Below, one piece after another: positions 1 to 64,000 of a stretch of DNA of 64,000 bases (position 1 is its first letter; each line of letters begins with the position of its first letter). The stretch is from Sphingomonadales bacterium (GTDB lineage: Bacteria > Pseudomonadota > Alphaproteobacteria > Sphingomonadales > Sphingomonadaceae). The position numbers and the translations under genes were made by a program. Under the pieces are notes generated by a model. That model saw only the letters and a list, made by a program, of their open reading frames with translations, searched no databases and was not told the origin of the DNA. The stretch lies in assembly GCA_027486415.1 (NCBI GenBank), contig JAIXPC010000002.1, forward strand, positions 372,001 through 436,000, written 5' to 3'.

Positions 1-333
1 GTCGAGGTTGAGGCCATAGAGCGTGTTGATGGTCGTGCGGTTGATCGGGATCGGCACCAGCATCCCATCCACCGATGCCAGCACGCGATGTTCATACGGC
101 CGCCATTCGGTGAACTGCGACAGGTAAGTGACGATGGCATCGCTGTTGGTGTGAAAGATGTGCGGGCCATATTGGTGGTAAAGGATGCCGTCGGCGCTGT
201 GCAGATCGTGCGCGTTTCCGGCGATATGGTCACGCTTGTCGACCACCAGCACCTTTTCGCCGCGCACCCGGGCCAGCCGTTCGGCCATGACGGCGCCGGC
301 AAAGCCGGCACCCACAACGATCCAGTCATGCAT
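1..333 (-). CDS. glf: UDP-galactopyranose mutase, N-terminal part (runs off window start)
   Basis: Reverse-strand reading from the ATG at 333 gives MHDWIVVGAGFAGAVMAERLARVRGEKVLVVDKRDHIAGNAHDLHSADGILYHQYGPHIFHTNSDAIVTYLSQF..., the typical Glf N-terminus with a Rossmann GxGxxG. Confidence 0.9.
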   Translation of the reverse strand, partial: MHDWIVVGAGFAGAVMAERLARVRGEKVLVVDKRDHIAGNAHDLHSADGILYHQYGPHIFHTNSDAIVTYLSQFTEWRPYEHRVLASVDGMLVPIPINRTTINTLYGLNLD

Positions 334-1503
334 CGGCATACTCCACTTCGTTTTCCAGGATTTCGACGATGCGGCCGCGCATCGATGCCCACGTGCTGTC
401 CCACGACGATGTCGCCAGCTGGGCGGTGACGGCGCGGCGCCAGGCCGGGTTGGTGGCGTCGGCCATCGCAGTATCGATGGCGCGCGCAAATTCCTGTGCC
501 GTGGCCCCGATGCGAACCAGGCCGAGCGCAGCATAAGGATTGACGACGTCGCGCACCGGGGTCGAGACGACCGGCAGACCAGCGGCCAGGAATTCCGGCG
601 TCTTGGTCGGGCTGATGAAACGGGTGGCGTCGTTCAGCGCGAACGGCATGAAGCCGCAGTCCCAGTGATGGAGATAGGCCGGCAGTTCGGCATAGTCCCG
701 TCCGCCCAGCCAATGGATGTTGGGGCGCAGCGGGCGACTGGCCGGATCGATCTTCACCACCGGGCCGACCATCACGAATTGCAGATCGGGCCGCAGATCG
801 GCGAGCTGGCCCACCAGCGCCATGTCCATCCGCTCATCGATGACGCCAAAGAAGCCGACGCGTGGGTGACGGATGGCGGCAAGATCGCCTGGCTCGGCCT
901 TCGGCGCGGCGGGATCGCGGCGGAAATGCTCCACATCGATGCTGGATGGCACCGGGTGGATGTTGCTGTGCCGGTGGCGCTTGGCCTCGTACAGGCTGTG
1001 GCCGCCGGTGAAGACCACGTGCGCCCGCGCCATCAGTTCGGCTTCAAGCTGGACAATACGGCTGTCGGCCTGCGCGAACAGCGACAGCTCGTCCATGTTG
1101 TCATAAACGGTGACGGCGGCACCGAGGTGGCGGGAGAATTCCAGCGCCATCGGCGTGTAGTACCAGGCGACGGCCGGGACCTCGCCGGCGAGCAGACGGG
1201 TGAGCAGCCCGGCGAGCACGCCATTGCGCTTCACGGCAGGCAGATCCCGGGGCAGCAGCGGCGTCGCCACGGTCACGCCCTTGTCGATCCGCAGTTGCCA
1301 GCCCGGGTCGTCGCCAATGATCAGCTCGGGCTCTTCCACATAGATCACGCGGTAATCGCGGGCGGCGCGGGTGAGCAGGTGCTGCGGTCGCTGGAAGACA
1401 AAGTTCCAGCGCAGGTGCGACAGGCACACCAGGAGCGGGCGAGTCGGGGTGAGGGCGGCGCGGACAGACAGCGGCGCGCCGCCGGCAACGGCGTTGTTCT
1501 CCA
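326..1503 (-). CDS. Glycosyltransferase family 1-like protein
   Basis: ORF 326..1633; likely start at MENNAVAGG (~1503). LVCLSHLRWNFVFQRPQHLLTRAAR N-terminus and PTKTPEFLAAGLPVVSTPVRDVV motif. Stop overlaps the glf start. Confidence 0.8.
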
Positions 1504-1645
1504 TGGTTTTCACCTTCAGCGGACGGTCTCGCAGACGTGCGTGACCATCCCGGACAATCGCTGAAGGCCGGCATTGTTCCCTGCCCTGCTGCCGCACCCC
1601 CGGCGCGCGCTGCCGCCAAGTGCCTGTTTGCAATCCACAACAAAG

Positions 1646-1672
1646 CGGGCCCGCAGGGTCACTGCGGGCCCG
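1646..1672 (-). terminator. Intrinsic terminator of the DUF2383-like gene
   Basis: Perfect 11-bp stem CGGGCCCGCAG-ggtca-CTGCGGGCCCG, followed on the minus strand by CTTTGTTGTGG. Confidence 0.75.
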
Positions 1673-1693
1673 AAGGGCAACCGGGAACCGGCG

Positions 1694-2119
1694 TCAGAGC
1701 GTTGCGCGCATTTCGGCAAACACGCTCTGGTCGGCGCGCACCTCGTCGTGCAGATCTGCCACCATCTGACGTTCGCTGGCGTCAAGATCGCTGTCGTTCA
1801 GGGCATTTTCGATGGCCTCCAGAAAAGCGCTCTCGCCGCGCTCCACTTCGGCCAGCGCCGCCTTGGTGTCGTCCTGCACCAGCGACCTGAGGTTGAGGAA
1901 CAGCCGGTGCGCCGCGCCCGTCACCGTGCCTTCATCGCGGGCCCGCGACATGCCGGGCATCACCGTGGCGAATTCCTCGATCAGATTGGCGCGTTCATGG
2001 GCGCGGTTGGCAAAGAATTCCGCAATGTTGGGCGCGTCAGCGATTTCGGCGGCCTGCTGATAACCTTTCTGGCTGTCGACGAGCATCTGATAGATGGTTT
2101 CCAGATCACGCGAGGGCAT
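1694..2119 (-). CDS. PA2169-like four-helix-bundle (DUF2383, ferritin-like) protein
   Basis: MPSRDLETIYQMLVDSQKGYQQAAEIADAPNIAEFFANRAHERANLIEEF... resembles the PA2169/DUF2383 family. Confidence 0.8.
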   Translation of the reverse strand: MPSRDLETIYQMLVDSQKGYQQAAEIADAPNIAEFFANRAHERANLIEEFATVMPGMSRARDEGTVTGAAHRLFLNLRSLVQDDTKAALAEVERGESAFLEAIENALNDSDLDASERQMVADLHDEVRADQSVFAEMRATL

Positions 2120-2256
2120 GGCTTGTCTCCTGTCGGCAAGGGTGGCGACGCCAACAGCATCCCTGCCGGCCGTCGGGGGCGATAAGCGGCCAGCGGCCCG
2201 GATGTTCCATCAGCGCGGCTGGTGCGGATCCGGCGCGGCGGGAAAGGTTCCGCCCT

Positions 2257-2859
2257 TCAGCCGAACGCGACTTCGTGGGCAGGTGTTTCCGCGGCGATGC
2301 CCACCGACGCGATGCGGACGCCGCCGCGCTCCAGTACGCTCGCCAGCATCGCCAGATGGGCCGCCGCGATGGCATCGGGCGGTGCGGCTTCGCCATGGCG
2401 CACGATGCCCAGTCCCATGCCGGTGGCAGCGGCGATGTCGGTCAGCACGGCCTCGGCCATCGCCTTGCTGCGCGCATGCACCTCGCCCCGTTCCACTGCC
2501 GTCGACAGCAGCAGGGTGCCGATCCGCGCACTGGCCGCAGCGTCCGCCAGATCGATGCTGACGGCAAGGTTGTTGCGGTAACAGCGGGCCGGGTGACGTG
2601 CCGCGTCGTGACCATCGTTGCTGGCGGCAGCGTGGATGATTGCCGCCACCTGCTCCCGCGCCAGCACCCGCCCGACGAGGGCGCGGTCACCAGCATTGCC
2701 ACGCACCAGCCGCGCGCCTGCCGGCACCAGTTTGCCATCAGATGACGAGAAATCATCCAGGATCACGACATCATGCCCGGCGCCGATCAGCGCTGCCGCG
2801 ATCCGGCTGCCCACCACGCCCGCACCGCCCGTCACCAGCACCGTGATCGGCCTTGTCAT
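2257..2859 (-). CDS. NAD-dependent epimerase/dehydratase family protein (short)
   Basis: MTRPITVLVTGGAGVVGSRIAAALIGAGHDVVILDDFSSS, an extended-SDR Rossmann N-terminus; start moved to 2859. Confidence 0.7.
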   Translation of the reverse strand: MTRPITVLVTGGAGVVGSRIAAALIGAGHDVVILDDFSSSDGKLVPAGARLVRGNAGDRALVGRVLAREQVAAIIHAAASNDGHDAARHPARCYRNNLAVSIDLADAAASARIGTLLLSTAVERGEVHARSKAMAEAVLTDIAAATGMGLGIVRHGEAAPPDAIAAAHLAMLASVLERGGVRIASVGIAAETPAHEVAFG

Positions 2860-2875
2860 CGCCACCCTCCCGCTC

Positions 2876-3805
2876 TCAGCCAATATCGGCCGGCATGACC
2901 TGGCCATCGCGTTCGCGCAGCCAGTTGTGCGCGCGGGTGGCGGCAATCGCGCCATGGCCCATCGCCACGCTGATCTGGTCCAGCCCCTCCACGATGTCGC
3001 CGGCACCAAACAGCCCGTCGACACCGGCACCGAACATCGCGTCGGCCGGCAACTTGCCCTTCTCTCCCAGCCCCACCCCCAGATCGCGAGCCAGCGCGCT
3101 GCGCGGCTGCGTCACCTCCACCGGGTACAGCACGTCGAACCACAAGGGCGCATCGTCGCCGATCCTGACGCCAATGCCCTGAGTGCCCGGCTCCAGCGCC
3201 AGCAAGCTGCCGTGCACCAGCGCCACGCCCCGCTCCAGCAACGCCGCGGCCTCGGCCGCCGGTACTGGCCCGTCGCCGATCGAAACCAGGGTCACGTCGT
3301 TTGAGAAGGTCCGCAGGAACAGCGCCTCTCCGGCGGCGTCTGCCAGCGCGCCAATCACGGCAATGCGTTTGCCGCGATGCTCATACCCGTCGCAGATCGG
3401 GCAGTATCGCAGCGTGCCAGCGGTGATCGCGGCGCGCAGCACATCGGGGGCGAGATCCATCGGATCGGTCGCCAGGCCGGTGGCCAGCACCAGCGTTCGC
3501 CCCCGAAACTCGCCACCGTTGTCTGCCGCCAGCACGAAATCGTCCCCATCTCGCGCCGCCGCCACGATATGCGCCTTCGTCAGCCTTGCCCCATAGCGCC
3601 CGGCATGGGCACGCATCTGGTCGATCAGGTCGGGCCCGGCGATACCGGCGGCAAAGCCCGGCACATTGTGGCTGCGCGGGATTGCCAGCGCGCGGGACCG
3701 GCCGTCGTCGATCACCAGGGTGTCCCGGCAATAGCGCGCCAGGTACAGCGCCGCGCTCAATCCCGCCGGACCACCGCCCACCACGATCGCATCGTGCCTG
3801 TGCAT
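2876..3805 (-). CDS. NAD(P)/FAD-dependent oxidoreductase, thioredoxin reductase-like
   Basis: VVGGGPAGLSAALYLARY, CPICDG (CxxC), and GAGDIVEGLDQISVAMGHGAIAAT. Confidence 0.85.
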   Translation of the reverse strand: MHRHDAIVVGGGPAGLSAALYLARYCRDTLVIDDGRSRALAIPRSHNVPGFAAGIAGPDLIDQMRAHAGRYGARLTKAHIVAAARDGDDFVLAADNGGEFRGRTLVLATGLATDPMDLAPDVLRAAITAGTLRYCPICDGYEHRGKRIAVIGALADAAGEALFLRTFSNDVTLVSIGDGPVPAAEAAALLERGVALVHGSLLALEPGTQGIGVRIGDDAPLWFDVLYPVEVTQPRSALARDLGVGLGEKGKLPADAMFGAGVDGLFGAGDIVEGLDQISVAMGHGAIAATRAHNWLRERDGQVMPADIG

Positions 3806-3960
3806 CTCAGATGGTTGCTGTGCGCCATGCGGTCATCGCGGCCTCCTCGCCCAACGACCGCCAACGCGTAACAGGCCGTTTCGTTCCCGCTGCGGCTGCG
3901 GAAACATATCCGCGCCATCGCGGTTAGGGCTGGGCCACATTGCTGCGAAAGGAACCGACC

Positions 3961-4398
3961 ATGGCCGCCAAGGAAGACGCGATCTCGATGCTGAAGGACG
4001 ATCACCGCGAGGTGGAAGAGCTGTTCAAGCGCTTCGAAGCGGCCACCACCAGCCGACAACAGCAGTCCATCGCCACCGAGATCTGCGCCGCGCTGCTCCT
4101 CCATGCCGAGATCGAGGAGGAGATTTTCTATCCCGCCGTCCGCAACGCCATCGACGAGACCGAACTGGTGGACGAAGCCGAAGTCGAGCATCAAAGCGCC
4201 AAGCAGCTCATCGCCCAGATCGAAAGCGGCGATCTTTCGACCGACATGTTCCGTGCCAGCGTGATGGTGCTGATGGAATATGTGCAGCATCACATCGAGG
4301 AAGAGGAAAAGGAGATGTTTCCCAAGGTGAAGAAGGCCAAGCTGGACCTTGCGGCACTGGGGGAAAGCATGAAGGCGGCCAAGTCCGAGCGCGTCTGA
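3961..4398 (+). CDS. Hemerythrin domain-containing protein
   Basis: MAAKEDAISMLKDDHREVEELFKRFE...LLLHAEIEEEIFYPAV...HHIEEEEKEMFPKV, hemerythrin His/Glu ligand pattern. Confidence 0.88.
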   Translation: MAAKEDAISMLKDDHREVEELFKRFEAATTSRQQQSIATEICAALLLHAEIEEEIFYPAVRNAIDETELVDEAEVEHQSAKQLIAQIESGDLSTDMFRASVMVLMEYVQHHIEEEEKEMFPKVKKAKLDLAALGESMKAAKSERV

Positions 4399-4467
4399 CG
4401 CGCAGCCTTTGGGGGGGCGGGTCTTTGACCCTCGACCTTGGCCCGCCGCCCCCTTACAACAGCGGGC

Positions 4468-5424
4468 ATGCACAGCCACGCCCACTCGCACCCGCTGGGC
4501 GGCCATGATCATCATGGCCACGGCCATGCCCACGCGCCGCCGAATTTCGGCCGCGCCTTTGCCGTGGGTGTGGGGCTCAATCTCACCTATGTCGCGATCG
4601 AGGCTGGTGCCGGCCTGTGGTTCGATTCGATGGCGCTGCTGGCCGACGCCGGCCACAACCTGTCCGACGTTGCCGGCCTGCTGATCGCCTGGGGCGCCCT
4701 GGCTCTGGCCCGTCGGGCACCATCGCCGCGCTTCACCTGGGGCCTGTCGCGCTCTCCGATCCTCGCCGCACTGGCCAATGCCCTGATCCTTGTCGCGGCC
4801 TGTGGCGGCATCGCGTTCGAATCGATCCACCGCCTCACCGACCCGCTGCCGGTATCAGGGAATGTGGTGATGGCGGTTGCCGGTGTCGGCATCCTGATCA
4901 ACCTGGGCACGGCGCTGATGTTCATGCGCGGGCGCAAGGGCGATGTGAATGTGCGCGGCGCCTATCTGCACATGATGGCCGATGCGGCCGTTTCGGCCGG
5001 GGTGGTCATTGGCGGGCTCGTCATCGGCATCACCGGCTGGACATTGATCGATCCGCTGCTGGGCCTTGCCGTCGCGGCCCTGGTGCTGCGCGGCACATGG
5101 GGCCTGTTGACCGAATCGCTGGCATTGGCGCTGGATGCCGTACCCGCCGGGATCGAGCCGGATGCCGTGTCGGGCTGGCTTGGCAATCTCGATGGCGTCG
5201 CGGCTGTCCACGATCTCCACATCTGGCCGCAGGGCACGACCGGCGCGATCCTGACGGCGCATCTGGTGATGCCCGCCGGCCATCCGGGCGACGAGGCGCT
5301 GGCCAATATTGCCCACGCCCTGCACCACAAGTTCAACATCAACCACGCGACATTGCAGGTGGAAACGGGTGCTGATCACTGCCGGCAGGCCCTACCGGAA
5401 GCCGCGCATCATCATCACCACTGA
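4468..5424 (+). CDS. Cation diffusion facilitator family transporter (Zn/Co/Cd), His-rich at both ends
   Basis: MHSHAHSHPLGGHDHHGHGHAHA; DSMALLADAGHNLSDVAGLLIAW; ends AHHHHH. Confidence 0.92.
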   Translation: MHSHAHSHPLGGHDHHGHGHAHAPPNFGRAFAVGVGLNLTYVAIEAGAGLWFDSMALLADAGHNLSDVAGLLIAWGALALARRAPSPRFTWGLSRSPILAALANALILVAACGGIAFESIHRLTDPLPVSGNVVMAVAGVGILINLGTALMFMRGRKGDVNVRGAYLHMMADAAVSAGVVIGGLVIGITGWTLIDPLLGLAVAALVLRGTWGLLTESLALALDAVPAGIEPDAVSGWLGNLDGVAAVHDLHIWPQGTTGAILTAHLVMPAGHPGDEALANIAHALHHKFNINHATLQVETGADHCRQALPEAAHHHHH

Positions 5425-5471
5425 TGCTTCTACGGGTGGTCACGCCCGGCCCGGCCCGATAAAAGGCCGCC

Positions 5472-6971
5472 ATGCGCATCATCGATCATCACATCGCTGG
5501 CCAGGCCGTCGCCGCCGGCACCCGCAGCAGCCCGGTTTTTGATCCCAATTCGGGTCAGGTCCAGGCCGAAGTCCGCCTGGCCGGCGCCGATCTGCTGGAG
5601 CAGGCCGTCGCCGCCGCCCGCGCCGCACAGCCGGGCTGGGCCGCCACCAATCCGCAGCGCCGCGCCCGTGTCATGTTCAAGTTCAAGGAACTGGTCGAAG
5701 CCAATATCGACGAACTCGCCCGTGTGCTGTCGTCGGAACATGGCAAGGTGCTGGCCGATTCCAAGGGAGACATTCAGCGCGGGCTGGAGGTGATCGAATT
5801 CTGCTGCGGCATCCCGCACGTGATGAAGGGCGAATATACCCACGGCGCCGGCCCGGGCATTGACATCTATGCCCACCGCCAGCCCATCGGCATCGGCGCC
5901 GGTATCACGCCGTTCAACTTCCCGGCGATGATCCCGATGTGGATGGCTGGCGTCGCCATCGCCACCGGCAACGCCTTTATCCTGAAACCGTCCGAACGCG
6001 ATCCCACCCTGCCGCACATGCTGGGCGATCTGTTCAAGCAGGCGGGCCTGCCCGATGGCATCTTCAGCGTGGTGAACGGCGACAAGGAGATGGTGGACGC
6101 CATCATCCAGCACCCCGACATCGCCGCGATCAGCTTCGTCGGATCGTCTGACGTGGCGGAATATATCCATGCCGAAGGCTGCAAGCGCGGCAAGCGCGTG
6201 CAGGCGATGGGCGGCGCCAAGAACCACGCCGTGGTGATGCCGGATGCCGATCTCGATCAGGTGGTGCGCGATCTGGCCGGTGCCGCCTTCGGTTCGGCCG
6301 GCGAACGCTGCATGGCGCTGCCGGTGGTGGTGCCCGTGGGTGAGGCCACTGCCGAGGCCCTGCGCGCCAAACTGCTCCCCGCCATCGCGGCGCTGCGCAT
6401 CGGCACGTCGACCGATCCCGACGCCGATTACGGCCCGGTCGTCACCGCCGCCCACAAGGCGCGGATCGAAAGCTACATCCAGATGGGTGTGGACGAAGGT
6501 GCGGAGCTGGTCGTTGATGGCCGCGGCTTCACCCTGCAGGGCCACGAAAACGGCTTCTTCATCGGCCCCAGCCTGTTTGATCACGTGCAGCCGCACATGC
6601 AGTCCTATCGCGACGAGATCTTCGGCCCCGTCCTCCAGATCGTGCGCGCCCCCGATTTCGAAAGCGCGCTGGCCCTGCCCAGCCAGCACCAATATGGCAA
6701 CGGCGTCGCCATCTTCACGCGGAACGGCCACGCCGCCCGCGAATTCGCGGCGCGGGTGAATGTCGGCATGGTCGGCATCAACGTGCCGATCCCGGTGCCG
6801 GTCGCCTATCACAGCTTTGGCGGCTGGAAGCGTTCGGCCTTTGGCGACATCGGCCAGCACGGCATGGAAGGCGTGCAGTTCTGGACCAAGCGCAAGACGG
6901 TCACGGGCCGCTGGCCCGATGGCGGCGTTGGCGATACCGGCAGCGCCTTTGTCATTCCCACGATGGGTTGA
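5472..6971 (+). CDS. mmsA: Methylmalonate-semialdehyde dehydrogenase (CoA-acylating)
   Basis: Full-length [75 protein letters not shown]. Confidence 0.93.
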
Positions 6972-6979
6972 GGGGACCA

Positions 6980-7753
6980 ATGGCTTACGAAACCATCCTC
7001 GTCGAACAGCATGACGCCGTCACGCTGGTGCGCCTCAACCGCCCGCAGGCGCTGAACGCGCTGAACAGCCAGGTGCTGGCCGATCTTATCGCCGCGTTCG
7101 AAGCCTATGACGGCGATCCGTCGCAGCGCTGCCTGGTCATCACCGGCAGCGAAAAGGCCTTTGCGGCCGGCGCTGACATCAAGGAGATGAGCGGCCAGAG
7201 CTTCGCCCAGATGTATGGCGGCAATTTCTTCGCCGGCTATGACCGGGTGACGGCGACGCGCAAGCCTTGGATCGCGGCGGTCAGCGGCTTCGCGCTCGGC
7301 GGCGGCTGCGAACTCGCCATGATGGCCGACATCATCATTGCCGCGGAGAACGCCAAGTTCGGCCAGCCCGAAATCAAGTTGGGCGTCACCCCCGGAATGG
7401 GCGGATCGCAGCGGCTGGGGCGCGCCATCGGCAAGGCCAAGGCGATGGAAATGTGCCTGACCGGGCGCATGATGGACGCCGCCGAGGCCGAGCGGTCGGG
7501 CCTGGTCGCCCGTGTCGTCCCCACTGAAACCTTGCTTGATGAAGCCGTGAAACTCGCCGCCACCATCGCCGGCATGGCACCGCTGGCCAGCATCGCCGTG
7601 AAGGAGGAGATCGACGCCACCTTCGAGATGAGCCTGAAGGAAGGCGTGCGTTTCGAGCGCCGGCTGTTCCACGGCCTGTTCGGCAGTGCCGACCAGAAGG
7701 AAGGCATGGCGGCCTTCGTCGAGAAGCGGCCCGGCAACTGGACGGGCGAATAA
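6980..7753 (+). CDS. Enoyl-CoA hydratase
   Basis: [82 protein letters not shown]. Confidence 0.92.
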
Positions 7754-8242
7754 TCAGGCTTTCAAGGCGCGCTTCACGGCGTCGGCATAGGCCGCGATCA
7801 CCTGCTCCAGCACCGCCGGGCGGCCTTTCGGCCCGGCAATCAGGCTGCTGTGGACATAGTCGCGCAGCCGCTCGTGCAGCCAGGCGGTGCGACCCAACGG
7901 CAGCATCGCCATCATCGCCTCGCCCAGATCAAACACCCTGCCCTTGCCGGCCAGCGCATAATCATCGCCGCGCACCCGCACCGCCTCCACATCGGCGAGC
8001 AGCGCCAGCTCCTCGTTGGCGGCCTCCAGCAATTGCGCCGCCAGCGGCTCCGCGGCGGAGCGTAGCAGCGTCTTCACCCGGTCGGACAGGAAATCGCGCT
8101 GGCCAAACATCAGGTTTCCGGTGCCCAGCCGGCTCGCTTCCGCCTCGGCGTGGGCAACCAGATCGGCGGCCAGATCGCGAAACGCGCGCTCCGCCGTCTC
8201 GCTGTGGCGCTGGCGCCAGGCGCGCAGATCACCGCCGATCAT
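7754..8242 (-). CDS. Conserved hypothetical protein
   Basis: C-terminal 162 aa of ORF 7754..9535 (MIGGDLRAWRQRHSETAERAFRDLAADLVAHAEAEA...). The upstream part of the ORF is antisense to mmsB. Confidence 0.65.
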   Translation of the reverse strand: MIGGDLRAWRQRHSETAERAFRDLAADLVAHAEAEASRLGTGNLMFGQRDFLSDRVKTLLRSAAEPLAAQLLEAANEELALLADVEAVRVRGDDYALAGKGRVFDLGEAMMAMLPLGRTAWLHERLRDYVHSSLIAGPKGRPAVLEQVIAAYADAVKRALKA

Positions 8243-8338
8243 GAACCTGTTGATGATCGTCCGCACGCGTGATTCCTTGGGCAAAACGCAAGGCTGATTT
8301 GGCAATCGAAACCGTGCATGGCAAGGCGAACCCACAGC

Positions 8339-8362
8339 CAGCCCCACATTCAGCCCCACATC
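8339..8362. repeat. 2 x 12-bp direct repeat upstream of mmsB
   Basis: CAGCCCCACATT / CAGCCCCACATC in tandem. Confidence 0.6.
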
Positions 8363-8380
8363 CCGCAAGGAACGAAGATC

Positions 8381-9259
8381 ATGGCCAGCATCGCATTCAT
8401 CGGCGTCGGCAACATGGGCGGCGGCATGGCCTTGAACCTGGCCAAGGCCGGCCACGACGTTCGCGCCTTCGATCTTTCGGCCGATGCGCTGGCGCGGGTG
8501 GCGGCGGGCGGCTGCACGGTCGCCACTTCTGCCATTGAAGCCGCGACGGGCGCCGATGCCATCGTTACCATGCTCCCCGCCGGCAGCCATGTCCGCGCCG
8601 CCTATGAAGGCGGGCTGTTCGATGCGGCGGGCCCCGATGCCATCCTGATCGATTGTTCCACCATCGATGTCGCCACGGCAAAATCGCTGGGTGAGGCTGC
8701 CGCCGCGCGCGGGCTGGCGATGGTCGATGCGCCGGTGTCGGGCGGGACCGCGGCGGCCGATGGCGGCACGCTCACCTTCATGGTCGGCGGGCCGGCAGAC
8801 GCCTTTGAACGCGCCCGGCCGATCCTTGAAAAGATGGGCAAGGCCGTCATCCACGCCGGCGGCGCCGGGATGGGACAGGCGGCCAAGATCTGCAACAACA
8901 TGATCCTGGGCGCCACCATGATCGCCACCGCCGAAGCCTTCGTGCTCGCCGAGAAACTGGGGTTGGACGCGCAGACCTTCTTCGATATCAGCAGCAAGGC
9001 CAGCGGGCAATCGTGGTCGATGACCAGCTATTGCCCGGTCCCCGGCCCGGTGCCCACCTCGCCGGCCAACCGCGATTACCAGGGCGGCTTTGCTGCCGCG
9101 CTGATGCTGAAGGACCTGAAGCTGGCCATGGCCGCCGCCCAAGGGGCCGGGGCCAGCGTACCGATGGGGGCCGATGCCGCCAGCCTCTATCAGCTGATGG
9201 TCAACAATGGCGGCGGCAACAGCGACTTTTCGGCGATCATCAGGCTGCTCAGGGGCTGA
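8381..9259 (+). CDS. mmsB: 3-hydroxyisobutyrate dehydrogenase
   Basis: [76 protein letters not shown]. Confidence 0.93.
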
Positions 9260-9308
9260 TCTGCCGCGTTGGCAATTGGCGGCCATCCGCGCTATGCCCC
9301 CGCCCATC

Positions 9309-9971
9309 ATGGCCCAACCGCTGATCATCGCCCTGCCCAAGGGCCGCATCCTGAAAGAGGCGCTGCCGCTGCTGGCCAAGGTCGGCATCGTGCCGGAAGC
9401 CGATTTTTCGGACGAGAACAGCCGCAAGCTGACGTTCGCCACCAGCCGCGATGACGTGCGGGTGATCCGCGTCCGCAGCTTCGATGTCGCCACCTTTGTG
9501 GCCTTTGGCGCGGCGCAGATCGGCATCGCCGGCAACGACGTGCTGATGGAGTTCGACTTTTCCGAAATCTATGCGCCGGTCGATCTGAACATCGGCCACT
9601 GCCGCCTGTCGGTAGCACAGCCCGCCGCGCTCGATCCCGACCTGTCGCGCCTGTCCCACGTGCGCGTCGCCACCAAATATCCCGGCCTCACCCGCCGCCA
9701 CTTCGCCGCGCGCGGCTTGCAGGCAGAGGTGATCAAGCTGAACGGCGCGATGGAGCTGGCGCCGCTGGTCGGCCTGTCCAGCCGCATCGTCGACCTGGTA
9801 TCGACCGGCAAGACGCTGGCTGAAAACGGCCTGGTGGAGGTGGAGGTGATCGCGCAGATCACCAGCCGCCTGATCGCCAACCGCGCCGCCTTCAAGACCG
9901 ATGCGCGCGTGGTCGCCATCATTGATGCCATGCGTGATCTTGTGGACAATCGCGATGCCGCTGCGGCTTGA
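9309..9971 (+). CDS. hisG: ATP phosphoribosyltransferase (short form)
   Basis: [27 protein letters not shown]...; [43 protein letters not shown]. Confidence 0.93.
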
Positions 9972-11253
9972 CGCTTCCGCCCCCGGTTTCGCCGCCGCCT
10001 TTGCCGCGCTGGTGGATGCCAAGCGCGACGATGCCGCCGATGTGTCCGCTACCGTCGCCGGCATCATCGCCGACGTGAAGGCGCGCGGCGATGCGGTGAT
10101 CGCCGACCTCACCGCCCGGTTCGACCGGGTCGATCTCGACGCGCTGGGCTGGGAAATCCCGGCCGCCGACCTCGATGCCGCGCTGTCCGGCCTCGATCCG
10201 AATTTGCGCGCGGCGCTCGATCTCGCCGCCACCCGCATCCGCGCCTTCCACGAACGGCAAAGGCCCGCCGGCAACGACGCGACCGATGCTGCCGGCGTCC
10301 GCACCGGCGTGCGCTGGACACCGGTGGACGCGGCCGGCCTGTATGTGCCGGGCGGGCGCGCTGCCTATCCGTCATCGGTGCTGATGAACGCCATTCCCGC
10401 CGTCGTCGCCGGCGTGCGCGATCTGGTGATGGTCACGCCCACCCCCGGCGGCGAGGTCAATCCATTGGTGCTGGCTGCCGCGCGTGTTGCCGGCGTCTCC
10501 CGCGTGTTCCGCATCGGCGGGGCGCAGGCCGTCGCGGCGCTCGCCTTCGGCACCGCCACCATTCCCAAGGTCGATGTCGTCACCGGCCCCGGCAACGCCT
10601 GGGTGGCCGAAGCCAAGCGCCAGCTTTACGGCGTCGTCGGCATCGACATGGTCGCCGGCCCATCGGAAGTTGTCATCGTGTCGGACGGCAAGTCCAACCC
10701 CGAATGGATCGGCGCCGACCTGTTGGCCCAGGCCGAGCATGACCCGGTGGCGCAATCCATCCTGATCACCACGTCTGCCGCCGAAGCCGATGCAGTGGAG
10801 GCCGCCGTCGCCCGCCAGCTGGAAACCCTGCCCACGGCGGCGGTGGCTGGCGTGTCGTGGCGAGATTACGGCGCGATCATCGTCGTTCCCGATCTCGATG
10901 CCACCTTGCCGCTGCTCGATGCGCTCGCTGCCGAGCATGCGGAACTGATGGTCGACGATCCCGACGCCCTGTTCGCCCGGATGCGTCACGCCGGATCGGT
11001 GTTCCTCGGCCGCCACACGCCAGAAGCGGCGGGCGACTATCTCGCCGGCCCCAATCACGTGCTCCCCACCGGCCGCCGCGCCCGTTTCGCTTCCGGCCTG
11101 TCGGTGGTGGATTTCATGAAGCGCACCACCTTCCTCGATTGCGGCCCGCAGGGCCTGGCCGCCATCGGTCCGGCCGGCGCCGCTATCGCCGACGTGGAAG
11201 GCCTGGCGGCGCACGCTGCCTCCATCCGTCTGCGTCTCGAACCAGGTTGCTAA
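9955..11253 (+). CDS. hisD: Histidinol dehydrogenase
   Basis: [78 protein letters not shown]. Confidence 0.95.
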
Positions 11254-11385
11254 ACCGGATTGCCGGTGTTCGAATTGGCGTGGGGCTGGTCTGGCCTCCG
11301 ATCGCCGGCCCCTGCCACGTCTTGACCAGTCCAAGCCGCCCCTGCCGCCGCAGGCGGCGCTCCCTTGGCTGTGCCGGGCGAGAGA

Positions 11386-11413
11386 TTGTGAAAGTTCAAT
11401 TTACGATTATAAA
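11386..11413 (+). promoter_or_regulatory. Candidate sigma70-like promoter upstream of the surface-protein operon
   Basis: TTGTGA (11386-11391), 16-bp spacer, TATAAA (11408-11413), at the edge of an unusually AT-rich stretch. Confidence 0.35.
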
Positions 11414-11544
11414 AATAATCAGACGATAATAATGCGCATCTTTAGGATAATCCATAAAGAGATTGTCCCATCCATGTACAAATGCGCTGACCGAATTGAA
11501 TCGGCCATCATAAAAATGATAAAAACCAGCGCGATAGGCCGTTG

Positions 11545-11561
11545 TGTGTATCACTTACACA
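11545..11561. promoter_or_regulatory. Candidate operator: inverted repeat TGTGTA-N5-TACACA
   Basis: TGTGTA tcact TACACA in the intergenic region upstream of the 808-aa ORF's coding start. Confidence 0.3.
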
Positions 11562-11713
11562 TATTCCGTATTTGTAAACACGCTTTGTGATCATCTCAGA
11601 CGGCTTTAACAGGTTCACTGACTTAACAGACAGATTCCCACTTGTGCGTTCCGTACAGCGGCGACTTGTGTGTTGAGACGTGAAACAGATTGTCGGTTTT
11701 TTCTGAGGTAATC

Positions 11714-14116
11714 ATGTCGAAAACGAGTGGCACGCCGACCGCAAAGGCCTCTTCGGGTCAGGGTGGGTCTGGCCCCAAGGCCGACACTGTTCTGGGTCGA
11801 AAGCTGCAGCCTGCAGTTGCTTCTGCGGCCGATTTGCGACCGATGAAGCTGGCCCTCAAGGCCGTGAAGGAAGCCGACGACGCCCGCGATGCGTCGGGTG
11901 ACGAAGCGGTCGATGTGGCCGCGCCTGAAAAGATCGCCATGGTTGACCAGGCCGCCCAGGGCGCCGTGACCCTTGCAAGCGAGCCGGCCGATGCTGCCGG
12001 TCAGACCGCTGCGGCTTCGGCCGCCCCCGCTGCTGCCGCCAGCAGCGCGGGCGGGATCGGCGCCATGCCGCTCGTGCTTGGTGGCCTTGCCGTGGTCGGC
12101 GGCGGTCTCGCGCTGGCTGGCGGCGGGAAGAAGGACACGGCTCCCACGCCGCCCGTCACGCCGCCGGCAACTCCGGTCAACGGGGCCCCGGTCGTTGCGG
12201 CCACGCAGGCGGTGTCGGTGGCCGAAGACGCCAAGGCCACCATTACCGTTTCGGCCACCGATCCGAACGGCGATACCCTCAGCTACACCAACACCGCCCC
12301 CAGCAAGGGCAGTGTCACCGCGTCGGGCAACAGCTTCGTTTACACGCCCAATGCGAATTTCAACGGCACCGACAGCTTCACCGTCACCGTCAACGACGGC
12401 AAGGGTGGCACGGTCACGCAGACGGTCAACATCACCGTCACGCCGGTGAACGACGGTCCGGTCGCTGCTGCCGACACCGGCGCTGCCACCGAAGACGCCG
12501 CGGCGCTGACCGGTTCGGTGGCCACCAATGACAGCGACCTGGATGGCGATACGCTGACCTATGCGCTGGCTGCTCCGGTTGCGGGCCTGACGCTGAACAG
12601 CAATGGCAGCTACAGCTTCAATCCTGCCGATGCCGCCTATCAGAATCTCGCCGCCGGCCAGGTGCGCGATGTCGTTGCCAACTACAGCGTCTCTGACGGC
12701 AAGGGTGGTACCGCGACCTCGACCCTGACGATCAAGGTTACCGGGGTGAACGACGCGCCGTCCGTGGCGGCCGCCCAATCGGTGGCGGCGAACGAAGATG
12801 CGGCGTCGGTGGCCTTCACGGTTGCGGCGACCGATGTCGACCAGGGTGATGCCCTGGTTTACCTCGTCCCGTCCCAGTCGGCCAAGGGCGGCGCCGTGAC
12901 CGCGGGTACCGGTGGTACGTTCACTTATGTGCCGCTGCCCGATTTCAACGGCACCGATTCGGTTGTCGTCACGGTCACCGACCGGGCGGGGGCGCAATCG
13001 ACCCAGACCGTGACGTTCAATGTCGCGAGCAACCTGGCCGAAACCCTTTCGATCGACGTCAGCAATGACAGCCAGGCCACCACCTATGATGCGGCTGGCT
13101 CGGGCTTCACGGCCGGTGACAACTTCAAGTTCACCGACGATCCGGCACGCGCAACCAACGCCCGAATCGTCAACTTCACCCGTGGCGACACGATTGAAGT
13201 GGCCGGCAACGCTGATGGTTACAGCTTCTCGTCGGTCGGCACGGATCTGGTGATCAGCTTCAACAACACCAGCGCCGGCGTGCTCAACCAGATCGTGATC
13301 CCGGGCGTCGCCACCGGCTTCATCCGCGATGAAGCCAGTGCCGAAAGCGTGCTCGGCCACGACTTCTTCCGCGCCACCACCAATTCCGCCGGCGGTGGCA
13401 CTGGCACGGCAGCGGCTGGCGGCAACCTCGATCTCGACAACGACAGCAATGTCTCGACGACCGCGCTCACCAGCGCCGCCGGATCCGACATCGCGTATAC
13501 CGAGAACGCCGATGTCGCCAACGCCATCCGCATCACGGATTTCGCCCGTGGTGACACGATCACCGTGTCGAACGCGACGGCCAATACCTACAGCTTCACG
13601 TCGATCGGCAACGATCTGGTCATCACCGCCAACAAGGCCGGCATTGCCAGCTCGATCGCCATCGCCGGCGTGGTGCCGACCGGTGCCTTCGTCAACAACG
13701 AAGCCAGCGCCGAAGCCGCCCTTGGTTTCGACTTCTTCCGCTTCGCGTCCAGCGGCGGTTCGGGCGGTGGCTCGGGCGGCCAGGGCACGGCGCAGAGCAT
13801 CGATAACGGCGCCACGGTGTCGACCATCAACGCCGGCACCGCCGCTCTCAATTTCACCGATGATGCAACCAAGGAGACCAACGTTGTAATCACGAACTTC
13901 ACCGCAAACGACCGTATCAGCGTCAGCGGTGCCACTCTGGCTCAGTATTCGTTCACGAATACCGATCCCAACGATCTCGTCATCACCGCGCCAACCGGCA
14001 ATGGTGGTGTCAACAGCATCGTTCTTGATGACGTCCTTGTGGGCAAGAACGTCTTCATTTTCGACTATGCCACGGCCCGTCAGGCAGTTGGCTTCGATTT
14101 CATGGTCTTCGGCTAA
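11714..14116 (+). CDS. Putative T1SS-secreted surface protein: Gly-rich hydrophobic N-terminal segment, cadherin/VCBS-like repeats, three ~105-aa C-terminal repeats
   Basis: 800 aa from the ATG at 11714. GGIGAMPLVLGGLAVVGGGLALAGGGKK; repeats of the type VNGAPVVA...DPNGDTLSYT...FTVTVNDGKGGT; tail repeats ending EASAExxLGxDFF; no Cys seen. Confidence 0.8.
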   Translation: MSKTSGTPTAKASSGQGGSGPKADTVLGRKLQPAVASAADLRPMKLALKAVKEADDARDASGDEAVDVAAPEKIAMVDQAAQGAVTLASEPADAAGQTAAASAAPAAAASSAGGIGAMPLVLGGLAVVGGGLALAGGGKKDTAPTPPVTPPATPVNGAPVVAATQAVSVAEDAKATITVSATDPNGDTLSYTNTAPSKGSVTASGNSFVYTPNANFNGTDSFTVTVNDGKGGTVTQTVNITVTPVNDGPVAAADTGAATEDAAALTGSVATNDSDLDGDTLTYALAAPVAGLTLNSNGSYSFNPADAAYQNLAAGQVRDVVANYSVSDGKGGTATSTLTIKVTGVNDAPSVAAAQSVAANEDAASVAFTVAATDVDQGDALVYLVPSQSAKGGAVTAGTGGTFTYVPLPDFNGTDSVVVTVTDRAGAQSTQTVTFNVASNLAETLSIDVSNDSQATTYDAAGSGFTAGDNFKFTDDPARATNARIVNFTRGDTIEVAGNADGYSFSSVGTDLVISFNNTSAGVLNQIVIPGVATGFIRDEASAESVLGHDFFRATTNSAGGGTGTAAAGGNLDLDNDSNVSTTALTSAAGSDIAYTENADVANAIRITDFARGDTITVSNATANTYSFTSIGNDLVITANKAGIASSIAIAGVVPTGAFVNNEASAEAALGFDFFRFASSGGSGGGSGGQGTAQSIDNGATVSTINAGTAALNFTDDATKETNVVITNFTANDRISVSGATLAQYSFTNTDPNDLVITAPTGNGGVNSIVLDDVLVGKNVFIFDYATARQAVGFDFMVFG
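13040..14113 (+). repeat. Three tandem diverged ~320-340 bp coding repeats (about 13040-13377, 13430-13746, 13791-14113)
   Basis: Shared pattern FTDD..TNA.I.NF..GD.I.V..A..YSF...G.DLVI...I.I..V...F...A...LGFDFF across the three units. Confidence 0.75.
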
Positions 14117-14118
14117 TC

Positions 14119-14147
14119 GGTGAAAAAGGCAGTGCTGCCTGCTCACC
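14119..14147 (+). promoter_or_regulatory. Intercistronic hairpin between the two surface-protein genes
   Basis: GGTGA...AGGCA-GTGC-TGCCT...TCACC: 5-bp inner stem with tetraloop plus a 5-bp outer stem; no U-tract; AGAAAAGAGGGA ribosome-binding region follows. Confidence 0.5.
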
Positions 14148-14169
14148 CCAAGAAAAGAGGGAATAAACA

Positions 14170-17100
14170 ATGAATCGTCTGATCCTTGCGTCGGGCAGCA
14201 CCTTTACCGTTGGTGCTGGCTCGTCTCTGACCACCGTTTTCGGCACCACCGGCAACGAAACCCTTTCGATCGGCGTCGGCGCCAAGGTCGTGCTGGATGC
14301 CTCGTTCAACCGCGGTGGTGACACGATCACCCTCGCTGGCAACGCCGCCAGCTACACCGCCCGCCAGAGCGGCTCGTCGGTCATCCTGACCGATGCCTCG
14401 GGCTCGGAAATCACCATCCCGGTCGGTGTCACCGGCGCCTCGGTGGCCTTCGCTGACGCTGCTGCCCGCACGCTGGTGTTCAACACCCAGACCAACGCCA
14501 TCACGCTCGGTGCCGACGTCGTTGACGCCACCGCCGATGCCCTGGCCGCTGGCAGCTCGGCCGTCGCTGGTCGCGCCTTCAACCTCACTGCCGGCATCGA
14601 CAGCGGCGCTGCCTTCGCCGGCGGCGCTGGCGACGACACCTACAGCGCCATCGCCACCACCTTCTCGGCTGGCGACGTGCTGAACGGTGGCGCGGGCAAG
14701 GACACGCTTGCCATCGTCGACAACGTGGCCGGTATGGGCATCGCTGCTCCGTCGGCGACCCTGACCAGCATTGAAGCGCTGACCATCTCGACCAACGGGC
14801 GCGTCGGTGTCCAGGCCGTCCAAGGCACCACCGCCGTCGCCCAGGTCAACACGATCTCGTTCACCGGCGCTGTTGACGTTGGCGATCGCTACAGCGTGAC
14901 CTACAATGGTGTCACCCAGGCCAGCGCCGGTTCGGCGGCTGCGACTGCGGCTGGCGCTGCTACCGTTGTTGCCAACACCATCAATGCCATGGCCGGCTCG
15001 TCGATCGCCGCCGTCTCGGGCAACAATGTCGTTGTGACCGCGCCGGTTGCCGGTACGCCGTTGCCGGCCTTCTCGGTTGCTGTGGTCGATTCCACCAACC
15101 AGACTGGCCTTCCCTCGATCGCGCTCACGACCGCCAACGTTGTCGGCGTGGCCGGTGTGACCGCCGCCGCCTATGACGTGTCGAGCTTCACGTCGCTGAC
15201 GGATGCCACGGTCTCGGCCGATGGCGCTGTCAACCTGAAGGCTGCCGGCACCCAGAATGTTGCCATCACCTCTGGCGCTGGTGTGACCCTGGCTGGCGGT
15301 CTGGCGCAGAATGTCACCGCCAAGGGCGGCTTCACGGTCAGCGGCGGCAAGGGCGCCGTCACCGTTGTCGACAGCGCCCAGGGCGCCGTTGCGTCGTCGG
15401 TCACCGATGGCACCTCGGTGAACATCACCTCCACGTCGCGCAACGACAACGGCACGACCGGCACGATCACCGTCGGCAGCAACACCAATGCTCCGACCGG
15501 CGCCGTGGCGATCAAGAGCACCATTTCGGAAGTGAAGAGCGCGAACAACACCGCCGGTGGCGCCATCACCGTCACGGGCGGCACGAGCGTCTCGGTCGAT
15601 CAGGTCGCTGTAAAGGCCCTGAACGACGCTGGTTCGGCCAACGGCTCCATCACCAACGCCGCCGTCACCGTGACCGGCACTGCCAGCACCACGTCGGTTT
15701 CGGTCGCCGCGACAAAAGCCGTCGCGGCAGCCGCCACTGTTGCGGCCGTTGCCGGCGTTACGGAAGTGGCGACGCTGACCTTCACTACCCTCGCCAACAA
15801 TACCTCCGCAACCGTCAACGGTCTGACCTTCACCAACACGTCCGGTGGGACGCTCACCGCGCAGCAGGTGGCCGCAGCCTTTGCCAACCTCTCCGCCGGC
15901 GCGACCCACGGCGCTTCGACGCGGGGCGTTTATTCGGGCACCTTCTCGACGGAAGGCTGGACGTCGGGCGCTGTCGGCGGCACCACCGCTGCTCCGACCG
16001 TGACCTTCACCGGCACCACGACAGGCGCACGGACTGACCTGGGGACCGGCACCGGCATCTCGGCTGCAACGACTGTGACGGACGGCGTGACCGCCGTTGC
16101 CGCCGCTGGTCGCACCGGCGTCGTCGCCAACTCGGTCACCGTGACCGACGTCAACAATGGCTCCACCACGAAGGCTGGCACCATCACCTCGGTGACCGCC
16201 GCGAACTACACGACGGTTACGGTGAACAGCAACGCGCTGAACACCCTCAGCCTGACGGGCGGTTCGGGCAACATCACCATCGGCAACGGCAGCCTGGTCG
16301 GCAACACGGCCACCACGCTGAACCTGACGGTGAACGGCCTGACCGGCGGCACGCTGGACGATGCTGATGTCTACAAGACCATTAACGTCACCGCGACCGG
16401 CGCGAACTCGACCCTGGCCAACATCACCAACACCGCGCTGACCGCGCTGACGGTTGGTGGCGACAAGACCTTGACGCTGACCAGCACGGCCGGCGCCACT
16501 GCCCTGGCCAATGTCACCGTCACCGGCGCAGCCGGCGTGACGGCGACCTTTGGTGCCGGCACGATGAAGGCTATCGACACAACCGGCACGACCGGCACCA
16601 GCACCATCACCTTCGATGCGACGCTGGCCACCTACACCGGCGGTGCGGGTTCCGATCGTGTCACCACCTCGGCCGTTGCGCCCTCCAAGGCCATCGACCT
16701 TGGTGCCGGTGATGACCGCCTGCAGCTGGCGCAAGGCACGAATTCGGTGACGGGTGCCATTTCGGGTGGCAGCGGTACCGACCGCCTCATCATGACCGCT
16801 GCCGATGCGGCGACGGCCGACAACGATCTGGCCTTCTCGGCGCTGGTCACCGGGTTCGAAGTTCTCCAGCTCATTGATGTCAGCAACCAGTCCGTCAATC
16901 TGGCCAACCTGGGCATCACTTCGAACGTCGTGATCGGTAATCGCGTCAATACGGGCACGCTGCAGGTTGCCAACCTCGTGCGGGGTGGCACCGTCACCGT
17001 CAACGCCCAGACTGGGGCAGCTGATGTTGTCGAATTTGACAATGCTGCCTGGAGGGCAACGGGCGCCAGCAGCGACAGCCTGAACATCAACCTTGGCAGC

Positions 17101-17907
17101 TCGGCTGGTAACACGAACGAGAACAACGGCACGGTCCAGACGAAGGGCATTGAAAGCATCGCGCTCAGCGCAACTCACGCCACTGCCGACACAAACGGTG
17201 TTGATATCGCTGCCGGCACCTTCAAGAACACGGTTGCCGTCAACGATACCTCGACGACCGACTCGCTGGCATCGTTGACCATCACCGGTAACGCCGGCGT
17301 TATCCTCGACGTGGCCGGGTCGACCGCACTTCGCACGATCGACGCCAGCGCCAACACCGGCGGTGTCACCGTGACGGCCGCGAGCACGTTGGCCGCCACC
17401 CTCACCGGCGGTTCGGGCAACGACAGCCTGACGGCCACCACCGGCACCAATGCCGACGTGCTGAACGGCGGCGCCGGCAACGACACGCTGACTTCCAACC
17501 AGGGTCTGACCACCCTGACCGGTGGTGCTGGTCGGGACCTGTTCGTGGTGGCGACGGCCGGTGCCAACGGAAACGTCTACACCACCATCACCGATGCGGC
17601 GGCTGGCGATCGCCTCGAGCTGTCCAACCGGGGCACCGAGACGTTCGCGACGGCCAGGCTGAACCTGGCAGCTACGGCAACCTTTGCCGATTACCTGAAC
17701 CTCGCTGCTTCGGGCGACGGTTCTTTGGCCGGCCGGATCTCGTGGTTCCAGTTCAACGGCAACACCTACGTTGTCGAAGATCTGTCGGCAGGCGCCACCT
17801 TTGCCAACGGTAGCGATATCGTCGTCGCCCTGTCGGGCCTCGTCGATCTCAGCACCGCGTCGCTGGCCTACAACGTCGGCGGCGCTCCGGTCCTGATGTT
17901 CGGCTGA
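14170..17907 (+). CDS. Putative S-layer/RTX surface protein with RsaA-like C-terminus
   Basis: 1245 aa, Thr/Ala/Gly/Val rich, no Cys seen. RTX motifs GGAGDDTYS, GGAGKDTLA, GGAGSDRVT, LGAGDDRLQ, GGSGTDRL, GGSGNDSL, GGAGNDTL, GGAGRDLF. C-term TITDAAAGDRLEL...ATFADYLNLAASGDGS...SWFQFNGNTYVVEDLSAGATFANGSDIVVALSGLVDLST resembles RsaA. Confidence 0.82.
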   Translation: MNRLILASGSTFTVGAGSSLTTVFGTTGNETLSIGVGAKVVLDASFNRGGDTITLAGNAASYTARQSGSSVILTDASGSEITIPVGVTGASVAFADAAARTLVFNTQTNAITLGADVVDATADALAAGSSAVAGRAFNLTAGIDSGAAFAGGAGDDTYSAIATTFSAGDVLNGGAGKDTLAIVDNVAGMGIAAPSATLTSIEALTISTNGRVGVQAVQGTTAVAQVNTISFTGAVDVGDRYSVTYNGVTQASAGSAAATAAGAATVVANTINAMAGSSIAAVSGNNVVVTAPVAGTPLPAFSVAVVDSTNQTGLPSIALTTANVVGVAGVTAAAYDVSSFTSLTDATVSADGAVNLKAAGTQNVAITSGAGVTLAGGLAQNVTAKGGFTVSGGKGAVTVVDSAQGAVASSVTDGTSVNITSTSRNDNGTTGTITVGSNTNAPTGAVAIKSTISEVKSANNTAGGAITVTGGTSVSVDQVAVKALNDAGSANGSITNAAVTVTGTASTTSVSVAATKAVAAAATVAAVAGVTEVATLTFTTLANNTSATVNGLTFTNTSGGTLTAQQVAAAFANLSAGATHGASTRGVYSGTFSTEGWTSGAVGGTTAAPTVTFTGTTTGARTDLGTGTGISAATTVTDGVTAVAAAGRTGVVANSVTVTDVNNGSTTKAGTITSVTAANYTTVTVNSNALNTLSLTGGSGNITIGNGSLVGNTATTLNLTVNGLTGGTLDDADVYKTINVTATGANSTLANITNTALTALTVGGDKTLTLTSTAGATALANVTVTGAAGVTATFGAGTMKAIDTTGTTGTSTITFDATLATYTGGAGSDRVTTSAVAPSKAIDLGAGDDRLQLAQGTNSVTGAISGGSGTDRLIMTAADAATADNDLAFSALVTGFEVLQLIDVSNQSVNLANLGITSNVVIGNRVNTGTLQVANLVRGGTVTVNAQTGAADVVEFDNAAWRATGASSDSLNINLGSSAGNTNENNGTVQTKGIESIALSATHATADTNGVDIAAGTFKNTVAVNDTSTTDSLASLTITGNAGVILDVAGSTALRTIDASANTGGVTVTAASTLAATLTGGSGNDSLTATTGTNADVLNGGAGNDTLTSNQGLTTLTGGAGRDLFVVATAGANGNVYTTITDAAAGDRLELSNRGTETFATARLNLAATATFADYLNLAASGDGSLAGRISWFQFNGNTYVVEDLSAGATFANGSDIVVALSGLVDLSTASLAYNVGGAPVLMFG

Positions 17908-17978
17908 TCGTGTCACAGGCCGCCGTCCGGGCTGATCGGCCCGGGCGGCAGCCTCGATCACCCGGATCGGAAAACGTT

Positions 17979-18016
17979 GGCCCGCATGCCACTCCGGTGG
18001 GATGCGGGCCTTTCGT
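17979..18016 (+). terminator. Intrinsic terminator after the RsaA-like gene
   Basis: GGCCCGCAT-g-CCAC-tccg-GTGG-g-ATGCGGGCC followed by TTTCGTT; near-perfect extended hairpin. Confidence 0.8.
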
Positions 18017-18118
18017 TGCCTGATGACCGTTTATGTCCTGTTCCGAACCTTTCTGGGCCGGGCATGGCAGGCACAGCCCCGCTATGGGCGCGCAATCATC
18101 TCAACTCAGGGAACCCGC

Positions 18119-18310
18119 ATGAGCAGCGTTACCATCGACAACATCACCTATCCGCTCGACGCACTGTCGGATGACGCAAAGGCCCAGATGGTCAGCCTGC
18201 AGGCTGTCGATCGCCGCCTGGCCGATCTCCAGGAACAGGTGGCCATCCTGCAGACGGCGCGGATTGCCTACTCCAACGCCCTGCGCGGCATGCTGCCCTC
18301 GCCGAACTGA
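18119..18310 (+). CDS. Small protein, possibly DUF6447-like
   Basis: MSSVTIDNITYPLDALSDDAKAQMVSLQAVDRRLADLQEQVAILQTARIAYSNALRGMLPSPN (63 aa); DUF6447 assignment from memory. Confidence 0.65.
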   Translation: MSSVTIDNITYPLDALSDDAKAQMVSLQAVDRRLADLQEQVAILQTARIAYSNALRGMLPSPN

Positions 18311-18334
18311 TCGCACCGGCTGCGGGCTGACGGC

Positions 18335-18853
18335 ATGACGCCAGACGCCGCCATCACGCGACTGACGACCCACTACGACCCGGATGAGGACAGGGTCGCC
18401 CTGAACTGTGAAACCGGTTCGGGTACCCTGTCCCTCTGGATGACGCGCCGTCTTGCCGATCGGCTGCTGGCCGCCCTGTTCGACCTTGCGGGCAAGATCG
18501 ATGCCGGGCCGTCGGTGCCGGCCTTTGCTGAACCCTTCTGGCGCGCGCAAACCCAAAGCGAAGCCCAGGCGGCCCTGCCGGCGCTGCCACCCGTGCGTCC
18601 CGCGGCGCCCATCGATCAGCATCTGTTGAAGGCGGTGCGGATCGAACCGCAGCCCCAGTCGGTGACGCTTGTCTTCGAGGCGAAATCTGGCCTTTCGACG
18701 TCATTGGCTCTGCCATTGGCGCATCTGCTGCAGTGGTTGAAGATCCTGCACGGCAGCTATGTGGCGGCCGGCTGGGCGTTTGACGGCTGGCCGGAATGGT
18801 TTCTGGACGTGAATGCGCCGCCGGCGCCGCCAGCGGGAATCGTGCTCCACTGA
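18335..18853 (+). CDS. Hypothetical protein in T1SS locus
   Basis: 172-aa ORF, same strand, between the DUF6447-like ORF and the TolC homologue; no recognised family. Confidence 0.6.
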   Translation: MTPDAAITRLTTHYDPDEDRVALNCETGSGTLSLWMTRRLADRLLAALFDLAGKIDAGPSVPAFAEPFWRAQTQSEAQAALPALPPVRPAAPIDQHLLKAVRIEPQPQSVTLVFEAKSGLSTSLALPLAHLLQWLKILHGSYVAAGWAFDGWPEWFLDVNAPPAPPAGIVLH

Positions 18854-19036
18854 GGGGCGATCTGCGCGGATATCCCTGCCTGCAGGCCGGCGAAAACAAC
18901 CACATCCGGGCGTTCTTTCCAAAGACGCTGGGTAGTTTCCGAATGTAACCACGGCCTTCGTCACCTCGCCTGCGGCGGGGGCGTCAGGGCGTGGCGATAT
19001 GGTTCACGAGCGGCTGTTTGGCTCCACGGTGAAACC

Positions 19037-20449
19037 TTGAACAAGCCGTGTCGGTGCGGTGTCCGACAAGCGTTGAATAGGGTCAGTTCTTTGGTCAGGT
19101 TGCGCTATCGCCTGGGGCTTGTTTGCACCGTCTGGCCCTGTCTTGCCTCGGGTCTTGCTTTGGCTCAGCCGGCCGCAACCTATGGTCCGCCCAACCCGGC
19201 GGCGCGGCAACCGGCCCCCGTGGCGGCCGTGATCGATGCGCCCTATCCCGGTGTTTCCGCTGCTCTGCGCGACCTCGCCGCGGGTGCCGCCACCACGCAT
19301 CCGCAGATCAGGGCGGCCGAAGGGCAGATCAGGGCCGCCGGCTATGATGTGCGCGGGGCGAAGTGGCTGCGTTTTCCCAGCCTGTCGGTCGAGGCGCTGG
19401 CCATCAGCCGCGGCAGCGCCAACGCCGCGCAGGACGGTACGGTTCTGAACGCCGTGCTGGAACAGCCGATCTGGTCCGGCGGGCGGATCGCCGCTGCCAA
19501 CGATCGGGCCAAGGCACAACTGAGCCTGCAGCACGCCGTCCTCGACGAAACCGTGCGGGATCTCTCCCTGCGGGTGGTCCAGGCCTATTTCGACGTGGCC
19601 GCGGCTGCGATGCGAAGTACGATCCTTGCCGACGCGCTGGCCAAGCACCGGGAGCTTGCAGACACGATCTCCCGCCGGGTCGAACAGCAGGTCAGCCCGC
19701 AATCGGATCTGGATCTGGCGCGCGCCCGGGCCGCGCAGGTGGAACAGCAACTGGCCTTTGCCCAGGCGCAGCGCGGCGCCGGATACAACACGCTGGTCGA
19801 ACTTTCGGGCGACAACCGGATCGATCTGGGGGACGTGCCACCTTATAGCCCGGAACGCCATCATCCCGCCCGCGAAGGGGCCATCGAACGCGCGCTGGCC
19901 TGCGATCCGCGCAGCGCCCGTCTGCTGGCAGAGGCAAGCATCGCCCGCGCCGAACAGCGCGCGGCCAAGGCGGCCTTCTGGCCACAACTGGTCGGCCAGC
20001 TGTCCAGCAACGAAGTGCTTGGCGAACGTGTCGGTGTCGCCCTGCGCGCCCAGTCCGGCAACGGCCTTTCCCAGGCGGCCGCCGCCCAGAGCGCGGCCGA
20101 GCGCGCGCTGTCCCGCGAGGCGGCGATCGTGGCGGCGCAGCGCGACCTGCGCGAAGCGTTGCGACTGGATTTCGTCAACAACGGTGCCGCGCGCGACCGC
20201 ATTGCCAGTGCCGGCGCTGCCGCTTCCAGCTCGCAGTTCGTGATCGATTCCTACAAGCGGCAGTTCATCGCCGGTCGGCGCACATGGCTGGACGTGATGA
20301 ACGCCCTGCAGGAAGCCACCAACACCCGGCTGGCCGTCGTGGACGCGCAGATCACGGCGCAATCCACCACTGCCCGCATTGCCCTGCGAACCTGTGCCTG
20401 GCTGCCAAGGCCGCATTTCGACAAGACGGAACCGACCAATGGTCAATAA
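19037..20449 (+). CDS. TolC family outer membrane efflux protein (T1SS)
   Basis: LASGLALAQPAATYG signal-peptide-like start; AVLEQPIWSGGRIAAANDRAKAQLS; RQFIAGRRTWLDVMNALQEATNTRLAVVDAQ. Start codon uncertain. Confidence 0.85.
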   Translation: MNKPCRCGVRQALNRVSSLVRLRYRLGLVCTVWPCLASGLALAQPAATYGPPNPAARQPAPVAAVIDAPYPGVSAALRDLAAGAATTHPQIRAAEGQIRAAGYDVRGAKWLRFPSLSVEALAISRGSANAAQDGTVLNAVLEQPIWSGGRIAAANDRAKAQLSLQHAVLDETVRDLSLRVVQAYFDVAAAAMRSTILADALAKHRELADTISRRVEQQVSPQSDLDLARARAAQVEQQLAFAQAQRGAGYNTLVELSGDNRIDLGDVPPYSPERHHPAREGAIERALACDPRSARLLAEASIARAEQRAAKAAFWPQLVGQLSSNEVLGERVGVALRAQSGNGLSQAAAAQSAAERALSREAAIVAAQRDLREALRLDFVNNGAARDRIASAGAAASSSQFVIDSYKRQFIAGRRTWLDVMNALQEATNTRLAVVDAQITAQSTTARIALRTCAWLPRPHFDKTEPTNGQ

Positions 20450-22541
20450 CAGCGCCATTTTCGCTGCGATCGAAGCCTTCGCGCGCGCCCGGGCGGCCTC
20501 GCTCGCGCCGGGCTGGAACGATGGGGTGGACCTCGATTCGCTGCCCGAGGGTGTCGCTGCCATCGGCACCCTTTGCGCCCGGCTGGGGTGGCCTGCGCCG
20601 GCCCAGGTTTCGGGCAGGCCCCGTCCTGACCAGTTCCCGCTGTTGTTGTGGTCCCCGGCGCTGGGATTCGTGGTGGCCGAACAATGGGCCAATGACACCA
20701 TGTTGCGCCTGCGCGATATCGATGGCGACCTGTGCCCCTTTGCCGACGACATGGTGTTCCTGGATCTTGGCCTGCCCGATCCGGTGACCCGTGAAGCCGG
20801 CGAAAAGGCGGTTTCGGTCTTCTGGAACGCGACGATGCGGCGTCGCAACGTGCTGCTCACCGCGACGCTGGCGACGGTCGTTGCCAATATCCTCACGCTG
20901 GCCACCTCGCTTTATTCGATGCAGCTGTTCGATCGGGTCATCCCGCTGGGCAGCTTTTCGACATTGTGGGTGCTCACCATCGGCGTTCTTGTTGCCCTGG
21001 TCCTCGATCTGGTGATCCGCACCACGCGCGCGCTGCTGGTCGAACGCGAAGCGGCCGAAATCGATGCCGAAGTGTCGGAATTCTTCTTTGCCCGCACCCA
21101 GGCCGTGCGTCTTGATGCGCGACCGCCCGGCATCGGCACCATGGCAGCGCAACTGAAGGGCCTGGAACAGGTGCGCGGGATCATGTCCTCCACCTCGCTG
21201 TTCGTGCTGGCCGATCTGCCCTTTGCCCTGTTGTTCATCATCGTCGTCTATTGGCTGGGCGGCGTCGTCGCGCTGATTCCGATCATTTCGCTGCCGCTGG
21301 CCCTTGGCGTCGCTTTCCTGATCGCGCGATCCTTGCGAGTCGGCACCGAACGCGCCCAGGTCAGCGGCAATCGCAAGAACGGCATGCTGGTCGAGGCGCT
21401 CGACGCCGTCGAAACCATCAAGGCCAACGGCGGCAGCTGGTTCATGCTGGCGCGCTGGAACCGCCTGATCCGCGAGATTCATCACCACGAAGACCCGATC
21501 AAGCGCACGTCGGCCCTCACCGCCTCGATCTTCTCGTCGCTGCAGCAGGTCGCCTATGTGCTGCTGATGGCGGTCGGCGCCTATGAAGTCGCCCAGGGTC
21601 GCCTCACCTCCGGCGGACTGCTCGCCTGCTCCATCATCGCCGGCCGTATCAACGGGCCGCTGATCAGCATGCTGCCCAATTTGATCGTCCAGTGGGGCTA
21701 TGCCCGCTCGTCGCTGAAGGCACTCGACATGATCCTGGCGCTGCCGGTTGACAGCACCGCCACCCGCGGCGCGCTGCGCCCCGGCCGCCTTGCCGGCAAC
21801 ATCGTGCTCGACAGGGTGAAGTTCGCCTACCCCGGCGCGCGCGAGGGGCTGGACATCCCGCAGCTCGAATTCCGCGCCGGGGAGCGCGTGGCGATCATCG
21901 GCGGCGTGGGTTCGGGCAAATCCACCCTGCTGCGGTTGATGGCCGGGCTTTACATCCCGCAACAGGGTTCGGTCAGGCTGGGTGGCCTCGATGTCGGCCA
22001 GATCGCCGACGACGTCGTGCGCGCCCATATCGGCTATCTGCCGCAGGATTATCGCCTGGTGAACGGCACCCTGCGCGAAAATCTGCTGATGGGCCTGGGC
22101 AACGTCAGTGATGACGAGCTGGTGCGCTGCGCCCAGCAGACCGGGCTGGCGAGCATGATCGCGGCCCATCCCAAGGGGCTTGATCTGATGCTGAGCGAAG
22201 GCGGGCGCGGCCTGTCAGGCGGCCAGCGCGGGCTGGTCGGCATGACCCGGCTGCTGCTCGGCAAGCCGGCTTTCATGCTGCTCGACGAGCCGACGGCGCG
22301 GCTCGACCAGTCGACCGAACAGCTGGTGATGAACAGCGTGCTGCAACAGCTGGCGCCCGATCACGGCCTGGTGATCGTCACCCACCGCCTGCAACTGCTG
22401 TCGGCCGTGCAGCGCGTCATCGTGATGGCCCAGGGCCGGGTCATCCTTGATGGGCCCACGGCCGATGTCGTCGCCAAGCTGACGGCCAAGCGTCCCGGTC
22501 CGCAGGTGGTCCCCACCGCCGCCGTCGCCCCCGCGCAGTGA
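20439..22541 (+). CDS. Type I secretion system permease/ATPase
   Basis: Walker A GGVGSGKSTLLRLMAG, signature LSGGQRGLVGMTRLLL, Walker B FMLLDEPTARLD; ~130-aa N-terminal extension before the TM domain; overlaps the tolC-like stop by 11 bp. Confidence 0.93.
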   Translation: MVNNSAIFAAIEAFARARAASLAPGWNDGVDLDSLPEGVAAIGTLCARLGWPAPAQVSGRPRPDQFPLLLWSPALGFVVAEQWANDTMLRLRDIDGDLCPFADDMVFLDLGLPDPVTREAGEKAVSVFWNATMRRRNVLLTATLATVVANILTLATSLYSMQLFDRVIPLGSFSTLWVLTIGVLVALVLDLVIRTTRALLVEREAAEIDAEVSEFFFARTQAVRLDARPPGIGTMAAQLKGLEQVRGIMSSTSLFVLADLPFALLFIIVVYWLGGVVALIPIISLPLALGVAFLIARSLRVGTERAQVSGNRKNGMLVEALDAVETIKANGGSWFMLARWNRLIREIHHHEDPIKRTSALTASIFSSLQQVAYVLLMAVGAYEVAQGRLTSGGLLACSIIAGRINGPLISMLPNLIVQWGYARSSLKALDMILALPVDSTATRGALRPGRLAGNIVLDRVKFAYPGAREGLDIPQLEFRAGERVAIIGGVGSGKSTLLRLMAGLYIPQQGSVRLGGLDVGQIADDVVRAHIGYLPQDYRLVNGTLRENLLMGLGNVSDDELVRCAQQTGLASMIAAHPKGLDLMLSEGGRGLSGGQRGLVGMTRLLLGKPAFMLLDEPTARLDQSTEQLVMNSVLQQLAPDHGLVIVTHRLQLLSAVQRVIVMAQGRVILDGPTADVVAKLTAKRPGPQVVPTAAVAPAQ

Positions 22542-22548
22542 TCATGAA

Positions 22549-23718
22549 ATGAAGGCCATGCAGAAACTCGCATCAATCCGCCTGTCGACCTGGATCATCC
22601 TCACGTCGGCGCTGTCCGTGTTCGCCTTCGTGGTCTGGGCCAGCTGGGCCGAGATCGACCAGATCTCCCGCGCCACCGGCAAGGTGATCCCGATCGGCAA
22701 GATCCAGGTGATCCAGAGTGTCGACGGCGGCGTGATCGAGGAGATGCGGGTGCGGGAAGGCGACATCGTCCGCAAGGGCGAGCTGCTGGTGCGGATCGAC
22801 CGGGTCAAGGTCCAGGCCGCCGTCGCCGAAAGCCGCGCCAAGGTCGCCGCCTTCAAGAGCATCATGGCCCGCATCGAGGCCGAACTCTATGACCGCCCGC
22901 TCAGCTTCCCGGCCGATGTGCGCGCCTATCCCGAATTCGTGTCGAACCAGACAGCGCTGTTCACCAAGCGCCGCTTTGCCATCACCTCGGAAATCGCCGC
23001 GCTGGAATCCATCAAGCGCCTGATGCAGCAGGAGCTTGAGCTCAACCTGCCGCTCGTGTCCAGCGGCGACGTCGCCCGCGCCGAAATCATCCGGATGCAG
23101 CGCGGCATTGCCGATATCCAGGGCCAGATCGTCAACAAGCGCAGCAAGTATCAGCAGGATCTGCAGGCCGAATTTGCCAAGGTCGAGGAAGACCTGGTCA
23201 GTGCCGAACAGATCCTGGCCCAGCGCGTCGACGCATTGGCCGCCACGGAACTGCGTGCGCCCAGCAACGGCATCGTCAAGAACGTGCGGCTGACGACGGT
23301 GGGCGCCGTGCTGCGGCCGGGTGACGAGGTGATGCAGATCGTGCCCACCGGCGAACGCCTGATCGTCGAGGCGCAGGGCGCGCCGCGGGATATCGCCTTC
23401 ATCAAGATCGGCCAGACGGCCTCGGTGAAATTCGATACCTACGACAGTGCGATCTATGGCTCGGGCGTGGGCGTTGTCTCCTACGTCAGCCCCGATACGC
23501 TGGTCGAGCAGCGGCCCGACGGCCAGAGCATGACCTATTACCGCATCAACCTCGATGTCGACATCAGCCAGATGCGCCCGCACAAGGCCGGCGAACGCAT
23601 CGTGATCCAGCCCGGCATGACCGTGACCGCCGAAATCAAGACCGGCGAGAACACCGTCATGCGCTATCTGACCAAGCCCATTCTGAAAACCGTTGCCGAG
23701 TCCTTCGACGAACGCTGA
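22549..23718 (+). CDS. HlyD family T1SS periplasmic adaptor subunit
   Basis: WASWAEIDQISRATGKVIPIGKIQVIQSVDGGVIEEMRVREGDIVRKGELLVRIDRVK; LRAPSNGIVKNVRLTTVGAVLRPGDEVMQIVP. Confidence 0.93.
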   Translation: MKAMQKLASIRLSTWIILTSALSVFAFVVWASWAEIDQISRATGKVIPIGKIQVIQSVDGGVIEEMRVREGDIVRKGELLVRIDRVKVQAAVAESRAKVAAFKSIMARIEAELYDRPLSFPADVRAYPEFVSNQTALFTKRRFAITSEIAALESIKRLMQQELELNLPLVSSGDVARAEIIRMQRGIADIQGQIVNKRSKYQQDLQAEFAKVEEDLVSAEQILAQRVDALAATELRAPSNGIVKNVRLTTVGAVLRPGDEVMQIVPTGERLIVEAQGAPRDIAFIKIGQTASVKFDTYDSAIYGSGVGVVSYVSPDTLVEQRPDGQSMTYYRINLDVDISQMRPHKAGERIVIQPGMTVTAEIKTGENTVMRYLTKPILKTVAESFDER

Positions 23719-24016
23719 CGGCGGCGGAAAATCCATCCGTTAACGAAAGTAATTTGTGATTGGCCCGGCGCCTTCGCGTGCTGTGGCTGGGCGATGGGCA
23801 GGGCGGGCGCCGGCCCTGTCAGCAAGCGGCCGGCTCCCTGTAATGTCGGGCTGGCGAGCGTCGCACCTGCCCACGGGCAGACTCGCTGCGGACGCTGGCC
23901 CGACCGTCGGCGTCGAGGCCTGGAATTGGCGCGCCGATTTCATCCGGAATTGGAACGACTTGGCTTTGAAGCGGTCTGCGCTGCGGCCTAATTTAGCACT
24001 GTCCTGTTGCATTTCA

Positions 24017-24026
24017 GTTTCGAAAC
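24017..24026. promoter_or_regulatory. Palindrome GTTTCGAAAC upstream of the MarR-like gene (candidate operator)
   Basis: Perfect 10-bp palindrome about 95 bp before the probable start codon at 24121. Confidence 0.3.
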
Positions 24027-24120
24027 AGACCGGACACAAGTCAATGCGCGGGGGGCGCAGACATCAACTTCAACGCAGCTTTCGCAATGCGAGACGGGGT
24101 CGGCTGGCGTGCAGGATACG

Positions 24121-24393
24121 ATGAACAGGGCATTTTCGGACGCCCTGGATCTGGACAAGCGCTTCACGGAACAACTGGGGATCATGGTCCTGCGCCCGGA
24201 AGCGCGCATGCTGATGACCCTCAGCCGTTCCGGGCCGCTCAGCATCAAGCAGGCCATCAGCCTGTCGGGCCTGTCCTATCGCGGTTTCTACCTGCTCCTG
24301 AACAAGCTGCAGGAACAGGGGCTGGTGCGCGTTGATCGCGACACCCATGATGGCCGCGTCCGCAAGCTGGTTCTGGCCCGCAGCATCATCTGA
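24121..24393 (+). CDS. MarR-like winged-helix transcriptional regulator
   Basis: LRPEARMLMTLSRSGPLSIKQAISLSGLSYRGFYLLLNKLQEQGLVRVDRDTHDGRVRKLVLA; could start as early as 24007. Confidence 0.75.
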   Translation: MNRAFSDALDLDKRFTEQLGIMVLRPEARMLMTLSRSGPLSIKQAISLSGLSYRGFYLLLNKLQEQGLVRVDRDTHDGRVRKLVLARSII

Positions 24394-24398
24394 TCGCG

Positions 24399-25547
24399 TC
24401 ACCGCCCGTAGACGGCCCTTTCCACGGCCCGCAACACCTCCACCGTGGCGGGTTCCCCGAACGGCAGATGCTGCATGCAGACGACAGCCGCCACGTCTGA
24501 CGCAGGATCAATCCAGTAATAGGTGTTGGCAATTCCCGCCCAGGCCAGGCTGCCCGGTGCGCGGCCATCGGGGCCTTCCACCGGGTTGATCAGGAAGCCC
24601 AGGCCCCAGCCGCAGTCCATCATCGGGAACAGGTCGAAATCCGTCGAAAGCCCGGGCATGTTGGTGCTCATGCGGCCAGCCGGCATTGCCACCTGGTTGC
24701 GGCTCATCTCGGCCACGGTTTCCGGCTTCAGGATACGCGCGCCGTTCAGCGTGCCCTTGTTCAGGATCATCCGGCAGAAAGTCAGGTAATCGCCCGCCGT
24801 GCCCACCAGCCCGCCGCCGGCGCCCTGGAACTCGGCACTCTCGCCGCCGCCGAAATGCACCGGGAAGGGCACCAGATTGCCATCGGGCATCCGCGCGTGC
24901 AGCGGGGTGAGGCGGGCCTTGACGGCATCATCAAAGGCAAAGCTGATGTCCGCCATCTTCAGCGGCCCGGTGACATGGCGGTCCAGCCAGTCGCCCAGTT
25001 TCATGCCAGCCGCGGCCTCCACCGCCAGCCCGACCCAGTCGGTGGAAATGCCATAGATCCACTGCGTGCCGGGATCGGCGAGAAGCGGCGCGTTCAGGCT
25101 GGCCAGGCTGCCGGGCGCGGCCGGGTTGTGCTGGCGATATTGCGTCAGCTCCGCCGACATGAATTCATAGCCAAAGCCGGACGTGTGGGTGAGCAGTTGC
25201 CTCAGCGTGATCGGCCCGGCGGCGGGGCGGGTGACCGGCTTTCCCTCATCGTCAAAGCCTTCCAGCACCTGCGGGTTGGCGAGCGGCGGCAGCAGGGCGC
25301 CGATATCGTCGTCCAGGCTCAGCCGGCCCTGTTCGACCAGCTGCATGGCGGCCACGCTGGCGATCGCCTTGGTCATCGAAGCGATCTGGAACAGGTCGTC
25401 GATGGCCAGCGGCGGGTCACCGGGGCCCTTGGTGCCCACCGCCACCTCGGCAAGCGTGCCGGCGCTGTTGCCGACAACGGCGACCGCGCCGGGGATGTTG
25501 GCAGCGGCCAATGTGGTTTCGAGGGCGTGTTGAATCCGGTCGCGCAT
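24399..25547 (-). CDS. Serine hydrolase, beta-lactamase/class C family
   Basis: [30 protein letters not shown] (SxxK); [22 protein letters not shown]. Confidence 0.9.
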
Positions 25548-25596
25548 ATGGGCCTCCCCTTTGGCGGGGAAGCTTAGGGAAGATGCCCACCCCCGG

Positions 25597-25655
25597 CCCC
25601 TCCCGCTTGCGGGAGGGGAGCAGCAAGGACATTCCCCTCCCGGCTGCGGGAGGGG
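25597..25655. repeat. Two REP-like palindromes in tandem
   Basis: CCCCTCCCGC-tt-GCGGGAGGGG agcagca and CCCCTCCCG-gctg-CGGGAGGGG agcagca, 37-bp spacing. Confidence 0.75.
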
Positions 25656-25665
25656 AGCAGCATCC

Positions 25666-27252
25666 TCAGTGCCGGAAATGCCGCATCCCGGTGAACACCA
25701 TCGCCAGCCCGCGCTCGTCGGCGGCGGCGATCACGTCCTTGTCGCGGATGGAGCCGCCGGGCTGGATGATGGCGGTGGCGCCGGCTTCGGCCGCGGCGAT
25801 CAGGCCATCGGGGAAGGGGAAGAAGGCATCGGAGGCCACGCACGAACCGATGGTCTTCGCCTGCGGCCAGTTCGCGGCCTCGGCGGCGTCGATGGCCTTG
25901 CGCGCGGCGATGCGGGTGGAATCGAGCCGGCTCATCTGGCCGGCACCGATGCCCGCCGTGGCGCCGCCGTTGGCATAGACGATGGCATTGGACTTGACGT
26001 GGCGGGCCACGGTCCAGGCAAACATCAGGTCGGCCCATTCGGCCTCGGTCGGCGCGCGCTGTGTCACCACCTGGCAGGCCTCGCGCAGCACGGCGCCATT
26101 GTCGCGGCTCTGCACCAACATACCGCCCGAAACCGGCTTCAGCATCAGGCCGGGGCGGCGCGGATCGGGCAGATCGGCGATCAGCAGGCGCAGATTCTTC
26201 TTGGCGGCAAACACCTTCAGCGCATCATCATTGGCGCCGGGGGCGATCACCACTTCGGTGAAGATGCCGGTGATGGCTTCGGCGGTCGGGCCATCGAGCG
26301 GCTGGTTGACGGCGATGATGCCGCCAAAGGCCGAGACCGGGTCGCACTGGAAGGCCTTTTCATAGGCTTCGGCCAGCGTGCTGCCGGTGGCGACGCCGCA
26401 CGGGTTGGCATGCTTGATGATGGCGCAGGCAGGTGCAGCGTCGCGCCATTCGGCGATCAGGTCCAGCGCGCCATCGGCGTCGTTGAGATTGTTGTAGCTC
26501 AGCTCCTTGCCCTGCACCTGGCGGGCGGCCGCGAGGCCATAAAGCTTGCCCTGCGGCAGGTAGAGCGCCGCCTGCTGGTGCGGGTTCTCGCCATAACGCA
26601 GCTCTTCCTTGCGGGTGAGCGCGACGGGCAGGACGGGCGGGAACGTCTCGCCCTGGTCAGCAAAGGCGAACCAGCTGGCGACGGCAGCATCATAGGCGGC
26701 GGTGTGGGCAAAGGCGGCGGCAGCCAGCTTGCGGCGCAGATCGAGCGGTGTGGCGCCGTCGTTGGCGTCCAGCGCCGCGATGAAGTCGGCATACTGGTCA
26801 GGGCTGGTCAGGATCGCCACGAACGCGTGGTTCTTGGCCGAAGACCGCACCATGGCCGGGCCGCCAATGTCGATATTCTCGATGATGTCCTCGCGCGGGG
26901 CGCCCTTGGCCACGGTGGCGGCGAAGGGATAAAGATTGATGACGGCCAGATCGATGGCGCCGATGCCGTTGGCAGTCATCGCTGCCACGTGCTCGTCATT
27001 GTCGCGCAGGGCGAGCAGGCCGCCGTGAACGCGCGGGTGCAGCGTCTTCACGCGGCCGTCCATCATCTCCGGGCTGCCGGTCAGTTCCGCCACGTCCTTC
27101 ACCTGGTGGCCCATGGCCCGCAGCGCGGTCGCGGTGCCGCCGGTGGACACCAGCTCCACCCCGCGCGCCACCAGCGCGGCGGCCAGCGGTTCAAGCCCCG
27201 CCTTGTCGGAAACGGACAAGAGGGCACGGCGGATGCGGACGAGATCGGTCAT
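25666..27252 (-). CDS. purH: Bifunctional AICAR formyltransferase/IMP cyclohydrolase
   Basis: [84 protein letters not shown]. Confidence 0.96.
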
Positions 27253-27305
27253 GGCGGGCTTTCCGGGCTGGGCGTGATGCGGCGTGGCCCTAGCGCCTCC
27301 CGGCC

Positions 27306-29069
27306 TTATTTGCCAGCCCGCTTGAAGCTCCAATGGATGTCGGCGGCCATCTTGGCGGTGGTGCCCGACACCACCAGCTGCTGCGTGCGCTGCACCAGAC
27401 CTGCGGCATCGACCCACACCGAAGGCTCGATCGCCAGCCGGCAATCGCCGCCATCGTCGCGGCGCAGCTTGAACGCCCAGATGCGGCCCGCCGGCGTTTT
27501 CATCAGTGCGCCCAGGCCGTCGGCGGTGGGCGTCGCAGAAATGCCGGGGCCCAGGTGGAACCGCACATCGAAGCCGCGTTCGGAACGGCGGCGCAGCAGG
27601 CCCACATTCGCCGCCTCGATCAGGTCTTCACCGGCCAGTTCGGTGCCATCGGCGGTCAGCATCAGCCGCCGCCGCACCGTCAGGCCAAAGCGGCGCGCAT
27701 AGCCATTGTGGCTGGTTTCGATCAGTTGCCCTTCGGCGGCAGAGCGGAGCGCCAGCGTCACCTCCTCCACGCCATTGCCCAGCGTGCCATCGTCGCGCAC
27801 GCGGGTGGAATTGGTGTCGGCGATCACCAGCGTCGAATGTGCCGCCGTCGTCGTCAGGCCGGCTGCCAGCGCGGGAGCCAATGGCTGCGCGCCACTGCGT
27901 TCCAGCCCGCGCACGCCGCCGCAATTGGTGATCAGCCGATCCGGCCCGTCGCTCATTTCAAACGCCAGCGTGCCGGCGTGGCCGCTGTTCGACAGACGCG
28001 CCGATGGCGGCGGGCCGGCATCGATCACCACGACGCTGCGCCCGGCGGAGAGGCGGTGATAGCCGCTCCAGCGCCCGCCCCGGCGGATTTCGGTGCCGGT
28101 CGGCACCTTGCGCGCCAGCCGGTCGATGGCGTCTGCCCCGATCACCGCGCCGCCATGCCAGGCACCGATCTGGCCATCGCCCAGCATCAGTCCGCGCAGG
28201 GCCGGGGCAAGCCGCGCCAGCGTATCGGCAAACAGCGGCGGCGCGCGGTTGCCCAGGGCTTCAGGCGCAGCGGCGGTGAACAGCAACAGATCGGCCAGCG
28301 CCAGCGCATCGACCGGCGCGCGGCTGGCCATGCCGCCATCGGGCAGCACCAGGATCGGCAGCAGATGGTTGAGGCCGGCCAGCGCCGCTGCCGCGCGCTG
28401 TTCGCCGCCGGGGATCAGCGTGCCGGCGGCATACAGACCGCACAGCGCCCTGGCCTGGCCCAGCCCTTCCGAACCGCGCCGCGCGGCGCGATCCAGGTGC
28501 CGCGCCCACGTCGCCATCGCCGACAACACGGCCGACCGGTAGATCTGGTTCGACGATGCCAGGATCAGCGGCGCGTGGCCCAGCGCCATCAGCAGGCGGG
28601 TGCCGGTCACATCCGCGCGCCAGGCCAGGCTGTCATATTCGGTGAAACTCGCCAGCCAGCGCTGGACCAGATTTTCCGCCTCGCGGCGCGCGACGGCGCG
28701 ATCGGGCAGGATGGCGAGATCGCGCAGCCATTCCCAGCCGTTGGCCCAATCGCGCCACTGGGGCGGCGTGGCTTCGCGAAAGCTGATGTCGCGCGTCATC
28801 GCGGTGTGGCCGGCATGGATCAGCCGACCGGCAATGATGCGTTCCCCGATATGCGGGTCGCCCGGCACCGGATCCGCCGGAACGCCCAGCAATTTCAGCG
28901 GAAACCGCCCGCGCAGCCGAAAACTGTGCAGCGGCGAGGCATAGACCCGGCTGGTGATGCCTGCGGCCAGCCGTTCCACCAGCGACACGCCGCGATCACC
29001 TGCGCCGCGGCGCAGGCTGCCGTCTTCGTCTTGCGGCGCAGGATCGGGCGGCGCGCTGGAACGGGCCAT
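27306..29069 (-). CDS. Heparinase II/III family protein
   Basis: [41 protein letters not shown]...[37 protein letters not shown]. Confidence 0.85.
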
Positions 29070-29731
29070 CAGCCGCCGCGGCCCTTCAATGCCGCGATGT
29101 TGGCGGCATAATGTGCCGCGCCGCCCTTGAAGCTGGCCGTGCCCGCCACCAGCACGTTTGCGCCCGCGGCCACCACCGTGGCGGCATTGCCGGCATCCAC
29201 GCCGCCATCCACCTCAAGGTCGATCTGGCGGCCGCTGTCGTCGATCATCCGGCGCAGCCGCTCGATCTTCTTCAACTGGCTGGTGATGAAGCTTTGCCCG
29301 CCAAAGCCGGGGTTCACGCTCATCACCAGGATCAGGTCGATATCGCCCAGCACCTCTTCCACCAGCTCCACCGGGCTGGCCGGGTTCAGCGACACGCCGG
29401 CCTTCTTGCCCAGCGCCTTGATGCGCTGGATGGTGCGGTGCAGGTGCGGCCCGGCTTCGGGGTGGACGGTCAGGATGTCGGCACCGGCTTCGGCAAAGGC
29501 TTCCAGATACAGGTCCACCGGGCTGATCATCAGGTGAACGTCGAACGGCAACTGGCTGTGCGGGCGCAGCGCCTTCACCACGGCCGGGCCGATGGTGATG
29601 TTGGGCACGAAGTGGCCGTCCATCACGTCGACATGGATCCAGTCCGCCCCCGCGGCGCTGATCGCGCGCACCTCTTCGCCCAGGCGGGCGAAATCGGCAG
29701 ACAGGATCGAAGGCGCGATACGAACGGTCAT
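29069..29731 (-). CDS. rpe: Ribulose-phosphate 3-epimerase
   Basis: [69 protein letters not shown]. Confidence 0.96.
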
Positions 29732-29754
29732 GCGCGCGTTCTAGCAGGGCGCGC

Positions 29755-29785
29755 GCAGGGGTGGTAGTGGCTGGGCCACCCCTGC
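29755..29785 (-). terminator. Terminator-like hairpin between the TlpA-like gene and rpe
   Basis: GCAGGGGTGG...CCACCCCTGC perfect 10-bp stem with 11-nt loop; no clear T-run. Confidence 0.45.
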
Positions 29786-29835
29786 TGCAACCGCCTGTGG
29801 ATTGATTGCGGTCAGCCCGTCTCAGCCCTGTTCCC

Positions 29836-31053
29836 TCAGGCCTTTTGACGCAGCAGCCTGGTCACCGTCTCGTCAAACTCGCGCTTGACCTTCTCGCTCA
29901 GCGCGCCCGTCGCGGGGCCAGCCCAGCCCACGTGCACTTCCTTTACCCGGCCATCGCGGCCGATGAAGATCGTTGAGGGCCACACCTTCACCGGCGCCAG
30001 ATCGCCCAGCACCTTCTTTGTGTCCTCATCGATCGGGCGGCCGCCATAGACCATCGGGTAAGGCAGCTTGTAACGCGTCTTGAAGCTGGTGATCTGGCGC
30101 ATGGCGCGGGCGACATCGGTGCCATATTCAAACTGCAGGCCGATCATCTCCAGCCCTTCCTTCTGCCGGCGCGCGGCATAGGGGCCAAGGAACTGCGCCT
30201 CGTCATGGCAATTGGGGCACCAGGCCCCGCCCAGCGAGATCACCACCACCCTGCCCTTGTAGCGGGCGTCATTCAGGCTGATCATCTGGCCATCGGGGGT
30301 CGGCAGGCGGAACGACAGCCGCTCGCCGCCGGGGGCTTCCACCGCCACGGCATTGATCGTCGCGGCCTTTTCCTTCTTCGCTTCGAACGGGTTGCCGGCC
30401 GGGCGGCTGGTGGCGGCGAACTGCGCGCCCTTCAGCGTGTCACCCGCCAGCGTGCCGACCCACAGGTTGGTGAAGCTGCCATCAAAGGTCGAAAGCTTCA
30501 GCTGGTTGCCGTTCAGCTCGCCCGACAGATAGCGCATGTCGCCGGTTGGGAGCTGCACCGTGCCCGATACCTGGCTGCCCACCTGCTTCAAGAGGATCAG
30601 CCCCTTCACCCTGTTGTCGCCATAGGCAAGGTTCCAGCGGCCGGTCACGTTGCCCGCCGGCTTCACCGCCGTCGGCGTGAAGCGCCAGGCGCCGCGCTGT
30701 GCCCTCGCATTCAGGGTCACGGTGCCTGTCGACCGCAGCACGGTGGCGGTGCCGGTCAGCGTGTCGCCGCCTGCGGCCTTCAGCTCCAGCCTGCTGTTGT
30801 AACTGGGGAAGGTCAGCGTAATGCTGTCCTTGTCGACAGCAACCTGTTCCACCTTCAGCCGTTCGGGCGGGTTCAACAGCCACGCTTGCGGTCCGGTCTT
30901 GCCTTCGCGCACCTCAAGGGTGAACGGCAGCGGGCCGCCGGGGTGTTCGAAACTCACGCGCCACTGGCCATAAAGGCCGGCGGCAAGCGCCTGCGTTGCA
31001 GTCAGGCCGGCAACCAGGCCGGCGGCGAAAAGGGTACGAAACTTGGCCATCAT
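29836..31053 (-). CDS. TlpA-like redoxin domain protein, secreted
   Basis: MMAKFRTLFAAGLVAGLTATQALAAG signal peptide; VVISLGGAWCPNCHDEAQFLGPYAARRQKEGLEMIGLQFEYG (WCPNC). Confidence 0.88.
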   Translation of the reverse strand: MMAKFRTLFAAGLVAGLTATQALAAGLYGQWRVSFEHPGGPLPFTLEVREGKTGPQAWLLNPPERLKVEQVAVDKDSITLTFPSYNSRLELKAAGGDTLTGTATVLRSTGTVTLNARAQRGAWRFTPTAVKPAGNVTGRWNLAYGDNRVKGLILLKQVGSQVSGTVQLPTGDMRYLSGELNGNQLKLSTFDGSFTNLWVGTLAGDTLKGAQFAATSRPAGNPFEAKKEKAATINAVAVEAPGGERLSFRLPTPDGQMISLNDARYKGRVVVISLGGAWCPNCHDEAQFLGPYAARRQKEGLEMIGLQFEYGTDVARAMRQITSFKTRYKLPYPMVYGGRPIDEDTKKVLGDLAPVKVWPSTIFIGRDGRVKEVHVGWAGPATGALSEKVKREFDETVTRLLRQKA

Positions 31054-31124
31054 GATCCCCCTTGAACCCAAAGGCCGCTGTTCTGGCAATCGCGGCTTTT
31101 CTTGTGATACGCAAACTCCGGCTT

Positions 31125-31667
31125 TCAGCGCGCCTTTGCCGCGGCTTGCGCCCGCGCGGCATCGGCCGCCTGCAGCACTGCCCACGCCGCCTGCACGGCG
31201 CGAAACCGCTCGGCGGCTTCCGGCCCCGGCCCGGCCACATCGGGGTGGCTGGCCTTGGCGGCGGCGCGCCACGCGGCCTTGATCTCGTCGGCACTGGCGC
31301 TGGCATCAACACCCAGCACGCGCAACGCATCATGTTCGGCGCGGCTGCGGCTGCCGTCGCCCTCGCCGCCCCATTGCCAGTGCGAGGCGCGGCTGTACTG
31401 GCGCTGGCGGTCTTCGGCGGCGGCGCGCGCGGCGGCTTCTTCCGGCGTCAGGCCGCGGAAATAATCCCAGCCGGCGTTGTATTCGGCGGCGTGCTGCTGA
31501 CAGAACATCCAGCGTTCCGGGCTGTTGGGCGCTTTCGGGGCGGGGCGGTCACCGATGTTGCTGCAACCATCGCGATCGCACAGGCGCACGGTGGCAGCGG
31601 CGCGTTCGGCACCATAATCCCGCCAGCGCGGGAACCCCCAGTCATCGTTGCGCCGCTGCTTTGGCAC
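31125..31667 (-). CDS. J domain-containing protein (J domain at C-terminus)
   Basis: ALRVLGVDASASADEIKAAWRAAAKASHPDVAG (HPD); probable GTG start VPKQRRNDDWGF; Cys-containing N-terminal region. Confidence 0.78.
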   Translation of the reverse strand: MPKQRRNDDWGFPRWRDYGAERAAATVRLCDRDGCSNIGDRPAPKAPNSPERWMFCQQHAAEYNAGWDYFRGLTPEEAAARAAAEDRQRQYSRASHWQWGGEGDGSRSRAEHDALRVLGVDASASADEIKAAWRAAAKASHPDVAGPGPEAAERFRAVQAAWAVLQAADAARAQAAAKAR

Positions 31668-31782
31668 CGTGAACTCCTCAAACCCCCACTCTATGCCATC
31701 GCGCGCGGCCTTGCGAGTCCGCCCGGCCCGGATGGCGCTTCGGCTGGACGAATGCCGCGCAAACGGGCAGACCGTCTGCCAG

Positions 31783-33027
31783 ATGCTTGCCCTGTTGGCC
31801 ACGCGGCGCTTTGGCCCCCTGTTCGCCACCCAGTTCCTGGGCGCGTTCAACGACAATCTGTTTCGCACGGCGCTGGTGTTTCTGGTCGCCTATGATGTCG
31901 CTGCCGCTGATCCGAAACAGGCGGCGTTGCTGGCTTCGGCGGCGGCCGGCCTGTTCATCCTGCCGTTCCTGCTGTTTTCCGGCATTGCCGGTTCGGCCGC
32001 CGACGCGCGCGACAAGGCCGCCATCGCGCAAGTGGTGAAGATCGCCGAAATCGCCATCATGGCACTGGGTTGGGCGGCCTTTGCCATCGGATCGCTGCCG
32101 CTGGCGCTGTTCGTCGTGTTCCTGATGGGTTGCCATTCCACCCTGTTCGGCCCGGTCAAATATGCCATCCTGCCCCAGCACTTGCGCGAAGGCGAATTGC
32201 TGGCCGGCACCGGGCTGGTGGAAGGCGCCACCTTCGTCGCCATCCTGCTGGGCCAGGTGGCCGGCGGGCTGTTTGCCACCCAGGCTGTCGGCCCGGTGGC
32301 GCTGGCCATTGCCGCGCTGGGCTGGCTGGCGTCGCGGTTCATCCCGCCGGCCCCGCCCGAACCCGGCCGCCGCATCGATTGGAACCCGTTCTCCAGTGGT
32401 AAGGCGGCGCTGGGCCATGCCTTTGCCAATCGCCATCTGCTGGTGGCGACGCTGGCGATCTCGTGGTTCTGGGCGCTGGGCGCGGTCTACACCAGCCAGT
32501 TCGTGCCGCTGGCCAGGAACGACATGGGCGGCACCGAAGCGGTGGCGACCCTGTTCCTCGTTGCCTTTTCCATCGGCATCGCGGCGGGTTCGGTGGCGGT
32601 GGGGCGCTGGCTGAAAGGCCGGATCAGCACGCGGCTGTGTGCGCCGGCCGGGATCGCCATGGCGCTGGCCGGCATCGATCTGTGGTTTGCGATTCGCGGC
32701 GTCGGCGCGGTGCCAAAGGATGTCGCGGCCTTTTTCGCTGCGCCCGCCGGCTGGCGCGTGCTGGCCGATCTCACCCTGCTGGCACTGGCCGGCGGCGTGT
32801 TCTCGGTGCCGCTCTATGCCGTGCTGCAAACCGCTGGCGAAGCCGGCACGCGGGCCAGCGCGATTGCTGCCAACAACATCATCAACAGCCTGTTCCAGGT
32901 GGCCGCCGTGCTGGGGGCGGGCGCTGCCGTGGGCGCCGGGCTGGGCGTGCCGCTGGTGCTGATGATCGCCGGGATTACCGTGCTGCCGCTGTTGCCGGCG
33001 CTGAGGGCGGGCCGGCAGCCGGCATAG
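31783..33027 (+). CDS. MFS transporter, LplT-like
   Basis: MLALLATRRFGPLFATQFLGAFNDNLFRTALVFLVAYD; multiple TM segments. Confidence 0.85.
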   Translation: MLALLATRRFGPLFATQFLGAFNDNLFRTALVFLVAYDVAAADPKQAALLASAAAGLFILPFLLFSGIAGSAADARDKAAIAQVVKIAEIAIMALGWAAFAIGSLPLALFVVFLMGCHSTLFGPVKYAILPQHLREGELLAGTGLVEGATFVAILLGQVAGGLFATQAVGPVALAIAALGWLASRFIPPAPPEPGRRIDWNPFSSGKAALGHAFANRHLLVATLAISWFWALGAVYTSQFVPLARNDMGGTEAVATLFLVAFSIGIAAGSVAVGRWLKGRISTRLCAPAGIAMALAGIDLWFAIRGVGAVPKDVAAFFAAPAGWRVLADLTLLALAGGVFSVPLYAVLQTAGEAGTRASAIAANNIINSLFQVAAVLGAGAAVGAGLGVPLVLMIAGITVLPLLPALRAGRQPA

Positions 33028-34012
33028 AAGCGATCCACTGGCGGATCAGCGCCACGCCTTCCTCGTGGATCAGCGCCCGGCCGAACTGCGGCATCATCAC
33101 GCCGGGTTCGGATGACAACATGCGGTGCAGCAGGATGGAACGATCAGGCTGGCCGGGCAGGATCGAGAATTCATGCCCGCCCGAACCGCGCCCCGCCGCC
33201 ACCGGGCGCTTGTTCACGCCCAGATGCGCGGGCTCGCGCTCGTCGGGCGTCAGGTACAGTCCGGAATTGGACGCAAAGCCGCCGCGGCTGTGGCAGTGGC
33301 CGCAGTTCACCGCCAGATAGGCGCGGGCGCGGGATGCCACTGGCTCCGCCGTGTCGTCCCAGCGGGCCAGGCGCGGCAGGCCGGCCGCCGGCAATCCCGC
33401 CAGCCGGCCGCTGGCCTGCCATTGCAGCAATTGCCGGCCATCGTTCAGATTTCCCGCTGTCGGGCCCAGCGGCGTGATCGCCTCGCCATGCTGGTGGCAG
33501 GTCTTGCACTGGTTCTGGTTGGGCACCGTGTATTCAATGGCCTGCGCGCGGCCCTTCGCATCGGTGAAGGCCACCGGCACCTTGGCCCCGGCGCGCTTGA
33601 GCACCGCGCCGCCGGGCTGTTCGACATAACTCAGCGCGGCCCAGCCAGCCGGTCGGTGGATCAGCAGGCGGGTTTCGACCTGGCGGACATTCTGGCCGGG
33701 CCGGCGTTGATCGGCCGCAAAGGCAAATTTCTTGACGAGCACGGTGCCCACCGGGAAGGCCAGCGCGCCATCGGCGCGATACTGGGCCTTGGCGCCCGCC
33801 GGCATCCACACGAAACGCGCCTTTTCCGATCCATCCGAAAACAGCGGCGTGTTCAGCGTATAGGGCGTCACCCCCGGTGCCGGCGCGCCGCTGGCATCGA
33901 ACAGGCCGTAATCGGCAAGGCGCGGCGCGTCCGCCGTCATCAGCAGGTCGGCCTGAACGACAGGCGCCGGCGCCGCGCCCAGCAGCAACAGCGCCGCCAG
34001 CGCCCGCCTCAT
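32975..34012 (-). CDS. SO2930 family diheme c-type cytochrome
   Basis: Two haem motifs CKTCH and CGHCH; YTLNTPLFSDGSEKARFVWMPAG; signal peptide. Confidence 0.85.
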   Translation of the reverse strand: MRRALAALLLLGAAPAPVVQADLLMTADAPRLADYGLFDASGAPAPGVTPYTLNTPLFSDGSEKARFVWMPAGAKAQYRADGALAFPVGTVLVKKFAFAADQRRPGQNVRQVETRLLIHRPAGWAALSYVEQPGGAVLKRAGAKVPVAFTDAKGRAQAIEYTVPNQNQCKTCHQHGEAITPLGPTAGNLNDGRQLLQWQASGRLAGLPAAGLPRLARWDDTAEPVASRARAYLAVNCGHCHSRGGFASNSGLYLTPDEREPAHLGVNKRPVAAGRGSGGHEFSILPGQPDRSILLHRMLSSEPGVMMPQFGRALIHEEGVALIRQWIASMPAAGPPSAPATAAAR

Positions 34013-35220
34013 CGCGCCCGCGCCTCCAGCGCTGCCGGCAGCACGATGTCCTTGCGCGTGCTCACCACAAGGCTGGTGGGCAGCGGCGCGGGCCTGGCCT
34101 GCGTCGGCGGCGTGCCCTGCACGCCCAGGTTCAGCGTCACGCCCGGCGCATCACTGGATATCCCGCCATCGGCGGCCATCTCGCCGCCGCCCGGCACGGC
34201 AAAGCGCGTCACCCCGTCCCACATCACCGGTGGCAGCGGGCCGCCCAGAGCGGCGGCGATCTCCCTGCCGCCGGGGAAGGCGGGGGCCTTGCCGTTGTCC
34301 ATGAAATGATTGCCATAAACCGACACGCCGCGCGGCAGCGGGTTGTAGGCGGCATCGGTGAATTTCTGGGTATAGGCGACAATCATCACCGCCGCGCCCT
34401 TGTTGGCCATGACGTGATTGCCGGTCACGATCACGTTCCTGTTGGCCATCACCATGATGCCGGTGCCCGATGGCACGCTGGCGACGATATTGCCGGGCGC
34501 GGCAAAGTTCACATGGTTGTTGCCCACCACCTGGTTGTTCGCCAGTCGCACGTTGCGCCCGCCCTGCTGCGGCAGATCGGGCAGATCGAACACCAGGATG
34601 CCGCCGGCGTTGTTGGTGGCGGTGTTGTTCACCACATCGGCATCGTAACTGTTCTCGATCTCGATCCCGGCCACGTTCATTTCGGCGCGGCTGTTCCGCA
34701 CGATGATGGTCTGCGACTGGCCAACATAGATGCCGGCGTCCGATGCGCCCTTCACCAGCGCCCGGTCGATCAGCACGTTCTTCGAACTCACCGGATACAG
34801 GCCATAGGCGCCGTTGGTCGATTTCGGCCCGCCGGTCCATTCCACCCGCAGGTTGACCAGCGCGATGCCGTCGCTGCCCTTGGACTTGATGCCGTTGCCT
34901 GCCGCGTTCTCCACGGCCAGATCGCGCACCACCACATTGTCCGACGTGACCAGCACACCTTCGCCCGCCACCTTCTGCGCGGTGAAATCCAGGATGGTCT
35001 TGTCCGGCCCGTCGCCCTTCACCGTGACGCCATCGACATCCAGCGACAGCCCGTCGGCCAGCGCGTAACGCCCGGCAGCGATGTGCACCGTATCCCCCGG
35101 CTGCGCCTCGATCAGCGCCGTCTGCAATTTTTCCTGCGCGTCGCCGCCAGGGCCGACATGGATCGTCTTCGCCCCGGCTGGCACTGCCAGCGCCACCATC
35201 GTCAACAGCCATGCGCGCAT
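34009..35220 (-). CDS. Parallel beta-helix domain protein (partner of SO2930-type cytochrome)
   Basis: TIHVGPGGDAQEKLQTALIEAQPGDTVHIAAGRYAL, right-handed beta-helix repeats; 4-bp overlap with the cytochrome gene. Confidence 0.85.
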   Translation of the reverse strand: MRAWLLTMVALAVPAGAKTIHVGPGGDAQEKLQTALIEAQPGDTVHIAAGRYALADGLSLDVDGVTVKGDGPDKTILDFTAQKVAGEGVLVTSDNVVVRDLAVENAAGNGIKSKGSDGIALVNLRVEWTGGPKSTNGAYGLYPVSSKNVLIDRALVKGASDAGIYVGQSQTIIVRNSRAEMNVAGIEIENSYDADVVNNTATNNAGGILVFDLPDLPQQGGRNVRLANNQVVGNNHVNFAAPGNIVASVPSGTGIMVMANRNVIVTGNHVMANKGAAVMIVAYTQKFTDAAYNPLPRGVSVYGNHFMDNGKAPAFPGGREIAAALGGPLPPVMWDGVTRFAVPGGGEMAADGGISSDAPGVTLNLGVQGTPPTQARPAPLPTSLVVSTRKDIVLPAALEARAR

Positions 35221-35340
35221 GCGTTCATCCTCTCCCCGATGGCGCGAGTGTCGAACAGAGCGCCCGCCCGCTCAACCCCCATATTCACCGGTTAATGCGC
35301 GTTCATCGCCTTCGCGCCGCCAGTTTGTTACCCATTGTCC

Positions 35341-36078
35341 ATGCACGCACCGATTCCCGCCCTGCAGATCCGTGGACTGATGAAGGCGTTCGAGGGATTC
35401 CAGGCCGTTGCCGGCCTCGATCTCGTCGTTCCGGCGGGGCAGATCTATGCGCTGCTTGGCCCCAACGGTGCCGGCAAGACGACAACGCTCAGAATGGTCA
35501 CCGGCCTTGCCCGCCCCGACGCTGGCGAGATCAGCGTGTTCGGCGTCGATGCCGTCGCCGATCCGATCGCTGCCAAGCAGCTGATCGCCTGGCTGCCCGA
35601 CGAACCCCTGCTCTACGACAAGCTCACGCCACTGGAATATCTCGCCTTCATCGCCGGCCTGTGGGGGGTGCCCGCCGCCGATGCCGAACCGCGCGCCCAG
35701 GCGCTGCTGACGCGGCTGACCCTGTGGGACAAGCGCGACATCCGCTGCGAAGGCTTTTCGCGCGGCATGAAGCAGAAGGTGGCGCTGGCCGGCGCGCTGA
35801 TCCACCAGCCGCGCCTGCTCATCCTCGATGAACCGCTCACCGGGCTGGACGCTGCGGCGGCGCGCTCGGTCAAGGATATCCTCCTCGAACAGGTGGCGGC
35901 GGGCGGCACCGTCATCCTCACCACCCACATCCTCGAAGTCGCCGAACGCATGGCCCAGCGCATCGGCATCATCCGCGCCGGGCGGCTGGTGGCAGAAGGA
36001 TCGATGGCCGAACTCGCCGCCGGGCGCGACGCGGGCACCACGCTGGAACAATTGTTCCTGGAATTCGCCGCGCAATGA
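35341..36078 (+). CDS. ABC transporter ATP-binding protein
   Basis: LLGPNGAGKTTTLRMVTGL; GFSRGMKQKVALAGALIHQPRLLILDEPLTGLD. Confidence 0.93.
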   Translation: MHAPIPALQIRGLMKAFEGFQAVAGLDLVVPAGQIYALLGPNGAGKTTTLRMVTGLARPDAGEISVFGVDAVADPIAAKQLIAWLPDEPLLYDKLTPLEYLAFIAGLWGVPAADAEPRAQALLTRLTLWDKRDIRCEGFSRGMKQKVALAGALIHQPRLLILDEPLTGLDAAAARSVKDILLEQVAAGGTVILTTHILEVAERMAQRIGIIRAGRLVAEGSMAELAAGRDAGTTLEQLFLEFAAQ

Positions 36079-37547
36079 TGGCGCTGGCCCGCGCCCCCGG
36101 CCTTGCCTGGCTGATCTGGCACGATGTCAGGGTGAAGGCCCGCGGTCGCGAAGCCGGGCGCTGGGGCCGCTGGATCGCCATCGTGCTGCTCGCCATTGCC
36201 CCGGTCATCGGCGGCGCGCTGATGGCGTGGCGGGTGCGCGGCGGGGCCGATGTGCCGGCGGCGGCGCTGGGCTATGTCGGCGCGGTGCTGGCCGGCATGC
36301 TGCTGGTGATGGTCAGTTCCGCCTATGCCCATGTGCTGCGGCTGGGTCGGGATCGCGGCGAACTGGAACTGCTGCTCACCGCGCCGATCCCGGTGCCGCG
36401 TGTCGTCGCCGCGCGCGTGGCCGGCGTGCAGGCGGTGGTGGCCCTGCCGTTCCTGCTGCTCACCTTGCCTTTCTTCCTCACCTCTGCGCTGCTTGGCCAT
36501 GTCGGCTGGCTGGCGGGGCCGCTGGTGGTGATCTCGGTCGCGCTGGTCGCAACGGCGCTGGCCCTCACCATCGGCGCCGGGCTTGAACGTCTGCTCGGCC
36601 CGGCGCGGGCCAAATTGCTGGCACAGATTGCCGGCGTCGGCCTTGCCGCATCGGTGTTCGCCATTGGCCAGGCGCCGAATTTCGCCCCGGTCTGGTTCGA
36701 AGCCACGCTGAAGCGCCTGTCACAGCGCCCGCCCGCGCCGTGGGACTGGCCGGCGCTGGCGGTGTTCGGCCAGCCGTTGCCCCTGATTGGCGTCCTCAGC
36801 CTCGCCATCGCTGCCGCGGTGTTTGCGACACGGCTCGCGGCCAGCCGCCTCGAAGCCGCACCCGTCGATCCCGTTTCTGCGCCGGCCACCGCCCGCAGCG
36901 TGCGTCCACCGCGCTTTGGCAGCGGCCCTGTGGCAGTTCTGTATGGCAAGGAACTCAAACTCCTCGCCCGCGATCCCGAACTCGTCTCGCAGATCGGCCA
37001 GCAACTGGTGTTCATGGTGCCGATCCTGGCGCTGATCTTCACCGATGGCGAGGTGACGCCGGCGCGGCTGGCGGCGGCCGGCGTGTTTCTGGCCGGTGCG
37101 CTCACCTCGTCGCTGGCCTGGCTGGTGCTGTGCGCCGAAGACGCGCCCGACCTGATTGCCACCGCCCCCTTGCGTCCCGGCATCGCCCTGCGTGCCAAGC
37201 TCGCCGCCGCGCTCACACCGCCGCTGCTGATGGTGGCAGCGCTGGCGCTGATCGTCGTCAGCCGTTCCCCTGTCGCTGCTGCCGTCATGCTGCCGATGGC
37301 GCTGATCACCGGCCTCGTCAGCGCCGCCATGCAGGCCTGGACCCAGCCGCCCGCCCGCCGCAGCGCCTTTCGCAAACGCTATCGCAGCTCGCTGCTGATG
37401 GCGGTGGGCGAATTCATCCTGCTGGGCAGCATGGCGCTCGCCACCCGTCTGCTGCTGGTGCCCAGCTGGTGGACACTGGCGGCGCTGGCGGTGCCGGTGC
37501 TGCTGCTCGCTGGCGTGTGGTGGTTCCGGCCCAAACCGGCGGAATAG
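36075..37547 (+). CDS. ABC transporter permease
   Basis: 490-aa multi-TM protein overlapping the ATPase stop by 4 bp. Confidence 0.82.
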   Translation: MMALARAPGLAWLIWHDVRVKARGREAGRWGRWIAIVLLAIAPVIGGALMAWRVRGGADVPAAALGYVGAVLAGMLLVMVSSAYAHVLRLGRDRGELELLLTAPIPVPRVVAARVAGVQAVVALPFLLLTLPFFLTSALLGHVGWLAGPLVVISVALVATALALTIGAGLERLLGPARAKLLAQIAGVGLAASVFAIGQAPNFAPVWFEATLKRLSQRPPAPWDWPALAVFGQPLPLIGVLSLAIAAAVFATRLAASRLEAAPVDPVSAPATARSVRPPRFGSGPVAVLYGKELKLLARDPELVSQIGQQLVFMVPILALIFTDGEVTPARLAAAGVFLAGALTSSLAWLVLCAEDAPDLIATAPLRPGIALRAKLAAALTPPLLMVAALALIVVSRSPVAAAVMLPMALITGLVSAAMQAWTQPPARRSAFRKRYRSSLLMAVGEFILLGSMALATRLLLVPSWWTLAALAVPVLLLAGVWWFRPKPAE

Positions 37548-37548
37548 C

Positions 37549-38166
37549 TCAGCCGCGCAAGGCCGCTGCGGCCCGCGCCCGCGCTTCGATCGTGGCCCAG
37601 TCGCTTTCGCCGCGTTTCGCGATCCAGCTGCCGCCCACGCAGGCCACCGCCGGTTCGGCCAGCCAGCTGGCGGCGCTGTCAGCCGTGATGCCGCCCGTCG
37701 GGCAGAATTGCACGCCCGCGAACGGTGCCGCCAGCGCGCGCAGCGCCGGCAGGCCGCCGGCGGCTTCTGCCGGGAAGAACTTGACGCGATTGAAGCCCAA
37801 TTCCAGCGCCCGGATGATGTCGCTGGCGGTCGATACGCCGGGCAGGAACGGCACGCCGCGCGCGCGGGCCGCCGAACCGAGAGCCGCCGTGATTCCCGGC
37901 GACACGGCAAAGCGTGCGCCCGCTGCCAGCGCCGCCGACAGATCCGCAGCCGACAGCACCGTGCCCGCGCCCACGATGGCGCCCGGCACCTGCGCCATCT
38001 CGGCAATCACCGCCAGCGCTGCCGGCGTCCGCAGCGTCACCTCCAGCACCGGCAGGCCACCGGCCACCAGCGCTTCCGCCAGCGGGCGGGCATGGGCAAC
38101 ATCGTCCACCACCAGCACCGGGATCACCGGGGCCAGCGTCATCAGGGCCTGCATGTCGTCGCTCAT
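37549..38166 (-). CDS. eda: 2-dehydro-3-deoxyphosphogluconate aldolase (KDPG aldolase)
   Basis: APVIPVLVVDDVAHARPLAEALVAGGLPVLEVTLRTPAALAVI; VGAGTVL; VKFFPAEAAGG; FCPTGGIT. Confidence 0.94.
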   Translation of the reverse strand: MSDDMQALMTLAPVIPVLVVDDVAHARPLAEALVAGGLPVLEVTLRTPAALAVIAEMAQVPGAIVGAGTVLSAADLSAALAAGARFAVSPGITAALGSAARARGVPFLPGVSTASDIIRALELGFNRVKFFPAEAAGGLPALRALAAPFAGVQFCPTGGITADSAASWLAEPAVACVGGSWIAKRGESDWATIEARARAAAALRG

Positions 38167-39242
38167 TGTCCCGTTCCCCCGCCGGTATTCCTGAATTGCC
38201 GGCCAAAGGCCGCCGCCGCACCCAGCAGGCCGGGCTGCGGATGGATGATCGCCTTCACCGGCAACCCCTGCATCATGCCGACAAATCGCCCCTTGGCGGC
38301 AAAGCGTTCGGCAAAGCCACTGGACGGCAGATGCGCCGCCAGCCGTGCGCCCAGTCCGCCGCCGATCACCACCGCCCCGGCCCCGTGCGCCAGCGCCATG
38401 TTGCCGGCAAAGCCGCCCAGCATCAGGCAAAAACGTTCCAGTGCGGCCGCCGCCAGCCGGTCTTCCCCGCTCAACGCCAGCCGCCACAACTCCGCATCGG
38501 GCAGATCATGGGCGGGCATGTCGTCCATGCCGGCCAGCACGGCGGCAATGTCGGCCAGCCCCGGCCCTGATATCACCCGCTCGCTGGAAACGCGGCCAAA
38601 CTTCCGCCGGAAATGCGCCAGGATCGCATCTTCCAGCGCATCGACGGCGGCAAAATCGCCATGGCTGCCCTCCGTCGGCAACACCCGCCAATCGCCACCG
38701 TCGCGCAGCAATGCCGCCACGCCCAGCCCGGTGCCGGGGCCCAGCACGCTGATCACGCCCTCATCCGGCAGGGGCGCATCCGGGCCACAGATGGGCGCAA
38801 AATCCGCCGGGCCGCAGGCTGGCACCGCGCTGGCCACGGCGGCGAAATCATTGATCACCAACTGCGCATCCACGCCCAGGTCGGCGCCCAGTTGCGCCGG
38901 ACGGATCACCCAATGATTGTTGGTCAGCCGCAATTCCGCGCCATTCGCAGGCCCGGCGATGGCAATGGCACAGGCGCGTGGCAGCGGCCGGCCGATGGCC
39001 GTACCAAACGCCGTCCAGCCGCTCACCAGATCGGCATGATCGGCACAGCGCATCACCACCGGTTCATCCAGTCGCGTCACGTGCCCGGCGGCATCCAGTT
39101 CGGCCAGCGCAAAGCGGGCGTGGGTGCCGCCGATATCGGCGGCCACGATGGTGTGCGCGCCGTGCGCGCGGGCGACATCGGCGGCCCCAACGGTGTGCGC
39201 GCCGCGCGCGCTGGCGATATCGCCCACGATCCGTTCAGTCAT
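38163..39242 (-). CDS. glk: Glucokinase with N-terminal extension
   Basis: VAADIGGTHARFALAELD; SVLGPGTGLGVAAL; LPTEGSHGDFA; 4-bp overlap with eda and 8-bp overlap with zwf. Confidence 0.93.
   Translation of the reverse strand: MTERIVGDIASARGAHTVGAADVARAHGAHTIVAADIGGTHARFALAELDAAGHVTRLDEPVVMRCADHADLVSGWTAFGTAIGRPLPRACAIAIAGPANGAELRLTNNHWVIRPAQLGADLGVDAQLVINDFAAVASAVPACGPADFAPICGPDAPLPDEGVISVLGPGTGLGVAALLRDGGDWRVLPTEGSHGDFAAVDALEDAILAHFRRKFGRVSSERVISGPGLADIAAVLAGMDDMPAHDLPDAELWRLALSGEDRLAAAALERFCLMLGGFAGNMALAHGAGAVVIGGGLGARLAAHLPSSGFAERFAAKGRFVGMMQGLPVKAIIHPQPGLLGAAAAFGRQFRNTGGGTGQ
39131..39214. repeat. 2 x 42-bp in-frame tandem repeat inside glk 5' end
   Basis: CGATATCGGCGGCCACGATGGTGTGCGCGCCGTGCGCGCGGG / CGACATCGGCGGCCCCAACGGTGTGCGCGCCGCGCGCGCTGG; encodes ...ARGAHTVGAADVARAHGAHTIVAAD. 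Confidence 0.8.
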
Positions 39243-40680
39243 GCCAGCTCACCCCGTCGCGTTCGGTCAGCGCGATGGCGGCGGCCGGGCCCCAGTTGCC
39301 GGCGGCATAGGGCTTCACCGTCGTGCCGGCTGTGGTCCAGCCGGCACGGATCTCGTCGATCCACGTCCACTGCGCCTCCACCTCGTCGCGGCGGACAAAC
39401 AGGGTCTGCCGGCCTTCCACCAGGTCCAGCAGCAGCCGTTCATAGGCGATGCGGCGGCGCACGTCGGCAAAGGCGCCGGGCAGGCCGATATCCAGCGGCA
39501 CGGCGCGCAGTTTCAGCCCGCCCTGGTCCAGCCCCGGCACCTTGGCCATCATCGTCAGTCCCACATTCTCGTCGGGCTGGATGGAAATGATCAGCTTGTT
39601 GGCAGCCAGTGCGGCATCGCCGAACATGGAATGCGGCACGGCGCGAAACTGCACGATGATCTCGCTCACCCGTTCCGGCATACGCTTGCCGGTCCGCAGG
39701 TAGAACGGCACGCCCTTCCAGCGCCAGTTGTCCACGTGCGCCTTGATCGCCACAAACGTCTCGGTATCCGAAGCGCGGCCCAGCTCATCCAGATAACCGG
39801 GCACCGGCTGGCCGGCGATGGCACCGGTGCTATATTGGCCGCGCACCGTCGAGGTTTCCACCTGCCGCCCGGTGATCGGCCGCAGCGACCGCAGCACCTT
39901 CACCTTCTCATCGCGCACGGCGGCGGGATCGATGCGGGCCGGCGGCTCCATCGCCACCAGCGCCAGCAATTGCAGCATATGGTTCTGCACCATGTCGCGC
40001 AGCGCCCCCATGCCGTCATAATAATCGGCGCGGCCTTCCAGCCCCACGGTTTCACCCACGCTGATCTGCACGCTGCTGATTCCGGTGGCGTTCCACAACG
40101 GTTCAAACAGCACGTTGCCAAAGCGCAGCGCCAACAGGTTCTGCACCGTTTCCTTGCCCAGATAGTGATCGATGCGGAAAATCTGGCTTTCGGGGTAGGC
40201 GGCGGCCACCGCGTCGTTTATGGCCCGGCTGCTGGCGAGATCGTGGCCCAGCGGCTTTTCCAGCGCCAGCCGCGCGCCTGACGAAGCAAGGCCGGCGCCG
40301 GCGAGCCCGGCAATGGTCGGCCCGAACAGGCTGGGTGCCGTCGACAGGAAGATCGCCAGCCGATCGGGATCCCCCACCTCGGCGGCCAGCGCCGCAAAAC
40401 CGTCCGCCAGCGTCGCATCCAGCGGCACATAGGCCAGCCGGTCCAGGAAGGCGGCCACGCTGTCGGCGGGGCGGCGTTCGGCCTCCACCGCGGCTTCCAG
40501 CGCGGCCAGCGCCATGGCCCGAAACGCCGCCACCGTCAGCTGCGATCGCGCCGTGCCGATGATCCGCAGGTCGGGGTGCAGCAGGCCATCATTGTGCAGG
40601 CCGAACAGCGACGGGATCAGCATTCGCCGCGACAGGTCGCCGGTCGCACCGAACAGCAGCAGGGACGTGGCGGTGGTCAT
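39235..40680 (-). CDS. zwf: Glucose-6-phosphate dehydrogenase
   Basis: LLLFGATGDLSRRMLIPSLF; FRIDHYLGKETVQNLLALRFGN; NHMLQLLALVAMEPP. Start taken at MTTATSLLLFGA. Confidence 0.95.
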   Translation of the reverse strand: MTTATSLLLFGATGDLSRRMLIPSLFGLHNDGLLHPDLRIIGTARSQLTVAAFRAMALAALEAAVEAERRPADSVAAFLDRLAYVPLDATLADGFAALAAEVGDPDRLAIFLSTAPSLFGPTIAGLAGAGLASSGARLALEKPLGHDLASSRAINDAVAAAYPESQIFRIDHYLGKETVQNLLALRFGNVLFEPLWNATGISSVQISVGETVGLEGRADYYDGMGALRDMVQNHMLQLLALVAMEPPARIDPAAVRDEKVKVLRSLRPITGRQVETSTVRGQYSTGAIAGQPVPGYLDELGRASDTETFVAIKAHVDNWRWKGVPFYLRTGKRMPERVSEIIVQFRAVPHSMFGDAALAANKLIISIQPDENVGLTMMAKVPGLDQGGLKLRAVPLDIGLPGAFADVRRRIAYERLLLDLVEGRQTLFVRRDEVEAQWTWIDEIRAGWTTAGTTVKPYAAGNWGPAAAIALTERDGVSWHD

Positions 40681-40775
40681 CACAAAGGCTTGAACAGCAA
40701 AGCGTGCGGGCCTGCAACCCGCCACCTTGAAAGCATGAGGTGGCAGCACGGCGGACGCACGGTAGACTTTGCGCC

Positions 40776-42089
40776 ATGGACACGCGAAACGTCGCCCTGA
40801 TCGGTGCCGGCTGCTCCGGCTTCACCACGGCCAAGCGGCTGCGCGATGCGGGCATCGCCTTCGACTGGTTCGAGGCATCAGACCGGATTGGCGGCAACTG
40901 GGCCTACAACAACCCCAACGGCATGAGCAGCGCCTACCAGTCGCTGCACATCGACACGTCGAAATGGCGGCTGCAGTTCGAGGAATTTCCGGTGCCTGCC
41001 GATTGGCCGGATTTCCCGCACCACAGCCTGATCGCGCAATATTTCAACGACTATGTCGATCATTTCGGGCTGCGCCCGCTGATCCAGTTCGAAACGCCGG
41101 TGACGAAGGTGACGCGGCGCAGCGACGGCCTGTGGGACGTGACGACACGGAACGGCACCGCCACCTATCGCGGCGTCGTCGTCGCCAACGGCCATCACTG
41201 GAGCCCCAACCGCCCGGTGTGGGACGGGCAATTCGACGGCCCCATCATCCACGCCCATGATTATCGCACGCCGTTCGAACCCATCGATTGCATCGGCAAG
41301 CGGGTGCTGGTCGTGGGGCTGGGCAACAGCGCCGTCGATATCGCATCCGAACTCGGCCAGCGCAGCATCACGGCGAAATGCTTCGTCTCCACCCGGCGCG
41401 GGGTGTGGGTACTGCCCAAATATTTCAACGGCGTGCCGGCCGACAAGCAGGCCGCGCCGCCATGGCTGCCCTTGCCGGTGGCCCGCTGGATCGGCCGCCG
41501 CAAGGTGAAGCAGCTGGTGGGCAACATGGAGGATTATGGCCTGCCCACCCCCGATCACGAACCGCTGGACGCGCATCCCACGGTGAGCGGCGAGTTCCTC
41601 GGCCGGCTGGGCAGCGGCGACATCAGCATCAAGCCCGCCATTGCCCGGCTGGATGGCGACGGCGTGGTATTTGCAGATGGCAGCCGCGAGGTGGTGGACG
41701 CGATCATCACCGCCACCGGCTACAACATCGATTTCCCCTTCCTCGATCCCGACGATGCCCGGGTCACCGACAATCACATCCCGCTCTACAAGCGCATGGT
41801 GCAGGCGGATCCGAACCTGCACGGCCTGTGGTTCATGGGGCTGGCACAGACGCTGCCGACGCTGGTCAACCTTGCCGAACAGCAGTCGAAACTGCTGGCG
41901 GCGTATCTGACGGGCGCATACGCGCTGCCCTCACCCGACGAAATGCGCCGCACCATCGTGGCAGAGGAAAAACGCTATCAGGGCCATTATTACGCCAGCC
42001 GCCGGCACACGATGCAGGTGAATTTCGAACCCTATGTGGCCGATCTCGCCGCCGAGATCAGGCGGGGGTCGCGCCGGAAGGCAGCCTGA
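40776..42089 (+). CDS. Flavin-containing monooxygenase / NAD(P)-binding protein
   Basis: VALIGAGCSGFTTAKRLRDAGIAFDWFEASDRIGGNWAYNNPNG; VLVVGLGNSAVDIASEL; IITATGYNIDFPFLD. Confidence 0.88.
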   Translation: MDTRNVALIGAGCSGFTTAKRLRDAGIAFDWFEASDRIGGNWAYNNPNGMSSAYQSLHIDTSKWRLQFEEFPVPADWPDFPHHSLIAQYFNDYVDHFGLRPLIQFETPVTKVTRRSDGLWDVTTRNGTATYRGVVVANGHHWSPNRPVWDGQFDGPIIHAHDYRTPFEPIDCIGKRVLVVGLGNSAVDIASELGQRSITAKCFVSTRRGVWVLPKYFNGVPADKQAAPPWLPLPVARWIGRRKVKQLVGNMEDYGLPTPDHEPLDAHPTVSGEFLGRLGSGDISIKPAIARLDGDGVVFADGSREVVDAIITATGYNIDFPFLDPDDARVTDNHIPLYKRMVQADPNLHGLWFMGLAQTLPTLVNLAEQQSKLLAAYLTGAYALPSPDEMRRTIVAEEKRYQGHYYASRRHTMQVNFEPYVADLAAEIRRGSRRKAA

Positions 42090-43434
42090 CCCGCGCCAGC
42101 AACAGGAACCGCCCCCACAGCAGCACCGCCGACACCGCGCTGGCCAGGATGATCGCCCACACCAGGCCATCGACGCCGCCGCCGCCACGCACGCCCAGCC
42201 ACCACGCCAGCGGCATCATCAGCACGACATACGAAACAAGGTGCGTCGCCGTCGGCATCACGATGTCGTCGCGCGCCCTGAGTGATTGCGCGCCGACCAC
42301 CTGCAGGCCATCGGCGACAAAGAACAGGCTGGAAAGCGCCATCGCCGCCGCGATTCCGGCAATCACCGCCGGATCGCGGGAATAGGCCATGGCGATCTCG
42401 TGCGCGAACACCCACACTCCGCCCGACACCAGCAGCAGCACCGCCGTCGTCACGCCAAACCCCTGCCCGGCGGCGCGCATCATCGCCGGCTGGTCGCGCG
42501 CGCCATAGGCCCGGCCCACCAGCACGCTGGTGGCCACCGCCAGCCCCAGCGGCACCATGAACACCAGCGCGGCGACATTGATCACCACCGCCCACACCGC
42601 CACCGCCGTCGCGCCGATCCAGCCGGCAAAGATCGCCATCGCGGAAAAGGCCAGGCTCTCGATGAAATAGCTTGCCGACGCGCCATAGCCCACGCGCCGC
42701 ATGGCCTTGAACGCCTGGGGGTCGCGCGGGGCCGGCGTCAGCACGCCCAGTTCCCGCGCGCGCTTCCACGACAGGATGATCCACGCCAGCACGACCAGCA
42801 GGAACGCCCGGCTGGCAAAGGTCGCCCACGCGCTCGCCTCTGCGCCCTCCACGCCCAGCATGTTGCCGCCCGGCACCAGCCACAGGTTCACCGCCAGATT
42901 GACGATATTGGCCGCCCACATTGCCGCCGTGCCCGGCAACGCCCGGCCATGCGCCTCCAGCCAGAACAGGCCGGCATCAGCGACGATGATCGGCACCAGA
43001 GACACCGCCTGCACCATCAGCACCGGCGTCGCGCCATCGGCCAGCGCCGGCGCCAGCCCGAACGCGTGCAGCATCGGCCCACCGGCCAGCGCCAGAAACA
43101 CGGCGGCCGCCACGGAGATCCAGAAGGCATAGGCCAGCCCGCGCCGCAGGATGGCGCCGGTATCGGCCTCCCGCCCTTCGCCGATGGCCTGGCTGGTCAT
43201 CACCTGCACGCCCGACAACAGGCCCAGCGCGGTCGTCAGCACCACGCCCGTCACCGCCCAGGCCAGCGCGTGATAGCCCACCTCGGCGGCGCTGTGGCGG
43301 CCGACCACCACGGTATCGACCAGCCCCATCGCCATGATGCCCAGACGCGACCCCACCACTGGCGCCGCCAGCGCCAGCAACGCCGACAGGCCAGAGCCGG
43401 TCGTTTCGTCAGTGGGGGCCGGGGCGGCCGTCAT
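42058..43434 (-). CDS. MATE family efflux transporter
   Basis: LLALAAPVVGSRLGIMAMGLVDTVVVGRHSAAEVGYHALAWAV; ~12 TM segments. Confidence 0.9.
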   Translation of the reverse strand: MTAAPAPTDETTGSGLSALLALAAPVVGSRLGIMAMGLVDTVVVGRHSAAEVGYHALAWAVTGVVLTTALGLLSGVQVMTSQAIGEGREADTGAILRRGLAYAFWISVAAAVFLALAGGPMLHAFGLAPALADGATPVLMVQAVSLVPIIVADAGLFWLEAHGRALPGTAAMWAANIVNLAVNLWLVPGGNMLGVEGAEASAWATFASRAFLLVVLAWIILSWKRARELGVLTPAPRDPQAFKAMRRVGYGASASYFIESLAFSAMAIFAGWIGATAVAVWAVVINVAALVFMVPLGLAVATSVLVGRAYGARDQPAMMRAAGQGFGVTTAVLLLVSGGVWVFAHEIAMAYSRDPAVIAGIAAAMALSSLFFVADGLQVVGAQSLRARDDIVMPTATHLVSYVVLMMPLAWWLGVRGGGGVDGLVWAIILASAVSAVLLWGRFLLLARVRLPSGATPA

Positions 43435-43497
43435 CGGGGGGTCCTTGCTGCGCGAAATGCGCGGCACCCGATACAGGCCGGCGCGGCTTTCGGCAAA

Positions 43498-44040
43498 TCA
43501 GGCGGGCGGTTTTGGTTCGGGCCGCAGGCGGCAGCCCCGCGCCAGCATCACGCCGCGCACATAACTGCGCCTCAGCTGCCCGGCCAGCCGCGCGGCCGCC
43601 GCCACGCGGGCCGCCTTGTTGGCACCGGTCAACTGCCGGATGATGCCCTGGCCGGGGATCAGGCTGCCGGTGATGCCTTCCGCGCTGTCCAGCAGGCCTT
43701 CCACCGGCGTGCGGCCCTTCGCCTGGGCCAGCGCGGGATCGTCGATATCCGGGCCCACGAATGTCGTCATGCGATTGACCTCGCCATTCAACTGGCGACA
43801 GGTCCGCAAGCCCTTGATGTCATAGGGCGCGTCCATGATCTCGGCCAGTTCGCCGGCCACCTTGGGCTTGACGATGTTGAGGTCTTTCAGCGGCCGCACC
43901 GCCGCCCGGCCCAGCGTATCGTCGATGCCGCGTTCCTTGTCAGGCTGCACCACGGCTTCCGCCGCGCTGTTCTGCGGCGGCGAGGGCGGCGGTGTCTGTG
44001 ACTGCGCCAGCGCGAACATGAGGGCGGCGAAAGCGATCAT
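43498..44040 (-). CDS. Hypothetical secreted protein
   Basis: Signal-like MIAFAALMFALAQSQTPPPSPP; no recognised domain. Confidence 0.6.
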   Translation of the reverse strand: MIAFAALMFALAQSQTPPPSPPQNSAAEAVVQPDKERGIDDTLGRAAVRPLKDLNIVKPKVAGELAEIMDAPYDIKGLRTCRQLNGEVNRMTTFVGPDIDDPALAQAKGRTPVEGLLDSAEGITGSLIPGQGIIRQLTGANKAARVAAAARLAGQLRRSYVRGVMLARGCRLRPEPKPPA

Positions 44041-44082
44041 CCCGCAAGGGTGCCCGCCGCCGCCGCCGCCTGCAAGTCGGGG

Positions 44083-44709
44083 TTAACCCTTCCCCATCAG
44101 GCGCAGCACTTCCGAACGGCTGCTGTTGTCGTCGCGGAACACGCCCATCATGCGGCTGGTGGTCATCACCACGCCCGGCGTCATCACCCCGCGCGCGCTC
44201 ATGCAGGCGTGGGTCGCCTCGATCACCACGGCCACGCCGACCGGATCGAGATGCTTCTGGATGCAGTCCGCCACTTCCGCCGTCAGCCGTTCCTGCACCT
44301 GCAGGCGGCGGGCATAGCCGTGCAGCACGCGCGCCAGCTTGGAAATGCCCACGACGCGATTCCGCGGCAGATAGGCGATGTGGCCCTTGCCGATGATCGG
44401 CGCCATGTGATGTTCGCAGTGCGACTGGAACGGGATGTCGCGCAGGATCACGATCTCGTCATACCCGCCCACTTCCGCGAACGTGCGCGACAGGTGCAGG
44501 CCCGGATCCTCGGCATAGCCCTTGGTATATTCGCGCCAGGCCTTGGCCACGCGCTTCGGCGTATCCAGCAGGCCCTCGCGGGTGGGATCGTCACCCGTCC
44601 AGCGGATCAGCGTGCGGATGGCGTCTTCGGCTTCGGCCTGCGGGATGGTGACGAAATCGGCCGGGGCCGGCGCATCCATCGGGGCGTCGTCGTCATAAAT
44701 CGCAGACAT
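44083..44709 (-). CDS. folE: GTP cyclohydrolase I
   Basis: DDPTREGLLDTPKRVAKAWREYTKGY; FQSHCEHHMAPIIGKGHIAYLPRNRVVGISKLARV; TSRMMGVFRDDNSSRSEVLRLMG. Confidence 0.96.
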   Translation of the reverse strand: MSAIYDDDAPMDAPAPADFVTIPQAEAEDAIRTLIRWTGDDPTREGLLDTPKRVAKAWREYTKGYAEDPGLHLSRTFAEVGGYDEIVILRDIPFQSHCEHHMAPIIGKGHIAYLPRNRVVGISKLARVLHGYARRLQVQERLTAEVADCIQKHLDPVGVAVVIEATHACMSARGVMTPGVVMTTSRMMGVFRDDNSSRSEVLRLMGKG

Positions 44710-44838
44710 GGCGTATCCTCTCGTGCGTGACAGCGCCCGCCTCGCCCGCGGTTGCGTCCAACAAAGCGCGGGGCCTAGGCGTGATGCCCCGGCCCCGCAA
44801 TTGTTCCATTGTCGCAGGCCGATGGCCCGGGCGCCGTG

Positions 44839-46659
44839 TCAGCCCGCCGCGCGGGCCCGGCTGGCGCGCTTGCGCTCATGCGGATCAAGGTGGATCTTGC
44901 GCAGGCGGATGTGATTGGGCGTCACCTCCACCAGCTCATCCTCGTCGATATAGGCGATCGCCTGTTCCAGCGTCAGCTTCTTGGGCGGGCTCAGCTGGAT
45001 GGCATCGTCCTTGCCGCTGGCGCGGAAGTTGGTCAGCTGCTTCGATTTCAGCGGGTTGACCTCCAGGTCTTCCTCACGCGCGTTCTCGCCGATGATCATG
45101 CCCTGGTAAACGGCCTCGCCCGGCGCGATCATCAGCGTGCCGCGCGGCTGCAGATAGCCCAGCGCATAGGCCACGGCCTCGCCATTGTCGGTGGAGATCA
45201 GCACGCCGTTCAGACGGCCCGAGATCGGGCCCTTGTAGGGGCCATATTTCTCGAACAGCCGGTTCATGATGCCGGTGCCGCGCGTGTCGGACAGGAATTC
45301 GCCGTGATAGCCGATCAGGCCGCGCGACGGAGCGGAGAAGGTCAGGCGGGTCTTGCCGCCACCACTCGGGCGCATGTCGGTCATCTCGGCCTTGCGGGTC
45401 GCCATCTTCTCGACAACCGTGCCCGAATAGGCCTCGTCCACGTCGATCACGACAGTTTCATACGGCTCGGTGCGGTTGCCGGCCTCGTCCTTGTCAAAGA
45501 TCACGCGCGGGCGGCTGATCGACAGTTCAAAGCCTTCGCGGCGCATGGTCTCGATCAGCACGCCAAGCTGCAGTTCGCCGCGGCCCGCCACTTCGAATGC
45601 GTCCTTCGACGGCAGTTCGGTGATGCGGATGGCCACATTGCCTTCGGCTTCGCGGGCCAGACGGTCGGCGATCATGCGGCTGGTCACCTTCGAACCATCC
45701 TTGCCGGCATAGGGGCTGTCGTTGACGCTGAAGGTCATCGACAGGGTCGGCGGATCAATCGGCTGCGCGGCCAGTGCTTCGGTCACGCTCTGCTCGGCAA
45801 TGGTGTCCGCGACAGTCGCTTTGGTCAGGCCGGCCAGCGCGATGATATCACCGGCCACGGCCTCTTCCACCGGCACCCGCTCCAGCCCGCGGAAGGCAAA
45901 GATCTTGGAGGCGCGGCCGACTTCGGCGACATTGCTGTCAGGATTGAGCGCGTGGATCTGGCTGTTCACCTTCAGCGTGCCCGACATCACGCGGCCGGTG
46001 AGGATGCGGCCGAGGAAATTGTCGCGGTCCAGCAGGGACACCAGCATGCGGAACGGCGCGGTCGGGTCACCGCTCGGCGGCGGCACGTGGCCAACGATCT
46101 TTTCGAACAGCGGGGTCAGGTCGCCCGACCGCACGTCGTCGGTCGGGCCGGCATAGCCGCCACGACCCGATGCATAGAGCACCGGGAAATCCAGCTGCTC
46201 GTCATTGGCGTCCAGCGTCACGAACAGGTCGAACACTTCATCAAGCACTTCCGACGCGCGGGCATCGGGGCGGTCGATCTTGTTGACGACGACGATCGGC
46301 TTCAGGCCCAAGGCCAGTGCCTTGCCACAGACGAACTTGGTCTGCGGCATCGGGCCTTCGGCGGCGTCAACCAGCAGGATGACGCCATCGACCATCGACA
46401 GGATGCGCTCCACCTCGCCGCCGAAATCGGCGTGGCCGGGGGTGTCGACGATGTTGATGCGGTGGTTCTGCCATTCGATGCTGGTGCACTTGGCAAGGAT
46501 GGTGATCCCGCGTTCCTTTTCCAGGTCGTTCGAATCCATCGCGCGTTCGGCGACACGCTGGTTGTCGCGAAACGTGCCGGACTGGCGGAACAGCTGGTCG
46601 ACCAGCGTGGTCTTGCCATGGTCGACGTGCGCGATGATCGCGATGTTGCGGGTGGACAT
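44839..46659 (-). CDS. typA: Translational GTPase TypA/BipA
   Basis: [80 protein letters not shown]. Confidence 0.97.
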
Positions 46660-46917
46660 TGTAGATTTTCCGGAAAAGGACGTGGGTGGGGCACACCGCC
46701 GACACGCTTGCCGGCAATATTGGCTGCGGCCCATAGGGCAACAGGCCCCGAAGGGCAAGGATACCCTGCCCGCGCGCCGCCGCGCTGTCACCGGGGCGAA
46801 CGTCCCCTGTGTTCCGCAGGGTGTCCTGTTGTCGCGGGCAGATGGGGTGCGGAACCAAGATTGACTCTTGCGCTGGAGGTGGGCCAAGTCGCGGACAAAG
46901 CGGTGAGGGTCTACCGA

Positions 46918-47862
46918 ATGGCCGAAGAGGAACTAGCCAATGCAGCAGCGCCGGATACGTCCGGGCGGCCGCTGACGATTGGCGCAATGCTGGCCGATGC
47001 CCGCGCGGCATCGGGCCGCGAACTTTCCGATCTGGCGCGCGAAACCCGGGTGCCGCTGCGGCATCTGATGGCGATCGAGGCCGACGACCACGATGCCTTG
47101 CCGGCGCTGCCCTATGCGCTGGGCTTCGTCAAAACCTATGCCCGCACGGTCGGTCTCAATCCCGAAAGCGTGGCCGCGCAATTCCGCGCCGAAACCCGGC
47201 TGACGCCGCACGTGCCGTCGCCGCCCAGCCTGGAACCGATGGACGAAGCGCGGCTGCCGTCGCGCGGCATGGCGCTGGCCGGCGTGGCGGTGTTGGTCGC
47301 CGTCATCGGTGGCCTTGGTCTTTACGGGGCCGGCGTGTTCGATCCGGCGCCGCAGCCGGCAGCGGTCGCCGTGGCGTCGCCGCCCGTCGCGGCCCCCGCC
47401 GGCACGGCGCCTGCTGCTGCACCGGCCGGTGCGCCCGCGGCCGGCGGCCAGCCCGGCCCGATCGTGTCGCCGGGGCCGTTGCCGGCTGCTGCCGCCACCG
47501 CCGTTCCTGCCACAGGCCCGGTGGTGCTGTTCGCCCGCGAGGATGTGTGGGTGAAGATCTATGACCGCTCGACCGGCCGCAAGGCGTTCCAGGGCCTGAT
47601 GGTGACGGGCAGCAACTATCCGGTGCCCACCGATCGCGGCACACTCACGCTGCGCGCCGGCCGGGCCGGGGTGATCGATGTGAAGGTGGGCGGGGTGGCG
47701 CTGCCACCGCTGGGCGGGCCGGTTGACACGATCGATGGCGTGGTGCTGACACCGGGAGCGCTGGCGGCGCGGTTTAATCTGCCCATCACCGGTGCCACGG
47801 CTGGCGCTGCGGCCGTTCAGCCCGCCGCAAGCCCGGCGGGCGCATCACCGCGCCAACGCTGA
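46918..47862 (+). CDS. RodZ-like helix-turn-helix membrane protein (DUF4115 C-terminus)
   Basis: TIGAMLADARAASGRELSDLARETRVPLRHLMAIEADDHDALPALPYALGFVKTYAR; single TM; VWVKIYDRSTGRKAFQGLMVTGSNYPV. Confidence 0.85.
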   Translation: MAEEELANAAAPDTSGRPLTIGAMLADARAASGRELSDLARETRVPLRHLMAIEADDHDALPALPYALGFVKTYARTVGLNPESVAAQFRAETRLTPHVPSPPSLEPMDEARLPSRGMALAGVAVLVAVIGGLGLYGAGVFDPAPQPAAVAVASPPVAAPAGTAPAAAPAGAPAAGGQPGPIVSPGPLPAAAATAVPATGPVVLFAREDVWVKIYDRSTGRKAFQGLMVTGSNYPVPTDRGTLTLRAGRAGVIDVKVGGVALPPLGGPVDTIDGVVLTPGALAARFNLPITGATAGAAAVQPAASPAGASPRQR

Positions 47863-47867
47863 GTTTT

Positions 47868-48782
47868 GTGGAGTTTCGTGACGTGACCCGTCTTTTGTCT
47901 GTCCTGCTTGCTGCCACAGTTTTGCTGCCCGTCGCGGCAGCGGCGCAGGCGGTGGACGTGGGCAAGCTTGATCGCCGTGTCGGCACGCTCGAATCGGAAA
48001 TGCGCGCCGTGCAGCGCAAGGTGTTCCCGGGCGGCAACGCGCGCTTTTTCGAACCGGAAATCGCGCCGGCCGCCGCAACACCCCCGCCGCCCGCCCCCGA
48101 TGCGGTGCCGGCCACCACGCCGATCGCCGACCTGACGGCGCGCGTCGATGCGCTGGAAGGCCAGTTGAAGACGATGACCGGCCAGATCGAGGCGATCGAA
48201 TACAAGTTGCGCCAGATTGACGATGTCCAGCGCCGGCTGAAGGGCGATGTGGAATTCCGCCTGAACGCCCTGGAAAAGCCCGGCGGTGGCGCGGCTGCTG
48301 CCACGGATCCGGCTGCTCCGGCGGCGGCGGGTGCTCCTGTCATCACTCCACCTGCCGCCGCTGTGCCAAAGCCCGTCGCCGCCAAGCCGGCCACCCCCGA
48401 TGCCGCCTGGGCCGCCGCCTATCCCAAGGTGACGGCGCGCGACTGGCCGGGCGTGGAAGCGGCGATGACCCAGTTCGTCGCCGATTGGCCGAAATCGACG
48501 CGGGTGCCGCAGGCCAAATATTGGCTGGCGCGCAGTTTCGCCGCGCGCGGGCAGAATCCGCAGGCGGCCAAGGCCTTCCTTGATGTCTATCAGTCGGCGC
48601 CGCGATCCACTCCGGCGCCTGATGCCCTGATCGGCCTGGCCGGCGCTCTCAATGCCATGTCCAAGCCCACCGACGCCTGCCAGGTGCTGACCGAGCTGAA
48701 TTCGGTCTATGGTGCCAAGCTGACCGACACGCAGAAGGCCGATGCCGGGCGTCAACGCACCCGCGCCAAATGCGCCGCCTGA
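47868..48782 (+). CDS. Tol-Pal system protein YbgF/CpoB-like
   Basis: Signal peptide; coiled coil AQAVDVGKLDRRVGTLESEMRAVQRK; C-terminal TPR AYPKVTARDWPGVEAAMTQFVADWPKSTRVPQAKYWLARSF. Confidence 0.85.
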   Translation: MEFRDVTRLLSVLLAATVLLPVAAAAQAVDVGKLDRRVGTLESEMRAVQRKVFPGGNARFFEPEIAPAAATPPPPAPDAVPATTPIADLTARVDALEGQLKTMTGQIEAIEYKLRQIDDVQRRLKGDVEFRLNALEKPGGGAAAATDPAAPAAAGAPVITPPAAAVPKPVAAKPATPDAAWAAAYPKVTARDWPGVEAAMTQFVADWPKSTRVPQAKYWLARSFAARGQNPQAAKAFLDVYQSAPRSTPAPDALIGLAGALNAMSKPTDACQVLTELNSVYGAKLTDTQKADAGRQRTRAKCAA

Positions 48783-49752
48783 TCTGATCGCCGATATCGC
48801 CGCTGCGCTGGGGCGGCCGGTGGGCGCCGCTGACCGGGTCGCCGTCGCCGTTTCGGGTGGGGCCGACAGTGTGGCCCTCCTCGCTCTCGCCGCCGATGCC
48901 TTGCCGGGGCAGGTGACCGCGCTCACCGTCGATCACCGGCTGCGCGCCGGATCAGCCGCCGAAGCTGCCGCCGTCGCCGCGCAATGTGCCCAGCGCGGCA
49001 TTCCGCACGAAACGCTGGTGCGCGACGGGCCGGCCTTCACGGCCAATATCCAGGCCCAGGCCCGCGCCGCCCGCTATGCCCTGCTGGCGGATTGGTGCGC
49101 CAACCATGGCCACAACCTGCTGCTGACCGCCCATCATGCCGATGATCAGGCCGAAACGCTGCTGATGCGGTTGAACCGCGCGTCGGCCAGCGATGGCCTT
49201 GCCGGCATCCGCGCGTGCCGCCCGCTGGGGCGCGGTGTCACCCTCGTCCGCCCGCTGCTGGCCCGGCGCAAGGCCGACCTCGCCGCGATTGCTTCCGGCT
49301 GGCAGACAGCCGACGATCCCAGCAACCGCGATCCCCGCCACGATCGCACCTACGCGCGCGCCCTGCTGGCGCAAACGCCGGCGCTTGACGTCACCGCGCT
49401 GGCGCAAAGCGCGGCCCATCTCGCCGCCGATGCCGACGCACTGGCCTGGGCCGCTGATCTGGCCTGGCAGAGCCGCGTGCGACCGGATGGCGATGCGCTG
49501 CTGGTCGACGCCGCCGGATTGCCCCAGGCCATCACCAACCGGGTGCTGGCGCGGGCGATCCGGGAACTTTCGGGCCGGCAGCCGCGCGGCAGCGACGTGG
49601 CGCGGCTGGCGCAGCGAATCGGTGCCGGCAAAAGCAGCACTTTGGCCGGCGTCGGTGCACGCGGTGGCAGCATCTGGCGACTTTTCGTCACCCGCGCACC
49701 ACAATCTGGCAGCAAAACACCAGCGAAACCCCCCGGATTTGGGGCAGAATAG
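48742..49752 (+). CDS. tilS: tRNA(Ile)-lysidine synthetase
   Basis: [21 protein letters not shown] (SGGxDS PP-loop); [14 protein letters not shown]. Confidence 0.93.
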
Positions 49753-49835
49753 CACAGGCCGATTGCAACCCGGCCAATCCATCCTATTTTGGCACCATCG
49801 CCTTTCGTGCGCGCGTATCTGATCAGGAAGTGACC

Positions 49836-51779
<1,944 letters not shown>

Positions 51780-51803
51780 CGCCTCAAGCTATTGAATGGC
51801 AAG

Positions 51804-51832
51804 GCCCGGCGCCTGTCGGCGCCGGGCTTTTT
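51804..51832 (+). terminator. Intrinsic terminator after ftsH
   Basis: GCCCGGCGCC-tgtc-GGCGCCGGGC-TTTTT, perfect 10-bp stem. Confidence 0.9.
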
Positions 51833-53175
51833 CATGACTCATCGTCGGTGCGCTCACCTGGTTCGCGCGCCAGTTCTGGCTTGCTGATGGCATAGACCGC
51901 GAGACACAATAGCCCCACGGCGCCGAGCCAGTAAGTGAGCGTGTGGCCGACCTGGTACAGGCCGATTCCCACCGCGGGTGCAACAATGAAGCAGCTGCCG
52001 TTCACAGAGGTGACGGCTCCCGCCACCCCGCCCTGCTCGGCGCGGCCAACGGCAAGGCTGGCCCCGGCAGTGAAGCCGGGGCGGGCAAGGCCGTAACCAA
52101 GGCTCATCAGTGCAAAGGCGATCACAAGCCCGTAAAGGCTGCCCGACAATGCGATCCCGGCCGTGCCGCCTGCGGCGATGACCGTCCCGAACCGCATCAG
52201 GGCAGGCGGCGTAAGACGCAGCTGCGGGATCAGCACCCACTGCGCCAGCAGGGTTGAAAAGGCCCCGGCCATGAAGATCAGCGCGATGGCATGCTGTGAT
52301 TCCAGCGCGTTGCCGCCCAGCGTGTCGATAACCAGGAACCCAAGCGCCTGCCCCGTCGCGGCCTGGATCGATCCCGAAACAAAGCCGAAGATCATAAAGG
52401 GTGCGATGCGACCGTCCTTGACGCTGAGGCGCTTTGGTCGTCCCGCCGCCGCCGCGTTGACGCTGGCGCCGGTGGTGGTGCCGGCCAGATTCGGTTCCGA
52501 CGACGGCGCGCCGCTGCCGCTGCGAGGGCCGGGCTGGTGGGTAGGATCATCGTCCGGCAGCACCTTGGCCACCGCCAGCATCACGACCAACGCGATGGCA
52601 GCAAAGGCAAACATCGGCCCCGACAGGCCAAGGGGCGCCAGGATGAACAGCGGCGCAACTGCTGGTCCGATGATGGTGCCCAGACCGAAAGCGGATGACA
52701 GGCTGGAAAGCGCCGCGGTGCGATCCTGTTCGCTGGTGCGGCTGGCGACATAGGCCTGCGCTGCCGGATTGGCCGCCGATCCGAAGATGCCGAACAGGCT
52801 CCGCAATATTGCAAACAAAGCAAATGTGGCCACCGGTGCCAGCCAGCCCTGCAGGCCAGCGAAGATCGCGACCCCACACCCTGCCATCGAAACCATGAAT
52901 CCCAGCGAGCCAACCAGCATCAGCCGTCGCCGGCCACGAATATCGCTCTGCCGGGCCCAATAGGGGGCGCTGAATGTCCACAACAACGCCGACAGCGAGA
53001 AAATCACCGCCACCAGCATGTCGGGCAGATGGATCACGCGGGCAATCGCCGGCAGCACGGTCTGGAGCGCAGTATTGCCCGCCGCCACCGTCAGCAGCGC
53101 GGCGAACACCACCGCGAATTGGCTTCGCGGCAGCGAGGGATTGGCAAGGCCGGCAAAGGGATTGGGCGTATGCAC
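51832..53175 (-). CDS. MFS transporter
   Basis: NTALQTVLPAIARVIHLPDMLVAVIFSLSALLWTFSAPYWARQSDIRGRRRLMLVG, multi-TM. Confidence 0.88.
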   Translation of the reverse strand: MHTPNPFAGLANPSLPRSQFAVVFAALLTVAAGNTALQTVLPAIARVIHLPDMLVAVIFSLSALLWTFSAPYWARQSDIRGRRRLMLVGSLGFMVSMAGCGVAIFAGLQGWLAPVATFALFAILRSLFGIFGSAANPAAQAYVASRTSEQDRTAALSSLSSAFGLGTIIGPAVAPLFILAPLGLSGPMFAFAAIALVVMLAVAKVLPDDDPTHQPGPRSGSGAPSSEPNLAGTTTGASVNAAAAGRPKRLSVKDGRIAPFMIFGFVSGSIQAATGQALGFLVIDTLGGNALESQHAIALIFMAGAFSTLLAQWVLIPQLRLTPPALMRFGTVIAAGGTAGIALSGSLYGLVIAFALMSLGYGLARPGFTAGASLAVGRAEQGGVAGAVTSVNGSCFIVAPAVGIGLYQVGHTLTYWLGAVGLLCLAVYAISKPELAREPGERTDDES

Positions 53176-53284
53176 TCGCGTTCAATGGGCCGGCGGCGCG
53201 CCGATGCCAACCCGTTACTTTTCCCCGCCGCCCTTGCCATGGCGTTGCGGGGGCGACACCATCGCGCTGAAAATGGGGAGGCCG

Positions 53285-54313
53285 ATGATGACGACGGGTG
53301 TGCGCCAGGGAACAGTGCTCGTCACGGGAGCATCGGGGTATATCGCCGGGTTCGTGATCCAGCGGCTGGTCGCGGAAGGCTGGCAGGTGCGCGGAACCCT
53401 CCGTTCTCTGGCGCGAGCTGCCGAGGTACGGGCGACGTTGGGCTTGTCCGATCTTGAATTGGTTGCCTGCGATCTGATGCGGGACGACGGCTGGGCGGAG
53501 GCGATGCACGGCATTGATTTCGTGCAGCATATCGCCTCACCAATTCCCGCTGCCGAGCCCAGGGACCCCAACGAACTCATTGTGCCGGCGCGAGAGGGCG
53601 CGCTGCGGGCGCTGCGCTTTGCCCATGAAGCAGGGGTCAGGCGCGTGGTGATGACCAGCAGTATGGCGGCCATCGCCTATGGCCACGGGCCGCGCGCCAC
53701 GCCCTTCACCGAGGCCGACTGGTCCAACGTCAACAGCCTCGACGCCTATGCCTATATCAAGTCCAAGACCCTGGCCGAACGCGCCGCGCGCGAGTGGATG
53801 GCGGCCAACGGCGGCGGGATGGAATATGTGTCGATCAATCCTGCGGCCGTGCTTGGGCCGGTATTGGGGCCGGACTTTTCGACGAGCCTCGAAGTGGTGA
53901 AGAAACTTCTTGATGGGGCGTTGCCCGGCCTGCCCAACCTGGGCTTTGGGGTGGTCGATGTGCGTGATGTGGCCGAACTCCACGTCCGCGCCATGACGGA
54001 GCCGGGGCTGGACGGCGAACGCTTCATCGCGCAGGGGCGTTTCCTGTGGATGCGGGAAGTAGCGGACGTGCTGAAGACTGGCCTTGGTGACAAGGCGCAG
54101 CGTGTGCCGCTCAGGGGCCTGCCAAACTGGCTGTTGAAATTGCTCGCCAATTTCGATGCCACGGTAAAGATGGTGGTACCGGAACTGGGCCGACGCCGCG
54201 ATGCCACCGCCGCGCACGCGTTGCAGCGGCTGGGCTGGAAAACCCGCGATGAAGCCATCACCATCCTCGACTGCGCAAACAGCCTGATCGAGAAGCGGCT
54301 GGTGAAGCGCTGA
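53285..54313 (+). CDS. NAD-dependent epimerase/dehydratase (SDR extended, dihydroflavonol reductase-like)
   Basis: GTVLVTGASGYIAGFVIQRLVAEGWQVRGTLRS; VVMTSSMAAIAYGHG; YIKSKTLAERAA. Confidence 0.9.
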   Translation: MMTTGVRQGTVLVTGASGYIAGFVIQRLVAEGWQVRGTLRSLARAAEVRATLGLSDLELVACDLMRDDGWAEAMHGIDFVQHIASPIPAAEPRDPNELIVPAREGALRALRFAHEAGVRRVVMTSSMAAIAYGHGPRATPFTEADWSNVNSLDAYAYIKSKTLAERAAREWMAANGGGMEYVSINPAAVLGPVLGPDFSTSLEVVKKLLDGALPGLPNLGFGVVDVRDVAELHVRAMTEPGLDGERFIAQGRFLWMREVADVLKTGLGDKAQRVPLRGLPNWLLKLLANFDATVKMVVPELGRRRDATAAHALQRLGWKTRDEAITILDCANSLIEKRLVKR

Positions 54314-54314
54314 G

Positions 54315-56147
54315 TCAGCGGGCCTTCTGTTGGGCAATCCAGCGATCGATCTTGGCCTCCAGCACCGCCATCGGCAGGGCACCGGTCATCAGCACCTGGC
54401 GGTGGAAGCCCTTGATATCAAAACTGGATCCCAGTGCGGCCTGCGCTTTGGCGCGCAGGCGGGTGATGGTGAGCTGGCCGATCTTGTAGGCCAGCGCCTG
54501 GCCCGGAATGGCGATATAACGCTCGACCTCGGCAGTGGCGTCCGTGCGACTCATGCTGCTGTTGGCCAGCATGTATTCGATGGCCTGATCGCGCCCCCAG
54601 CCCTTGGCATGGATGCCGGTATCAACGACGAGGCGCAGGGCGCGCAGCATCTCGTCCTCATACCGGCCCTGCAATTGATAGGGATCAGTGAACATGCCGA
54701 GTTCCGGCCCGAGGCTTTCGGCATAGAGGCCCCAACCTTCTGCAAAGGCGGTGTTGCCGCCAAAGCGCTGGAAAGCGGGCAGTTTGTCATTCTCTTGCGC
54801 CAGGCTGACCTGGAAATGATGGCCCGGCACGGCTTCGTGCAGGAACAGCGTCTCGACGCCGTAATTGCTGCGCGAGGGCAGGTCGTAGCTGTTGTAATAG
54901 AACACGCCCGGCCGGCTGCCGTCGGGGGTGCCACCCTGGTAACTGCCTGCAGCATCAGTCTTTTCCCGGTGCGGCGGCACGGGACGGATATCCAGCGGCG
55001 ACTTGGGCAGCGTATCGAACAGCCGGCCGATCACGGCATCGATGCGCTTGCCGACAGCGCGATAGGAATCGCCCATCGCCTGCGCACTCGCGAACTTGAG
55101 GCGTGGATCGGTCCGCAGGTGGGTGAAGAAGGCGGCGCGGTCGCCGGGCACCCCGACACGCTTCTGCACATCATCCATCCCCTTGAGAATGCGGGCAACT
55201 TCCGACAGTCCGATGTTGTGGATCTCGTCTGGCGTCAGGCTGGTGGTGGTGTTGCTGGCCACCAGGTAGCGATAGAGTTCGGGGCCACCCGGCATGGCGA
55301 CCAGGCCCGGCAGTTCCCGCGCAACCGGCAGATATTCGGTCTTCAGGAAATCACGCAGGCGAATGAGGGCCGGGTTGACGCGTTCGCCCACCATCTTGCG
55401 ATAGGCGGTGGTGAGCCGAGCCTGATCTTGTGCACTGATTTCGCTGGGAAATTTCTGCACCGGCTTCATCATGATCGAGCCATCGACATCGCCGGCGGTG
55501 AGGTTGTTCAGCTGATCGATGATGTTGTTGACCACCAGTTTCGGCTGCACCACGCCGGTCTTCATGCCCTGGCGGAAACGCAGGATGGCGAGGTCGAGGA
55601 ACAGCGCGAACTGGTCATTGCGCTTCAGCGCATCCTCGTAATCTTTCAATGACTTGAAGGGCGCCGCACTCTCGCCGCTGTTCAGTTCCGGCAGGAAGGT
55701 GTGGAAGCCGAAGAAGTGATCGATGGGGCGCGGGGCGGTGGCGGCGAGGATGGCGGGCTGCAGCCCGGCCAGATCGGTTTCGCGCTGCCACTTGAACGTA
55801 TCGTAACTCACCTGTTCGTCGGGGGTCAGCGCGGCGCGGTCGATGGCGGCCAAGGCCTTGAGTTCATTGATCGCCGCCTGCCTTTCCGCGGCGTAGGCGG
55901 CATCGGTGAACACCTCGCCCAGTTCGCCGGCGCGGCTGGTGTCGCCGCGGAACAGGCCCATCAGCGGATTGCGCTTCAGATTGTCGGCATCGCTCGCCGC
56001 GAACAGCGAAGCGAGGGCCATTGATGGTGATGGGCTGGCCGTTGCTGCCGCGGGGCTGACCACCTCGCTGTTCCGGGTGGCCATTTGTGCCGCAACGGGG
56101 GACATGGCTGACAGGCTGACAGCAAGCAGGAACAGGGCGCGCATCAT
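54315..56147 (-). CDS. DUF885 domain-containing protein
   Basis: FLHEAVPGHHFQVSLAQENDKLPAFQRFGGNTAFAEGWGLYAESLGPELGMF, a DUF885 metalloprotease-like hallmark; signal peptide. Confidence 0.93.
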   Translation of the reverse strand: MMRALFLLAVSLSAMSPVAAQMATRNSEVVSPAAATASPSPSMALASLFAASDADNLKRNPLMGLFRGDTSRAGELGEVFTDAAYAAERQAAINELKALAAIDRAALTPDEQVSYDTFKWQRETDLAGLQPAILAATAPRPIDHFFGFHTFLPELNSGESAAPFKSLKDYEDALKRNDQFALFLDLAILRFRQGMKTGVVQPKLVVNNIIDQLNNLTAGDVDGSIMMKPVQKFPSEISAQDQARLTTAYRKMVGERVNPALIRLRDFLKTEYLPVARELPGLVAMPGGPELYRYLVASNTTTSLTPDEIHNIGLSEVARILKGMDDVQKRVGVPGDRAAFFTHLRTDPRLKFASAQAMGDSYRAVGKRIDAVIGRLFDTLPKSPLDIRPVPPHREKTDAAGSYQGGTPDGSRPGVFYYNSYDLPSRSNYGVETLFLHEAVPGHHFQVSLAQENDKLPAFQRFGGNTAFAEGWGLYAESLGPELGMFTDPYQLQGRYEDEMLRALRLVVDTGIHAKGWGRDQAIEYMLANSSMSRTDATAEVERYIAIPGQALAYKIGQLTITRLRAKAQAALGSSFDIKGFHRQVLMTGALPMAVLEAKIDRWIAQQKAR

Positions 56148-56216
56148 CACTCTCCGAAATTGGGCGTGTTGCCTGCATAATACGGGGATCGGCGCAGTCA
56201 ATCGCCTTGCCGCGCG

Positions 56217-56642
56217 TCAGTTTAGGCGCGGCACCGCCAGCCGGCGCAGCTCGATCTTGGGGCAGCGGTCCATCACCACTTTCAGCCCGGCGGCTTCGGC
56301 TCGGGCGGCGGCGGTTTCATCAATGACGCCCAGTTGCGTCCACACGGCCTTGGCGCCGACGGCAATCGCCTCGTCCACAACTCCGGCGACAAACTCGCTG
56401 CGGCGGAACACGTCGACCAGGTCGATGGGCCCTTCCACATCGGCCAGCGATGCCACCACGGTCTGGCTGTGAATGGTCTGTCCGGCGAGCGCCGGGTTGA
56501 CCGGGATGACGTGATAACCATGGGCCAGCAGCACGCCCATCACCTCGTGGGCGGCGCGTTCGGGGCGGTCACTGGCGCCGACCAGCGCGATGGTGCGCGC
56601 CTCCATCAGCAGCTGGGCGATATCGCGATCCTCGGTCAGCAT
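56217..56642 (-). CDS. CoA-binding domain protein
   Basis: TIALVGASDRPERAAHEVMGVLLAHGYHVIPVNPALAGQTIHSQTVVASLADVEGPIDLVDVFRRSE. Confidence 0.92.
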   Translation of the reverse strand: MLTEDRDIAQLLMEARTIALVGASDRPERAAHEVMGVLLAHGYHVIPVNPALAGQTIHSQTVVASLADVEGPIDLVDVFRRSEFVAGVVDEAIAVGAKAVWTQLGVIDETAAARAEAAGLKVVMDRCPKIELRRLAVPRLN

Positions 56643-56653
56643 GGCAGCTCCCT

Positions 56654-57682
56654 TCACAGTCCGACGGTGACAATCACCCCGCGCGCGATCTCGTCAAACA
56701 CGGTGGCCGCCTCGCCCGACACCGGCTGTGCCTCTTCCGAAGCGGTCCGCACCGCCATCTGCAGCGGGATGCGGCCCAGGAAAGGCACGCCCATCGTCCG
56801 GGCTTCGGCTTCCGCTCCGCCGTGGCCGAAGGGATCGGAGACATGGCCGCAATTGGGGCAGCAATATCCCGCCATATTCTCCACCACGCCCAGCACGCGC
56901 ACACCCACTTCGCCAAACATGGCCACGGCGCGGCGTGCGTCGATCAGGGCCAGATCCTGCGGCGTGGAAACGATCACGGCGCCATCGGGTTTCAATTTCT
57001 GGGCCATGGTCAATTGCACATCGCCGGTGCCGGGCGGCAGATCGATCACCAGCACGTCCAGCGCGCCCCAGTCGCATTGTTCGACCATCTGGACGAGCGC
57101 GGAGGAGGCCATCGGCCCGCGCCACACGATCGCCTTGTTCGGATCGGTCATCATCCCCATCGAAAGCGCCTTGATGCCGTGGCGGGTTTCGGGTTGCAGC
57201 CGATCATTCTCAACCCGCGCGCGGCCTTCGATGCCCAGCAGCGTGGGCACGGACGGGCCATAGATATCGGCATCCAGCAGGCCCACCGTCTGCCCGGCGC
57301 GGGCCAGCGCAAACGCCAGGTTGGCCGCTACGGTGGATTTGCCGACCCCGCCCTTGCCGCTGGCCACCGCCACCAGCTTGCGGATGCCGGGCACGGTGGT
57401 TTCCTTGGGCCGGGCGCTGCCTGCCGGCGCGGCGGCGCGATCCGCGGTGAGGATGATGCGCGCGGCGGACACGCCCGGCACCCGCTGCACGGCGGCTTCC
57501 ACGGCGGCCTGCAACCGTTCGGCGGCAGTGCGATCAAGGCCGTCGACGGCCAGCACCAGCCCGGCGTGGCCGTCTTGTTTCACCACCACGCCGGCGGCGC
57601 GGCCCGTGGCGGCAATGCTGCCACCGCCGGCCGGATCGGCCACCGTGGCCAGCGCGGCCATCACATCATCCTTCACGGCCAT
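56654..57682 (-). CDS. Mrp/ApbC/NBP35-type P-loop Fe-S carrier
   Basis: VAVASGKGGVGKSTVAANLAFALA; LDADIYGPSVPTLLG; VVENMAGYCCPNCGHVSDPFGHGGAE. Confidence 0.93.
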   Translation of the reverse strand: MAVKDDVMAALATVADPAGGGSIAATGRAAGVVVKQDGHAGLVLAVDGLDRTAAERLQAAVEAAVQRVPGVSAARIILTADRAAAPAGSARPKETTVPGIRKLVAVASGKGGVGKSTVAANLAFALARAGQTVGLLDADIYGPSVPTLLGIEGRARVENDRLQPETRHGIKALSMGMMTDPNKAIVWRGPMASSALVQMVEQCDWGALDVLVIDLPPGTGDVQLTMAQKLKPDGAVIVSTPQDLALIDARRAVAMFGEVGVRVLGVVENMAGYCCPNCGHVSDPFGHGGAEAEARTMGVPFLGRIPLQMAVRTASEEAQPVSGEAATVFDEIARGVIVTVGL

Positions 57683-57815
57683 CGGTGTCTTGTTCCTTCC
57701 AGAAGTGCAGGCATAATCCACCGCGTCAACGCCGCGGTGCCGCACGCACTCGCAATCCCTGTTCGGCGTTCGTATATAGTGACTTCAACCCGTCTGATAA
57801 GGTTTCATCCCGCCC

Positions 57816-58919
57816 ATGCCCTGGCAGAACAATGGTGAAGGCGACGGCCCGCCGCACAGCGACGGAGACGACGTGCCGGCCAAGCCGACCAGCAATCGCC
57901 CCGTCAACCCGTGGGGCGAAGGCCCGCCGCGCCGCCCGATGGGCAAGCCCGGCAAGCAGGGTGGCGATTTCGACGATCTCATCCGCCGCAGCCAGGAACG
58001 GCTGAAGACGCAGTTTGGTGGCGGCAACGGCGGCGGTGGCGGCGGCATGGGCGGCATGGACCTGGGCGACAGCCGCTGGCTGATCTGGGGCGGCGGCGCG
58101 ATTGCCGCGGCGTGGATCGTGCTGTCCAGCTTCTATTCGGTCGACGCGCAGTCGGCAGCGGTGGTGCAGCGTTTTGGTGCCTATGTGGAAACCACCGGGC
58201 CGGGCGTGCATTTCAAATTGCCGTGGCCGATCGATGCGGTGGAGCTTCGCAAGGTCGAACAGATCAACATCATCGATATCTCGTCGAGCGAGGGCGCCAA
58301 CGAGAATCTGATGCTGACCGGCGATCAGAACATCATCAACCTTGCCTACACGGTGCGCTGGAAGATCCGGAATCCGGAAAATTTCCTGTATGAACTCGCC
58401 GATCCGGAAAAGACCGTGCGCGAAGTGGCCGAAAGCGCCATGCGCGCCGAAATTGCCCGCGCCTCGCTGAACGCGGCATTGGGCCCGCAGCGCGCCCAGA
58501 TCGCCGATCAGGTGCGGGAACGGATGCAGGAACTGCTCGACAGCTATCGCGCCGGGATCGACGTGCGCGGTGTTGACATCAAGCAGGCCGATCCGCCCGC
58601 CGCCGTCGATGGCAGCTTCAAGGATGTTTCGGCCGCCCAGCAGGACGCCCAGCAATATCTGAACCGTGCCCGCACCTATGCCCAGGCGCTGGTGGCCAAG
58701 GCGCAGGGCGATGCGGCGGCGTTCGACGCCGTCTATGCCCAGTACAAGCTGGCGCCCGAAGTGACGCGCAAGCGCATGTATCTGGAAACCATGGAGCGCG
58801 TGCTGTCGAAGGTGGACAAGACCATCGTCGATGCCCCCGGCGTCGCCCCCTATCTGCCGCTGCCCGAAGTGCGCCGCCGCGCGGCTGCCGCCGCCGAACC
58901 GGCCCCGGCCCAGCGTTGA
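57816..58919 (+). CDS. hflK: FtsH protease activity modulator HflK
   Basis: SFYSVDAQSAAVVQRFGAYVETTGPGVHFKLPWPIDAVELRKV; NLMLTGDQNIINLAYTVRWKI. Confidence 0.95.
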   Translation: MPWQNNGEGDGPPHSDGDDVPAKPTSNRPVNPWGEGPPRRPMGKPGKQGGDFDDLIRRSQERLKTQFGGGNGGGGGGMGGMDLGDSRWLIWGGGAIAAAWIVLSSFYSVDAQSAAVVQRFGAYVETTGPGVHFKLPWPIDAVELRKVEQINIIDISSSEGANENLMLTGDQNIINLAYTVRWKIRNPENFLYELADPEKTVREVAESAMRAEIARASLNAALGPQRAQIADQVRERMQELLDSYRAGIDVRGVDIKQADPPAAVDGSFKDVSAAQQDAQQYLNRARTYAQALVAKAQGDAAAFDAVYAQYKLAPEVTRKRMYLETMERVLSKVDKTIVDAPGVAPYLPLPEVRRRAAAAAEPAPAQR

Positions 58920-58931
58920 GGACCCAAGGAC

Positions 58932-59777
58932 ATGGCAACCCTGAACCGCAATCCTGCCCTGCTCGCCGGCATCGGCTTTGCCGCCGTCGTGCTGGCGATG
59001 AGCAGTTTCTATACCGTTCCCGAAACCAAGCAGGCCGTCGTGCTGCGCCTGGGCAAGCCGGAACGCATCGTCAACGAATATGATCCCAAGGCGAAGCTGG
59101 GCGAAACCGGCGCCGGGCTGACGGTGAAAGTGCCGTTCATCGAGGATGTGCGCTTCATCGACAAGCGCATCATGGACCTCGACATGGACGCGCAGACCGT
59201 GCTTTCGACCGATCAGCTGCGGCTGGTGGTGGATGCCTTTGCCCGGTTCCGCATCGTCAATCCGCAGCGCATGGTGGAAACCGTGGGAACCGAACAGAAT
59301 GCCGCCGACGCGCTGAAGCGCATCCTGGCATCAAAGCTGCGGAACGAACTGGGCAAGCAGCCGTTTGCCGCGCTGCTGTCGCCGGAACGCGGGCAGCTGA
59401 TGGATGAAATCCAGCGGACCGTGAACACCCAGGCCAAGCAATATGGCGCCGAGATCGTGGACGTGCGGATCAAGCGCGCCGACCTGCCGTCGGGCCCGCC
59501 GCTGGAAGCCGCCTATGCCCGCATGGCATCGGCCCGCCAGCAGGAAGCCGCCACCATCCGCGCCCAGGGCAACAAGCAGGCGCAGCTGGTGCAGGCCGAA
59601 GCCGACGCGCAGGCCGCGCGCATCTATGCCGACAGTTTCGGCAAGGATGCGGAATTCTATGCCTTCTACCGCGCCATGCAGGCGTATCGCACCACGTTCG
59701 AAGACGGCACCGCATCGGTTGTGCTGGGGCCGAACAACGAATTCCTGCGGGAATTCGAAGGACGGCGGACGCGGTAA
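58932..59777 (+). CDS. hflC: Protease modulator HflC
   Basis: SSFYTVPETKQAVVLRLGKPERIVNEYDPKAKLGETGAGLTVKVPFIEDVRFIDKRIMDLDM. Confidence 0.95.
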   Translation: MATLNRNPALLAGIGFAAVVLAMSSFYTVPETKQAVVLRLGKPERIVNEYDPKAKLGETGAGLTVKVPFIEDVRFIDKRIMDLDMDAQTVLSTDQLRLVVDAFARFRIVNPQRMVETVGTEQNAADALKRILASKLRNELGKQPFAALLSPERGQLMDEIQRTVNTQAKQYGAEIVDVRIKRADLPSGPPLEAAYARMASARQQEAATIRAQGNKQAQLVQAEADAQAARIYADSFGKDAEFYAFYRAMQAYRTTFEDGTASVVLGPNNEFLREFEGRRTR

Positions 59778-59874
59778 CAGGGCTTGAAAACGCGCCAGCC
59801 TGTTCATGCACGGTTAGGCGTGTTGTTTGCATAAGGCACACGGGCTCAATCAATTCGCAACCGGAAAGTCACTC

Positions 59875-61443
59875 ATGCGCTCAACCCTTGTTCGCAATCT
59901 TGTTCCCGCCGCCGTGCTGATGACCGGCGTTGCCGCCATCGCGGTGGCGCAGGCGCCCGGCCAGCCGGTGGCGCAGAACGCCGTGCCGCCCGCCGTGGCC
60001 ATCCAGCCGCCCGGCGGCGCGCCGCGCAGCTTTGCCGATCTGACCAGCAAGCTGGCGCCGGCGGTGGTGAACGTTTCGACGACGCAGAAGGTGGAAATCG
60101 GCCGGATGCGGCGGATGCCGGGGATGCAGGGCAATCCGCTGGAAGAATTCTTCCGCCGGTTCCAGGAACAGCAGGACGGCGGCGAGCCGGTGACGCGCGA
60201 GGCGACCAGCCTCGGGTCTGGCTTCATCATCGCCGCCGATGGCTATATCGTTACCAACAATCACGTGATCTCGGCCGGTGAAGGTCGCAACCAGCCGGTG
60301 GAATCGATCACCGTGACGCTGGCCGATCGCCGCGAGTTCAAGGCGCGCGTGGTGGGCCGTGATCCGCTGACCGATCTGGCCGTGCTGAAGATCGAGGCGA
60401 GCGGCCTGCCGTTCGTGCAGTTCGGCAACAGCCAGGCGGTGCGCGTGGGTGACTGGTCGATTGCCATCGGCAATCCGTTCGGACTGGGCGGCACTGTCAC
60501 CGCCGGCATCATCTCGGCGCTGCACCGCGATATCGGGTCGGGCCAGTATGACCGCTATATCCAGACCGATGCCAGCATCAACCAGGGCAACAGCGGTGGC
60601 CCGTTGTTCGATCTGGCCGGCAACGTGATCGGCATCAACACCGCCATCTTCTCGCCGACCGGCGGCAACGTTGGCCTGGGCTTTGCCATTCCGGCGGAAC
60701 TGGCCAAGCCGGTGGTGGACCAGCTGAAGGCAACCGGCGCGGTGAAGCGCGGTTACCTGGGTGTCGCCATCCAGCGCCTGTCGTCGGACATCGCCGCCGG
60801 CCTGGGCCTGCCCAAGGACAAGGGCGAGATCGTCGCCACTGTGGAGCCGGGTGGCCCCGCCGCCCGCGCCGGCGTGCGCCAGGGCGACGTGATCCTGAGC
60901 GTGGGTGGCCGCGAGGTCGATTACGACAACAGCCTGTCCTACCTGATCGCGACGACGCCGATCGGCACCACCGTGCCGCTGGAGATCATCCGCGACGGCA
61001 AGCGCATCCGCCTGAACGCGACGGTGGCACAGCGCCCGTCGGAAGCGGTGGTGGCGCAGCGTGCCGGCCTGCCCGGCGGTGCCGAGGAAGAGACGCCCGG
61101 CGAGGACAACAGCAAGTCGCCCGGCATCGAGGCGGCGCGCGCCAGCCTGGGCATCACGCTGCAACCGCTGACCGCGCAGTTGCGCCAGCAGCTGCGGCTG
61201 GACGAGAAGGTGCAGGGCGTGGTGATTGCCGGCATCAGCCCGTCGTCGGACGCGGCCTCGAAGGGCCTGCAGCGCGGCGACATCATCGTGAAGATCGGCC
61301 AGAAGCCGGTGACCAGCCCGGCCGAAGCCGCCGCCGCCGTGGACGCCGAACGCAAGGCCGGCAAGGACACGGTGCTGATGCTGGTGCAGCGCGGCAACAC
61401 GCCGGCGCGCTACACGGGTGTGAAGCTGATCCCGGCGAAGTGA
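59875..61443 (+). CDS. Do/DegP-like periplasmic serine endopeptidase with two PDZ domains
   Basis: SLGSGFIIAADGYIVTNNHVI; DLAVLKIEA; TDASINQGNSGGPLFDLAGNVIGINTAIFSPTGGNVGLGFAIP. Confidence 0.95.
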   Translation: MRSTLVRNLVPAAVLMTGVAAIAVAQAPGQPVAQNAVPPAVAIQPPGGAPRSFADLTSKLAPAVVNVSTTQKVEIGRMRRMPGMQGNPLEEFFRRFQEQQDGGEPVTREATSLGSGFIIAADGYIVTNNHVISAGEGRNQPVESITVTLADRREFKARVVGRDPLTDLAVLKIEASGLPFVQFGNSQAVRVGDWSIAIGNPFGLGGTVTAGIISALHRDIGSGQYDRYIQTDASINQGNSGGPLFDLAGNVIGINTAIFSPTGGNVGLGFAIPAELAKPVVDQLKATGAVKRGYLGVAIQRLSSDIAAGLGLPKDKGEIVATVEPGGPAARAGVRQGDVILSVGGREVDYDNSLSYLIATTPIGTTVPLEIIRDGKRIRLNATVAQRPSEAVVAQRAGLPGGAEEETPGEDNSKSPGIEAARASLGITLQPLTAQLRQQLRLDEKVQGVVIAGISPSSDAASKGLQRGDIIVKIGQKPVTSPAEAAAAVDAERKAGKDTVLMLVQRGNTPARYTGVKLIPAK

Positions 61444-61449
61444 GATTGT

Positions 61450-61483
61450 GTCGGGGGAGCGGGCGACTGCTCCCCCGACCTTT
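61450..61483 (+). terminator. Intrinsic terminator after degP-like gene
   Basis: GTCGGGGGAGC-gggcgact-GCTCCCCCGAC followed by CTTTAC; 11-bp perfect stem. Confidence 0.8.
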
Positions 61484-62636
61484 ACAGCGCCTTTTCGTAG
61501 ATCCGGTATGTCCGCGTCACGTGGCTGTCGATCGCATCGGCGATGGACCGCATCGGGCCGTTGTCGTCGAGAATCCAGCCGATCTCGCCTTCGGACGCGC
61601 CGAACTCGCTGACGGCGACACGGCGGATATATTCGATCATCTGGAACGCCATCAGCGACGCGACGCGGTGGCCCTGCAGCGATTTCCGGATGCCCATCAG
61701 CGGCACGCGCATGCGCTTGACCTTGGGCGCGCGCAGCCGCCACAGCAATTTCGCCCAGCCGAACGGGAACAGGCTGCCATTCAGATCGCGGGTCAGCTCG
61801 TTGATGTCGGGCAGGGTGATCATGAAGCCGACCGGCACGCCTTCATATTCGGCGACGCGCACCAGCCCTTCGAAGATGATGGGTTTGAGCTTCTTGCCGA
61901 CATAGGCGATCTCGGCCGGGGTGAGCGGCACGAAGCCCCAGTTGTCGGACCAGGCATCGTTGAGAATATCGAGGATCAGCGCCGCTTCCTGGTCGAACTT
62001 CGACTTGTCCACGGGCCGCGTCACCAGCTTGGCGTTGCGTTCGGAGAACGCGACGATGCGCTGCACCATTTCCGGAAACGGCTGGGCGATGGGCAGCGAC
62101 CAGGCGTGCAGATCCTTGACGCCGGCATAGCCGCGCGCCGCCACCAGCCGCTCGTAATAGGGCCGGTGATGGCCCATCATCACGGTGGGTGGGCCGTCGA
62201 AACCTTGCACCAGCAGGCCGGGTTCGTCCCAGATCGACAGGCTGAACGGGCCGAGCGCGCGGGTCATGCCCTTCTTGCGCAGCCAGTCCTCGGCCGTCGC
62301 GAACAGCGCATCGGCCACCGCCTGATCGTCGATGCATTCGAACATGCCGAAATGACCGGTGCCCGGCCCGCCGCCGGGGGCTGTGGGCGCGATCACCAGT
62401 TGATCGACCTGCGCCGAGATGCGGCCGACAACCTTGCCATCCTTCAGCGCCAGCCAGAAGGCGGCTTCGGCATGGCCGAACCACGGGTTGGTCTTTTCCC
62501 CGCCAATCAGGCCGTGCATTTCCGATTTCAGCGGCGGCACCCAGTGCGGATCGCCGGCGTAAAGCGTCCACGGCAGATTGACGAAGGCCGTGCGGTCGGC
62601 GGCGGTTTCAACGGGCTTGATACTGATATTGCTCAT
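61482..62636 (-). CDS. GNAT-like conserved hypothetical protein
   Basis: TAADRTAFVNLPWTLYAGDPHWVPPLKSEMHGLIGGEKTNPWFGHAEAAFWLALKDGKVVGRISAQVDQLV. Confidence 0.78.
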   Translation of the reverse strand: MSNISIKPVETAADRTAFVNLPWTLYAGDPHWVPPLKSEMHGLIGGEKTNPWFGHAEAAFWLALKDGKVVGRISAQVDQLVIAPTAPGGGPGTGHFGMFECIDDQAVADALFATAEDWLRKKGMTRALGPFSLSIWDEPGLLVQGFDGPPTVMMGHHRPYYERLVAARGYAGVKDLHAWSLPIAQPFPEMVQRIVAFSERNAKLVTRPVDKSKFDQEAALILDILNDAWSDNWGFVPLTPAEIAYVGKKLKPIIFEGLVRVAEYEGVPVGFMITLPDINELTRDLNGSLFPFGWAKLLWRLRAPKVKRMRVPLMGIRKSLQGHRVASLMAFQMIEYIRRVAVSEFGASEGEIGWILDDNGPMRSIADAIDSHVTRTYRIYEKAL

Positions 62637-62678
62637 CGTGGGCGGTGATACGAAGCAATCAAGGCAGAATGGCGGCGA

Positions 62679-63773
62679 TCATTCTTCGGTGCGGATCAGC
62701 ACGGCTTCACCGATCAGCAGGAACAAGAGGAAGGGCGCCCACGCCGCCATCAACGGCGGCACCGTGCCGAAATTGCCCATCGCCAGCATGAAATTGTCGG
62801 CCACGAAGAAGGCAAAGCCCAGCGCCATGCCGATCACCGCGCGCACGAACAATTTGCCCGAACGCGCCAGCCCGAACGCGGCGACGGCGCCCAGCAAGGG
62901 CATCAGCACCGCCGACAACGGCCCGGAAATCTTGTGCCAGGCCGCGGCCTCCAGCACGTCGGTCGGCTTGCCGGCGGCGCGCTGTTCGGCGATCTGCGGC
63001 CACAGGTTCCACAGCGCGACGAAATTGGGGTTGATCGTCGTCGTGTTGAACTGGCGCGGCACCACGTCGGTGGCGAAATCGATGGTTTCGCGCGTTTCCA
63101 GACCGCCGCTGGCCACGTCGAACAGCCGCACATCCGAAAGCCGCCAGCCGCCCGCCCGCGGCACGGCGCTTTTCGCCATCACCACCTGCACCAGCCGGTT
63201 GTCGCGCCGGTCATAGATGGTGACGTCAGACAGCCGGGTGGCGGCGCCGCGCCCCGCCACGGCATCGGCGTGGAACAGGTCATCGCCGCCCCGCACCCAG
63301 CTTTGGGTGGGCTTGGCCGCCGCCTTGGGCAATTTGCGATATTCCTGTTCCTGCCACGCCTTCAGCCGCGCGCTGGCCGGCACCGCGATGCTTTCGTTCC
63401 AGGCGAAATTGGCCACCGCCACCAGCAGCGAGGCGACCATCAGCGGGCTGAGGATGTGGTGGGCCGACAGGCCGGCATTCTTGAAGATCACCACCTCGCT
63501 GTTCTGGTTCAGCGTTGCCAGCGTCACCAGCGTCGCCAGCAGCACCGAAAACGGCAGGAACAGCTGCACGATCTGCGGCGCGCGCAGGGAGACATAGACC
63601 CACAGATCCGCCTCGCTGTTCCCCGCCGCCGCCAGCACCTTGCCCGATTCCGACAGCAGGTCGAGCGACTGCAGGATCACGGTGAGGCCGATGATGAAGG
63701 CGGCCACCCGGATCAGGAACATGCGCGCCGTGTACCAGGCGATGGTGCGCGACGGGAAAAGCATCTGCAACAT
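62679..63773 (-). CDS. lptG: LPS export ABC transporter permease LptG
   Basis: RTIAWYTARMFLIRVAAFIIGLTVILQSLDLLSESG...; LPFSVLLATLVTLATLNQNSEVVIFKNAGLSAHHILSPL. Confidence 0.93.
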   Translation of the reverse strand: MLQMLFPSRTIAWYTARMFLIRVAAFIIGLTVILQSLDLLSESGKVLAAAGNSEADLWVYVSLRAPQIVQLFLPFSVLLATLVTLATLNQNSEVVIFKNAGLSAHHILSPLMVASLLVAVANFAWNESIAVPASARLKAWQEQEYRKLPKAAAKPTQSWVRGGDDLFHADAVAGRGAATRLSDVTIYDRRDNRLVQVVMAKSAVPRAGGWRLSDVRLFDVASGGLETRETIDFATDVVPRQFNTTTINPNFVALWNLWPQIAEQRAAGKPTDVLEAAAWHKISGPLSAVLMPLLGAVAAFGLARSGKLFVRAVIGMALGFAFFVADNFMLAMGNFGTVPPLMAAWAPFLLFLLIGEAVLIRTEE

Positions 63774-63776
63774 GGA

Positions 63777-64000
63777 TCAGCCCGCCGACAGCACGTCGTC
63801 GGCCCAGTTCTGGCGCCGCACCAGCTTGCCGGCCAGCGCCGACAGCGCGCCGGTGATCTTGCCGAACCAGCGATCCAGCGCGCCGATCGGCTGGCCGCCG
63901 GGCCGGTTGAGCACGCGGAACAGCCACAGCGCGAGGCCGAGGAACAGCGCATAGGGCACCCATTGCGCCAGCACCGGATCGACACGGCCCAGCGCGCCCA
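63777..64000 (-). CDS. lptF: LptF C-terminal part (runs off window end)
   Basis: AQWVPYALFLGLALWLFRVLNRPGGQPIGALDRWFGKITGALSALAGKLVRRQNWADDVLSAG, immediately upstream of lptG on the minus strand. Confidence 0.8.
   Translation of the reverse strand, partial: GALGRVDPVLAQWVPYALFLGLALWLFRVLNRPGGQPIGALDRWFGKITGALSALAGKLVRRQNWADDVLSAG

Follow-up and report, generated by a model that had tools for sequence, protein, structure and literature searches.

A conserved pair of small genes between an S-layer gene and type I secretion genes in a Sphingomonadales bacterium

Introduction

Type I secretion systems (T1SSs) are usually described as three-component machines that export their cargo without a dedicated helper. 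Many of them, including the Caulobacter RsaA system as generally described, are to our knowledge not known to need small accessory genes between cargo and exporter. Two such genes are found in a Sphingomonadales bacterium (assembly GCA_027486415.1, contig JAIXPC010000002.1), in a 64,000-nucleotide stretch of DNA that was analysed as a whole and is called the window here, which raises the question of what they do. A first-pass annotation of the window had described them as two uncharacterised open reading frames (ORFs) between an S-layer-like gene and exporter genes, and had suggested from their location that they act as chaperone, secretion-signal adaptor or expression regulator.

Layout of the locus

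The features of the locus are as follows (window coordinates, strand, description and basis).

11714..14116, + strand: tandem-95/bacterial Ig repeat protein of about 800 aa (Pfam Big_9, E=2.9e-46; NCBIfam tand_rpt_95, E=1.2e-43)
14170..17907, + strand: RsaA-type S-layer protein, 1245 aa (phmmer against RsaA structures 6p5t, 5n97 and 5n8p)
17922..17949, + strand: first strong RNA hairpin, 3' of the S-layer gene (folding energy scan)
17979..18010, + strand: second strong hairpin, with UUUCGUU behind it (may be a terminator or attenuator)
18119..18310, + strand: DUF6447 family protein, 63 aa (family alignment, PF20045, AlphaFold)
18335..18853, + strand: 172-aa member of an unnamed T1SS-linked family (profile and homologue searches, AlphaFold)
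19037..20449, + strand: TolC-like outer membrane channel of the T1SS (Pfam OEP, E=2.5e-30; TIGR01844, E=2.1e-29)
20379..22541, + strand: T1SS ABC transporter, LssB type (TIGR03375, E=9.8e-181)
22549..23718, + strand: HlyD-family periplasmic adaptor (TIGR01843, 300.7 bits against a cut-off of 208.65)

The window therefore holds the full set of a type I secretion locus, namely ABC transporter, HlyD, TolC and a cargo with an RTX/RsaA C-terminus. Both small ORFs lie where the first-pass annotation had placed them, with its quoted 63-aa peptide exact, and its reading of the flanking genes is borne out by the Pfam and NCBIfam matches of the exporter genes, tolC first, and by the homology of residues 650–1235 of the upstream protein to Caulobacter RsaA (phmmer, E=3e-46 to 2e-44). 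This S-layer protein is the presumed T1SS substrate, and the tandem-95 protein, whose start at 11714 is the first ATG of the ORF and was picked by eye, is probably a second, co-secreted surface protein. The true start of the ABC gene is possibly the ATG at 20439. Antisense to the S-layer gene runs a 1272-aa open frame (14143–17961, − strand), a composition effect that is longer than the real gene and may mislead a length-based gene caller.

The stretch behind the S-layer gene folds strongly (−79.5 kcal/mol, z=−6.9). The 'strong terminator' reported there earlier holds as far as the two hairpins are concerned, whereas a consensus scan of the stretch found no classic U-tract terminator; Rfam elements were likewise absent from the locus.

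The two protein families

The 172-aa ORF begins 24 bp after the 63-aa ORF on the same strand, and both have a coding-like GC content by codon position (0.65/0.41/0.84 for the 63-aa ORF and 0.69/0.51/0.78 for the 172-aa ORF). On the opposite side run mechanical ORFs of 173 and 183 aa, so that ORF length alone is no proof that a frame is real; the proof is conservation. Neither protein has a signal peptide as judged by eye, in agreement with what had been noted for the 63-aa protein.

The 63-aa protein scores below the threshold of the Pfam DUF6447 profile PF20045 (14.6 bits, E=0.029; cut-off 27 bits), and its assignment, first made as 'DUF6447-like', comes from its relatives. All 40 aligned family members match PF20045, some above the cut-off (up to 32.4 bits); tblastn found 17 plasmid-borne relatives with 37–54% identity, 15 of them annotated as DUF6447; and a genome scan added 52 further loci. 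The window protein has the family core IDxxxY...LSxxAKxQ...QTARxAY and shares with DUF6447 its length, the beta-hairpin plus helix and the conserved QTARxAY, while being a divergent member by score; by sequence, it belongs to this family. The ORF has a longer in-frame start at 18002, but the family alignment favours the Met at 18119, which is preceded by AGGGA. AlphaFold predicts a beta-hairpin (residues 3–12) and one long 41-residue helix (18–58) with a pLDDT of 90.8. Such a lone long helix would need a partner, which suggests that DUF6447 works as an oligomer. The fold search returned zero matches, and the literature searched holds no mention of DUF6447, whose function is undescribed.

A phage origin of DUF6447 was rejected, with one weak PHROG match and zero relatives in phage records or IMG/VR contigs at the limits used. 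ZapA (PF05164) is matched at E<=0.05 by 12 of the 40 DUF6447 members (best 2.7e-4), the three members with listed scores being below the cut-off; the match is collinear with the N-terminal 55 positions in some members, whereas the gene context of DUF6447 is unrelated to division. This similarity is weak at the profile level and in hhalign (probability 19%) and stops short of establishing homology.

Many DUF6447 relatives end in GDTIKLS/GDTLKFN-like tails, which loosely resemble the acidic-hydrophobic C-termini of T1SS substrates. These tails would fit DUF6447 being itself a small exported T1SS protein, a reading that we consider quite improbable, as the tail is missing in the window protein and in Roseobacter members, the domain also forms the C-terminus of cytosolic-looking enzymes, and its copies adjoin SapC and GT41 genes as well as cargo genes.

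The 172-aa protein had been assigned to no recognised family. This is true of Pfam and NCBIfam, where it has no match (PHROGs matches are all non-significant), but not of the protein as such, which by sequence belongs to a recognisable, unnamed, T1SS-linked family. It aligns with a homologue in locus L010 at 30% identity over 158 aa (E=2e-19, single-pair) and with further homologues at 28–35%, carries the family motif EDRI...LWLTRRL...LRQWL...WPEWF, and scores 203.7 bits against the family profile, of which it is itself a part; four plasmid homologues outside the profile reach E values of 3e-42 to 8e-51. Wider, mostly solitary relatives occur in 25/385 genomes sampled from the class and in 35/399 from the phylum (6–9%). 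Those in loci L103–L111 and L113–L118, of 167–260 aa with EDRLLLR...LWLTRR, lie mostly away from T1SS genes and have no database name; two distant members (L102, L112) lie directly before T1SS ABC and HlyD genes.

The predicted fold of the 172-aa protein (AlphaFold) is a duplicated beta-beta-beta-alpha unit. PUR-alpha or another known fold was rejected, since Foldseek and the PDB profile search gave no significant match: the PUR repeats are found at a Foldseek probability of 0.1–0.4, E of 0.1–0.3 (at least 0.13) and TM of about 0.3. The resemblance bears on the suggestion that the pair is a regulator of S-layer gene expression, for example through binding of the weakly PUR-like 172-aa protein to the hairpin-rich RNA 3' of that gene. 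Strong hairpins before the pair would suit this, but hairpins behind a cargo gene are ordinary terminators, the fold match is non-significant, and the protein has no sequence match to solved structures; we regard regulation as improbable.

Conserved gene order and distribution

The order DUF6447 – 172-aa family – (x) – ABC – HlyD is found in the window and in loci L010, L025, L034, L049, L212–L214 and L217, from Pseudosulfitobacter, Sulfitobacter, Roseovarius, another Rhodobacteraceae MAG and Comamonadaceae; some of the carriers are Roseobacter plasmids. Sulfuricurvum (L016) has the same order with a weak 157-aa homologue (E=2e-7) in the slot of the 172-aa protein, locus L050 ends inside the ABC gene, and in Chlorobiaceae (L023, L041) the same genes are rearranged, with a member of the 172-aa family before one of the DUF6447 genes. 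Twice on the Pseudosulfitobacter pseudonitzschiae plasmid CP069018, a tandem-95 gene, in the position that it has in the window, is followed by a large RTX-like protein, DUF6447, the 172-aa family, ABC and HlyD, which is the window's order without TolC. When plasmids were queried reciprocally with the 172-aa family, 5/5 places had the family member immediately after DUF6447, at a distance of −4 to 63 bp, and in front of a T1SS; one of these places was already known. In Sulfitobacter indolifex, a clear DUF6447 comes after each of two RTX-type (DUF4214) cargo genes, and a weak match comes after a third; several loci consist of cargo, gene pair and T1SS and nothing else. DUF6447 and the 172-aa family are thus a conserved pair that travels with T1SS genes and S-layer-like cargo in several distant bacterial groups.

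Counts point in the same direction. Genes for T1SS ABC, HlyD, RTX-like/S-layer-like protein, SapC or TolC are present in 30/54 DUF6447 loci, against 3/37 control stretches that were not strictly random draws, came from Alphaproteobacteria only and in several cases from genomes chosen for other reasons; in about 45% of DUF6447 loci, genes for T1SS, RTX-like protein, SapC and TolC are all missing from the available DNA, in which many contigs end early. T1SS, RTX-like or SapC genes lie within 10 kb in 6/6 DUF6447 genomes drawn regardless of context, against the same controls (p=1.4e-5), and the ORF immediately upstream of DUF6447 is RTX-like, by composition only, in 21/51 cases compared with 22/451 other ORFs (p=4.6e-12), both p-values being too small because DUF6447 loci share ancestry. 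Genes in the compared loci were called by a simple longest-ORF script. The 172-aa family occurs in 3/3 DUF6447 genomes compared with 22/382 others in the class sample and in 3/5 compared with 32/394 in the phylum sample, the two samples overlapping. The first-pass annotation had proposed co-occurrence as a check, with homologues mostly away from T1SS loci as the outcome that would speak against it, and the result favours linkage.

Among 60 relatives examined, including 23 congeners, DUF6447 was not found, and the best match of the window ABC in the congeners has 37% identity, so that they have no close relative of it either and the locus is patchy. This is consistent with acquisition or repeated loss, and the plasmid location of many DUF6447 relatives fits transfer. 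In four gammaproteobacterial loci (L059–L062) an integrase-like ORF ends 50–100 bp before DUF6447. These integrases, the absence from the 23 congeners and the patchy, often plasmid-borne occurrence would all suit small genes that hitchhike on mobile surface-protein islands and have no role in export. We hold this to be very improbable in view of the tight order that Alphaproteobacteria, Comamonadaceae and Sulfuricurvum share and of the sequence constraint in both families.

Fusions and other neighbours of DUF6447

DUF6447 is also found outside the pair. In eight loci (L026, 9011–10219; L006, L019, L027, L036, L038, L048, L051) it forms the C-terminus of a protein that also has a domain of about 330 aa, which is strongly conserved and yet has no Pfam, NCBIfam or PDB match. 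Gulbenkiania mobilis (L045:8744–10195) has an ATP-grasp protein with a C-terminal DUF6447 domain, and in a Polaromonas MAG (L052:8247–10735) a GT41+methyltransferase protein ends 24 bp before the DUF6447 gene. SapC (PF07277) is present in 11 DUF6447 loci by clustering, and glycosyltransferases, rhamnose genes and regulatory-domain methyltransferases recur nearby. SapC of S-layer loci resembles DUF6447 in being a gene of undescribed function that recurs in these loci; it is a different Pfam family and was not found near the window pair.

The fusions make enzyme docking the main rival explanation. Here DUF6447 would be the handle on which cytosolic enzymes dock that glycosylate, methylate or ligate surface proteins before export, and its link to T1SSs would be secondary; the GT41 and other modifying genes beside it would also suit this. 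In the window, however, no modifying enzyme turned up in the interval from the S-layer gene to the exporter, several loci hold only cargo, pair and T1SS, and the fused domain of about 330 aa is of no recognised enzyme family. We judge docking to be unlikely, though by no means negligible.

Proposed role in surface-protein export

From its location, a role of the pair in export is well supported: its conserved travel with T1SS genes and S-layer-like cargo in distant groups makes the two proteins probable helpers of surface-protein export. We give about an even chance to the reading that they are conserved, co-operonic, cytosolic accessory proteins of a T1SS locus exporting RsaA/RTX-like surface proteins, in which DUF6447 binds or holds cargo or cargo-acting proteins and the 172-aa protein is its partner. 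Of the roles proposed in the first-pass annotation, a pure secretion-signal adaptor is too narrow, since DUF6447 is found beside SapC and glycosyltransferase genes and in fusions with ATP-grasp and the domain of about 330 aa; the same fusions and the GT41 and SapC neighbours count against a simple chaperone.

The linkage is observed; as to mechanism, we infer that DUF6447 most likely acts at export as a cytosolic coiled-coil adaptor or holdase and that the 172-aa protein is its partner. DUF6447 would be made next to the cargo gene as a small oligomeric coiled coil, would bind cargo that is nascent or unfolded, or else proteins acting on cargo, such as SapC and glycosyltransferases, and would keep these close to the ABC transporter until export takes place. 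Its partner, the 172-aa protein, may couple DUF6447 to the exporter or to the cargo.

Cytosolic assistance has precedents in type I secretion, where SecB helps the secretion of HasA and HlyB has a C39-like domain that serves as a chaperone-like tether (PMC8277102). The role envisaged for the window pair would be analogous to that of SecB, as a cytosolic helper acting on T1SS cargo, whereas no similarity to SecB was found and the window's helper genes are encoded in the locus and linked to RTX/S-layer cargo. The Caulobacter RsaA locus likewise combines an RsaA-homologous cargo with T1SS ABC and HlyD genes; unlike it, the window has TolC in the locus, an LssB-type ABC transporter and two extra small genes between cargo and exporter. 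A possible parallel that we considered but do not claim is MEALZ_0972, a small gene that shares an operon with a methanotroph S-layer gene (PMC11784148).

More broadly, and tentatively, with somewhat less than an even chance, DUF6447 and the 172-aa family may form an unrecognised cytosolic accessory module of type I secretion in Alphaproteobacteria, Comamonadaceae, Chlorobi and Campylobacterota, with DUF6447 copies paired to single cargo genes. The window pair itself is real and, as a probable accessory module of a T1SS locus, ordinary in kind, and we found no prior description in the literature searched. If the module reading is true, it would provide a dedicated class of cargo chaperone or adaptor for systems usually described as needing none, and the three-component picture would gain a conserved helper pair whose DUF6447 member is paired with cargo in several loci. 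With a helper role, a DUF and an unnamed family would acquire a function, and there would be a handle on the delivery of S-layer and adhesin cargo in surface-attached bacteria. The pair also serves as a marker of T1SS surface-protein loci in genomes that lack annotation. The genome of the window has a second T1SS ABC gene (contig C8:42820–44499), which also scores above the LssB cut-off.
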